From Candidatus Omnitrophota bacterium (GTDB lineage: Bacteria > Omnitrophota > Gorgyraeia > Zapsychrales > Fredricksoniimonadaceae): DNA of 47,294 nt. Shown piece after piece: positions 1-47,294 of the stretch. Both the position numbers and the translations under genes were made by a program. The stretch lies in contig CAJBYM010000081.1 of NCBI GenBank assembly GCA_903959815.1, positions 1 to 47,294 on the forward strand, read 5' to 3'. Numbering within the stretch: position 1 is the stretch's first letter; every line of letters begins with the position of its first letter. A model generated the notes under the pieces. It ran no database searches, was not told the origin of the DNA, and worked only from the letters and a program-made list of their open reading frames with translations.

Positions 1-106
1 CGGGCGTCTGTTAGACGCCATCGCAGCTACAGAAGACTTTGTATCAAGAATTTTAAAAGCCCCTGTAGCTCGGGCGTCTGTTAGACGCCATCGCAGCTAC
101 AGGGGC
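1..106. repeat. Two copies of CGGGCGTCTGTTAGACGCCATCGCAGCTACAG (1-32 and 71-102); the second lies inside a perfect nested hairpin 59-106
   Basis: Direct 32-nt identity; GCCCCTGTAGCT(59-70)/AGCTACAGGGGC(95-106) outer stem and GGCGTCT(73-79)/AGACGCC(83-89) inner stem. Confidence 0.9.
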
Positions 107-133
107 GTTTTGCCAAAAATCTTTGGCAAATCG

Positions 134-207
134 TCGGGAAGCAGGGATTCGAACCCGGGACCCCTTGCTCCCAAAGCAAGTGCGCTAGCCAGCTGCGCCA
201 CTTCCCG
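134..207 (-). tRNA. tRNA-Pro(UGG), CCA not encoded
   Basis: Minus-strand cloverleaf CGGGAAGTGGCGCAGCTGGCTAGCGCACTTGCTTTGGGAGCAAGGGGTCCCGGGTTCGAATCCCTGCTTCCCGA; anticodon loop TTTGGGA. Confidence 0.95.
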
Positions 208-326
208 TTTAATTTTTTGTTTCACAAAAAATTACCCGAAGGGCCGGCGTCAGAAATCTGAAAGATTTCTGAACTTTGCCGGAACGCCCCGCCTTTAGGC
301 GGGGACCTTCTTTATATAAAAACTCG

Positions 327-362
327 CCGCCATTATCCCTTGAGGAATAATAACGGCGGTTA
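327..362 (-). terminator. Terminator of the peroxiredoxin gene
   Basis: Minus strand CCGCCGTTATTATTCCTCAAGGGATAATGGCGG hairpin followed by GAGTTTTTATA. Confidence 0.6.
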
Positions 363-394
363 GTATACCACGCGAAGTTTAAATCCTCAATTAC

Positions 395-979
395 CTATTT
401 TCCGAAGAATTCTTCCAGCCCTTTCTGATTAGGCTTCATCGCTTTATCACCTTTATGCCAGTTGGCCGGACATACTTCGCCATTCTTCTCGAAGAACTGA
501 AGCGCATCAACCATACGCAACACTTCTTGAACACTACGGCCCAGCGGCAGATCATTAACCACCTGGTGACGGACAATACCCTCTTTATCGATGAGAAATA
601 ACCCGCGGTATGCGACACCACGACCTTCAACCAAAACATCATAATCACGGGAAATGGTCTTATTAAGATCAGAAACAATAGGATAATGAACGCCCTCAAT
701 ACCGCCCTTCCCCTTGGGCGTTTTAAGCCACGCCAAATGACTGTAATGTGAGTCAACACTCACGGCCACAACCTGAGTACTGCGCTTGTTAAATTCTTCA
801 AGATGCTCGGCGAACGCATGAAGCTCGGTCGGACATACGAATGTAAAATCAAGCGGATAAAAGAAAAGCACAACGTGCTTGCCCTTAAACTGGCCCAGCG
901 AAAAATTCTCGATCACCTTATCCTCCTGAACCGCCACAGCTTTGAAATCAGGAGCTTGTTTGCCTACCAATACTGACAT
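395..979 (-). CDS. 2-Cys peroxiredoxin (AhpC/TSA family)
   Basis: FYPLDFTFVCPTE peroxidatic motif and GEVCPANW resolving motif. Confidence 0.95.
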   Translation of the reverse strand: MSVLVGKQAPDFKAVAVQEDKVIENFSLGQFKGKHVVLFFYPLDFTFVCPTELHAFAEHLEEFNKRSTQVVAVSVDSHYSHLAWLKTPKGKGGIEGVHYPIVSDLNKTISRDYDVLVEGRGVAYRGLFLIDKEGIVRHQVVNDLPLGRSVQEVLRMVDALQFFEKNGEVCPANWHKGDKAMKPNQKGLEEFFGK

Positions 980-1075
980 TGCCTTCCTCCTTATTATAGG
1001 TCATCTTTAAGTTAACTGCATGTTGGTCGAGCGAACCCTTGAACAATTACAAGAAATCGGTTACCTTATTACTCT

Positions 1076-4000
1076 ATGGTCATAACATTCTCGCCCCTTA
1101 CCAGAAAGATCTCGCTCGCCATGGCTGTGATCTTTTTTATTTTCGCGGCCGGCCTTTTTTATGTCAACAAGATCCTGCTGCCCATACAAGTTAAAGGCAT
1201 GGCGATCCAAGCCGCAACCGATGCTCTCAAACGCAATGTCAGCTTTGATTCGCTTCAATACAGCCCTCTACGTGGCTTTGTCATCACCAATCTTATCATT
1301 ACCGAGAAAAATGATCCTTCGCGGACCTTTGTTCGTGCCAAAAACGCTTCAGCCCAGATCCTGTTCTTTGCCTTATTACAAAAGAAGTTGATCATCCCCT
1401 CACTGCGCATCGAATCACCCGAGATCGTGATCACACGAACCCGCAAAGATCTTTGGAATTTCAGTGATCTTCTTCCCGGGCCAGGATCTGCCGGAAACTC
1501 TGCATCCACCCCACCGCTAGACGTGATCATTAGCGGATTTACCATGACAGGCGGACACATTATCGTCAATGACCCAAGCCTCGAAGATAACTTCAGTGAA
1601 GAGATCAACGTGCCGCAGATCAAAGGATCTTTATCCCTCAAAGGAGCCTTCAACATATCGGGCGACATCTCCTTGCCAGCCACCCAGGGCTCTCTCAAAT
1701 TTGACACCCGCATCGGCATCCAGGATCAGTCTTTCAAAGGAACGTTCAAAGCTAAAAACATCAACATTAACCGCTACCTGCGTTTTTCTCCGTCCGATCT
1801 TCCTGTGAAGATCCAAAATCTTATGTTAGCTGACGCAGAGGTCTCCGCATTGCTTGAAGGCAAGAATGCAAACCTTTCCGCTGACATGACGCTACCCGCC
1901 CTCAATATCACCCTGAGCGACGGCACAAAAATCCAGGGTGATATCACGTTATCCAAAGTATTAGCCAGCATGAGCGGTGCCAATATTTCCGTCCACGGCT
2001 CTCTCTATGCCAATAAATTCGCGGCAGAAACAAGCACAGGCCTGACCCTCAACATGAGCACCCTGCGCACTGCCAATGCCCAGATGACTATTAAAGAAAA
2101 CTTGCTTACCGCTTCCGGAGATCTCGACGCCCGTGACATGGACCTTGTGCTCAATACCGATCAAAAAATAAAGGCCAGCGTCAACATCTCCGCCCTGACC
2201 GTCACACAAAACACAAAAGGATATGGCATCACCGGTGAAATCAAAGCAGATGATGTGCTTCTCATGTTAGGCAAAGACCAATCTCTCTCTGGCAATGCTA
2301 CGCTCAAGAAGATGTCCGCACTCATCGAAGGTTCTGCGATCGAAATGAAAACAGACGTGGATATCAAAGGGGCGGCGCTCAACCTGCCCGGCACATCCGT
2401 CAAAACCGACATCACGGCCCCAGGAACACGCCTGAACTTTGATGCAGGACGCCTCGAAACAGAGCTCCGCGCTGCTTTCAAAGATCTTTCCCTCAAGACC
2501 CAGAACATGTCCGTATCGGGAGCATCCAACGCACCGGAACTAACAGCTCACGTGATCCTCGATCCCAAGTCTGCATTGCCCTTAAGTTACACGGGGACTC
2601 TTAAACTCGCCGACCTTGCCATAAGTGGTGTGCCCCAAGTCGGTGAGATCAAAGACATCCGGGGAGAAATAACATTCAAGACCGAAAGCGCAGCCACAGA
2701 CACCCTGACCTTCACCGTACTTAACACCCCAGTCAACATCAATGGCGAGATCTCGAATTTCCAAAACCCCAAGATCAACGCAAGTGCCACGATCAATAAA
2801 GCCGACCTTTCCCTTATTGAGAAACTCATTCCCGAGCTCATCAAAGATCAAGGCCTGACCATCAAAGGCACTGCCGCCATCAATGCAACCTTCTCAGGAT
2901 CGTTGGCCAAAATACAAGAAGCCCAGATCAATGCAAATGCAAAACTTACTGACGCCAGCGTCGAAAGCAAGAAACTGAATCAGAGCGTATCTTCCATCAA
3001 CGGACTGGTCGAATACAAAACACCAGTCCTGTCATGGAAAGATCTTTCTGTCCGCTATCAGAACAAAGCCTGGACATCCCATGGCTCTTTGCAAGATTTT
3101 ATCAATCCCATCATCAGTGCTACTGTCGAAACAGAAAACCTGACCGCGAACATTGAAGCCAAGAAAAAAGACAGCAAGGTCCAGCTCACCTCCCTGTCAG
3201 GCACCTATTTCGATTCAACCTATGAACTGATCGGCGATATTTTCCTGCCGGAAGGACAGTCGCCAAACATCGACATCAACGGTGAATTCAAACTATCTTT
3301 ACGCGATCTGCCGAAAATGCTGCCGCCCGAACAGGCCAAACAGATCGAAGCCCTGCAACTCGCCGGCATCCTTAAGATCAAAACACAGCTCAAGGGCACG
3401 CCCCAGGACTGGCCATCTCTTACGTCCACAACTTCAATCGAGACTCCGGCCCTTTATATGCTGGGCTATCAGATCGCAGATCTGAACATCAACGCGCAAC
3501 AAAAAAATGGTGAAGTCAACCCGCTGACCATCAATGGCAAACTTTACGGCGGAGATCTCAACACAACCTCCACGGTTATGCTTAAAGAAAAAGGGTTCCC
3601 CTTCACAGCAAAAGCCAAACTCGATAATACGAGCCTGGAACTTCTCAAGAAAGATACGCCGCTCAAACAGCAGCAGCTCTCAGGCCTCGTTTTTGCCACA
3701 GCTGATCTTAAAGGCAACCTGATGGATATCCGCAGCATGCAAGGTGGCGTGACCATGAAGATCTCCCATGGATATCTGTGGTCGCTCGAGATCCTCTCGA
3801 AAGTATTAAGCATCCTCTCCTCCACATTCCAGGGGGGAGACGTCATCATCACGGATGCAGACGCGACCTTCAAGATCATCGATCAAAAGATCATGACCGA
3901 CAACCTCACGCTGCGCAGCGCAACCGTCACGCTCGTTGCTGAAGGCTGGGTCGACTTTGACCAGAACATTGAGCTTAATATCCGCCCGCGGATCGAACCA

Positions 4001-4180
4001 AAATCCTCGGATGGAACAACCAACCCTTTAACCATGATCAATCCGACGGACGGCCTGGTGAACATCCGGGTTTATAACACATTAACAGCGCCCAAGTTCG
4101 AACATAACATCAGCGCACCCCAAATGATCAAGAAAACCATCCAGAACACGGTTGGGACTTTTCTCAAAATGTTCGAATAA
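1076..4180 (+). CDS. AsmA/TamB-like large envelope protein (DUF748/AsmA-like repeats)
   Basis: N-terminal TM followed by ~950 aa of beta-rich AsmA-like repeats (FDSLQYSPLRGFVITNLIITE; C-terminal 'GGVTMKISHGYL...LTLRSATVTLVAEGWVDFDQNIELNIRPRI'). Confidence 0.75.
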   Translation: MVITFSPLTRKISLAMAVIFFIFAAGLFYVNKILLPIQVKGMAIQAATDALKRNVSFDSLQYSPLRGFVITNLIITEKNDPSRTFVRAKNASAQILFFALLQKKLIIPSLRIESPEIVITRTRKDLWNFSDLLPGPGSAGNSASTPPLDVIISGFTMTGGHIIVNDPSLEDNFSEEINVPQIKGSLSLKGAFNISGDISLPATQGSLKFDTRIGIQDQSFKGTFKAKNININRYLRFSPSDLPVKIQNLMLADAEVSALLEGKNANLSADMTLPALNITLSDGTKIQGDITLSKVLASMSGANISVHGSLYANKFAAETSTGLTLNMSTLRTANAQMTIKENLLTASGDLDARDMDLVLNTDQKIKASVNISALTVTQNTKGYGITGEIKADDVLLMLGKDQSLSGNATLKKMSALIEGSAIEMKTDVDIKGAALNLPGTSVKTDITAPGTRLNFDAGRLETELRAAFKDLSLKTQNMSVSGASNAPELTAHVILDPKSALPLSYTGTLKLADLAISGVPQVGEIKDIRGEITFKTESAATDTLTFTVLNTPVNINGEISNFQNPKINASATINKADLSLIEKLIPELIKDQGLTIKGTAAINATFSGSLAKIQEAQINANAKLTDASVESKKLNQSVSSINGLVEYKTPVLSWKDLSVRYQNKAWTSHGSLQDFINPIISATVETENLTANIEAKKKDSKVQLTSLSGTYFDSTYELIGDIFLPEGQSPNIDINGEFKLSLRDLPKMLPPEQAKQIEALQLAGILKIKTQLKGTPQDWPSLTSTTSIETPALYMLGYQIADLNINAQQKNGEVNPLTINGKLYGGDLNTTSTVMLKEKGFPFTAKAKLDNTSLELLKKDTPLKQQQLSGLVFATADLKGNLMDIRSMQGGVTMKISHGYLWSLEILSKVLSILSSTFQGGDVIITDADATFKIIDQKIMTDNLTLRSATVTLVAEGWVDFDQNIELNIRPRIEPKSSDGTTNPLTMINPTDGLVNIRVYNTLTAPKFEHNISAPQMIKKTIQNTVGTFLKMFE

Positions 4181-4225
4181 GCCCCGGTATAGACGGCCTT
4201 GCATTTTATGCGTCGTTGATCTAAG

Positions 4226-4435
4226 ATGTCGGTCATGATCCTGACCATCAACGGACAACCCAAAACAATTCCCGACGAGGCCTGTGTTCAAGCCACGGTC
4301 GCCCTCTTTTGCAAAGATCCTGGCCTGGTCATTGCAGAATTAAACGGCACCATCGTCGAACGCGCCCAATGGGCCGCCACACGCCTTAACTCCAACGACA
4401 AGCTCGAGCTGATCACCTTCGTCGGAGGCGGATAA
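4226..4435 (+). CDS. thiS: Sulfur carrier protein ThiS
   Basis: MILTINGQ... C-terminal LITFVGGG; immediately upstream of thiG. Confidence 0.9.
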   Translation: MSVMILTINGQPKTIPDEACVQATVALFCKDPGLVIAELNGTIVERAQWAATRLNSNDKLELITFVGGG

Positions 4436-4438
4436 ACC

Positions 4439-5209
4439 ATGCCCGATACATTTAAACTTGCAGGTCGAGAATTCCGCTCACGCTTCCTTCTGGGAACAGG
4501 AAAATTCAAGAACAAGGAAGATCTCAAGGATAGCATCATCGCATCCAAAGCCGAGATCGTAACGGTCGCGCTGCGCCGCATTGACCTTGAGCAGCATGAA
4601 AACAATATCCTAAGCTATATCCCCAAAAACGTAACGCTCCTGACAAACACCTCAGGTGCCCGTAACGCGGATGAAGCGGTGCGCATCGCGCGACTGGCCA
4701 AGGCCTCGGGGCAGGGCAACTGGATCAAGATCGAAGTCATCAATGATTCCAAATACCTCCTGCCTGACAATGAAGAAACTGTAAAGGCGACCAGGATCCT
4801 GGCTGCCGAAGGATTTGTGATCCTTCCTTACGTAACACCTGACCTTTACATCGCACGCAAACTTGTGGACGCTGGCGCTGCGGCTATCATGCCACTCGGA
4901 TCATTCATCGGATCAAACCTTGGTCTGCGCACACGCGAATTCATCCAGGTCCTGATCGACGAGATCGAGATCCCTGTCATCGTTGATGCCGGGATTGGCG
5001 CGCCATCACATGCGTGTGATGCCATGGAAATGGGCGCCGACGCGGTCCTGGTCAATACGGCTGTCGCTATCGCACAAAAACCGGCCGTCCTGGCCCGTGC
5101 GTTCGCACAAGCGGTCGAAGCTGGCCGTGCAGGATATTTAAGCGGCCTTCCATCTGCCCAACACACAGCTGATGCCTCTTCGCCCCTTACCGGATTTCTA
5201 TTCGAATGA
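4439..5209 (+). CDS. thiG: Thiazole synthase ThiG
   Basis: Characteristic FKLAGREFRSRFLLGTGKF..., DAGIGAPSHACDAMEMGADAVLVNTA. Confidence 0.97.
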   Translation: MPDTFKLAGREFRSRFLLGTGKFKNKEDLKDSIIASKAEIVTVALRRIDLEQHENNILSYIPKNVTLLTNTSGARNADEAVRIARLAKASGQGNWIKIEVINDSKYLLPDNEETVKATRILAAEGFVILPYVTPDLYIARKLVDAGAAAIMPLGSFIGSNLGLRTREFIQVLIDEIEIPVIVDAGIGAPSHACDAMEMGADAVLVNTAVAIAQKPAVLARAFAQAVEAGRAGYLSGLPSAQHTADASSPLTGFLFE

Positions 5210-6216
5210 CCCCTGAAAAGATCCGCGCCATCCTTAACGACAATGACCGCGGGCACCTGGAAACACTGGCGCAAAATGCCCAACACCTCACCCGTCAATA
5301 TTTCGGACGAGCCATAGGGCTTTATACCCCGCTATATCTATCCAATTACTGCTCAAGCCATTGTGTTTACTGCGGATTTCACAGCCACCACAAGATCACC
5401 CGCATCAAATTATCACCAGCCGATATGAACATCGAGATGCAGGCGATCGCACGGACAGGTGTTCAAAACATCCTGCTGCTGACAGGAGAATCACCCCAGG
5501 CAACACCGCTCGCCTATCTTGTCGACGCAGTCCTATGCGCCAAGAAATACTTTCAGGGGATCTCGCTTGAAATATACCCTATGACCCAAGTCGATTATCG
5601 CGCGCTTTATGAGGCAGGCGCTGATGCCGTCACCATCTATCAAGAAACCTACGACCGTCAGCGCTACAGTGAAGTCCATCTGGCAGGAGAGAAAAGAAAT
5701 TATGATTTTCGGCGCGGCGCACCACAGCGTATAGCTTTAGCCGGCATGCGCCAGATATCGCTGGGAGCTCTTTTAGGCCTTGGCCCTGTGGCAGAAGATC
5801 TCGCCTCCCTGTATCAGCATCTGCGCGAACTGGAAAAAGAATTCCCGGGGATAGAGTACAGTTTATCCTTCCCCCGGCTTCGCACGATCAAAGCCCAGGA
5901 ATTTGCCGCAGCACATATCAACGATACCACCTTTGTCAAGATCCTGTGCCTGACACGCGTGCTTTTCCCGCGTGTGGGGATCAACCTCTCAACCCGCGAA
6001 ACAGCAAGCCTCCGCAACCAGCTCATCGAACTGTGCGTCACGCGCATATCCATTGGTTCCAAAACAAGTGTCGGTGGGTATCTCGAAGATGCCACACCAC
6101 GGGACCCGCAATTTGATATCGCGGATGAACGCAGCGCGGCCGATATGATAAAATACTTAAAAGAACATAGCTTTGACCCGGTGTTCACAGATTGGCGAAG
6201 AATCGAGAATTCATGA
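5206..6216 (+). CDS. thiH: 2-iminoacetate synthase ThiH (radical SAM)
   Basis: PLYLSNYCSSHCVYCGF radical SAM CxxxCxxC-type motif, ThiH order after thiG. Confidence 0.95.
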   Translation: MTPEKIRAILNDNDRGHLETLAQNAQHLTRQYFGRAIGLYTPLYLSNYCSSHCVYCGFHSHHKITRIKLSPADMNIEMQAIARTGVQNILLLTGESPQATPLAYLVDAVLCAKKYFQGISLEIYPMTQVDYRALYEAGADAVTIYQETYDRQRYSEVHLAGEKRNYDFRRGAPQRIALAGMRQISLGALLGLGPVAEDLASLYQHLRELEKEFPGIEYSLSFPRLRTIKAQEFAAAHINDTTFVKILCLTRVLFPRVGINLSTRETASLRNQLIELCVTRISIGSKTSVGGYLEDATPRDPQFDIADERSAADMIKYLKEHSFDPVFTDWRRIENS

Positions 6217-6818
6217 ACACATTTGAAAAAGCCTTGCTGCGCTATCTTACCGCCGAACAACTGGCCGCGATCCAAAAAACAAAGATCGGCATCGGCGGCG
6301 CGGGTGGGCTCGGCTCTCATGTGGCGACCATCCTCACCCGCAGCGGATTCCGTCAATTCGAGATCCTCGACAAAGATATCGTTGAGGCATCAAATCTCAA
6401 CCGGCAAAACTACACCTTGGCCGATATCGGAAAACCCAAAGTGACGTGCCTGCGAAACATTCTTCTATCCATTAATCCGGACATTGACCTCGCGATCCAT
6501 CAACAAGAATGGACGAAAGAGACCGCAGCCGGACTCTTTCAGACCTGCGAAATCATGGTCGAAGCTTTTGACCAAGCTTCATTTAAAATTGATTTTGTAG
6601 AATATTACCGTACGCGCGCACCTTACGTGGTCAGCGGAAACGGCATGGCAGGATTTGATGTTAAAACAGAACTAATAACCCGCAAGGTTGGAAATGTTTT
6701 TATCATTGGAGATGGGATAACCGACATCTCCGACGGACATCCTCCACTTGCTCCACGCGTGATCGAATGCGCGGCCAAGATGGCAAAAATCATCTTTCAA
6801 CTTACCTTCCCATCATAG
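6192..6818 (+). CDS. thiF: ThiF family adenylyltransferase
   Basis: IGIGGAGGLGSHVATILTRSG nucleotide-binding motif, SNLNRQNY; operon context. Confidence 0.9.
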   Translation: MAKNREFMNTFEKALLRYLTAEQLAAIQKTKIGIGGAGGLGSHVATILTRSGFRQFEILDKDIVEASNLNRQNYTLADIGKPKVTCLRNILLSINPDIDLAIHQQEWTKETAAGLFQTCEIMVEAFDQASFKIDFVEYYRTRAPYVVSGNGMAGFDVKTELITRKVGNVFIIGDGITDISDGHPPLAPRVIECAAKMAKIIFQLTFPS

Positions 6819-7628
6819 TTCATTAGGATCTACGGGAAGACTAACGCACGTCGGATCTGTTTTACAGGCAAATCTTGTGAAACTCTTTCCGCACGTTGCA
6901 CTATAAGCCCTTTCTCCGACCTTACATCCGCGAACCGCACCTCCGGTATCCAAACAACGCCCCTCCATACCCGCAGGAAAAGGCGGCTGCATTTCCGGAA
7001 TCTGCGGCAATGTTTCACGCGTAGCACATAAATTGGGTATCGCTTCCTCTTCATGCCCCGGATCAATGATGTCTCCGTCTGTTTCGCCGCCGCCTGAGCC
7101 ATTCTCATTCTCATCACCGGTCCCTAGCGCTCCACGCGCCATGCCAGATGCCGCTGCGCGCGCCAAACCCGACACTTCACTGCCCGGCGTTGAACCTTCG
7201 TTATTAGTAGATTCTCCATTAGGCCCCATGGGCAAAGCACCTCCCTCAACAACGATACCGCACCCCCCGGGAACCGAAGCCAAACAACACGCCGAATCCT
7301 GAACACATCCCTGGGTCACATTACAGCCTCCCGGCGCACATTCACGCGATGATTTCTTCTCAAGGACACCACAGCCAACAGGTGCGCACATCCCCACAGG
7401 GGGCCAATTGGCAGGATTATTACTCGGCGGATTACAGATGCATGATTCCATCGCCGCAAGTTTAATATGCTCGTTAAAAGAATCCCCTCGGGTATTATCC
7501 ATCCCGTGGAAACGTGCACCAATAGAATTAACCAGAAAAGGCCCTCCGAACATGATCGCCGTCATGACAATAATGGCAATGACCACATATTCAAGCATGA
7601 CCTGAGCTGACGTATTTTTAGACACCAT
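6813..7628 (-). CDS. Class III signal-peptide (Flp/TadE-type) pilin-like protein with Cys-rich ectodomain
   Basis: N-term MVSKNTSA|QVMLEYVVIAIIVMTAIMF with Glu at +5 after predicted cleavage; ~20 Cys; Gly/Ser/Glu-rich linker. Confidence 0.7.
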   Translation of the reverse strand: MVSKNTSAQVMLEYVVIAIIVMTAIMFGGPFLVNSIGARFHGMDNTRGDSFNEHIKLAAMESCICNPPSNNPANWPPVGMCAPVGCGVLEKKSSRECAPGGCNVTQGCVQDSACCLASVPGGCGIVVEGGALPMGPNGESTNNEGSTPGSEVSGLARAAASGMARGALGTGDENENGSGGGETDGDIIDPGHEEEAIPNLCATRETLPQIPEMQPPFPAGMEGRCLDTGGAVRGCKVGERAYSATCGKSFTRFACKTDPTCVSLPVDPNEL

Positions 7629-7687
7629 AAGACCTCCTTATCCTTTTCAATAAATATAACATATCCTCCGAACGTTAACCCGGAGAA

Positions 7688-8614
7688 TCAATCCATGTCA
7701 AAGGCACAGCCCATATCCGCAAGCATCCCTTGATCATCACGCCAATTCTTTTGAGCCTTCACATGAAGCTCCAGGAACACCTTCGTTTCCAGAAGCACTT
7801 CCAGTTCTTCGCGCGCCATGGTCCCTACCTTCTTGAGCATCTGCCCTTTGGCGCCGATCACGATCTCTTTTTGTGAATCACGCTCAACAAAAATGACCGC
7901 ACGGATACGGGTCGTCTTGCCTTTGACGGGCCGCATCTCTTCAATGACAACAGCGATCGAATGCGGCAATTCTTCCCGCGTTAAAAGAAAAAGTTTCTCG
8001 CGAAGGATGTCACCCACAAGTTGACGTTGCGGCGTATCGGAAATGATATCAGGCTCATAAAAGAAAGGTCCTTGCGGCAAGAAACCAAAAAGAATATCGA
8101 CCAGCTTGTCCGTTTGAATACCATCACGCCCGGAAACAGGGATCATGACAAAATCTTTCATCTGATCCACACTCTTGCCTTTAGCCTCTTCCCACAATGC
8201 AATATATTGATGAATGAATTCACCTTTAAGATCGATCTTATTCAAAACCATGACGACAGGCACCTTTACCGACTTCAAACGCTGGGAGATCTGATGCTCT
8301 TCTTCCCCGACGGGCTTGGACGTATCGACCACATAAACCACAACATCAACACCATCAAGGCTGTTCTGCGAGGTTCTGTTCATAAAACGATCAAGCCCGT
8401 CACGCCCCGAATGCCACCCTGGCGTATCTACAAACACGATCTGCCCGCGCTCATCGGTAAAAATACCACGCACACTGGTGCGCGTGGTCTGCGGCACAGG
8501 CGAAACGATCGCAACCTTTTCCTGCACCAGCTGATTAAGAAGCGTGGACTTACCCGTATTGGGACGACCGACAATGGAAACAAACCCGCACTTTAACGCT
8601 TTGACGTCAGACAT
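7688..8614 (-). CDS. era: GTPase Era
   Basis: GRPNTGKSTLLNQL, VDTPGWH, NKID and C-terminal KH domain IGAKGQMLKKVG. Confidence 0.97.
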   Translation of the reverse strand: MSDVKALKCGFVSIVGRPNTGKSTLLNQLVQEKVAIVSPVPQTTRTSVRGIFTDERGQIVFVDTPGWHSGRDGLDRFMNRTSQNSLDGVDVVVYVVDTSKPVGEEEHQISQRLKSVKVPVVMVLNKIDLKGEFIHQYIALWEEAKGKSVDQMKDFVMIPVSGRDGIQTDKLVDILFGFLPQGPFFYEPDIISDTPQRQLVGDILREKLFLLTREELPHSIAVVIEEMRPVKGKTTRIRAVIFVERDSQKEIVIGAKGQMLKKVGTMAREELEVLLETKVFLELHVKAQKNWRDDQGMLADMGCAFDMD

Positions 8615-8885
8615 CCGTTCCTCCCGAGCGATATTTCATAACAACAACCACAACGCTTGTGAACAATATGAAATTCACAAAACTGAACACTTTAAGAACA
8701 AGTTCCTGTGTCACAAGCGCCCATGGCACCATGAGCAGCATGCAACCCCATACACCCCACAACCAAAAAAGCGATAGATCGTGGGAGGACTTGCGCTGGA
8801 TGATCTTGACAATGAGCGGAATATTCCATAACGGCATCACCACAGATGCGATCAACGCCAATAACTCAAGAGGATGCATGGTCAT
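8607..8885 (-). CDS. Small PQ-loop / SemiSWEET-like membrane protein
   Basis: 3-TM protein with PLWNIPLIVKIIQRKSSHDLSLFWL PQ-loop-like motif. Confidence 0.7.
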   Translation of the reverse strand: MTMHPLELLALIASVVMPLWNIPLIVKIIQRKSSHDLSLFWLWGVWGCMLLMVPWALVTQELVLKVFSFVNFILFTSVVVVVMKYRSGGTDV

Positions 8886-8899
8886 ATCAAAGATGCCTA

Positions 8900-9805
8900 C
8901 TAGGCTGGCGTACAAAAACGATAATAATCTTTAAGGCGCTTGTCGACTTCTTTCATCGTCAGGGGCGCGGTCCGGCCCATACCAAAACCTTCCACATTAA
9001 AAGAGGCCAAGACCGTACCATAAACAGCCGCACGACGCAGTGTCTTCTCATCCATCTTCCTCGACTTGGACAAATACCCGAACAAAGCGCCCGCGAACGT
9101 ATCGCCAGCCCCCGTCGGATCAACCACACGTTCAATCGGATAAGCCGGATACGCAAAACGAAAATCCCCGCCAAAGACATAAACACCATGTTCGCCTTTT
9201 TTCACAACAACAACACCGGGCCCCATCGCTCGAAGGCATTTGGCGGCCGCAACAGTATTGCGCTCACCGGTCAACATCCTGGCTTCACCGTCATTAACAA
9301 CCATCAAGTCCACGTTCTTCATCAAACGCTTAAGATCTTTAAGCGCGGTATTGATCCACAGATTCATCGAATCCAATCCGACAAGTTCAGGTTTCTTGAC
9401 CATCTTCAACATTCTTTCCTGCACAGAGGGCGCAAGATTGGCCAAGAAAACATACCCCATATTCCGCTGCTGCTCATTGAGCTGGGGCTGATAATCCGCC
9501 AAAACTCCGATCTCGGTCTGATGTGTGATCGCGCTATTAAGATCATCTATCTTATATTCGCCCGTCCAACGAAAAGTCTTACCTCCCGCCACTGTCAAGG
9601 AAGCCGTGTTCACTCCCTTGCGTTTAAGGAAATCCAAATGCACCGCCGGAAAATCTTTTCCCACAATCCCGACCACATGCACATCATCAAAAAGCCGTGC
9701 GCTCATGGCAAAATGTGCGGCAGAACCTCCCAGCATGTTCTTCTTTGTTCCCGACGGTGTTCTCACATTATCGAGCGCAACTGTTCCCAATGCCAAAAGC
9801 CCCAT
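8900..9805 (-). CDS. PfkB family carbohydrate/nucleoside kinase
   Basis: GGSAAHFAMSARLF N-term and VDPTGAGDTFAGALFGYL C-term PfkB signature. Confidence 0.95.
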   Translation of the reverse strand: MGLLALGTVALDNVRTPSGTKKNMLGGSAAHFAMSARLFDDVHVVGIVGKDFPAVHLDFLKRKGVNTASLTVAGGKTFRWTGEYKIDDLNSAITHQTEIGVLADYQPQLNEQQRNMGYVFLANLAPSVQERMLKMVKKPELVGLDSMNLWINTALKDLKRLMKNVDLMVVNDGEARMLTGERNTVAAAKCLRAMGPGVVVVKKGEHGVYVFGGDFRFAYPAYPIERVVDPTGAGDTFAGALFGYLSKSRKMDEKTLRRAAVYGTVLASFNVEGFGMGRTAPLTMKEVDKRLKDYYRFCTPA

Positions 9806-9814
9806 AAAACCCCC

Positions 9815-10234
9815 TTACTCGCCGATAAGTTTAACCAGCACACGCTTGCGGCGACGGCCGTCAAACTCACCATAAAAGATCTGTTCCCATGTGCCGAAAT
9901 CCAGCTTGCCGCGCGTAATGGCAACCACGACTTCTCGCCCCATGACCTGTCGCTTCAAATGCGCATCCGCATTATCCTCGCCTGTATCATTGTGTCGATA
10001 GTGTGCTGTCGGGGCATGTGGCGCCAACTTTTCAAGCCACGCATCGTAATCACCCAAAAGCCCGCCTTCATCATCATTGATGTAAACACTGGCGGTAATA
10101 TGCATCGCATTAACGAGACACAAACCTTCCTGGATCCCGCTTTGCGTCACCGCATCCTGAACCTGAGATGTGATATTGATATAATCACGCCGCGTAGCCG
10201 TTTCAAAGAAAAGTTCTTTGCGGTACGACTTCAT
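9815..10234 (-). CDS. YjbQ/UPF0047 family (secondary thiamine-phosphate synthase enzyme family)
   Basis: [79 protein letters not shown]. Confidence 0.95.
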
Positions 10235-10620
10235 AGGCTCTTGCCCGCATTTTTTAATTCACGGTAATAATCCTGAAAACCGGGATCGCTCAAAAGGTTC
10301 AAGAGATCCTCGTCCTTTTCAAGATAGGCGAAATCCTGATAACCATGCATGAGGGCCAGCCTCATCGCATTAAAAGCAGCCGGAACATCACCCTTCAAAG
10401 ATAAACTGCAAGCAAGATTATACTGGATCACGGGGTCTTCCGGCCGGATTTCGGCAAGACGACGATCCAGCTCCAGCCCCTTATCATAAAGCCCCTCTTT
10501 GGTATAAAGTTCCGCCAACGCAACAAGGGCCTCTACAAATCTCGGACTGTGCTTAAGAATATTTTCATAAAAGGCGATCTCGAACAAAGGGTCGCTTTGA
10601 ACGGGTTTATTTCTTGCCAT
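10231..10620 (-). CDS. Small TPR-like protein
   Basis: [56 protein letters not shown] pattern. Confidence 0.75.
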
Positions 10621-11770
10621 GCCGCCGCTCCAGATATCTTTTCATCCGCGCGACAGCTTCGCGCAGATTATCATAACTTGATGCATACGAAATGCGGACA
10701 TGATCAGCGCACTGCGACCCGAACGCATGACCCGGAACCAACGCCACCTTCTCCTGCTCCAAAAGATCTTGTGCGAAATCCAGCGAGCTCATGCCCAAGC
10801 GCTTGATCGATGGGAACGCATAGAACGCCCCCTGCGGCATATGACATTCCATGCCCAACTCATTTAATGACGTAACAATGAAATTACGACGACGGTTATA
10901 TTCCCGTTTCATTGCCGCAACAGCCTTGGCCCCATTACGCATGGCCTCACGCGCCGCCATCTGGCTCGTGATCGGGGCACACATGATCGTATACTGATGG
11001 ATCTTGGTCATAGCTGCGAGGATCTTTTCAGGTCCCGCCACCCAACCCAGACGGAACCCCGTCATCGCATAAGCCTTGGAAAAACCATTGAGATACACAA
11101 CGCGTTCTTTCATGCCCGGCAATGTCGCAAACGGGGTGTGCTCAAAATCATAGGTCAGTTCATCATAGATCTCATCAGAAATAACCAAAAGATCATGCTT
11201 CTTCGCAAACTTCGCAATCGCTAAAAGTTCCTGACGCGTATACGATGTCCCCGTCGGATTGCAGGGATAATTGAGCACCATCGCCTTAACACCTTTTTGA
11301 TAAGCCTTTTCCAGCTTGGCTAACGTCACTTTAAAACCTTCATTCGCCGTGGTAATGACCGGCACGGCCTTTCCGCCCGCCAGTGTGACCAGCGGCGCAT
11401 ACGCGACAAAACACGGCTCATGCACAAGGACCTTCTCACCCGGATTAAGGATCGCACGAAAAACCAGGTCCATGCCCTCGCTGGCGCCCACCGTAATGAG
11501 CATTTCCTTATCCCAGTCATACTCCAAATCATAGCGCCACTTTAAGAACTTCACGATATCTTTGCGAAGCTCTGCCAACCCCTTGTTGGACGTATAAGAC
11601 GTATAACCTTGTTCCAAGGAATAGATCGCGTGTTCGCGGATATTCCACGGTGTCACAAAATCAGGCTCACCCACGCCGAGAGAGATCACATCTTTCATCC
11701 CGAGCACAAGATCAAAGAACGCGCGGATCCCTGAAGGGGGAAGATCTTCAACTAATTTAGAAACGTACAT
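10607..11770 (-). CDS. Class I/II PLP-dependent aminotransferase
   Basis: NYPCNPTGTSYT, SDEIYDELTYD, NGFSKAYAMTGFRLGW PLP-lysine motif. Confidence 0.95.
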   Translation of the reverse strand: MYVSKLVEDLPPSGIRAFFDLVLGMKDVISLGVGEPDFVTPWNIREHAIYSLEQGYTSYTSNKGLAELRKDIVKFLKWRYDLEYDWDKEMLITVGASEGMDLVFRAILNPGEKVLVHEPCFVAYAPLVTLAGGKAVPVITTANEGFKVTLAKLEKAYQKGVKAMVLNYPCNPTGTSYTRQELLAIAKFAKKHDLLVISDEIYDELTYDFEHTPFATLPGMKERVVYLNGFSKAYAMTGFRLGWVAGPEKILAAMTKIHQYTIMCAPITSQMAAREAMRNGAKAVAAMKREYNRRRNFIVTSLNELGMECHMPQGAFYAFPSIKRLGMSSLDFAQDLLEQEKVALVPGHAFGSQCADHVRISYASSYDNLREAVARMKRYLERRHGKK

Positions 11771-11796
11771 AATAACCCTCTTTGTCTACAAAATAA

Positions 11797-11842
11797 GAGA
11801 CCCCGCCCGCGAGAAAAAGTTTCTTCCTCCGAGCGGGATCTG
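11797..11842 (-). terminator. Putative terminator between lrp-like gene and aminotransferase
   Basis: AGATCCCGC.../GCGGGGTCT imperfect stem followed by TTATTTTG on minus strand. Confidence 0.4.
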
Positions 11843-11843
11843 T

Positions 11844-12335
11844 TCAATACGTAATATTCAATCTTTTCTGACGCGGCGCAACCTTGAATACCTTGCCATC
11901 TTCTTTATATTTCTTGAGCAAGAAATGCGTTGACGTCTGGCGTACATTCTCCATAGACGACAACTTCGATGAAACAAATTCCGCCACCGTCTGGATGCTT
12001 GCTCCCTCAACGATCAATAAAAGGTCATAGCTCCCCGACACAAGATAGCAGCTTTGCACCTCGGAAAATTTATAAATACGCTCCGCGATATGATCAAAAC
12101 CCACATCCTTTTGCGGCGTAATGCTGACTTCAATAAGAGCGCGCACAAGATGCTGATTGCCCTCGACCATCTCAGGATTAACGATCGCCTTGTACTGAAC
12201 AATGGTGCCGTCCTGTTCGTAGGCCTTGATCTGCTTCTTGACCGTGGCCAGAGGTTTCTTGATCATCTTAGCTATTTCTTCCGGCGTGGTACGCGCATCA
12301 TTCATCAATATTTCGAGGACATCTTCCATGATCAC
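11844..12335 (-). CDS. Lrp/AsnC family transcriptional regulator
   Basis: N-term HTH (TTPEEIAKMIKKPLATVKKQIKAYEQDGTI) and C-term RAM domain. Confidence 0.9.
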   Translation of the reverse strand: MIMEDVLEILMNDARTTPEEIAKMIKKPLATVKKQIKAYEQDGTIVQYKAIVNPEMVEGNQHLVRALIEVSITPQKDVGFDHIAERIYKFSEVQSCYLVSGSYDLLLIVEGASIQTVAEFVSSKLSSMENVRQTSTHFLLKKYKEDGKVFKVAPRQKRLNITY

Positions 12336-12353
12336 TCCTTTAGAACAGGCTGC

Positions 12354-13454
12354 TTATTTCTTCGGGACCGCTTTATTACGATCCTTGTATCGTTGCAATG
12401 TGGTCACTTTATATTCCAACAATGCGACATTTTCCCTCAAATTCCCAATGATCTCCTGCATCACATCATTTTGCTTCTGGATCCTATCCATATCCGCCAC
12501 AGAAAGCCCGGTAGTAGCCGTGGTCGCAGCGATCGTATTATTTTTTAAAGCATCAAGTTTTTCACTGTTCTCTTTCAACCGCGCTTCCAGCAGCGAACGA
12601 TCCCCCAGAAGCTTCTGCACTCTTAACACATGGGGACCTTGCTCAGCTTTAAATTTATCCGCCGCAACCTGCTCAAACTTGTTCTGCAGCGCGTTCTTTT
12701 GAGATTGTAAGGCCGCCAAACGTTCCCTGAGCAAGGCGATCTTGGCAACGACCTCACGCGCCTGCGCCGTATGAGGATTTTCTATTTTTTCAAGCTCGGC
12801 CGTCTTTTCACGCAACAATTTTTCCTGCTGCTGTGCTTTCACGATCTTGGCGCGCATCCCGTCGCTCTGCGCCCGCAACCCATTGATGGCCGCTTCATCA
12901 CGCAACTTAACATCCACATCCTTGGACTTCTGATCAATCTCAAGCCCGGCCACATCCAAACGCGCCAAAGCCACACGACTATCCATGCTCCCACGGCCCG
13001 CCTTAAGCGCCAAAAGCTCTACTCGTTGCGCCTGCACCTGCTGGTTGCGATCAACCAGGATCTCTTTCAAACGGGCAATCTGTGCCGGATCATTATTTTC
13101 TTCAGCCTTGCCCCGCAGCTGCACAATATCATCCGCAACCTGCGCATTCTTGACCCGCTGTTGATCGATCTTCACCTGCAGCGCATCAAGCTCATTATTA
13201 AGTTGACGACTTTCCGTATTAAGTTTGGAATTGGTTTCCAAGAGCGTTGCGGCCGCCTGCTGGATCTCTCCCAAAGACGACTTCCAGCGTGGGAACTCAC
13301 TCAAAGGCTGGTCCGCCGGAGCAGCATCAAGTTCATAGGCGGTCAACGTCGCTTGAGCAACCGACTGATTCTCCTGCTGTGCACCGACCGGGGCACCCTG
13401 CAAAAAAATAAAAGATATTATTCCAATAAATAAAATTAATCTTTGTTGTTTCAT
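12354..13454 (-). CDS. Secreted coiled-coil protein
   Basis: Signal peptide MKQQRLILFIGIISFIFLQGAPVGAQ followed by long heptad-rich region; upstream ATG of ORF less likely. Confidence 0.65.
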   Translation of the reverse strand: MKQQRLILFIGIISFIFLQGAPVGAQQENQSVAQATLTAYELDAAPADQPLSEFPRWKSSLGEIQQAAATLLETNSKLNTESRQLNNELDALQVKIDQQRVKNAQVADDIVQLRGKAEENNDPAQIARLKEILVDRNQQVQAQRVELLALKAGRGSMDSRVALARLDVAGLEIDQKSKDVDVKLRDEAAINGLRAQSDGMRAKIVKAQQQEKLLREKTAELEKIENPHTAQAREVVAKIALLRERLAALQSQKNALQNKFEQVAADKFKAEQGPHVLRVQKLLGDRSLLEARLKENSEKLDALKNNTIAATTATTGLSVADMDRIQKQNDVMQEIIGNLRENVALLEYKVTTLQRYKDRNKAVPKK

Positions 13455-13513
13455 GTGCTCCATTATAACGGTAGGTCTTAAGCTTCGCAACAAAGTCTTT
13501 GCAGAAGTTAGGT

Positions 13514-14134
13514 TTAGAAGAATGACGGCTGTTCCGCACTCTTGATACGAAAGCTCGGTTTTTCCACCCCGAATTGTCCGATAAGGTCTTGAAAAGTGGT
13601 CACATTATAATCCGGGGCAAGCGCAAAAAGACGCCCAAGTATCCCGACCAGGATCTCCACATCTGCCAAAGCCCGGTGCGTATCACCAACAGGGACCCCC
13701 AAAGAATGTGCAATATACCCCAACCGCTGGCTGGTCAAATGCGGCAAGAAATTCTTAGACATTTTCATGGTATCCAGGACGGGCGTGCCATCATGAAGTT
13801 TGCGTCCGGCCAGTGCCAGCTCAAAACTCACAAACTTGATATCAAAAGAAGCATTGTGCGCCACAAGGCATGCGCCCCCCGCAAATGCCATAAATCTCGG
13901 TAAAACTTCAGCCGCCGTTGGCGCGCCCTCAACCATTTCCTGAGTGATCTTGTTGAGTTTCTGAGCCTCCGCATTCAATGGCCGGCGCGGATTAACAAAT
14001 GTTGTATAACGTTCGGTGATCACCCCATTGCGTACACGCGCAGCCGCAAGTTCAATGATCCTGTCACCATCAAGGGGCGAAAGCCCTGTGGTCTCGACAT
14101 CAAAAACGACAAACTCCATATCCATAAATTTCAT
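13514..14134 (-). CDS. DnaQ-like 3'-5' exonuclease (Pol III epsilon family)
   Basis: FVVFDVETTGLSPLDGDRIIELAA (ExoI), VAHNASFDIKFV (ExoII), HRALADVEIL (ExoIII). Confidence 0.92.
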   Translation of the reverse strand: MKFMDMEFVVFDVETTGLSPLDGDRIIELAAARVRNGVITERYTTFVNPRRPLNAEAQKLNKITQEMVEGAPTAAEVLPRFMAFAGGACLVAHNASFDIKFVSFELALAGRKLHDGTPVLDTMKMSKNFLPHLTSQRLGYIAHSLGVPVGDTHRALADVEILVGILGRLFALAPDYNVTTFQDLIGQFGVEKPSFRIKSAEQPSFF

Positions 14135-14137
14135 GGG

Positions 14138-15538
14138 TCAATCCCTTAATGTGACAGCATAAACCGCTTGTAAATGATCTGGACGCCACGACATTTTGGT
14201 CCGCGCCAAATGCTCGGCCTCAAAATCATCCATAGCGTTCACCCACGTAAAACTTTCCAACGCAGGATCCTGACAAAAACGATGAAAAACAAATGACGCC
14301 AAACCCTTAACAGAAAGATCCGCAACCTCAAAAAGCACACAAAACGTAGCTGTGTTCACAGGATACCCGAACGTATACGCCACGATTTGACCATTCACTT
14401 CAACGACACGACCAATAAGATCCAAACGGCCCGCATGCGCTAAAACCAGACGGTGAACCATCCGATTTTCGAACAACATGTGCTGATAAATATCATTGTC
14501 GTGTTTTTGAAAGCGGCCGTCAAGCCACCGATCAAAAAGTATAGCACAGGCATTAAAATCATTTCCTGTGTACGGACGAAAAACCTGTGCGCCAGCATGC
14601 GCCCGTTCGAACGCATTAACCTCACCCCGACGGGATTTATAATCATTTCCGCGCAAAGACGCCACATCCTCGCGGCGATAAACATATTCATGCCCGCGCA
14701 GCCGGGCCTGATACTTGGTCTCATCAAAAGCTTTAAGTTCCTCTTCAGCCACATTCTCAATGCGCGAAAGGCTTCCTCCGCGATTGAGCACCTTCATCCT
14801 ATCAAAACAAGCATCGATCACGGACGATGACACCTCCTTGGCCAAAGGCGGCCAATAAAGGAACGTCCCCACTGGCTGTGACGCAAAAATACACAGTGTG
14901 CCATCAACCTCTTCGACTTTAAATGTAAAAAAATCCTGCCACGCGAACATATTCACAAATGCGAGCGAAGATACAATGCGCGGACTCATCTCCAACGCCA
15001 ATTCTATCCGCGACCTTTGAACCCACAACATAGCACCCGGATCAAATGCAAAAACTTCCTCAACCTCATCTTTTGATAAAGAATAATCCGGGAAATTCAA
15101 TGCATGCTGATGCGCAAAGGTCTGAACCTCCGGCTGAGTAAAGAACGCCCTGATCTTGGCCAAAGCATCATCCCATCTGCCTGCGCTACGCAACTGATCA
15201 ATGCCCGGACAACTCAGATGAGCATAAATTTTAAATCCGCTCTTCTCCGACGATATCAGAAACGGATAGAGCGCACACTCAAACGGGCGCGATCCATAAA
15301 CAGAGCAGTGATGATCCTCGATCTTGAGGAAAGAACATACACTCCCCTCGCCACACGGATAAAGCATAATGCGATCGGCGCCATGCCGCCAGCGCACATC
15401 CGGCGAAACTTTCATCAGGCCCGACACATCTTCCGGCGTCAAACGCGGAGACCAATCGCCCTCAGGCTGATGGAACAGGCAACAGGCCCGGCAATGCAAA
15501 CACTGTTCTGACGTTAGACTCTGCGGGATTTGCATCAT
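14138..15538 (-). CDS. YkgJ-type Cys-cluster domain fused to DUF2156/GNAT-like C-terminal domain
   Basis: N-term CLHCRACCLF...CSVYGSRPFECALYPF; C-term RLDLIGRVVEVNGQIVAYTFG...FTWVNAMDDFEAEHLARTKMSWRPDHL. Confidence 0.75.
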   Translation of the reverse strand: MMQIPQSLTSEQCLHCRACCLFHQPEGDWSPRLTPEDVSGLMKVSPDVRWRHGADRIMLYPCGEGSVCSFLKIEDHHCSVYGSRPFECALYPFLISSEKSGFKIYAHLSCPGIDQLRSAGRWDDALAKIRAFFTQPEVQTFAHQHALNFPDYSLSKDEVEEVFAFDPGAMLWVQRSRIELALEMSPRIVSSLAFVNMFAWQDFFTFKVEEVDGTLCIFASQPVGTFLYWPPLAKEVSSSVIDACFDRMKVLNRGGSLSRIENVAEEELKAFDETKYQARLRGHEYVYRREDVASLRGNDYKSRRGEVNAFERAHAGAQVFRPYTGNDFNACAILFDRWLDGRFQKHDNDIYQHMLFENRMVHRLVLAHAGRLDLIGRVVEVNGQIVAYTFGYPVNTATFCVLFEVADLSVKGLASFVFHRFCQDPALESFTWVNAMDDFEAEHLARTKMSWRPDHLQAVYAVTLRD

Positions 15539-15556
15539 GCGTTCTGATTTTTCTGC

Positions 15557-15970
15557 TTATTTAACACCACTGCCAAGAACCACATCACGGTCCGGCTGAA
15601 GGATCGAAATGCCCTGATCATCCGATGCCGCCAGGATCATCCCCTGGGATTCAACACCGCGAATAACGGCCGGCTGTAAATTCGTAACAACCACCACCCG
15701 ACGTCCGATGAGCTGTTCCGGGGTATACGAACGACGGATCCCGGCCACAAGCTGCCTCAGCTCGCCGCCGATGTCCACTTTCACCACGAAAAGCTTGTCG
15801 GCATTAGGATGGAGCTCTGCTTCTTTGATCTGAGCGACAACAAGCTTGAACTTCTTGAACTCATCGATGCTCACCAAAGGCAAACCCGGCACAACAGGCG
15901 TAGCGGGAAGGGCCGCCACCGGAACAACGGGCACGCCCGCAGATTCCGGATTCTTGATCTCATCCGTCAT
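15557..15970 (-). CDS. Stand-alone tRNA-binding OB-fold protein (MetRS C-terminal/CsaA-like)
   Basis: IDEFKKFKLVVAQIKEAELHPNADKLFVVKVDIGGELRQLVAGI ... GVESQGMILAASD. Confidence 0.9.
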   Translation of the reverse strand: MTDEIKNPESAGVPVVPVAALPATPVVPGLPLVSIDEFKKFKLVVAQIKEAELHPNADKLFVVKVDIGGELRQLVAGIRRSYTPEQLIGRRVVVVTNLQPAVIRGVESQGMILAASDDQGISILQPDRDVVLGSGVK

Positions 15971-16098
15971 AACAACTCCTTTTATTAATCTGCTGGAAAA
16001 TGATTAAGAAAGACTTTCTCTCTTAATCAAAAATTATTCGTCATCATACCACAAAAAAATGTAAAATGAACGCCAACACTTACGTACAGGAGCCTTGC

Positions 16099-17703
16099 AT
16101 GAAACAGTCCTTCTCGATCAAAGACCTTTGCCTGCCCTTGACCATCGCGGCAGGGCTTTTTATTGTCCTGGGCGCATTCAATATCCAGGGCTTTCTTTCC
16201 GCCGGAGACCATGGCCGCGATCTGTACGCCTTTGAAAGAACCCTCCATGGCGACATGGCCTATCGGGATTACTGGTGGGTCTATGGACCACTCATGCCCT
16301 TTTACTACGCATTATTCATGAAACTCTACGGGGTGAGCATCATGAGCGTACTGATCGGCAAAGCCATCCTCAAACTTTCAGCCGGGCTTCTCATTTTCCT
16401 TGCGGTCTCGCGGGTGGCACATCCTGTAGCGGCCATGCTGGGGGCCATCTGGTTTTATCTGTTCTCTCAGGAATTCTTTTTCACCTACAATCATATCGGC
16501 GGCGTCGTATGCATCACAGCCATCACAGCCATGCTCTTATCCTATATCAAAGATCGTAACACCGCTTATCTATGGACCGCCGCCATCATCTCTTTACTCT
16601 TGTGCTTCATCAAACTCAACTTTGGACTGGCCGGATTTGCAGCCACTGCACTGGGCACATTCATCATCGATCAAAGCTATGGCCTTAAAGCCTCACCTGA
16701 TAAAAAGTTCTTCTACCGTACAACACTCCTTTATCTTCCGCTGTTAACCGCCGTGATTTACATCTATCTTCTGCGTGGATTAACGATCTACGAAATACGC
16801 CAGTGCATGCCCTATGCGAGCGCCGACCATCCGTACAATTCACTCCCCTGGCTCGTTATCGCCCAATTCTGGGGATTGTTCATACAAAAATTCTTCACGA
16901 GCGTCCTGGATTTCTTTTTTGGATGCATTATCATCACCTCCTTCATTCGCATCGCGTATCTGGCATGGTACAAACGCTTAAAAACCAAAGAAGATCTCCA
17001 ACACCTCATCGCGCTCGGCGTCCTGGGAGTTTATTTTATATTCAATTTTCATGAATATTTAAAAAGCGGCACCTGGTACAGCTCCCTATGGTCGCAGCCG
17101 CTAGAGTTCATGTTCTTCTTTATCGCCATTTCACTGGCCATCCGCCAAACTGGCCGCATCACACGTACGCTGGTCTTCGGACTGATCGCAACACTCGCCT
17201 TTATAGGATTCAACGGGCACGCCCGAATCATCGCTCAGATCAAGACACCGGCCCAATATCTGGACCATCCTAAAACCAAGGCCTTTATCATGAACTCTCC
17301 CGCATGGACCAAGGCTGTGATGGATACCACGGACTTCCTGGGAAAAAACCTTAAGCCCGGCGAACAATTCTTTGCACTGCCTTACGACCCCATCTACTAC
17401 TATTTAACAGGCCGTAAAAGTCCGACGCAACTTATGATCTATTTTGAACATATCAATATCAAAGAAGAACAGGAAAAACGCATCATTGCAGATCTGGAAC
17501 AAAAACATATCAATTGGATCGTCATCTCAAGCCGCATGAGAACATCTGAGCCGGGTTTGGGGACTTTGGGCGTTACCTACTGCCCCTTGATCGGCCAATA
17601 TTTCAAAGAAAAGTTTGAACCCGTTACAGAATTTGGGGACTGGCAAAATGACGCAGGCTGGGCCTCGACCCATGGAACCGTCATATTAAAGAGGCGGGAA
17701 TAG
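16099..17703 (+). CDS. Polytopic membrane protein, possible GT-C glycosyltransferase
   Basis: Many TM segments; early DHGRDLYAFERTLHGDMAYRDYWWVYGPLMPFYYALF; SD AGGAG before ATG 16099. Confidence 0.55.
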   Translation: MKQSFSIKDLCLPLTIAAGLFIVLGAFNIQGFLSAGDHGRDLYAFERTLHGDMAYRDYWWVYGPLMPFYYALFMKLYGVSIMSVLIGKAILKLSAGLLIFLAVSRVAHPVAAMLGAIWFYLFSQEFFFTYNHIGGVVCITAITAMLLSYIKDRNTAYLWTAAIISLLLCFIKLNFGLAGFAATALGTFIIDQSYGLKASPDKKFFYRTTLLYLPLLTAVIYIYLLRGLTIYEIRQCMPYASADHPYNSLPWLVIAQFWGLFIQKFFTSVLDFFFGCIIITSFIRIAYLAWYKRLKTKEDLQHLIALGVLGVYFIFNFHEYLKSGTWYSSLWSQPLEFMFFFIAISLAIRQTGRITRTLVFGLIATLAFIGFNGHARIIAQIKTPAQYLDHPKTKAFIMNSPAWTKAVMDTTDFLGKNLKPGEQFFALPYDPIYYYLTGRKSPTQLMIYFEHINIKEEQEKRIIADLEQKHINWIVISSRMRTSEPGLGTLGVTYCPLIGQYFKEKFEPVTEFGDWQNDAGWASTHGTVILKRRE

Positions 17704-17710
17704 AATTCGG

Positions 17711-17739
17711 TTGACAAAGAAAATGTCTCCGATTAAACT
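17711..17739 (+). promoter_or_regulatory. sigma70-type promoter of tRNA-Asp
   Basis: TTGACA (17711-17716), 17-nt spacer, TAAACT (17734-17739). Confidence 0.65.
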
Positions 17740-17763
17740 ATGCTCACTTTTGAAAGATTTGTT

Positions 17764-17838
17764 GGGGTCGTGGTGTAGTTTGGTTAACATATCAGCTTGT
17801 CACGCTGGAGACCGCGGGTTCAAGTCCCGTCGACCCCG
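17764..17838 (+). tRNA. tRNA-Asp(GUC), CCA not encoded
   Basis: GGGGTCGTGGTGTAGTTTGGTTAACATATCAGCTTGTCACGCTGGAGACCGCGGGTTCAAGTCCCGTCGACCCCG; loop TTGTCAC. Confidence 0.95.
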
Positions 17839-17858
17839 TTTTTTCGTACCATAGCGCG

Positions 17859-17892
17859 AAAAACCTTCTTCCCGAATGGGAGAAGGTTTTTT
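17859..17892 (+). terminator. tRNA-Asp terminator with CCCGAATGGG apex
   Basis: AAAAACCTTC/GAAGGTTTTT stem, apex TCCCGAATGGGA, T-run. Confidence 0.85.
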
Positions 17893-17914
17893 GCTTTTGG
17901 GATGACGAAAAAAC

Positions 17915-17940
17915 GCCCTTGAAAGGATTCTTTCAAGGGC
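17915..17940. repeat. Hairpin of AAG-GATT-CTT family
   Basis: GCCCTTGAAAG-GATT-CTTTCAAGGGC, 11-bp perfect stem. Confidence 0.85.
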
Positions 17941-18003
17941 CAGTACAAGTCTTCCCGAATGGAAGAGGCTTTTTTGCCTTTATGGGAAAACAATGGCGGA
18001 AGT

Positions 18004-18025
18004 CCTGGAAAGAATTCTTTCCAGG
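18004..18025. repeat. Hairpin of AAG-NATT-CTT family
   Basis: CCTGGAAAG-AATT-CTTTCCAGG, 9-bp perfect stem. Confidence 0.8.
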
Positions 18026-18069
18026 GCGCAACTAATACCCCCTAAAACATCTTAACAAAACTCCTCGCC

Positions 18070-18459
18070 CTACCCCAACAACTTACGGATCTTAGCCAAA
18101 AGCTCATCCTGAAGAATGGGTTTAAGCATGTAGTCATCGCATCCCAACTTGAACGCCTCCCTATACGGCTCATCCTGCGCCGTGGTCATAATGATCGGAA
18201 TCCGTTTACCCGGCACAACTCCCACTTTTTCTTCAAATGCGCGTATGGCCGTCAAACATTCAAGACCATCCATCTCAGGCATAGCGATATCCATCAAGAT
18301 CAAGTCGTAAGGCACCTTCTTTTCCAAAGAAGCATAATAAGTTGCCAAGGCTTCCTTACCGTCCTTGGCGATATCACATACGGCATGATCAAGCAGCATT
18401 TCCACAAAAAGCTGCCGGTTAAAGAAAACGTCATCCACAACCAATATCTTCCACATCAA
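18070..18459 (-). CDS. Single-domain response regulator (CheY-like)
   Basis: VVDDVFFNRQ, LILMDIAMPEMDG, IIMTTA, MLKP. Confidence 0.93.
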   Translation of the reverse strand: MMWKILVVDDVFFNRQLFVEMLLDHAVCDIAKDGKEALATYYASLEKKVPYDLILMDIAMPEMDGLECLTAIRAFEEKVGVVPGKRIPIIMTTAQDEPYREAFKLGCDDYMLKPILQDELLAKIRKLLG

Positions 18460-18490
18460 GACCTGCCTTTTTATCCACCCTGCCCATTAA

Positions 18491-19300
18491 TTACTTAAGA
18501 TCTTTTGACTCTTTGAATTTATGCGCGATCGCCTCATCAACAGCGATCAAAAGATCTTCCGGCTCATTATACTCAATGAAAATATGACTCTTCGCACCAA
18601 TCCTGTCCATGACCGGATGTGCACGCACATCCTGCTTGCGCACATATAAAACTAATTCAACACCGGACGTCCGCGGCATATAGCGCAACCTCGTCACAAC
18701 AATATCCCCGGGGATATCTTTGAGATCCAGCTTCACCAAAGCGAAATTAGGCAGATCCGAGGCGATCCTCTCGATCGCTTCCGTACCCGAAGACGCTGAA
18801 TTAACCGTGTAGCCGGCATTCAAAAATAACATGGCTAATTGACTAAAGAAAACCTTATCGTCCTCCGCAATCAGAACATGACGCGGCGCTCCTGCCTTGA
18901 CCCATGGCCGCACATCGGCTTCAACCTGTGTCCTTTTCTTAATGATCATCTCGACTTCTTTGGCCAACTGATCAATATCAAAAGGTTTAACCATGAATCC
19001 ATCGATGGCAAAATCCTTGAACAGACTTTCGATATTCGCACGTGCGGTCAGCACAAGCACCGGATACTTGGGCTTAAAATCATTGCCGCAAATATTTTTA
19101 TAGAACTCGATCCCACCCATGCGCGGCATATTCATATCAAGGATGATCAGCTGTGGCTGGATCGTCCGAAGTTTCTCCAGGCCGTCCACACCATCTTTTG
19201 CCGTCACGACCCTATAACCTGACGCCTCAAACTTAAATTGAAGCATTTCCCGCAAATCAGGTTCATCATCAATGATCAGGATCAAATTTTGTGCGCTCAT
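18491..19300 (-). CDS. Tandem receiver protein (REC-REC), second REC degenerate
   Basis: IDDEPD...LIILDMNMPRMGG...VKPF then LIAEDDKVFF...ALVKLDLKDIPGD...FIEYNE. Confidence 0.88.
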   Translation of the reverse strand: MSAQNLILIIDDEPDLREMLQFKFEASGYRVVTAKDGVDGLEKLRTIQPQLIILDMNMPRMGGIEFYKNICGNDFKPKYPVLVLTARANIESLFKDFAIDGFMVKPFDIDQLAKEVEMIIKKRTQVEADVRPWVKAGAPRHVLIAEDDKVFFSQLAMLFLNAGYTVNSASSGTEAIERIASDLPNFALVKLDLKDIPGDIVVTRLRYMPRTSGVELVLYVRKQDVRAHPVMDRIGAKSHIFIEYNEPEDLLIAVDEAIAHKFKESKDLK

Positions 19301-20469
19301 ACATTCTCCTCCGTCTTTTTTACTACAGGAATTGTAAAATTAAAAGAACTGCCCTCACCATAAACTGACTCGATCCAGATCTCGCCTCCATGACGGATAA
19401 CGATCTCTTTACAGATCGCCAAACCCAAACCCGTCCCCCCGGTTTTCCGCTCGCTGGCATCACCCAACTGCTGGAACTTTTGAAACAACTTGGAAAGATC
19501 CTCGGGCTGAATGCCCACCCCCGTATCCCTAACAGCCACCTTGATGCGAGATTTATCCTCTTCAAAAACAGTTACTATTGTAACCCCACCCTTATCTGTG
19601 AACTTCAGCGCATTCGTGATCAGATTACTAAAAACCTGGATCATCCTGTCTTTATCAAAAGAAACCAGAGGCACGTTCTCCGCAAACTCCGTCTTAAGAT
19701 AGATCCCGCGCTCTTTCAAAACCGCACCCTGGATCTCGACCACCTCCATAATAACATCATGGATATTGGCCATCTGCAGCTTCAAGGGCATACGCCCTGC
19801 TTCAAGTTTTGTCAGATCAAGAATATCATTGATCAGACGATTCAAACGATCAACATTATCTTTCGCTTTCATGAGAAACTTTATCTGCTGTTCATTCAGC
19901 CCCCCGGCCGTACCACCCATGACCAGGTCGATGGCCATCTTGATCGACGCCAAAGGCGTACGAAGCTCATGCGAGACCGTGGATGTGAAACTCCGCTGGA
20001 TTTCATACATGCCCTGCAATTTCTTGTTAAGCTCTTCCAGCTCTGCCGTCTTTTTCAAAGAAGCATCATACAAAGCCCGGTGCGACCCAACCAGATCATA
20101 CTGTTCGATCGCATGCTGAATACTGGCTTTCAGATAAGGCGTCTTCCACGGCTTGATCAAAAATCGATACACCTCGCCAAAATTAATAGCCTCTTCCGCG
20201 GTAACAAAATCTACATACCCTGATAAAAGGATCCTCATTTTGTCAGGGTACTTCTGTTTAACATTTTTTAGAAAATCGATCCCCGAGATCTTAGGCATGC
20301 GCTGATCACTGACAACCACCTTGATGGGGTGCTTCTCGATCAAGGCCATGGCTTCATCAGGATCTGTGGTCTTAATAATACCGTAAGATTCTTCCATCAG
20401 CAGACGGCTCAATGCAAAAAGAATATTCTCTTCATCATCAAGGAACAAAACATTAATCTCTTTATTCAT
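19297..20469 (-). CDS. REC-histidine kinase hybrid
   Basis: N-term REC (FLDDEENIL..VVSDQRMPKISG) + TVSHELRTPLASIKMA H-box + HATPase (DTGVGI, TGGTGLGLAI). Confidence 0.93.
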   Translation of the reverse strand: MNKEINVLFLDDEENILFALSRLLMEESYGIIKTTDPDEAMALIEKHPIKVVVSDQRMPKISGIDFLKNVKQKYPDKMRILLSGYVDFVTAEEAINFGEVYRFLIKPWKTPYLKASIQHAIEQYDLVGSHRALYDASLKKTAELEELNKKLQGMYEIQRSFTSTVSHELRTPLASIKMAIDLVMGGTAGGLNEQQIKFLMKAKDNVDRLNRLINDILDLTKLEAGRMPLKLQMANIHDVIMEVVEIQGAVLKERGIYLKTEFAENVPLVSFDKDRMIQVFSNLITNALKFTDKGGVTIVTVFEEDKSRIKVAVRDTGVGIQPEDLSKLFQKFQQLGDASERKTGGTGLGLAICKEIVIRHGGEIWIESVYGEGSSFNFTIPVVKKTEENV

Positions 20470-20480
20470 CTAAGGCCTTC

Positions 20481-22139
20481 TTATGTTTTGACGTCGATTT
20501 TCTGGGCCGGCAAAGGCAAGCTGATGATAAATGTGGTGCCCTGTCCAGGCTGTGACATCACGGTGATCTCACCTTTTTGTTTTTTAACAAGTTCATAGCT
20601 GATACTCAATCCCAGCCCCGTCCCTTTTCCGGCCGGTTTAGTTGTAAAGAACGGATCAAAAACCCTTTTCATGTTCTCCTGGGAGATCCCAACGCCGCTA
20701 TCGCTGATCTCGGAGACAACACGTCCATTCTTTTCATAAGTCGTGATCTCGACCGTGCCCCGTTCCTGGATCGCCTGCGCGGCATTGGTCAAAAGATTAA
20801 TAAAAACCTGCTGCATCTTCTGAACACTGCATTGCACTGGAGGCGTCAGACCATAATTCCGCTTCAAATCCACTTTATATTTCAACTCATTGTTGGTCAG
20901 ATTCAACGCGGCATCCCAAATATCCTCTATCTGAACCCGGTCATCCGCCCATCGGGTCTCTTCGCGTGAGAAATTCTTCAGATCTGATACGATCTTCTCG
21001 ATCCGCATCATCCCTTCCTGGGATTGCTTAAGCAATATTTGAGAATCCTCAACAATAAAATTAAGGTTCGAAACTTCTTTGAGCGTTTCGATCTCACCCA
21101 TTAATCCTTCTACCTCGGTCCATGCTTTTCTGTCTACCGCTCCTTTAAGCTTATCGACCAATTCAACCATTTGCAAATAAGCCGACATGTACCTGACCAT
21201 GACTTCAAGATTACTGGAAATGTACCCTACAGGATTATTGATCTCATGCGCCACGCCCGCAGCCAGTTGTCCTATAGACGCCATTTTCTCAGACTGGACC
21301 AGCTGGTCTTTGGCTTTCTTAAGGTCTTCATAAGATTTTAAAAGAGCCTCCTCCGCTCGCCTCCGGTGCGTAATATTATGCGCAATACCTGAGACCCCCA
21401 CCACAGCTCCATTCAAATTCAAGATAGGTGTTTTGATGATTTCAAACAGCTCGACATTGCCATCCCCGCTAACGATCTGATCAACGATCATCTTGCGCGC
21501 CTTCGTGGCCATGACTTCTGCATCTTCCTGAACATATTTCAATGCCAGCTCCTGCGGCCAAAGCTCATGATCATTCTTGCCTATGACCTGTTCGATCTTC
21601 AAACCAAAAGTCTGGGCAAATGGCTTATTGGCTGCAATGCATTTGCCCCCGTTATCCTTGAGCCAAACTAAGTCCGGGATACCATCCAGCAATGCCATCA
21701 TTTGCTCTTTTGACCGACGGATGAGCGCTTCAAGCTTGTTGCGTTCCGTGATATCCTCAATAACTCCGACGATAAACTCCTCGCCTGAAGGATCTATATA
21801 TAAGGTTTTCTTAGTTACGACAGTTTTCTTACATCCTTGTGCATCCGTAAGAAATTCTTCATTCACACTCTCTTTCTTACTCTGAAAAACTTCCTCATCC
21901 TTGACCCAAAAAACCTCAGCTTGGTCCGCAGAAAAGAAGTCCGTATCCGTTTTACCTCGAAGCTCATCAGATGTATGCCCCATAAGACTACAAAAAGCAT
22001 TATTAAACATCACCCATCGATGCTGGCGATCCTTAACAAAGATCGGGCTTCCAATGAAGTTAATAATATTCTTGAAATCAACCTTCGAATCCTTACACAA
22101 AAACTCGATCGGATCGGCGGGCATATTATCTGGTGGCAT
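20481..22139 (-). CDS. PAS-PAS sensor histidine kinase (NtrB-like H-box)
   Basis: Two PAS domains, GVAHEINNPVGYISSNL H-box, DSGVGI, GKGTGLGLSIS. Confidence 0.93.
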   Translation of the reverse strand: MPPDNMPADPIEFLCKDSKVDFKNIINFIGSPIFVKDRQHRWVMFNNAFCSLMGHTSDELRGKTDTDFFSADQAEVFWVKDEEVFQSKKESVNEEFLTDAQGCKKTVVTKKTLYIDPSGEEFIVGVIEDITERNKLEALIRRSKEQMMALLDGIPDLVWLKDNGGKCIAANKPFAQTFGLKIEQVIGKNDHELWPQELALKYVQEDAEVMATKARKMIVDQIVSGDGNVELFEIIKTPILNLNGAVVGVSGIAHNITHRRRAEEALLKSYEDLKKAKDQLVQSEKMASIGQLAAGVAHEINNPVGYISSNLEVMVRYMSAYLQMVELVDKLKGAVDRKAWTEVEGLMGEIETLKEVSNLNFIVEDSQILLKQSQEGMMRIEKIVSDLKNFSREETRWADDRVQIEDIWDAALNLTNNELKYKVDLKRNYGLTPPVQCSVQKMQQVFINLLTNAAQAIQERGTVEITTYEKNGRVVSEISDSGVGISQENMKRVFDPFFTTKPAGKGTGLGLSISYELVKKQKGEITVMSQPGQGTTFIISLPLPAQKIDVKT

Positions 22140-22160
22140 AATTTAAACCTCTTTTAAATA

Positions 22161-22190
22161 AAGAAACCCGGGCCTTCTGCCCGGGTTCTT
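22161..22190. terminator. Strong hairpin upstream of the PAS kinase gene
   Basis: AAGAAACCCGGGCCTTCTGCCCGGGTTCTT. Confidence 0.6.
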
Positions 22191-22352
22191 AATCACATCT
22201 GAACAATAAAAAGAAATGCGCTCGTAATAAAAGATTCATAGATCTCCTTATTTATTAATCATTATACCCCCTCAAAGGATTCTTTCAATTAATGAAAAGA
22301 ATACTGCTTGCCTGTGCTCCGGCTCGGACGGAGTCGTTTTCTGCTTGCTACC

Positions 22353-22378
22353 GCACTTGGAAGAATCCTTCCGAGTGC
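22353..22378. repeat. Hairpin of AAG-AATC-CTT family
   Basis: GCACTTGGAAG-AATC-CTTCCGAGTGC, 11-bp stem including one T.G wobble. Confidence 0.8.
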
Positions 22379-22403
22379 CCACCATCTTTTTTCCATAAAA
22401 AAC

Positions 22404-22438
22404 AAAGAAACCTCGCCCAATGGGAACGAGGTTTCTTT
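22404..22438 (-). terminator. tRNA-Val terminator with CCC-N-GGG apex
   Basis: Minus: AAAGAAACCTCG-TTCCCATTGGG-CGAGGTTTCTTT then GTTTTTT. Confidence 0.8.
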
Positions 22439-22452
22439 AGATGTGGAAAAGA

Positions 22453-22529
22453 TGGTGGGCACAGACGGATTTGAACCATCGACCTGCCGGATGTAAACCG
22501 GACGCTCTAACCAGCTGAGCTATGCGCCC
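22453..22529 (-). tRNA. tRNA-Val(UAC), CCA encoded
   Basis: GGGCGCATAGCTCAGCTGGTTAGAGCGTCCGGTTTACATCCGGCAGGTCGATGGTTCAAATCCGTCTGTGCCCACCA; anticodon loop TTTACAT. Confidence 0.9.
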
Positions 22530-22565
22530 ACAAAATACGCTCTACGCAACAACGCGCCAAGTCCT

Positions 22566-24101
22566 TCAACGCGGCGCCATCATAACATAACTTAAAATGA
22601 ACACAAGACTGAGCAAGTGAACAACAAAAACAGGCCGCTCATCATACTGCCCGCGATTGATCAAAATATATTGTAATACTCCGGCACTCAAACATACCCA
22701 AAAACAACCCGCAAGATCAAAAACCACCCACGCGGCCAAATAAGTTAGAATAAAAATGCCGCCGACAATTTTCCTGGCCATCGAAAGCCCAATAAGACCC
22801 GACAATGTCCTGATACCGGCCTTCGCATCTCCGTCATGATCCTTAAGGTCAATAAAATTCGCAGCCGCTGCAAGAAAGATCAAAAAGAAAACCACGATCC
22901 CCGGAGAAACTGTGATCCGGTTAACAACAAAACCATACCCCAGCATGAACATCAACAGCGAATTGATCCCAATGACAAACTTCGAAAGAACAGGCACGCG
23001 CTTTAAACGCAAGGGTGGCATGGAATATAAAAAATAAGTCGCCATAAACACCAAAACGATCTCAAACTCCTTGATCCCTGCCATGAACGCGAAAAAACCC
23101 GCGCAACAAAAGCTCCCCCAACCAATACGACGATAAAGTTCCGCAGATACCGCACCGCTAACAGATGGACGATCTGGATTTGATATCCGGTCAATATCCC
23201 GATCCGCCTCATTGTTCGTGATCACAGAAAAAAGCCACGCCGCGCTCACGCCCATGATCAAAAAGAAGGCCCGAAAAAAGAACTCGCGGTCCATCGACAC
23301 CGGGAATATCCCCGCTCTTCTATAAAAAAGAAAACCGAGTAAAATAAAAAGAAGATAGTGGACCAAACGAGAAACACGCATGTCCTCGACAATAGCTTTA
23401 AACACATCCCGTCGTAACAAATAAAGAACAATTGTTGAGAGGATCGTCACCAGAACAACATACCAATGAACCAGAAGCCACGAATCAAGCTCTTTGCTAA
23501 AACTACAGAAACCCATAACTCCCTTGATCCAAAACGGCGTCGCGACATACGAAAAAATCAGAACATAAAAAAGAAACGCGCCTGTCACAGCCCGTTGGAT
23601 CAAGCGCGTCCTGTGAAAGATATACAATCCTATGACACACATCACGACCGCGATCTCAACGCGCATCCCCGGCGTCACGCCCCAGGCTTGAAGAGGGCCA
23701 AAGAATGTCAGAAAAGATACCAGAAGATCTGCAGAACTGTCAGAAAGGAAATAGGCAATATGATGCACGTCTTGCACGCCCAAGAGCCGGTCGATCAAAG
23801 GGACCGTATTGAGTAAAATGAAACCGGGAAGAACAATGCGGGCCGCGCGCATAATAGGATCGCCCGCTACGGCATGCAAAAACAAAATAAGGGTCAAGGC
23901 GAGCGCGACATAAGAAAGGGTGTAATGAGCCAAATCCTCACCCCAAAAAACAGGCGGCACAGATGCCAAGAAAACATGCTCTGCAAAAGTCCTTAATACA
24001 GCGGCAGCAAAGAACGTGAGTATGACGTAACAAAAAGGGATTTTATCTGAACTTAAGCGATCAAAGAAACCACCCAACTGATCAAGATAACGCTGCAGCA
24101 T
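22566..24101 (-). CDS. UbiA-family prenyltransferase with long N-terminal membrane extension
   Basis: NNEADRDIDRISNPDRPSVSG (first Asp motif) and DLKDHDGDAKAGIRT (second Asp motif); ~260 aa of extra TM segments before the UbiA core. Confidence 0.85.
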   Translation of the reverse strand: MLQRYLDQLGGFFDRLSSDKIPFCYVILTFFAAAVLRTFAEHVFLASVPPVFWGEDLAHYTLSYVALALTLILFLHAVAGDPIMRAARIVLPGFILLNTVPLIDRLLGVQDVHHIAYFLSDSSADLLVSFLTFFGPLQAWGVTPGMRVEIAVVMCVIGLYIFHRTRLIQRAVTGAFLFYVLIFSYVATPFWIKGVMGFCSFSKELDSWLLVHWYVVLVTILSTIVLYLLRRDVFKAIVEDMRVSRLVHYLLFILLGFLFYRRAGIFPVSMDREFFFRAFFLIMGVSAAWLFSVITNNEADRDIDRISNPDRPSVSGAVSAELYRRIGWGSFCCAGFFAFMAGIKEFEIVLVFMATYFLYSMPPLRLKRVPVLSKFVIGINSLLMFMLGYGFVVNRITVSPGIVVFFLIFLAAAANFIDLKDHDGDAKAGIRTLSGLIGLSMARKIVGGIFILTYLAAWVVFDLAGCFWVCLSAGVLQYILINRGQYDERPVFVVHLLSLVFILSYVMMAPR

Positions 24102-24112
24102 CTGTGCTCCTT

Positions 24113-24868
24113 TTACAATGCCGTCAAAATTTCCGCAAGAATCGCCCTGGCCGCGGCCTGAGGATCTTTCGCCTTCACAATGGGGCGCCCCACCACAAGA
24201 AAGCTTGATCCGCTCTTGATCGCGCTGGCCGGTGTTTCCACCCGCTTCTGATCTCCGGCATCTGCATCGGCAGGACGAATACCCGGCGTCACGATCACAA
24301 AGTCCGGGCCCAACTCCTTACGCAACATGCCTGCCTCCTGAGCAGACGCCACAACGCCGTCTAAACCGGACACCTGGGCCAGTTTGGCACGCTCCAAGAC
24401 CAGAGTAGACACATTAGCCCCGCCCACATCACTCGTAAGAACGGTAACTCCAACAATGAGCGGACGCTCAACGCCCAGCTCTACCGCTTTCTTCTTCGCG
24501 GCATCGGCCGCCGCCTTCATCATCTCAAGCCCGCCTTGCGTATGAATAGTCATCATCAGAACGGGCGCAAACTTATCCGTCTTATTCCCCTTAACATCCA
24601 AAGCATTATTGACCGGCACGCTCAGACCAACTGCCGACGCAACGCCGCTGGCAACTGTGTTGGGAATATCATGGAACTTAAGATCCAGAAAAACTTTCTT
24701 ACCCTGCGTCTGCAAATAACGAACGATGAACGGACCATAGGCCGTGAACAACTGAAAGCCCACCTTATAAATCTCAACCGTATCACCCAATGCTTCCACG
24801 ATCACACGCGCCTCATCAAATGTGGGCACATCCAGGGCGAGGATCAATTTGTCTTTGGCATTTTTCAT
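24113..24868 (-). CDS. pyrF: Orotidine 5'-phosphate decarboxylase
   Basis: LALDVPTFDEA, VFLDLKFHDIPNTVA, VTPGIRP, VGRPI. Confidence 0.97.
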   Translation of the reverse strand: MKNAKDKLILALDVPTFDEARVIVEALGDTVEIYKVGFQLFTAYGPFIVRYLQTQGKKVFLDLKFHDIPNTVASGVASAVGLSVPVNNALDVKGNKTDKFAPVLMMTIHTQGGLEMMKAAADAAKKKAVELGVERPLIVGVTVLTSDVGGANVSTLVLERAKLAQVSGLDGVVASAQEAGMLRKELGPDFVIVTPGIRPADADAGDQKRVETPASAIKSGSSFLVVGRPIVKAKDPQAAARAILAEILTAL

Positions 24869-25770
24869 CGTTGAATGGATCCAATCAGTTCACGGATATC
24901 TGTCATCTTATTTTTTTTCATATACCCCTTGATGCCTTCCAACACCTCCAAAGGCACGCGCGGATTCACAAAATTATACGTCCCCACCGCGACCATAGTT
25001 GCCCCCGCAATAAGGAATTCAAGGGCATCATCAGCACACGCCACACCGCCCATCCCGATGATCGGGATCTTGACCTTGGCCGCAGTTTCACAGACCATGC
25101 GCACCGCAATAGGCCGGATCGCCGGACCTGACAGCCCGCCCGTAAAGTTTCCGATCCTGGAACGTCGTGTTTTCACGTCGATCGCCATAGCGGAAAATGT
25201 ATTGACCATACTCAGCGCATCTGCACCAGCCGCTTCAGCCGCTAAAGCGATAATCCCGATATCAGTCACATTCGGCGACAACTTCGCGATCACAGGATAT
25301 TTAGAAACAGCTTTCACGCGCGCCACAACAGATGCTGTTGCCGCTGCATCCTGAGCCACCAGGATCTTTTTCTGCAAATTCGGACACGATAAATTGAGTT
25401 CGATGGCCGCAAGCCCGCCTGCCGCATTGAGTTTATTGACCATCAATTCGAAATCATCTTCGTTATGCGCCGAAATGCTGATAATGATCGGCACGCCAAT
25501 GCGCTTGAGTTTAGATAATTTTCCGGCAATAAAAGCATCAATCCCCGCATTCTCAATGCCAATGGCGTTGATCATGCCCGCTGGTGTTTCACAGATGCGA
25601 CGCGGTGGATTGCCTTCTTGAGCAAAAAGCGTAACGGTCTTGGGCACGATCGCTCCCAGGCATTTGACTTCCTGCGCCCCGTAATGCTCATCACTATGAC
25701 CCCATGTTCCCGACGCCACGGTCACGGGATTGGGGAAGCACGACGATCCGATATTAACGCCAATGTTCAT
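24865..25770 (-). CDS. pyrD: Dihydroorotate dehydrogenase class 1B catalytic subunit
   Basis: NPVTVASGTWG, AIELNLSCPN, AKLSPNVTDI, GGLSGPAIRPIAVRMV. Confidence 0.97.
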   Translation of the reverse strand: MNIGVNIGSSCFPNPVTVASGTWGHSDEHYGAQEVKCLGAIVPKTVTLFAQEGNPPRRICETPAGMINAIGIENAGIDAFIAGKLSKLKRIGVPIIISISAHNEDDFELMVNKLNAAGGLAAIELNLSCPNLQKKILVAQDAAATASVVARVKAVSKYPVIAKLSPNVTDIGIIALAAEAAGADALSMVNTFSAMAIDVKTRRSRIGNFTGGLSGPAIRPIAVRMVCETAAKVKIPIIGMGGVACADDALEFLIAGATMVAVGTYNFVNPRVPLEVLEGIKGYMKKNKMTDIRELIGSIQR

Positions 25771-25774
25771 ATGT

Positions 25775-26134
25775 TCACCACAACATTAATTTCATGCCCA
25801 CAAGGACCATCAAAACCCCGAACAATTTCTTAAGAAGCGGCCCGGACATGGTCTGCGCATAACTCGCGCCGACAATAGACCCGGCCATCATCCCCAATGA
25901 CACCAGGATCGCCGCCGGAATATTGATCTGTCCGGCCTGATGATATTTCCATACGGCAAAAACGAACGACGGCAACAGGAGCGTGGCGAGCATGGTTCCC
26001 TGCGCCATATGCTGGGTGAACCCAAAGCCCAGGATCAGCGCCGGCACAATGATGATCCCGCCGCCAACGCCAAAAACCCCGCCGATCACACCCCCCACCA
26101 TGCCAATAAGAACATAAAGAATAAGCGGCATCAA
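25775..26134 (-). CDS. TauE/SafE (TSUP) family, half-length membrane protein
   Basis: GMVGGVIGGVFGVGGGIIIVPALILGFGFTQHMAQGTMLATLLLP. Confidence 0.9.
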   Translation of the reverse strand: MMPLILYVLIGMVGGVIGGVFGVGGGIIIVPALILGFGFTQHMAQGTMLATLLLPSFVFAVWKYHQAGQINIPAAILVSLGMMAGSIVGASYAQTMSGPLLKKLFGVLMVLVGMKLMLW

Positions 26135-26901
26135 AACACCAGCTCATTAAGATCAAACACCGGACCATCATGACAAACCGTTTGATATCCTTTGGTCGTC
26201 GGGATCGAACATCCCAGGCAAGCACCCAATCCACACGCCATCACCTCTTCACAGGAAGCCTCACCTTTAAGGCCATGAATCCGAGCGAACGCCTGAACAG
26301 AAGCCATCATCGGACGAGGCCCGCAGGTATAGATCTTAGTCGAAGGATCAATCGCGATCTTGTTAAAGAGTTCAGACACGCGGCCTTTAACACCCACAGA
26401 ACCATCATCGGTCGCCACACAAACCTTCACTCCATCTTTCCTAAACTCATTCATCGGAAATGTATGCGCCTTCGAACGTCCGCCATAAAGAAGGATCTTT
26501 TCTGCCTTATGTCCCTTGATGGCATCCGCAAAGATCATAAAGGGAGCAACCCCGATCCCTCCTGCGACAAACACGATCTGCTTCACATCCTTCGCCGGCA
26601 TTGTAAAGGGCTTTCCCAGCGGACCCAGCACATCCAATGGATCTCCCTTCTTTTTAGCTGTGAGCAAACATGACCCCTTGCCCACAGGTTCAAAGAATAT
26701 CTCAACCTTCCCCTGGTGCGCGCGATAGACACTGAACGGCCGCCGGAAGAACGGCTCAAATCCTTCAGAAACTTTAATATGGATAAACTGCCCCGGTTTG
26801 ACAACCTTAGCCAAGGAGGGCGCCTGAAAAGTCAGACGAAAATAAGTCGGACTGATCTTTTTAAGCGCAACAACAGGATAAGTATTTTGTATCTGCTTCA
26901 T
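26131..26901 (-). CDS. pyrK: Dihydroorotate dehydrogenase electron transfer subunit PyrK
   Basis: FRRPFSVYR, VAGGIGVAPF, CxxxxxxCGxGxCxxC-type CEEVMACGLGACLGCSIPT. Confidence 0.95.
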   Translation of the reverse strand: MKQIQNTYPVVALKKISPTYFRLTFQAPSLAKVVKPGQFIHIKVSEGFEPFFRRPFSVYRAHQGKVEIFFEPVGKGSCLLTAKKKGDPLDVLGPLGKPFTMPAKDVKQIVFVAGGIGVAPFMIFADAIKGHKAEKILLYGGRSKAHTFPMNEFRKDGVKVCVATDDGSVGVKGRVSELFNKIAIDPSTKIYTCGPRPMMASVQAFARIHGLKGEASCEEVMACGLGACLGCSIPTTKGYQTVCHDGPVFDLNELVF

Positions 26902-26924
26902 AAGGCGTCATTATAGATGAACGT

Positions 26925-27389
26925 TCATGTCTTAAAAAGGATCTTTTTGATCACACGTCTGGCATCTGCCACACTGCGAACCTTGATCATGCCCTTCATC
27001 TTCCAACCACCTAAATCAATAACGGGGCGTCCGTACACCAGCGCATAACAGATCTCGCTCTCCGTACCAAAACTTCCGGGAAGGGCCACCACAAGATCAG
27101 CTGACGCCGCGACGATCACATTGCGCGAATATCCGATCGTTGTCGGAAGAGCAATGTCCACGTAAGGATTTGCGTCGGTCTTCTTGTCTCCAGGAATAAT
27201 GCCAATGGTCAAGCCCCCCGCCTCTTTAGCTCCGCGGCAGGATTCTTCCATAGCACCCTTAAGTCCGCCACACACCAATACGCAGCCCAGTTCAGCCACC
27301 ATTTTACCGACGCTGCGCGCCAATCTCGCTTCTTTAGGACCACACGCACGCGCGCCAATAACAGAAATGGTATATTGTTGTGTTCTCAT
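26925..27389 (-). CDS. LOG/TIGR00725-type Rossmann protein (lysine decarboxylase-like)
   Basis: VCGGLKGAMEESCRGAKEAGGLTIGIIPG ... ALPGSFGTESEICYAL. Confidence 0.85.
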   Translation of the reverse strand: MRTQQYTISVIGARACGPKEARLARSVGKMVAELGCVLVCGGLKGAMEESCRGAKEAGGLTIGIIPGDKKTDANPYVDIALPTTIGYSRNVIVAASADLVVALPGSFGTESEICYALVYGRPVIDLGGWKMKGMIKVRSVADARRVIKKILFKT

Positions 27390-28684
27390 GCCGCGTACAC
27401 CACTTTCCCGCCGCAGATCGTTTTAACAACATGTCCTTTTAAAGTCCATCCTACAAACGGCGAGTTCTTGGATTTTGAAACAAAATCTTCTCGGCGAACG
27501 ACCCATTCTTTTTCAAGATCAACGATCACAATATCCGCATCCCTGCCTTCTGCAATAACGCCCTTTTGAGACAACCCGACGATACGTGCAGGAGCAGCGG
27601 ACATTTTATCAACCGCCTGGACCAGCGTCAGCACCCCCGGAGCCACAAGTTCTTTCATCACAAGACCAAATGCCGTCTCAAGGCCGATCAAACCCGGTGG
27701 CGCGGCATCAAAATCCACTTCCTTATCTTCATGGGTATGCGGTGCATGATCGGTCGCAATGCAATCGATCGTCCCGTCTTTCAATCCCGCCTTGATCGCC
27801 GCGACATCGGCCGCGGTACGCAAAGGCGGCGACATTTTCGTCGACGTATCAAATCCCCTGACCGCATCTTCCGTCAAAGCAAAATGATGCGGCATGACTT
27901 CCGCTGTGACAGGAATACCCTGCTTCTTGGCATGACGGATAAGATCAACCGAGCGGGCTGCGCTCATATGCATGAAATGAACCGGGGTTTTTAAATAATG
28001 CGCCAGCTCAATATCACGTGCCACAATGACGGTCTCTGCCACCGTCGGATCGCCTTTAAGACCAAGCTTGGTAGAAACGGCACCTTCATTCATGACCCCG
28101 GACGCTGTCAAATTCGGATCCTGACAATGCTGCATCACCAAAAGTCCTGCCATGCGCGCATAATCCATAGCCCGGCGCATAAGCCCGGCATTCATCAGTG
28201 TATTGCCGTCATCGGTCACGGCCAAACATCCCGCGCGCTTAAGCTCCATCATTTCCGTCAGTTGTCCACCCTCGCGATTCTTGGTGATCGCTCCAACGGG
28301 ATACACATTGGTCAGCCCGACTTTCTTGGCCTGATCAAACACGAACTGGACCACCTGCGCCGTATCAATGGTCGGTTTGGTATTCGGCATGGCAAAGATC
28401 GACGTAAATCCACCCTTTACCGCAGCACGGCTGCCGCTTTCGATGGTCTCTTTATCTTCACGGCCAGGTTCACGCAAATGCACATGCAGATCAATAAAGC
28501 CGGGCATCACGGTCTTACCCGCAGCATCAATGACCTGGGCATCATCATTCGCAAGCCCCTGACTGATCCGGGTGATCTTTCCATTCTCGATCAAAATATC
28601 TTTCAGTCCGGACAACTCTCCTCCGGCATTGGATCCATTCACGATCTTCGCATGTTTAATAAGAAGCGTCATATCAACCCTCAC
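27386..28684 (-). CDS. pyrC: Dihydroorotase
   Basis: GFIDLHVHLREPGREDKETI, DDGNTLM, ATDHAPHT. Confidence 0.97.
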   Translation of the reverse strand: MRVDMTLLIKHAKIVNGSNAGGELSGLKDILIENGKITRISQGLANDDAQVIDAAGKTVMPGFIDLHVHLREPGREDKETIESGSRAAVKGGFTSIFAMPNTKPTIDTAQVVQFVFDQAKKVGLTNVYPVGAITKNREGGQLTEMMELKRAGCLAVTDDGNTLMNAGLMRRAMDYARMAGLLVMQHCQDPNLTASGVMNEGAVSTKLGLKGDPTVAETVIVARDIELAHYLKTPVHFMHMSAARSVDLIRHAKKQGIPVTAEVMPHHFALTEDAVRGFDTSTKMSPPLRTAADVAAIKAGLKDGTIDCIATDHAPHTHEDKEVDFDAAPPGLIGLETAFGLVMKELVAPGVLTLVQAVDKMSAAPARIVGLSQKGVIAEGRDADIVIVDLEKEWVVRREDFVSKSKNSPFVGWTLKGHVVKTICGGKVVYAA

Positions 28685-28697
28685 TGTTTATTGCGTA

Positions 28698-30208
<1,511 letters not shown>

Positions 30209-30276
30209 CTAAGAATCCTTGCCTATAAGATCCGCTTCGGCCCCGGGCGCCGATAGCGACCTGGTGGCCTTCGGGA

Positions 30277-30304
30277 TAATTGGCCAAGAATCCTTGGCCA
30301 ATTA
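30277..30304. repeat. Hairpin of AAG-AATC-CTT family, in pyr leader
   Basis: TAATTGGCCAAG-AATC-CTTGGCCAATTA, 12-bp perfect stem; degenerate second copy at ~30204-30225. Confidence 0.9.
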
Positions 30305-30342
30305 AAAAAACCTTCCCCCGCGCACGTGCACAGAAGAAGGCT
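30304..30342 (-). terminator. pyr leader intrinsic terminator (attenuator)
   Basis: Minus AGCCTTCTTC...GGGGGAAGGTTTTTTT. Confidence 0.8.
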
Positions 30343-30376
30343 GAATTAGCTAGAAGCGTTCTTATTCTCATAAGTT

Positions 30377-30407
30377 CCTTGCCGACCTCTCAGGGCCGAA
30401 TTAAAGG
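30377..30407 (-). promoter_or_regulatory. PyrR-binding RNA element
   Basis: Minus CCTTTAATTCGGCCCTGAGAGGTCGGCAAGG; contains CCNGNGAGGY core, hexaloop CTGAGA. Confidence 0.85.
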
Positions 30408-30424
30408 CGTTCCAAAGCTTATAA

Positions 30425-30453
30425 AATATAACACCCCGCCCCCTTTTTGTCAA
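30425..30453 (-). promoter_or_regulatory. pyr operon sigma70-type promoter
   Basis: TTGACA - 17 nt - TATATT on minus strand. Confidence 0.8.
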
Positions 30454-30477
30454 GGACGAGGATCGAGCGGATAAAAG

Positions 30478-30873
30478 TCAAAGCCAGAAGGCTTTACGGT
30501 AGTGCTCTCCAATAAGCTTATCACGGGTGATCAGCAAAGCATCGTCCACCATGGCCTGGGCCACGATCAAGCGGTCGAAAGGATCCCTGGTCCAGGAAAC
30601 ACGGACGGATTCCAGAATCACAGACGCAAAATTCGCATCGCAAAGCTTAAGACCCAGCTCAGCACGCATGTCCCTCAAGAAGGTGTCGACCTTGATATCA
30701 ACTTTCTTTGCCTCCCGCAGGAACTGAATCTCCAAAAGGACCATAGGAGAAACATAAAGATCCACATTGTCCAAAAGTTTCAAGACACGCGCAGGGAACA
30801 AATCTTTGCGTCCGGCATAAAGCCAGACCGCGGTATGAGTATCTAGATGAACGGCGTCCACTCTTTTGACCAA
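30478..30873 (-). CDS. PIN-domain toxin (VapC-like)
   Basis: VHLDTHTAVWL, VSPMVLLEI, RDPFDRLIVAQAMVDDALLITRD. Confidence 0.9.
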   Translation of the reverse strand: MVKRVDAVHLDTHTAVWLYAGRKDLFPARVLKLLDNVDLYVSPMVLLEIQFLREAKKVDIKVDTFLRDMRAELGLKLCDANFASVILESVRVSWTRDPFDRLIVAQAMVDDALLITRDKLIGEHYRKAFWL

Positions 30874-31070
30874 TCCATATGAACCAGGGTTTCAGGAGCG
30901 CATCGGATAACATCTCTCTTCTTCAAGTGTGCAAGGCGTGATCGCTTCTCAACTGGCACAAGAAGAACCGACTGCCCTTTGCGGGTAACCGTGACAGGCC
31001 TGCCTGTACGGGCCACACGGTCGATAACTTTGTAGATGTTCTTGCGGAATTGCGTTGCCGTGATCGTCAT
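30843..31070 (-). CDS. Phd/YefM-family antitoxin
   Basis: MTITATQFRKNIYKVIDRVARTGRPVTVTRKGQSVLLVPVEK; SD GGAGG; overlaps toxin. Confidence 0.88.
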   Translation of the reverse strand: MTITATQFRKNIYKVIDRVARTGRPVTVTRKGQSVLLVPVEKRSRLAHLKKRDVIRCAPETLVHMDWSKEWTPFI

Positions 31071-31088
31071 AATTTGACCTCCACAACA

Positions 31089-31134
31089 ACTATAAAACAT
31101 GAAACGTACGCTGTCAACTCCCATAACGTACGCT
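31089..31134 (-). promoter_or_regulatory. TA promoter with tandem AGCGTACGTT operator sites
   Basis: TTGACA (31117-31112) - 17 nt - TATAGT (31094-31089) on minus; AACGTACGCT at 31103-31112 and 31125-31134 (+ strand). Confidence 0.75.
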
Positions 31135-31146
31135 TATACTATTTCT

Positions 31147-31812
31147 TCAGGAAGGAAAACTGAGGAGAACCACGAATTCACCCTTAGGCTCATGCTGGGT
31201 AAAATGCGCCAGGAGCACGCTGGCCTTATCCTCCAGCCTTTCCTCAAACTTCTTGGTGATCTCGCGCGTGATAACAATGACCGGATCGCCCAGGACCTCT
31301 TCAATATCCTTAAGCGATTTCAGGATCCTGTGGGGAGATTCATAAAAGATCACAGTGCCGCCAATACGCGCCGCTTCCTCGATCTTCTTTTTACGTGCAC
31401 CGGGCTTGACCGGCATAAAACCCAGAAATGAAAAACGGTCTGTCGGCAACGCAGATAACGACAAAGCTGCAATGGCCGCGCACGCTCCCGGGATGACCGT
31501 AATGGGAATGCCGTTATCTTTAGCAAAACGCACGAGACGGAACCCCGGATCACTAATGCCCGGCGTTCCTGCATCCGATATCAAAGCAACACTTTTCCCC
31601 AATCTGAGTGATTCAAGAAGTTGCTTGGCCCGGGCATCCTCGTTATGCTCAAAACAGCTAATCAAAGGCGCGGTGATCTCATATTCCTTGCACAATATCC
31701 CGGAATGACGCGTATCCTCGGCGGCAATAAGGTCAACGCTCTTCAAGACCTCGATGGCGCGCAGCGTCATATCCTTTAAATTCCCGATGGGGGTCGAAAC
31801 AATATAAAGCAT
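31147..31812 (-). CDS. rsmI: 16S rRNA (cytidine-2'-O)-methyltransferase RsmI
   Basis: LYIVSTPIGNLKDMTLRAIEVLKSVDLIAAEDTRHS, DAGTPGISDPGFRLV. Confidence 0.97.
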   Translation of the reverse strand: MLYIVSTPIGNLKDMTLRAIEVLKSVDLIAAEDTRHSGILCKEYEITAPLISCFEHNEDARAKQLLESLRLGKSVALISDAGTPGISDPGFRLVRFAKDNGIPITVIPGACAAIAALSLSALPTDRFSFLGFMPVKPGARKKKIEEAARIGGTVIFYESPHRILKSLKDIEEVLGDPVIVITREITKKFEERLEDKASVLLAHFTQHEPKGEFVVLLSFPS

Positions 31813-31813
31813 C

Positions 31814-32167
31814 TCAGCGATCCCAATCAATATGTTCTGCGGCAAGGATCACAAGAGCCTTGCAGATCTTTTCATCATGGATCTGGATAGACGGACTGCC
31901 ATCCTTGGGACGGACATTCACGTGGGAACGAAACTCGAATGCCTCAACCCAAGGACGGTCGAAATAAAGACTGAACCCCCAAAGACTTTTTAAATCCGAC
32001 CCATCGGCCAAAAGCAGCGCCTCAATATCATGGTGCATGGGACCGCCGACACCCAAGACCTTTCTGTCAAGATCAGCTACAATCTTGATCACATCCACCT
32101 GGTCGTCACCCGACAAAGCCTGAAGTTCACTACGGGAAATGCGCTCCTTGACAAGACGAATGGCCAC
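31814..32167 (-). CDS. DUF5674-like small protein
   Basis: VKIVADLDRKVLGVGGPMHHDIEALLLADGSDLKSLWGFSLYF-type sequence. Confidence 0.65.
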   Translation of the reverse strand: MAIRLVKERISRSELQALSGDDQVDVIKIVADLDRKVLGVGGPMHHDIEALLLADGSDLKSLWGFSLYFDRPWVEAFEFRSHVNVRPKDGSPSIQIHDEKICKALVILAAEHIDWDR

Positions 32168-32181
32168 GACGACCTCCGGGG

Positions 32182-34014
32182 TTACTCAACCGTCACAGAC
32201 TTCGCAAGATTCCTGGGCTGATCCACATCACAACCGCGATTGACCGCGATCGCATACGCCAAGAACTGCAGCGGCAAGGCCGCTAGAAGAGGTGTTAGCA
32301 ATTTATGCGTTCGCGGAATGGTGATCACATGCGTCGCGTGCGATGAGATCACCTGATCGCCTTCCGTCGCGATGGCAATCACTTTACCCTTACGGGAAAG
32401 GATCTCCTGAATATTAGAGATCATCTTTTCGTAAACATCCGATTGCGGCGCAATGCAAACAACCGCGCGGTATTCATCAATGAGCGCAATAGGCCCATGC
32501 TTCATCTCACCGGCCGCATAGCCTTCAGCGGGAATATAAGAAATTTCTTTAAGCTTCAAAGCCCCCTCGAGCGCAGAAGGATAATTGATATTACGGCCAA
32601 GGTAAAGAAAACAGCCGAAATGCGAAAAGTCCTTGGCCATGGATGTGATCTTGCCCAATCCTTTAAGGATCTTGCGATACAAGGCAGGAATTTCTACCAG
32701 ATCCTTGATGAGCTGCAAACAAGCCTTAGGCGCGAGGCCACCATGTACTTCGGCCAATTTTAGCGCAAAAATATAAAACATAAAAAGCTGGGCCGTATAC
32801 GCCTTGGTCGAGGCCACACCGATCTCCGGTCCCGCATGCGTATAAAGCACCCCGTCAGATTCGCGCGCCAGCGAGGAACCGATCACATTGCAGATCGACA
32901 CGACCTTGGCGCCTTTGGCGCGCGCTTCACGGATCGCCGCAAGGGTATCTGCCGTTTCACCCGACTGACTGACAGCTACAACCAGCGTCTTTTTATCAAC
33001 CAGAAGTGTGCGGTAACGAAATTCGCTGGACACATCCACGTCCACCGGAACACCCGCGAGTTCCTCAATGATATAACGCCCGACAAGACCAGCATGATAC
33101 GCAGTGCCGCATGCCACCACCTTGATCCGGCTGATATTCTTAAGCGCCGCATCCGACAACCCTAATCCTTCGAGCGTCACACGACCGGCCTTCAGACGCA
33201 ATTTGAGCATCTTCGCCAGCACGTCCGGCTGCTCATGGATCTCCTTAAGCATGAAATGCGGATAACCCTGTTTCTGTGCGGCCTCCATCTGAAATGTCAC
33301 ATGATCTATTTTATATTTCACCTTCTTGCCCGCAAAAGTCATCACCTCAACGCCATCACGGCGCAACACCGCGATCTCTTTGTCTTTAAGATAAATAACC
33401 TTTCGCGTATGCCGGATGATCGCCGGGACATCGGAGGCAATAAAATTCTCCCCCTTGCCAATCCCCACAATAAGCGGACTCCCGACACGCGCGGCCACCA
33501 AAGTCGCGGGATCATCCGAAGAAACAACGCCGATGGCAAAGGCACCTTCAAGGTCCTGGATCGCACGCTGAACTGCCTGGACAATATCGCCTTCAAAATA
33601 TTCCGAGATCAAATGAACAATAACTTCCGTGTCCGTCTCGGAAAGAAATTTATAACCTTTACGGATCAAAGCAGCTTTTAGGGTTTGATAATTCTCAATG
33701 ATGCCGTTATGAACAACAGCAATGGTCTGATCAAGATTAGAATGTGGATGAGAATTCTTGCGGCAAGGGGCACCATGCGTCGCCCAACGCGTATGCGCAA
33801 TGCCGATGTGAGCTTTCGGCATGGGATCTTTGAGCATGAGCTCTTCGAGGCAACGGATCTTGCCTTGTTCTTTGCGGATCTCGAGCGTTCCTCCGGCAGC
33901 CGGAACAACACACACACCGCTGGAATCATAACCGCGGTACTCAAGATTCTTCAATCCTTCAATGAGGATCGGAAGAGCTTCTTTACCGCCGACATAGCCT
34001 GTGATCCCGCACAT
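32182..34014 (-). CDS. glmS: Glutamine-fructose-6-phosphate aminotransferase (isomerizing)
   Basis: MCGITGYVG Ntn-hydrolase start; two SIS domains; C-term QPRNLAKSVTVE. Confidence 0.99.
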   Translation of the reverse strand: MCGITGYVGGKEALPILIEGLKNLEYRGYDSSGVCVVPAAGGTLEIRKEQGKIRCLEELMLKDPMPKAHIGIAHTRWATHGAPCRKNSHPHSNLDQTIAVVHNGIIENYQTLKAALIRKGYKFLSETDTEVIVHLISEYFEGDIVQAVQRAIQDLEGAFAIGVVSSDDPATLVAARVGSPLIVGIGKGENFIASDVPAIIRHTRKVIYLKDKEIAVLRRDGVEVMTFAGKKVKYKIDHVTFQMEAAQKQGYPHFMLKEIHEQPDVLAKMLKLRLKAGRVTLEGLGLSDAALKNISRIKVVACGTAYHAGLVGRYIIEELAGVPVDVDVSSEFRYRTLLVDKKTLVVAVSQSGETADTLAAIREARAKGAKVVSICNVIGSSLARESDGVLYTHAGPEIGVASTKAYTAQLFMFYIFALKLAEVHGGLAPKACLQLIKDLVEIPALYRKILKGLGKITSMAKDFSHFGCFLYLGRNINYPSALEGALKLKEISYIPAEGYAAGEMKHGPIALIDEYRAVVCIAPQSDVYEKMISNIQEILSRKGKVIAIATEGDQVISSHATHVITIPRTHKLLTPLLAALPLQFLAYAIAVNRGCDVDQPRNLAKSVTVE

Positions 34015-34022
34015 AATGACAC

Positions 34023-34081
34023 CTCAAAAAATCAGGCCATAGGCGCGCAAGGAAAAACCCTGTTAGCCTATGGCCAAAAAA
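34023..34081. terminator. 10-bp perfect hairpin with flanking A/T runs between bL27-like gene and glmS
   Basis: GGCCATAGGC (34035-34044) / GCCTATGGCC (34066-34075); TGATTTTTTG follows on minus strand, AAAAAA on plus. Confidence 0.6.
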
Positions 34082-34095
34082 GATCTGCGCTCTGA

Positions 34096-34359
34096 TTATG
34101 CCTTAGCGACAGCCCCGACGGGACGCACATTGACATAGGTCACACGATTACCCTGCTTCGTACGCTTCTTGGTGAAATAAACTTCGCCTGCGCAGGCGGC
34201 AGAAAGATGCATGCGGCCGCGAACATTAACACCCGGCTTCCATACATCGCCCTCGCGCGTCAAAACCGTGCCTTCTTTGACCTTTTGACCACCGGAAACT
34301 TTTATACCGGCTGTTTCGCAATAAATCTTGTGGGATAAACCTCCAACTCGACCGCCCAT
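34096..34359 (-). CDS. rpmA: Divergent bL27-like ribosomal protein
   Basis: GIKVSGGQKVKEGTVLTREGDVWKPGVNVRGRMHLSAACAGEVYFTKKR aligns by eye with L27 GVKRFGGQ-VKAG-IIVRQRGT-F-PG-NV-GRDHTLFAL-DG-VKFERK. Confidence 0.7.
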   Translation of the reverse strand: MGGRVGGLSHKIYCETAGIKVSGGQKVKEGTVLTREGDVWKPGVNVRGRMHLSAACAGEVYFTKKRTKQGNRVTYVNVRPVGAVAKA

Positions 34360-34459
34360 GATGACTCTACCTCGTTAATGATTGATCTGACTTAACCTCA
34401 AATTAGGTCAAGAATATACACCATTTTCGCTTTTTCGCAAAGGCTTTTCTCGCCTCGGG

Positions 34460-35224
34460 TTATTTCTTTAATAAAGCCTGGATCTCGGCTGTCCATGCCT
34501 CTGGGCTGCGTGCAGACGTCTTTTTGCCATTAATAAAATATGTCGGCGTCCCACGAACATCGGATTTTCCTGCCAGCGCCACATCAGCCTCAATCTTCTT
34601 TTCAAATGCCGCGTCCTTACCCTTCATATCCTGGACAAACCGTTCCACATTCAGGCCGATTTTGCCTGCAAATTCTTTATACTTTTCATCAGAAAGATCA
34701 GCGCCACCAGCAATCACAAGATCTGCCATTTCAAAATATTTACCTTGCTCTCCTGCCGCAAAGGCCGCCTTGGCCGCTGAGCGCGCGTTCGGATGGAACG
34801 CCAAAGGATAATTCTTGATGATGATCTTCACATCATTGGGGAATGCCTTATAAACCTCATTGATCAACGGATGGAACCGGGCGCAGAACGGGCACTGGAA
34901 ATCCGCAAATTCCACAATGGTGATCTTGGCATCAGCCTTACCCAAAACATATGAATCCGCGACAGGCAGATCATACACCTTGCTCAAATCCTCTGCAGGA
35001 GGCTGTTGCGGCGCTTGACGCCCAGGAACCTGCTTTAACCCCTTGACCTGAGCTTCCAAATTATCAACGCGCACTGTTAACTTTCCGACATCTTTAAGCG
35101 CAACGGTTAACGGCGCGATCGCAATATTAATCCCCAGGCTTACCGCAAAAATAAAACTCCCAATCACCAAAACACCGATCAATGATCCGACAACAACTGT
35201 CAATGCCTTATCTTGAACCGCCAT
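34460..35224 (-). CDS. DsbA-like thioredoxin-fold protein, membrane anchored
   Basis: N-term TM; VEFADFQCPFCARFHPLINEV; VRGTPTYFINGKK. Confidence 0.93.
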   Translation of the reverse strand: MAVQDKALTVVVGSLIGVLVIGSFIFAVSLGINIAIAPLTVALKDVGKLTVRVDNLEAQVKGLKQVPGRQAPQQPPAEDLSKVYDLPVADSYVLGKADAKITIVEFADFQCPFCARFHPLINEVYKAFPNDVKIIIKNYPLAFHPNARSAAKAAFAAGEQGKYFEMADLVIAGGADLSDEKYKEFAGKIGLNVERFVQDMKGKDAAFEKKIEADVALAGKSDVRGTPTYFINGKKTSARSPEAWTAEIQALLKK

Positions 35225-35270
35225 ATTTTCTCCTCTTTTAAAATGTTGCGCTAGTTTATCCTAATCGGCC

Positions 35271-36131
35271 CTAAAGGTCAACACCGCCAAAATGTTCCAC
35301 CATATGCTTGATGTCATCCCAGCGCTCACTGCAACCAAAGACCGCTATGATAAATGTATTACTACCTTTTGTAAAATAACCTAAGAAACACGCACGTGCC
35401 GCATTGGTATACCCCGTCTTACCATAAATATTCTGTTTCCACCCTTTGAACAAACACTTGTTGTGTGAACGCAACAAGATCATCTTGCCTTTTTGCGAAA
35501 CGATCTTCTTATATTTCACCTGCATGATCTCTCGAAAGACAGGCTTTTTCATCGCCTCCCGCAAGATCAACACCATATCATAAGCCGTAGAATACTGCGG
35601 ATCATCCGCCGGAAGCCCATGCGCATTGGCAAATAACGTGGCGCGCGCGCCGATCTGCACCGCCCGGGCATTCATCATACCCACAAATTTATCCTCAGAA
35701 CCTGCCACCGCCTCGGCAAGCGCAACAGATGCATCATTGGCCGAATTGAGCAGGGCCGCGTAAAGCAGATCCCGTACCCGGTATTTATCCCCCACATCCG
35801 CATAAATCTTGCTCGGCAGGATCGCAGCCGCTTTAGGGCTGATCGTCACGTAATCATCAAGATCAAGCTTCTCCAAAACAAGGATCGCGGTCAGAACTTT
35901 GGTCGTGCTCGCCGGAAGGATTTTTCGCCCAACATCTTTGGCATAAACCTTTCGCCCTGATTTTACATCCATCAAGAGCGCTGCTTTAGCCGAAACCACA
36001 TGCACGCCAGATCTCTTTTTTGAAGAATGCCTCTTTCTGGAACGTGCATCAACATCCGAAGGAACGAAAATCCCCGTCGCAAATACAGTCACAAGAACAA
36101 AGCCAAAAACACGCAAAGCGAAACGGTTCAT
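35271..36131 (-). CDS. D-alanyl-D-alanine carboxypeptidase (peptidase S11)
   Basis: PASTTKVLTAIL (SxxK), SANDAS (SxN), KTGYTNAA (KTG). Confidence 0.95.
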   Translation of the reverse strand: MNRFALRVFGFVLVTVFATGIFVPSDVDARSRKRHSSKKRSGVHVVSAKAALLMDVKSGRKVYAKDVGRKILPASTTKVLTAILVLEKLDLDDYVTISPKAAAILPSKIYADVGDKYRVRDLLYAALLNSANDASVALAEAVAGSEDKFVGMMNARAVQIGARATLFANAHGLPADDPQYSTAYDMVLILREAMKKPVFREIMQVKYKKIVSQKGKMILLRSHNKCLFKGWKQNIYGKTGYTNAARACFLGYFTKGSNTFIIAVFGCSERWDDIKHMVEHFGGVDL

Positions 36132-37057
36132 ACCAGGCTTCCTTTAACAGCATCCGCAACCAGCTCGATCGCTTTCTGAGCGCCTTCCGTCGGAAGAACA
36201 ACTGTTCCGCCGGCCGGACAAACACACCAACCTTTGGACGTATGCACCACCATGATCCAAATATGCTGCGAACGGTCATCTTCACTCACAACCGCATCGA
36301 CGATAGCCCGCTTGATCAGAGGATCATACAAAAGCTCCCCGAACTTAACGGTCGTAGGGCCCCACATATTCTCCAAACGGACCTTGGAAAAATTAACATC
36401 ATCAAAAAAATACGTTCTCATCTGACAGCCTCCTTGAGCCACATCCTGATGTTCTGTTTTCGTCAAGGTCAGCTCATAAAATTCTGACTGCCCCGCATCC
36501 GACCATTTACGCTCAAATTTTGTCCCGAATGTTGCCGGGATCACAGCCGCGCTCATATAAAAACCGGTCCCCGCCACATTTTCCGCGATCCACGCCGCAT
36601 ACGGCTGATGATCCGTCACAATATAAAGGACCGCACCATCGACCAGCCGGCTGTTGATAAGACGCAAGACACCCGGTGTAAACAAACGATGCTTAGCATG
36701 ACGCTTTTTAGGCCAGGGACATGGAAAAAGACAATGCACGCGACTGAGCGAACGCTGAGGAAAAAGATAACGAAAGCCCCAAACCGCATCCATGCGCATT
36801 AAACGCACATTATTCAGTTTTGTATCATGCACTTTACGCAAGGTCTTTAAGATGCGCTTCGCGCACTGCTCAAACCCAAGGAAATTCTTATCCGGCGCAT
36901 CCGAAGCGATACGCGCAAGATACTCACCCGTTCCAAATCCGATCTCGATCTCCAGCACAGCTGAACGGCCAAATACTTTATTCTGGTCCAGAGGAAAAAG
37001 ATGTTCTTCTAACGGAAGGAATGACGCCAAAGATCCATAGGCGTAATTATTCTTCAT
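36128..37057 (-). CDS. trmB: tRNA (guanine-N7)-methyltransferase TrmB with C-terminal extension
   Basis: LEIEIGFGTGEYLARIA, FPCPWPKKRHAKHRL. Confidence 0.88.
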   Translation of the reverse strand: MKNNYAYGSLASFLPLEEHLFPLDQNKVFGRSAVLEIEIGFGTGEYLARIASDAPDKNFLGFEQCAKRILKTLRKVHDTKLNNVRLMRMDAVWGFRYLFPQRSLSRVHCLFPCPWPKKRHAKHRLFTPGVLRLINSRLVDGAVLYIVTDHQPYAAWIAENVAGTGFYMSAAVIPATFGTKFERKWSDAGQSEFYELTLTKTEHQDVAQGGCQMRTYFFDDVNFSKVRLENMWGPTTVKFGELLYDPLIKRAIVDAVVSEDDRSQHIWIMVVHTSKGWCVCPAGGTVVLPTEGAQKAIELVADAVKGSLV

Positions 37058-37488
37058 TTCTCAGCCTTAACCGGAACAGCTACCACTTGCGGCATCATCA
37101 GTAAAGCCAACCCATCACGGCCCACCGCAACGACAAGGCCGGCTTTATAAACTACGGGAAAAAGCTCTGTTTCCGCAATACGTGCGCCCGCTGCTGCAGG
37201 GCGAACAACATACCGGTCAACCTGATACACAACATCCTTGATCTTCATGATCTCTGAAGAATATAAATTCTGTGATTCCAAAGATTTAACCATCCCCGTA
37301 TCCGGATCAACTTCATAACCCACCATCACGCGCGCATCCATGATGGCTGATACACTCGCGCGGGTCATGCCGAGCGTCACGCGATCAGTGGGCTTCGCCG
37401 AAACACCCGAAGGAACAATAGAATTGGGAACAGTCACACACCCACTAACAACAAGCGCCAATACCCCCACAAGAAATCTTCTTTTCAT
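37054..37488 (-). CDS. Putative lipoprotein (SmpA/OmlA-like small domain)
   Basis: MKRRFLVGVLALVVSGC lipobox; VTLGMTRASVSAIMDA. Confidence 0.6.
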   Translation of the reverse strand: MKRRFLVGVLALVVSGCVTVPNSIVPSGVSAKPTDRVTLGMTRASVSAIMDARVMVGYEVDPDTGMVKSLESQNLYSSEIMKIKDVVYQVDRYVVRPAAAGARIAETELFPVVYKAGLVVAVGRDGLALLMMPQVVAVPVKAEK

Positions 37489-37497
37489 AACGACCTC

Positions 37498-37980
37498 TTA
37501 ATAAGTGCGGGCTCTGCCCGCGCTTTTCCATTCTTTAAAAAGCTCTACACAGGCCTCGCGCAAACATCCGCCATCGATCTGGACAGGGCTATGCCCCTGC
37601 GCCTTCATCCACGTATTGGCGATCGTCAGTTCATTGAACCCTGCGGCCTGAGCATCCGCGATCGAAGCCCCATACACAATACGCCCGATCTTGGCCCAAT
37701 GGATCGCACTAAAACACATCGGACAGGGTTCTGTCGTCGAATAAATGGTGCTGCCGGAAAGATCGATCGACCCCGCTGCCTTACACGCCAGGCGGATCGT
37801 ATGAACCTCCCCATGCGCCGTAATATCGGTCGTTGCCCATACCACATTATGATCACAGGCAAGTACCTTTCCGTCGGAAGCCACAAGGCATGCCCCAAAC
37901 GGCGTCTGCCCTCTCGCAATAGCTTCGCGCGTTTTTTCAATCGCCAAACGCATGAATTTCTCATCTTCAAGGGTGATCAT
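37498..37980 (-). CDS. Cytidine/deoxycytidylate deaminase family protein (guanine/tRNA-adenosine deaminase-like)
   Basis: TAHGEVHTIRLA and TTEPCPMCFSAIHWAKI zinc motifs. Confidence 0.93.
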   Translation of the reverse strand: MITLEDEKFMRLAIEKTREAIARGQTPFGACLVASDGKVLACDHNVVWATTDITAHGEVHTIRLACKAAGSIDLSGSTIYSTTEPCPMCFSAIHWAKIGRIVYGASIADAQAAGFNELTIANTWMKAQGHSPVQIDGGCLREACVELFKEWKSAGRARTY

Positions 37981-38175
37981 AATGGCGCTATATTAACATC
38001 TGCCCCAAACCATGTCCAGAACGCTTCACATACTCTTACTTCATCCGTCTAAAAAAAGTTCACTCCCCTGGACACAATCAGAAGTTTTCAGGCAAACGTA
38101 ACACTCAAATTCTAAACTTTGCATGGACGGCACAAACATGGTTTGTTAGGATACGGGACAACCTGGGAGATCCTT

Positions 38176-38979
38176 ATGTTCGAACAAATCGTACTCGGCG
38201 CCATTCAAGGCATTACAGAATGGGTCCCTGTCAGCTCCAAAGCCTGCGTGATCGCAGCCAAGGTTCATCTTTTTCATGACACAGGGTCCTTGAATGACCT
38301 GATCAACTACGCTCTGCTTTTGCATCTGGGAACATTTTTTGCAGCCGTTGTCTATTTCCGGGATGATATCAAATCCATCTGCACATCAGCCTTCACACCA
38401 GGGACACCCGATAACGACGGCCGAAAGGTCCTCATCTTCCTCATCATCACAACCGCGTTGACCGCGCTCGGCCAACTGCTCATCAACCAGGTCTCTGCAC
38501 TGGCCCACACAGCCCCGCAGGCTAAAACCCTGATCACCTGCCTGACCGCGGTTTTGCTCATCACTGCCGGATTCCTTCAACTCAGAACAACATCCGCCGG
38601 AAAACGTACACCCAAAGACCTTTCCCTCCTAGACGGGATCTTATTAGGACTGACCCAGGCCGTCGCGACCCTGCCGGGACTTTCGCGGGCAGGTACCACC
38701 ATGGCCATATTGTCCCTACGGGGATTTGATAAAGAGAACATGCTCAAATTAAGCTTCCTCATGAGCCTACCGGTCATCCTCCTGGGAAATATCATCAAGA
38801 ACTACAAAGCCATTTTCTCTTTCGGGCCTCAATGGCTGGGAATCCTGGTGGCTTTTATCGTCGGCATGTTGAGCATCCAAACACTGATGGCCTTCGCCCG
38901 TAGGGTTAATTTCGGAGCTTTTCTGATCTTTATCGGATCTATACTGGCCGTGGCTGTAGCCGTAGGTTTCATAGATTAA
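38176..38979 (+). CDS. uppP: Undecaprenyl-diphosphatase (UppP/BacA family), divergent
   Basis: GAIQGITEWVPVSSKA and LPGLSRAGTTMAILSLRG. Confidence 0.9.
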   Translation: MFEQIVLGAIQGITEWVPVSSKACVIAAKVHLFHDTGSLNDLINYALLLHLGTFFAAVVYFRDDIKSICTSAFTPGTPDNDGRKVLIFLIITTALTALGQLLINQVSALAHTAPQAKTLITCLTAVLLITAGFLQLRTTSAGKRTPKDLSLLDGILLGLTQAVATLPGLSRAGTTMAILSLRGFDKENMLKLSFLMSLPVILLGNIIKNYKAIFSFGPQWLGILVAFIVGMLSIQTLMAFARRVNFGAFLIFIGSILAVAVAVGFID

Positions 38980-39008
38980 AAAAACCACCGCTTAAGGGTG
39001 GTTTCTTT
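38980..39008. terminator. Bidirectional terminator between uppP and tRNA-Glu
   Basis: AAACCACCGCTTAAGGGTGGTTT with T-runs on both sides. Confidence 0.8.
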
Positions 39009-39010
39009 AT

Positions 39011-39088
39011 TGGTAGCCCCAACCGGATTCGAACCGGTGTTTTATGGCTGAGAACCAGACGTCCTGGACCAGGCTAGACGATGGGGCC
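39011..39088 (-). tRNA. tRNA-Glu(CUC), CCA encoded
   Basis: GGCCCCATCGTCTAGCCTGGTCCAGGACGTCTGGTTCTCAGCCATAAAACACCGGTTCGAATCCGGTTGGGGCTACCA; loop TTCTCAG. Confidence 0.9.
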
Positions 39089-39139
39089 GCGAAGGTTGTA
39101 AATATAACACAGAACAAAAATTTTGCAAAAAGTTTTTAC

Positions 39140-39892
39140 ATGCCCTCTCGACTAAGACAAACCACAGGTTTCAAAATAATCGCAGCCACGCTCATTCTGG
39201 CCTCGATCGGGCTGATCCGCTGCGTTTGGGCTAATTCCCTGGGCATCTCTCTCGATGAAAAATGGTACTCTCTTGACCCTGACGTCCTCTTGGTCATGGC
39301 CTGTTATCCGGTCTATCTGTGTTTTTTCATATTCCTTTGCAGCCACCTGATCTTCCGATTTTTTGGTTTCAAGAATATCGGCTATAAACTTTTCGCCTTC
39401 TTTTTCTTCATCCAGTTCGCCCATCTGATCATCCCTCCGGCCGACTACATGGGCATGACCCTTGGGATCCCCTGGAATCTGAAGCCCTACCTCAATGCGC
39501 AAATCATGACCGAAGGCTTCAGCCTGAACCCCTTTGACGATATGCCGAACATGTTCTATTTCCCTATATACTTCACCCCCCTGCTGATGCTCTTCACACG
39601 CCTAACGACTTTCGGCATCAACCTGACCTGGATCCTGGTCTTTGCCGCTTTCCTTATTTTTTCCTGCAAGATCCTCAAGATACCCTTTGGCAAAAGCCTC
39701 TTAATCCTTAGCCTGATATTCCAGGTCATGTACTGGCCGATCTACAAATATTTCTTCATTTTCGACGGCCTGTTCAACTACTTCACCGCAACCCCTTATC
39801 ACAATCATTTTGGATACGCTCTTTATTTTCTTCTGAGTAGTGTCGTGGGGATCACATATTTTATTTACGCCTCCAAGAAGACAGATTTCTAG
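39140..39892 (+). CDS. Hypothetical polytopic membrane protein
   Basis: Multiple TM stretches; first ATG after tRNA-Glu at 39140 (the upstream ATG at 39044 lies inside the antisense tRNA). Confidence 0.5.
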   Translation: MPSRLRQTTGFKIIAATLILASIGLIRCVWANSLGISLDEKWYSLDPDVLLVMACYPVYLCFFIFLCSHLIFRFFGFKNIGYKLFAFFFFIQFAHLIIPPADYMGMTLGIPWNLKPYLNAQIMTEGFSLNPFDDMPNMFYFPIYFTPLLMLFTRLTTFGINLTWILVFAAFLIFSCKILKIPFGKSLLILSLIFQVMYWPIYKYFFIFDGLFNYFTATPYHNHFGYALYFLLSSVVGITYFIYASKKTDF

Positions 39893-39905
39893 GCCCATCC
39901 TTTAC

Positions 39906-39934
39906 TTGACATCAGTTTCAGCTGAAGGTATCAT
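39906..39934 (+). promoter_or_regulatory. amt operon sigma70-type promoter
   Basis: TTGACA (39906-39911) - 17 nt - TATCAT (39929-39934). Confidence 0.75.
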
Positions 39935-39939
39935 TCTCC

Positions 39940-40050
39940 CATCTTGAACAAGCGCCGTTGTTTGCTCAAGACGCAATGATGTAACATTTATACGGGCAAT
40001 GACGCCCGATCTTTCCGGTATCAGCATCGGAGGGGTCGGGCTTTTTCTTT
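39940..40050 (+). promoter_or_regulatory. Structured amt leader with alternative antiterminator/terminator hairpins
   Basis: CGGGC/GCCCG hairpin (39993-39997/40004-40008) overlaps the 5' arm of a 14-bp terminator stem 40004-40041 followed by TTTTTCTTT. Confidence 0.6.
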
Positions 40051-40086
40051 TGGCAAAAATCTTATTCCACCAACGAAAGGATGCTT

Positions 40087-41325
40087 ATGTCCCAACCACT
40101 GCCTATTAACGCCGGAGACACGGCCTGGGTCCTCATTTCAGCGGGGCTTGTCATGCTCATGACACCCGCACTCGCCTTTTTCTATGGAGGCATGGTGAGG
40201 CGAAAGAACATTCTCGCTATTTTAATGAAATGCTTCGCTTGCCTCGGCGTTGTTCTTTTATTATGGGCCATCTACGGCTATTCCCTGGCCTTTGGCCGCG
40301 GCAATGCTTTTATCGGCGGACTCGAATGGCTAGGCCTTCAAGGCGTGGGCGCTGCGCCCAACCCCGACTATGCTCCGACGGTACCCCACAGCGCGTTCAT
40401 GATCTTCCAGGCCATGTTCGCCGTGATCACCCCTGCGGTCATTATCGGGTCGCTGGTCGAACGCATCAAATTCTCTGCCTTCCTTGTTTTTATTGTCCTG
40501 TGGCTAACCCTTGTTTATATCCCCATCTGCCATATGGTCTGGGCCGCCGACGGCTGGCTGAAAACAAAAGGCGTTCTGGATTTCGCGGGGGGATGTGTCG
40601 TCGAGATCAACTGCGGCGTCGCCGGGCTTGTCAGCGCGCTCATCCTCGGCCGTCGCATCGGCCTGACCCGTCCGACTTTGCATAACCTTCCTTTGGTGAT
40701 CCTGGGCGGAGGGCTTTTATGGTTCGGATGGCTCGGATTTAATGCAGGCTCAGCGCTAGCCGCCAACGGTGTTGCTGCCAATGCTTTCGTCACAACCAAC
40801 CTCGCGGCCGCGGCCGCAGCCGTCAGCTGGGCAACGGTTGAATGGCTTATGACCGGAAAACCTACCATGTTCGGAACGATCTCCGGTGTTATTGCAGGCC
40901 TTGTGGCCATCACACCGGCCTGCGGCTTCGTTGAACCCTGGGCCGCTATGATCATCGGCTTTGTTGTCGGCCCTTTAAGCTTCTTTGCCGTCAGCACGAT
41001 CAAACAAAAATTCGGCTACGACGATTCTCTTGATGCTTTTGGCGTGCATGGCGTCGGCGGCTTCTGGGGCATGATCGCAACGGGGATCTTTGCGACCACG
41101 GCCGTTAATCCAGCAGGAGCAAACGGGCTTTTGCTAGGCAACATTGCCACCTTCAAAACACAAATATTTTCAGCCTGCTTCACGGTCATTTACTGCGCCG
41201 TCGCAACGGCGCTCATCTGTTTTGCCGTCGATAAGGTCCTGGGCCTACGCGTGACCCCGGAAGAAGAGATCATGGGGCTCGATCTCACACAACATTACGA
41301 ACGCGCCTATACCATGCTGGAATAA
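40087..41325 (+). CDS. amt: Ammonium transporter
   Basis: INAGDTAWVLISAGLVMLMTPALAFFYGGMVR; DAFGVHGVGGFWG. Confidence 0.98.
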   Translation: MSQPLPINAGDTAWVLISAGLVMLMTPALAFFYGGMVRRKNILAILMKCFACLGVVLLLWAIYGYSLAFGRGNAFIGGLEWLGLQGVGAAPNPDYAPTVPHSAFMIFQAMFAVITPAVIIGSLVERIKFSAFLVFIVLWLTLVYIPICHMVWAADGWLKTKGVLDFAGGCVVEINCGVAGLVSALILGRRIGLTRPTLHNLPLVILGGGLLWFGWLGFNAGSALAANGVAANAFVTTNLAAAAAAVSWATVEWLMTGKPTMFGTISGVIAGLVAITPACGFVEPWAAMIIGFVVGPLSFFAVSTIKQKFGYDDSLDAFGVHGVGGFWGMIATGIFATTAVNPAGANGLLLGNIATFKTQIFSACFTVIYCAVATALICFAVDKVLGLRVTPEEEIMGLDLTQHYERAYTMLE

Positions 41326-41375
41326 TCTCTATAACACGTAGGGGCAGATTTTAAGCCCGCCCATGAAAGGAACAT

Positions 41376-41717
41376 ATGAAACTCATCACAGCGATCATCC
41401 AGCCCCACCGGCTCGACGATGTCAAAAAAGAACTTTATGCCGCAGAGGTCAACCTTGTCACCGTCTCCGAAGCTCTCGGCCACGGACGGCAATTAGGTGT
41501 CGACGAGTTCTACCGCGGTATTAAAGAAACAGGAAATCTTCTTCGAAAGATCCGGCTCGACATCGCGGTCAATGAAGAATTCGTAGAACGCACCATTGCC
41601 GCGGTCATCAAAGGAGCACGGACAGGCAAGATCGGCGACGGGAAGATCTTCGTCACAGAACTCACGCGCTGCATCCGCATCCGCACAGGAGAAGAAGGCC
41701 CTAAAGCCATCGGCTAA
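41376..41717 (+). CDS. glnK: PII signal transduction protein (GlnB/GlnK)
   Basis: MKLITAIIQPHRLDDVKKEL; T-loop EFYRG; KIGDGKIFV. Confidence 0.96.
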   Translation: MKLITAIIQPHRLDDVKKELYAAEVNLVTVSEALGHGRQLGVDEFYRGIKETGNLLRKIRLDIAVNEEFVERTIAAVIKGARTGKIGDGKIFVTELTRCIRIRTGEEGPKAIG

Positions 41718-41739
41718 GGATCTCAAAAACACGTATTAC

Positions 41740-41796
41740 TTTGGGGACATATACAAAATTGGCTTTTAATTTGGTACGTGTCCCCAAAATTTTTTG
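41740..41796 (+). terminator. Long REP-like hairpin/terminator after glnK
   Basis: TTTGGGGACA...TGTCCCCAAA with near-continuous inner pairing, then ATTTTTTG. Confidence 0.7.
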
Positions 41797-41809
41797 ATAC
41801 AATGGCATC

Positions 41810-42997
41810 ATGGCTACGCATATCGGCATAGGATTTTCATCCACCAGCGACCCTGTCGAAGCATTCAAAGCTGCCGCCATCGAGGCCAAGACCCAACTGA
41901 ATGCCGTGCACACCGACCTCGTCATCATCTTTGCAACATCCGCTTACGCGAACACCCAGGGCATCGTAACATTACAACGCATCCTGCAACCCAAGCGCCT
42001 GATTGGGTCGATCACGCCCGGGATCATCTTCGGCGACCGCGTGGAAACACGTGGTGTCGGCGTCATGGCCATCATCTCCGATGATTGGCATTTCTCGACC
42101 GCAAGCCTAGATCAATTAAACCTGATTCCAGCACGCGAAGCCGGCTATAGTCTGGCGCAATCTCTTTTGGCTGATCACAAAACTCCCCAACGCAGCACCT
42201 GCCTCTATTTCTACGACGGACTTCGTAAGAACGGAACTCAGTTTTGTGCCGGGATCCGTGAAGAACTGGGCAATGCTTTGCCGATCGTCGGCGCCATTGG
42301 GGTCGACAGCACCAAAATCACCGCCACCCATCATTTTTATCAGGACCGCATCCTGGCAGACGCAGCCGTCGGCCTGCTGATCGGAGGTGCCAGTGTTGTT
42401 TCCATCGCAGCCCGCCACAGCTGGCAACCCCTGGGAAAACCCAGGATCATTGACAACTCGAGTGGGAACGTCATCCTCAGCATTGACAAACAACCCGCCG
42501 TGCGACTTTACGAAAATTATTTTCATGCCGCAGACGCCATCTTAAGAGCGGAACAGCTCGAAGATATCCGCCTGCTTTATCCGCTGGGTATCGGCACATC
42601 AACGCCCAGAGAATATTTGATCCGCATGCCTATTGACATACCGGATGACGGTAGTATCTTATGTCAGGGAGATGTATCGACGGGAAGTCCGGTGCATTTG
42701 ATGATCACCGATAAAGATGCCTGCCGCCAAAGCATCCACGATGCGGCGATGGACATCCGGACCCAGCTTTTCGGAAAACAACCCAAGTTCATTCTTGTGT
42801 TTGAATCTCTGATGCGCCGCAAGATCCTTGGCCGCAGCGGCATACAAGGGATCCATGCGATCCAGGAAGTTCTGGGCCATTCGGTCCCCGTCTTCGGCAT
42901 GTACACCGCCGGTGAAGTGGCGCCTCTGGGAACGCTAAAAACAGTATCACGAACTCAGCTCTTAAACGGGAGTGTTGTACTCCTAGCGATCGGATAA
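41810..42997 (+). CDS. FIST (FIST_N/FIST_C) sensory domain protein
   Basis: GIGFSSTSDPVEAFKAAAIEAKTQL..., GMYTAGEVAPLGTLKTVSRTQLLNGSVVLLAI. Confidence 0.9.
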   Translation: MATHIGIGFSSTSDPVEAFKAAAIEAKTQLNAVHTDLVIIFATSAYANTQGIVTLQRILQPKRLIGSITPGIIFGDRVETRGVGVMAIISDDWHFSTASLDQLNLIPAREAGYSLAQSLLADHKTPQRSTCLYFYDGLRKNGTQFCAGIREELGNALPIVGAIGVDSTKITATHHFYQDRILADAAVGLLIGGASVVSIAARHSWQPLGKPRIIDNSSGNVILSIDKQPAVRLYENYFHAADAILRAEQLEDIRLLYPLGIGTSTPREYLIRMPIDIPDDGSILCQGDVSTGSPVHLMITDKDACRQSIHDAAMDIRTQLFGKQPKFILVFESLMRRKILGRSGIQGIHAIQEVLGHSVPVFGMYTAGEVAPLGTLKTVSRTQLLNGSVVLLAIG

Positions 42998-43000
42998 TGC

Positions 43001-44563
43001 ATGGCCGGTGTCGCATACCCTGTTAACCAGGTTGATATTACCCCGTTTCTTATTGTGGCAAGCCTGCTCCTCGTCCTGGGGATCAGTGTACTCGCCTACT
43101 TCTTCATTGGAAAGAGCGAAGAGTTTAAAGAACTGAAGGCCTCATTCGATAAAATGATGCGCTCTTTCAATGAACTCGATGAACAAGCCAAGCTCATCGT
43201 CAAAACCGACCTGGAACTGAACAAGATCCAGGAAGAGCTCGACCGCCGTCTCATCGGGCTGAACACACTGCAAAAACTCGCCCGCACTATGAGCATGACC
43301 CTTGATGAACAAGAACTCTTCCAGAAAATCAACCAGGACCTTGCCACAGAACTTGGCTTTTCACGCGCGCTGGTGCTCGCCTACGATGAGAACAACGCGA
43401 TGAATACGCGCGTCAATATCGGGATCGATCCTTCCAAGCTCGAGCACATTCAAAGCGAGCTGACCGTGGATCCCCAGTTCTTAAATGCGCTTAAGAACGG
43501 CATGACATTTTCATCTCTGAACTCATCGCAAAAAACAAAAGCCCGCATCGTCCAACTTTTTGAAACAGAACATTTCATCCTTTCGCCGCTGCTCACACAG
43601 CGGGGAGTTTCAGGTGCGCTATTCGTAGGCAATCGCTACACCTCACCTGCCGTAACGGAAGGTGACGAAGAGATCGTGGCGATCCTGGCCAGCCAATTGG
43701 CCCAATCGCTGGAAAACTCCCAACTCTTCGAACAGGTTTACAGCTCCAGCCGCACACTGGAAACCAAGGTCAATGAACGCACCAAAGAACTCTCGCATGC
43801 GCTTAAAGACGTCGAAGAGATCTCAAAAAAGAAATCAGAATTTATCTCTGCCGTTTCGCATGAACTGCGCACGCCGCTGACATCCATTAAAGGCTATGCC
43901 TCGATCCTCATGACAGGAAAAGTCGGCGAGATCCCGGATGCGGTCAAAGAACGCCTGGGCAAGATCAATACGCACTCCGACAACCTTGTGAAGCTCATCA
44001 ACGACCTTCTGGATATTTCACGCATCGAATCCGGCCGCGTCGAAATGAAGGCCGAACCCCATGCGATCCGCCCGATGCTAGACAACATTTCAGATCTGCT
44101 GACACCACAGCTCAGGGATAAAGGTGTTACCATCAAACTCAATATTCCTGCAGATCTGCCGATGCTTGAATACGACGACACCCAGCTTGACCGCGTCTTT
44201 ATCAACCTCATCGGTAATGCGATCAAGTTCACGCCAGCCAACGGCATCATCACGGTCAACGCGCATCCCAATCTTGAACGGCGTGAAGTTGTTTTTGAAG
44301 TGGCGGATACCGGCATCGGGATCAACAAAGAAAACTTAACCAAGCTTTTTGACGAATTCTTCCGCGTGGACAATGAGATCAACATGAAAGTTAAAGGTAC
44401 AGGGCTTGGCCTGGCACTGGCCAAGAATATTGTCGAGGCTCACTATGGTCACATGTGGGTCACAAGCGAAGAAGGCCATGGAACAACGTTCCACTTTACG
44501 ATCCCGTTTGAACACAAACTTAAAGAAACCAAGAAAACCAAAAAAACCATAGGTGACGCATGA
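43001..44563 (+). CDS. Membrane sensor histidine kinase with GAF domain
   Basis: N-term TM, GAF-like region, AVSHELRTPLTSIKGYASIL, DTGIGI, KGTGLGLALA. Confidence 0.93.
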   Translation: MAGVAYPVNQVDITPFLIVASLLLVLGISVLAYFFIGKSEEFKELKASFDKMMRSFNELDEQAKLIVKTDLELNKIQEELDRRLIGLNTLQKLARTMSMTLDEQELFQKINQDLATELGFSRALVLAYDENNAMNTRVNIGIDPSKLEHIQSELTVDPQFLNALKNGMTFSSLNSSQKTKARIVQLFETEHFILSPLLTQRGVSGALFVGNRYTSPAVTEGDEEIVAILASQLAQSLENSQLFEQVYSSSRTLETKVNERTKELSHALKDVEEISKKKSEFISAVSHELRTPLTSIKGYASILMTGKVGEIPDAVKERLGKINTHSDNLVKLINDLLDISRIESGRVEMKAEPHAIRPMLDNISDLLTPQLRDKGVTIKLNIPADLPMLEYDDTQLDRVFINLIGNAIKFTPANGIITVNAHPNLERREVVFEVADTGIGINKENLTKLFDEFFRVDNEINMKVKGTGLGLALAKNIVEAHYGHMWVTSEEGHGTTFHFTIPFEHKLKETKKTKKTIGDA

Positions 44564-45501
44564 AACGCGAGAGGATCCTGATCATCGACGACGACCCGGA
44601 CATCCTGGATGTCCTGGAACTAACGCTTTCCGAACGCTTTGATGTGATCAAGGCGGCCAACGGCGCCGAAGGCCTGACCCAGGCGCGTACCGGTAACCCT
44701 GATATCATCATCACAGACTATATGATGCCGGTCATGAACGGCCCGGATTTCTGCAAAGAACTGCGCAAAGATGTGCTTTTAACCCACATCCCCATCATCA
44801 TGCTGACGGGCAAAGGTGAAACCAAGGATATGGTCAAAGGGATCAATGCCGGTGCTGACGACTACCTGATCAAGCCCTTTGAACCCGAAAGTCTCCTGGC
44901 ACGCATCAGCATGATCGTGGCGCGTACCATACGAAACCTGGACGCCAATCCACTGACCCATCTGCCCGGCAATGCCTCGATCATGGATGAACTGCAAAGC
45001 CGCATCGAAAGCGGCAGCGCATTTGCTGTCGGATACTGTGACCTGGATAAATTCAAACTTTATAACGATAAATACGGATTTGAAAAAGGTGATGAGATCA
45101 TCAAAGCCACAGCCCGCACGATCATCCAGGCGGCAAAGGCCCAAACAGCAAGCAATGTTTTCGTGGGACATATCGGTGGAGATGATTTTGTTTTCGTTTC
45201 GGATGACAACATCGCGGACACCATCAGCCAAAAGATCATTGACCTTTTTGATGCCGCAGCTCCGAGCTTCTACTCGGAAGAAGACCGCGAAACAGGCTAT
45301 ATCATCGGGAAAGACCGGCAGGGCAATGAAATGCGTACAGGTTTAATGTCGATCTCCATCGGCATTGTGTCCAATGCGTTCACCAAGATCACCCACGTGG
45401 CACAGATCGGTGAGATCGGGGCAGAATTAAAGAAGTTTGCTAAGGGGCAGGATAAAAGCAATTACGTCAGGGACAAGCGAAAAACCGAACGGGCGCCTTA
45501 A
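44560..45501 (+). CDS. Response regulator with GGDEF-type output domain (GGDDF variant)
   Basis: IIDDDPDILD..ITDYMMPVMNG..LIKPFEPE then GYCDLDKFKLYNDKYGFEKGDEII ... HIGGDDFVFVSDD. Confidence 0.92.
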   Translation: MKRERILIIDDDPDILDVLELTLSERFDVIKAANGAEGLTQARTGNPDIIITDYMMPVMNGPDFCKELRKDVLLTHIPIIMLTGKGETKDMVKGINAGADDYLIKPFEPESLLARISMIVARTIRNLDANPLTHLPGNASIMDELQSRIESGSAFAVGYCDLDKFKLYNDKYGFEKGDEIIKATARTIIQAAKAQTASNVFVGHIGGDDFVFVSDDNIADTISQKIIDLFDAAAPSFYSEEDRETGYIIGKDRQGNEMRTGLMSISIGIVSNAFTKITHVAQIGEIGAELKKFAKGQDKSNYVRDKRKTERAP

Positions 45502-46055
45502 TCTCCTCCACCAGAAGGATGAGTCTCGCAGTGCCCATAGGGCTGGCTTGGAAGACAAACTTCCTCTTGATTATACATTACGCCCGTCTCTATACCATCT
45601 GGACACGGCGCTTCGTCGCAAGCTTCACGGGGCCCAGACCAGGTCCCCAAATGACAATACCAAAAGTGACAGTCAGGTGGCGGTGGCGGTGGCGGCCCTG
45701 CGGAACAATCCCCTCGCCTGATCGCAACATCAACACAAGCCGTCCCTCCAAAAGCCGGACGCGGACAAGCGCACTCACGGGCCTGAAAGCCATCAATACA
45801 AGAACTCCACTGGCACCAACCTCCGTCGATCTTGGACGGATTGACACTGGTAAAGGTCGTCCCGTCAAAATAACCACCCATGATCGCCCGAGTACCCGTA
45901 TTAAAATATTCCGCTGTCTTATTATGGGTGCGTTCCAATACACCGCCGCCATTATTCTTGAACGCCAAGAACACAATGACAACCACCACAACCATAACAA
46001 GAATATACTCCATCATGGTCTGGGCTTTTAAATAGAGAGGGCGGTGTTTGTTCAT
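45498..46055 (-). CDS. Class III signal-peptide pilin-like protein with thrombospondin type-1-like Cys domain
   Basis: KA|QTMMEYILVMVVVVVIVFLAF; GGWCQWSSCIDGFQARECACPRPAFGGTACVDVAIRRGDC; Pro7 linker; second Cys-rich segment. Confidence 0.7.
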   Translation of the reverse strand: MNKHRPLYLKAQTMMEYILVMVVVVVIVFLAFKNNGGGVLERTHNKTAEYFNTGTRAIMGGYFDGTTFTSVNPSKIDGGWCQWSSCIDGFQARECACPRPAFGGTACVDVAIRRGDCSAGPPPPPPPDCHFWYCHLGTWSGPREACDEAPCPDGIETGVMYNQEEVCLPSQPYGHCETHPSGGGD

Positions 46056-46087
46056 GTTAATAATATATCATACCCTTTAATATTTTG

Positions 46088-46804
46088 CTAAACAACAAGG
46101 CTCTTCAATCCTTCCGCCACAGCCTTAGGATCATGACTCAAAAAGAAATAGCTCGCGGTCACAAGAACATTCGCTCCTGCCTTAACAATACCGGGCGCGG
46201 TCGCAGCATTCACCCCGCCATCGACCGCAATATCCTTGTTAAACCCCTGAGCACGCAACCACTTGATCTTATCCAAAGCGGAAGGCATGAATTTCTGCCC
46301 TGAAAACCCGGGATTAACCGACATGACAAGAATATGATCCACATCATTTAACAAAGGCAATAAACATGTCACCGGCGTTCCAGGATTAAGCGTAACACCC
46401 GCCTGTTTACCTTTGGCTTTGATCCGACGAATATCGCGCAAAATTTTTCCAGGATCAATAACATCCACTTCCTTGGGATATTGACCATAAACCTGGCATG
46501 CCGCACGACGCTCGCCATAGCACTCGGCATGGACAATAATAATATCCGCACCTGCATCGGCAAAAGCATCCACATAATCCCAGGGATTCTCGATCATCAA
46601 ATGCGTGGCGACCGGCAACTTTGTATACGCACGGACCGCCTGTGTCACAACCGCTCCAATGGTGATATTCGGCACAAAGTGGCCATCCATCACATCCACA
46701 TGAATGCGGTCGATACCCGAGCGCTCACAAAGCTGTAAAGCTTCAGCGATCTTTCCAAAGTCGGCCGATAGAATGCTGGCGCTAACAATAATATTCTGTG
46801 ACAT
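46088..46804 (-). CDS. rpe: Ribulose-phosphate 3-epimerase
   Basis: SASILSADFGKIAEAL, HVDVMDGHFVPNIT, MSVNPGFSGQKF, VDGGVN. Confidence 0.98.
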   Translation of the reverse strand: MSQNIIVSASILSADFGKIAEALQLCERSGIDRIHVDVMDGHFVPNITIGAVVTQAVRAYTKLPVATHLMIENPWDYVDAFADAGADIIIVHAECYGERRAACQVYGQYPKEVDVIDPGKILRDIRRIKAKGKQAGVTLNPGTPVTCLLPLLNDVDHILVMSVNPGFSGQKFMPSALDKIKWLRAQGFNKDIAVDGGVNAATAPGIVKAGANVLVTASYFFLSHDPKAVAEGLKSLVV

Positions 46805-46877
46805 AGCGCTCCCTAGAATTAAACACCTTGCTGATGCCCCATCATTATAAACAAAAAACAGAAGAGAGATACTTTAA

Positions 46878-46912
46878 AAAAGACTTCTTCCCATGTGGGT
46901 AAGAAGTCTTTT
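46878..46912 (-). terminator. Terminator-like hairpin, CCC-N4-GGG apex (copy 1)
   Basis: AAAAGACTTCTT-CCCATGTGGGT-AAGAAGTCTTTT. Confidence 0.75.
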
Positions 46913-46975
46913 CTTGTCAAGCTGGCTCTGCCGCTGACGGAGCAGCGCCAGAGCACTGTTTCCTTTCCCTAAAAA

Positions 46976-47014
46976 GCAAAAGACTTCTGCCCATTCGGGT
47001 AAGAAGTCTTTTGC
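46976..47014 (-). terminator. tRNA-Leu terminator, CCCGAATGGG apex (copy 2)
   Basis: Minus: GCAAAAGACTTCT-TACCCGAATGGGC-AGAAGTCTTTTGC then TTTTT. Confidence 0.8.
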
Positions 47015-47031
47015 ATGAGGAGAGGAAATAG

Positions 47032-47112
47032 TGCGCGGGGAGGGACTTGAACCCTCATACCTTACGGCATACGCCCCTCAAACGTACGTGTCTACCATTT
47101 CACCACCCGCGC
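47032..47112 (-). tRNA. tRNA-Leu(GAG), CCA not encoded
   Basis: GCGCGGGTGGTGAAATGGTAGACACGTACGTTTGAGGGGCGTATGCCGTAAGGTATGAGGGTTCAAGTCCCTCCCCGCGCA; class II arm; loop TTGAGGG. Confidence 0.93.
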
Positions 47113-47212
47113 AAACTAAATTTTTCGAAGAAAAATTTACCCTGGCGACAAAGTCGACAGGGGCGGCCCCCAAAACGCGTCCCTCAGGGGCGTTTTGGGA
47201 AAGGACGCGTTT

Positions 47213-47238
47213 GGTTCCAAAACAATTGTTTTGGAACC
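47213..47238. repeat. Perfect 26-nt palindrome
   Basis: GGTTCCAAAACAATTGTTTTGGAACC. Confidence 0.95.
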
Positions 47239-47294
47239 CCCTTCTCTTCAAAATCAAACTACAAAGAACCAAATTGAGAACGGAATAATATCAC

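Follow-up and report, generated by a model that had tools for sequence, protein, structure and literature searches.

Gene organization of the locus

The window, by which we mean the whole 47,294-nucleotide stretch of DNA analysed here, comes from a Candidatus Omnitrophota bacterium. It carries a complete gene for a pilin-like protein with a thrombospondin type-1 (TSP1)-like domain, together with rpe and three genes for a response regulator, a sensor histidine kinase and a FIST-domain protein (Table 1). The translation of the pilin ORF begins MNKHRPLYLKAQTMMEYILVMVVVVVIVFLAFK, and the TSP1-like stretch and seven prolines lie inside it. All the peptides quoted in the preliminary description were located where that description placed them. 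An antisense ORF of 170 aa on the plus strand (45519-46031) was taken as a by-product.

Table 1. Features of the pilin locus in the window
Feature	Position	Strand	Basis
FIST-domain protein	41810..42997	+	Pfam FIST 5.5e-33, FIST_C 7.6e-22, synteny
Sensor histidine kinase with GAF region	43001..44563	+	Pfam HisKA, HATPase_c, GAF, synteny
Response regulator with GGDEF, convergent, 4-base end overlap with the pilin ORF	44560..45501	+	Pfam Response_reg and GGDEF, synteny
Complete CDS, class III/Flp-type prepilin with TSP1-like domain, 185 aa	45498..46055	-	ATG start, kept in 25/32 family genomes
Cys-rich C-terminal segment, lineage-specific, residues 128-185	45501..45674	-	C-part comparison, AlphaFold2 pLDDT mostly <60
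Poly-proline linker PPPPPPP, residues 121-127	45675..45695	-	Sequence
Reduced TSP1-like domain IDGGWCQWSSC...RECACPRPAFGGTAC...C, residues 76-117	45705..45830	-	PDB profile hits, hhalign, AlphaFold2, Foldseek
Pilin helix, hydrophobic then amphipathic, residues 12-59	45879..46022	-	AlphaFold2 helices
Prepilin leader MNKHRPLYLKA, residues 1-11; predicted cleavage Ala11/Gln12	46023..46055	-	Sequence, Q12/E16 invariant, Class_IIIsignal 18/24
rpe, ribulose-phosphate 3-epimerase, 32 bases upstream of the pilin ORF	46088..46804	-	TIGR01163 above cut-off, Pfam, synteny

No tRNA and no terminator-like site was found between rpe and the pilin ORF, and in 14 of the 17 external loci rpe lies directly upstream of the pilin gene. 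In almost every locus with context, the FIST / GAF histidine kinase / GGDEF response regulator triad (41810-45501 in the window) and the pilin gene are convergent. Of the 15 loci with contigs long enough to include it, 14 have the triad adjacent and convergent; only the relocated locus L039 departs from this. In L033 and L040, the triad is retained though rpe is not adjacent.

Distribution and conservation of the family

A survey of homologues with this architecture, which the preliminary description had suggested, found them (E <= 0.01) in 25 of the 32 genomes of the same taxonomic family and in 12 of its 14 genera. All 11 near-complete genomes of the family have the gene, generally in one copy per genome. 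The ORF proposed at the outset is therefore a real, conserved and syntenic gene. The family alignment was also scanned against one genome per species (GTDB r220). Of the 17 loci obtained, 16 carry the title Candidatus Omnitrophota or Omnitrophica, and the remaining one has the title 'bacterium' alone. In the phylum-wide search, strong full-length matches were confined to the taxonomic family of the window, and in other Omnitrophota families it was mostly the pilin helix alone that matched.

Twelve positions are invariant in the 24 aligned members (M1, Q12, E16, G78, W80, C81, C95, C97, P98, A101, G104 and C107), and Y17 is nearly invariant. The consensus of the domain core is GGWC...RxCxCPxPAFGGxxC. 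The gene family appears to be vertically kept. Horizontal acquisition by the window genome was rejected, since in almost every locus with context the gene keeps its syntenic position.

Prepilin N-terminus and Tad machinery

Class III/Flp pilins have a short leader followed by Gln at +1, Glu at +5 and Tyr at +6. The N-terminus of the window protein reads KA/Q with Glu at +5 and Tyr at +6, and consists of a short leader and a hydrophobic helix. Among the 24 members, Pfam matches at E <= 1 were obtained to Class_IIIsignal (PF04021) in 18, to Flp_Fap in 6 and to TadE in 1. The best Class_IIIsignal E-value among the members was 2.7e-6; the window protein itself has no Class_IIIsignal match above threshold. 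In the full-length AlphaFold2 model, helices cover residues 8-33 and 39-59, with a pLDDT of about 93 over residues 11-30. The class III/Flp prepilin context recognized in the preliminary description (A/Q cleavage with Glu at +5) is thus borne out by the invariant Q12 and E16 and by the helix, and the Class_IIIsignal, Flp_Fap and TadE models, the latter two proposed there as a check, gave the matches listed above in part of the family.

The same description had advised looking for Tad or T2SS machinery, and a Tad cluster is present in the genome, on contig C63, with RcpC/CpaB, a secretin, the CpaE-CpaF ATPase and then three pilins. All three pilins share the [GA]Q-xxx-EY motif, and one of them reads KA/QNTAEY. 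The genome also has one A24 prepilin-peptidase gene. The pilin gene of the window lies outside the Tad cluster, beside rpe. Of the 11 near-complete family genomes, 10 have RcpC, as do 61 of the 81 genomes of the order. RcpC is so common in the order that its co-occurrence with TSP1 pilins is weak evidence; it shows the means, not a linkage. RcpC was not found in G020, G027, G243 and G217, all of which have TSP1 pilins, so dependence on Tad is not proven, and missing contigs are possible in these genomes.

Two fusions occur among the Tad genes on C63. The RcpA-type secretin (L064, 657-2366, plus strand) carries a C-terminal TonB_C domain (PF03544, 2e-16), which is an unusual fusion. A single 726 aa ORF (L064, 2379-4559, plus strand) encodes a CpaE-like ParA ATPase joined to a CpaF-like T2SSE ATPase. 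A second Cys-rich class III pilin-like protein of 123 aa (KA/QGIIEYIVLV...) with no TSP1 match is encoded on contig C51 of the same genome (L066, 2475-2846, plus strand).

The TSP1-like domain

Most known TSP1 domains belong to adhesion proteins of animals and protists. The preliminary description had assigned the TSP1 pattern to the mature part of the window protein and had proposed a HMMER check against Pfam TSP_1. Taken alone, the protein scored 10.6 bits (E 0.71) against Pfam TSP_1, below the cut-off of 21.6, and single-sequence searches of Pfam, NCBIfam and PDB gave no significant TSP1 match. The check with the single protein therefore failed, and the relation to TSP1 becomes significant only with the family profile. 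When the full-length family profile was searched against the whole PDB, TSP1 proteins came out on top (UNC5B, 1.3e-6). With the profile of the domain only, the first 18 matches were all TSP1-containing, in the order ADAMTS13 (1.2e-4, the best E-value), thrombospondin-1 (1.8e-4), and then complement C6, C7 and UNC5D. Reversed domain sequences, used as a control, gave no match in the whole PDB up to E = 10. Profile-profile comparison by hhalign with six eukaryotic TSP1 sequences gave 95.8% (E 6.9e-9), compared with 0.2% for the reversed set. The maximum over 200 column shuffles and 200 Cys-spacing-preserving shuffles was 27.7%, and none of the 400 reached the real score. The six TSP1 sequences were chosen from the PDB hits, which makes the hhalign test somewhat favourable; the PDB search is unaffected. 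PF00090 gave only sub-threshold matches in the window's own genome, and these were discarded because weak matches also occurred in 8 of 14 control genomes.

The full-length AlphaFold2 model had a mean pLDDT of 65.7, with low confidence outside the helix, and no PDB match was found for it, so a domain-only model was used. The domain-only model reached a mean pLDDT of 88. In Foldseek, ranks 1-38 were all TSP1-containing structures, with a TM-score to the query of up to 0.75. The E-values were 0.026 or weaker, which is expected for 50 residues. The AlphaFold check for the TSP1 fold, also proposed at the outset, thus points to a TSP1-like fold as far as a predicted model can.

The domain of the window protein has about 45 residues. 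It resembles TSP1 (PF00090; thrombospondin-1, ADAMTS13, UNC5, complement C6) in the xGGW start, R-x-C, P-x-P-x-FGG-x2-C and the last Cys, and the window member also has W-x2-W. Both the profile and the predicted fold pick TSP1 from the whole PDB. Relative to TSP1, the C-S-x-x-C-G-G-G segment and the final Cys are missing from the window domain (in the alignment they correspond to the canonical C2-C6 pair), a single Arg stands where TSP1 has R-x-R, and a W-C / C-x-C-P pair has been added. C81, C95, C97 and C107 are the family-invariant cysteines of the domain, and C86 and C117 are also present in the window member. The window domain has two Trp, one of them invariant. The full set of six Cys in three canonical disulfides and the complete W-x2-W-x2-W / R-x-R ladder are absent from it. 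It is best classed as TSP1-like, in a reduced and modified form, and falls short of a canonical TSP1 domain. Of the original assignment, the resemblance is upheld by the family profile and the fold, and the full TSP1 pattern is not; the WSxC element is present in the window member but is not general in the family.

Omnitrophota pilins with TSP1 domains above the Pfam cut-off appear, from their sequences, to bridge the gap between the window domain and TSP1. TSP_1 scored above the cut-off in 8 of the 81 genomes of the order, and no match at E <= 0.001 was found in the 14 control genomes. A pilin-like N-terminus was present in 6 of the 9 above-cut-off proteins, and class III pilin starts occur with such a domain in G183, G217, G243, G008 and G031. 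Related pilins also bear other TSP1 copies and Cys-rich repeats. The proteins of G183 (VDGGWCSFGPCSQACGGGIQSRSCSCPPPSAGG; VDGGWCSFGPCSQACGGGIQSRSCSCPPPSAGGDDC), G243 and the non-pilin G394 have the full TSP1 pattern plus the extra W-C / C-x-C-P cysteines of the window family. Since these three combine both patterns, the window domain reads as a TSP1 domain from which the CSxxCGGG segment has disappeared along with its disulfide, while the added disulfide has been kept, with the disulfide pairs assigned from the alignment. In the G394 protein (L115, contig C194, 880-3675, plus strand), which is not a pilin, a DHOR (di-haem oxidoreductase) precedes three WC/CAC-subtype TSP1 domains and a dockerin domain.

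The variable C-terminal tail

The PPPPPPP run and the Cys-rich segment noted in the preliminary description are both present, with the correction that the Cys-rich segment is lineage-specific. The part following the domain ranges from 2 to 775 residues across the members, with a Cys content of up to 18.7%. The short orthologues of 109-128 aa (L004, L006, L010, L011, L016, L017 and L022) have almost nothing after the domain. Tails often cannot be aligned between species whose neighbouring genes are 80-90% identical. For example, rpe, the response regulator and the N-terminal part are 89%, 86% and 70% identical between L044 and L047, and the tails give no alignment. Several further pairs give the same picture, among them the window protein and its same-genus orthologues, to whose C-terminal parts its tail showed no significant similarity. 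In some pairs (L038/L040, L031/L034 and L043/L044), the tails are alignable. As tails are often unalignable where the neighbours are conserved, the tail changes faster than its surroundings, and this change may come partly from the exchange of repeat units. The tail of the L047 orthologue (3376-4947) is not Cys-rich (2.6% Cys), unlike those of its long-tailed relatives.

Proposed function

We believe, with a probability of about 0.6, that the window protein is a minor or tip pilin of the Tad/Flp type, which would show its TSP1-like module and species-specific tail for attachment. The predicted cleavage by a prepilin peptidase falls after Ala11. The helix at the N-terminus would pack into the pilus, or sit in the inner membrane before assembly. 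The pilus would display the compact reduced TSP1-like domain outside the cell, followed by the species-specific Cys-rich extension. The domain probably serves as a conserved base, either structural or adhesive, and target specificity in attaching to other cells or to surfaces may come from the variable extension. Genomes generally have one copy, as would fit a minor subunit. A large extension is dispensable, given that several orthologues stop directly behind the domain. We infer processing, incorporation into a Tad pilus, surface exposure, adhesion and control by the FIST-kinase-GGDEF genes. The host- or prey-attached lifestyle raised in the preliminary description would be compatible with this function. 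A more far-reaching version, which we hold only tentatively, makes TSP1-tipped pili into organs of host or prey recognition. Here a bacterial TSP1 subtype whose disulfide has been relocated (WC to CxC) would be the unchanging mount for a Cys-rich tail that diversifies quickly at its fixed locus and so tracks its targets, and the neighbouring FIST-kinase-GGDEF genes would read out contact.

The protein may instead be a pseudopilin (TadE/F-like) that resides in the membrane or periplasm and primes assembly, with the TSP1-like domain as a disulfide-stabilised spacer for subunit contacts and no adhesive role. We regard this as unlikely, but as a serious competitor. The 109-128 aa orthologues with almost no tail suggest that the conserved job of the domain may be structural, and the domain, with its invariant GxWC, CxCP and AxxG, is more conserved than expected of a receptor-binding face. 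However, the Cys-rich extensions of other members vary strongly and reach 775 aa, which is typical of exposed proteins, and the further TSP1 copies and Cys-rich repeats of related pilins also speak against a purely internal role. The resemblance to TSP1 could itself be convergent, so that a short, cysteine-rich WC/CxC/GG knot of separate ancestry looks like TSP1 in sequence and predicted fold. Across the family, no more than four Cys and one Trp recur generally, canonical TSP1 cysteines are absent and extra ones present, the single-sequence TSP_1 match is not significant, and small disulfide-rich domains are able to converge. Against this, the intermediates G183, G243 and G394 join the extra WC/CxC pair to a full TSP1 pattern above the Pfam cut-off, and the Cys-spacing-preserving shuffles never came near the real score, which makes convergence rather improbable.

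A structural or electron-transfer pilin, whose Cys-rich segments bind metals or haem-like cofactors and which is not an adhesin, would account for the high Cys content of the tails, and conductive pilins have been predicted in some Omnitrophota classes (PMC10066038). In the sequences read, however, the cysteines fall into disulfide-domain patterns (TSP1 and CGxGxC...CxxDC repeats) with no CXXCH haem motifs, and the best fold matches are adhesion and complement domains. We therefore give this explanation very little weight.

The proposed attachment pilin has several known counterparts. Like Tad/Flp and class III prepilins (PF04021, PF04964, PF07811), the window protein has a short leader, [GA]/Q, Glu at +5, Tyr at +6 and one hydrophobic helix, and a Tad cluster is present in the genome; it differs in its C-terminal disulfide domain and in being encoded away from that cluster. 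In Caulobacter crescentus, the Tad minor pilin CpaL bears a fused vWA domain and is predicted to sit at the pilus tip (PMC12607857). CpaL and the window protein each join a pilin-like N-terminus to a kind of domain that is familiar chiefly from adhesion proteins of animals. In the window protein, a TSP1-like domain replaces vWA, and its homologue family is confined to Omnitrophota and known from sequence alone. PilY1 is a separate tip protein held by the minor pilins of type IV pili (PMC9210963). It places a Cys-containing adhesion domain at the pilus tip, as the window protein would, but in the window protein pilin and domain form one chain. Tad and type-4a pili have been reported in Omnitrophota and linked to host-dependent lifestyles, with Tad among the symbiosis traits (PMC10066038). 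Our literature searches turned up nothing relevant on TSP1 pilins or on thrombospondin in Omnitrophota; a single paper mentions type-3 repeats, and only these.

A bacterial pilin family built on a reduced TSP1 domain would show the TSP1 fold in use on pili. It would also supply a specific candidate for the means by which Omnitrophota that are uncultured, and often ultra-small, attach to other cells. With a constant mount and a frequently unalignable tail paired at one locus, target tracking can be tested by comparing metagenomes. The joining of TSP1 to pilins may also extend beyond class III starts. In a protein of G023 (L097, contig C142), an MTLIE-type type IV pilin-like start, read from the sequence without confirmation by a Pfam pilin model, stands before a TSP1 domain above the cut-off, which suggests a second pilin class joined to TSP1.
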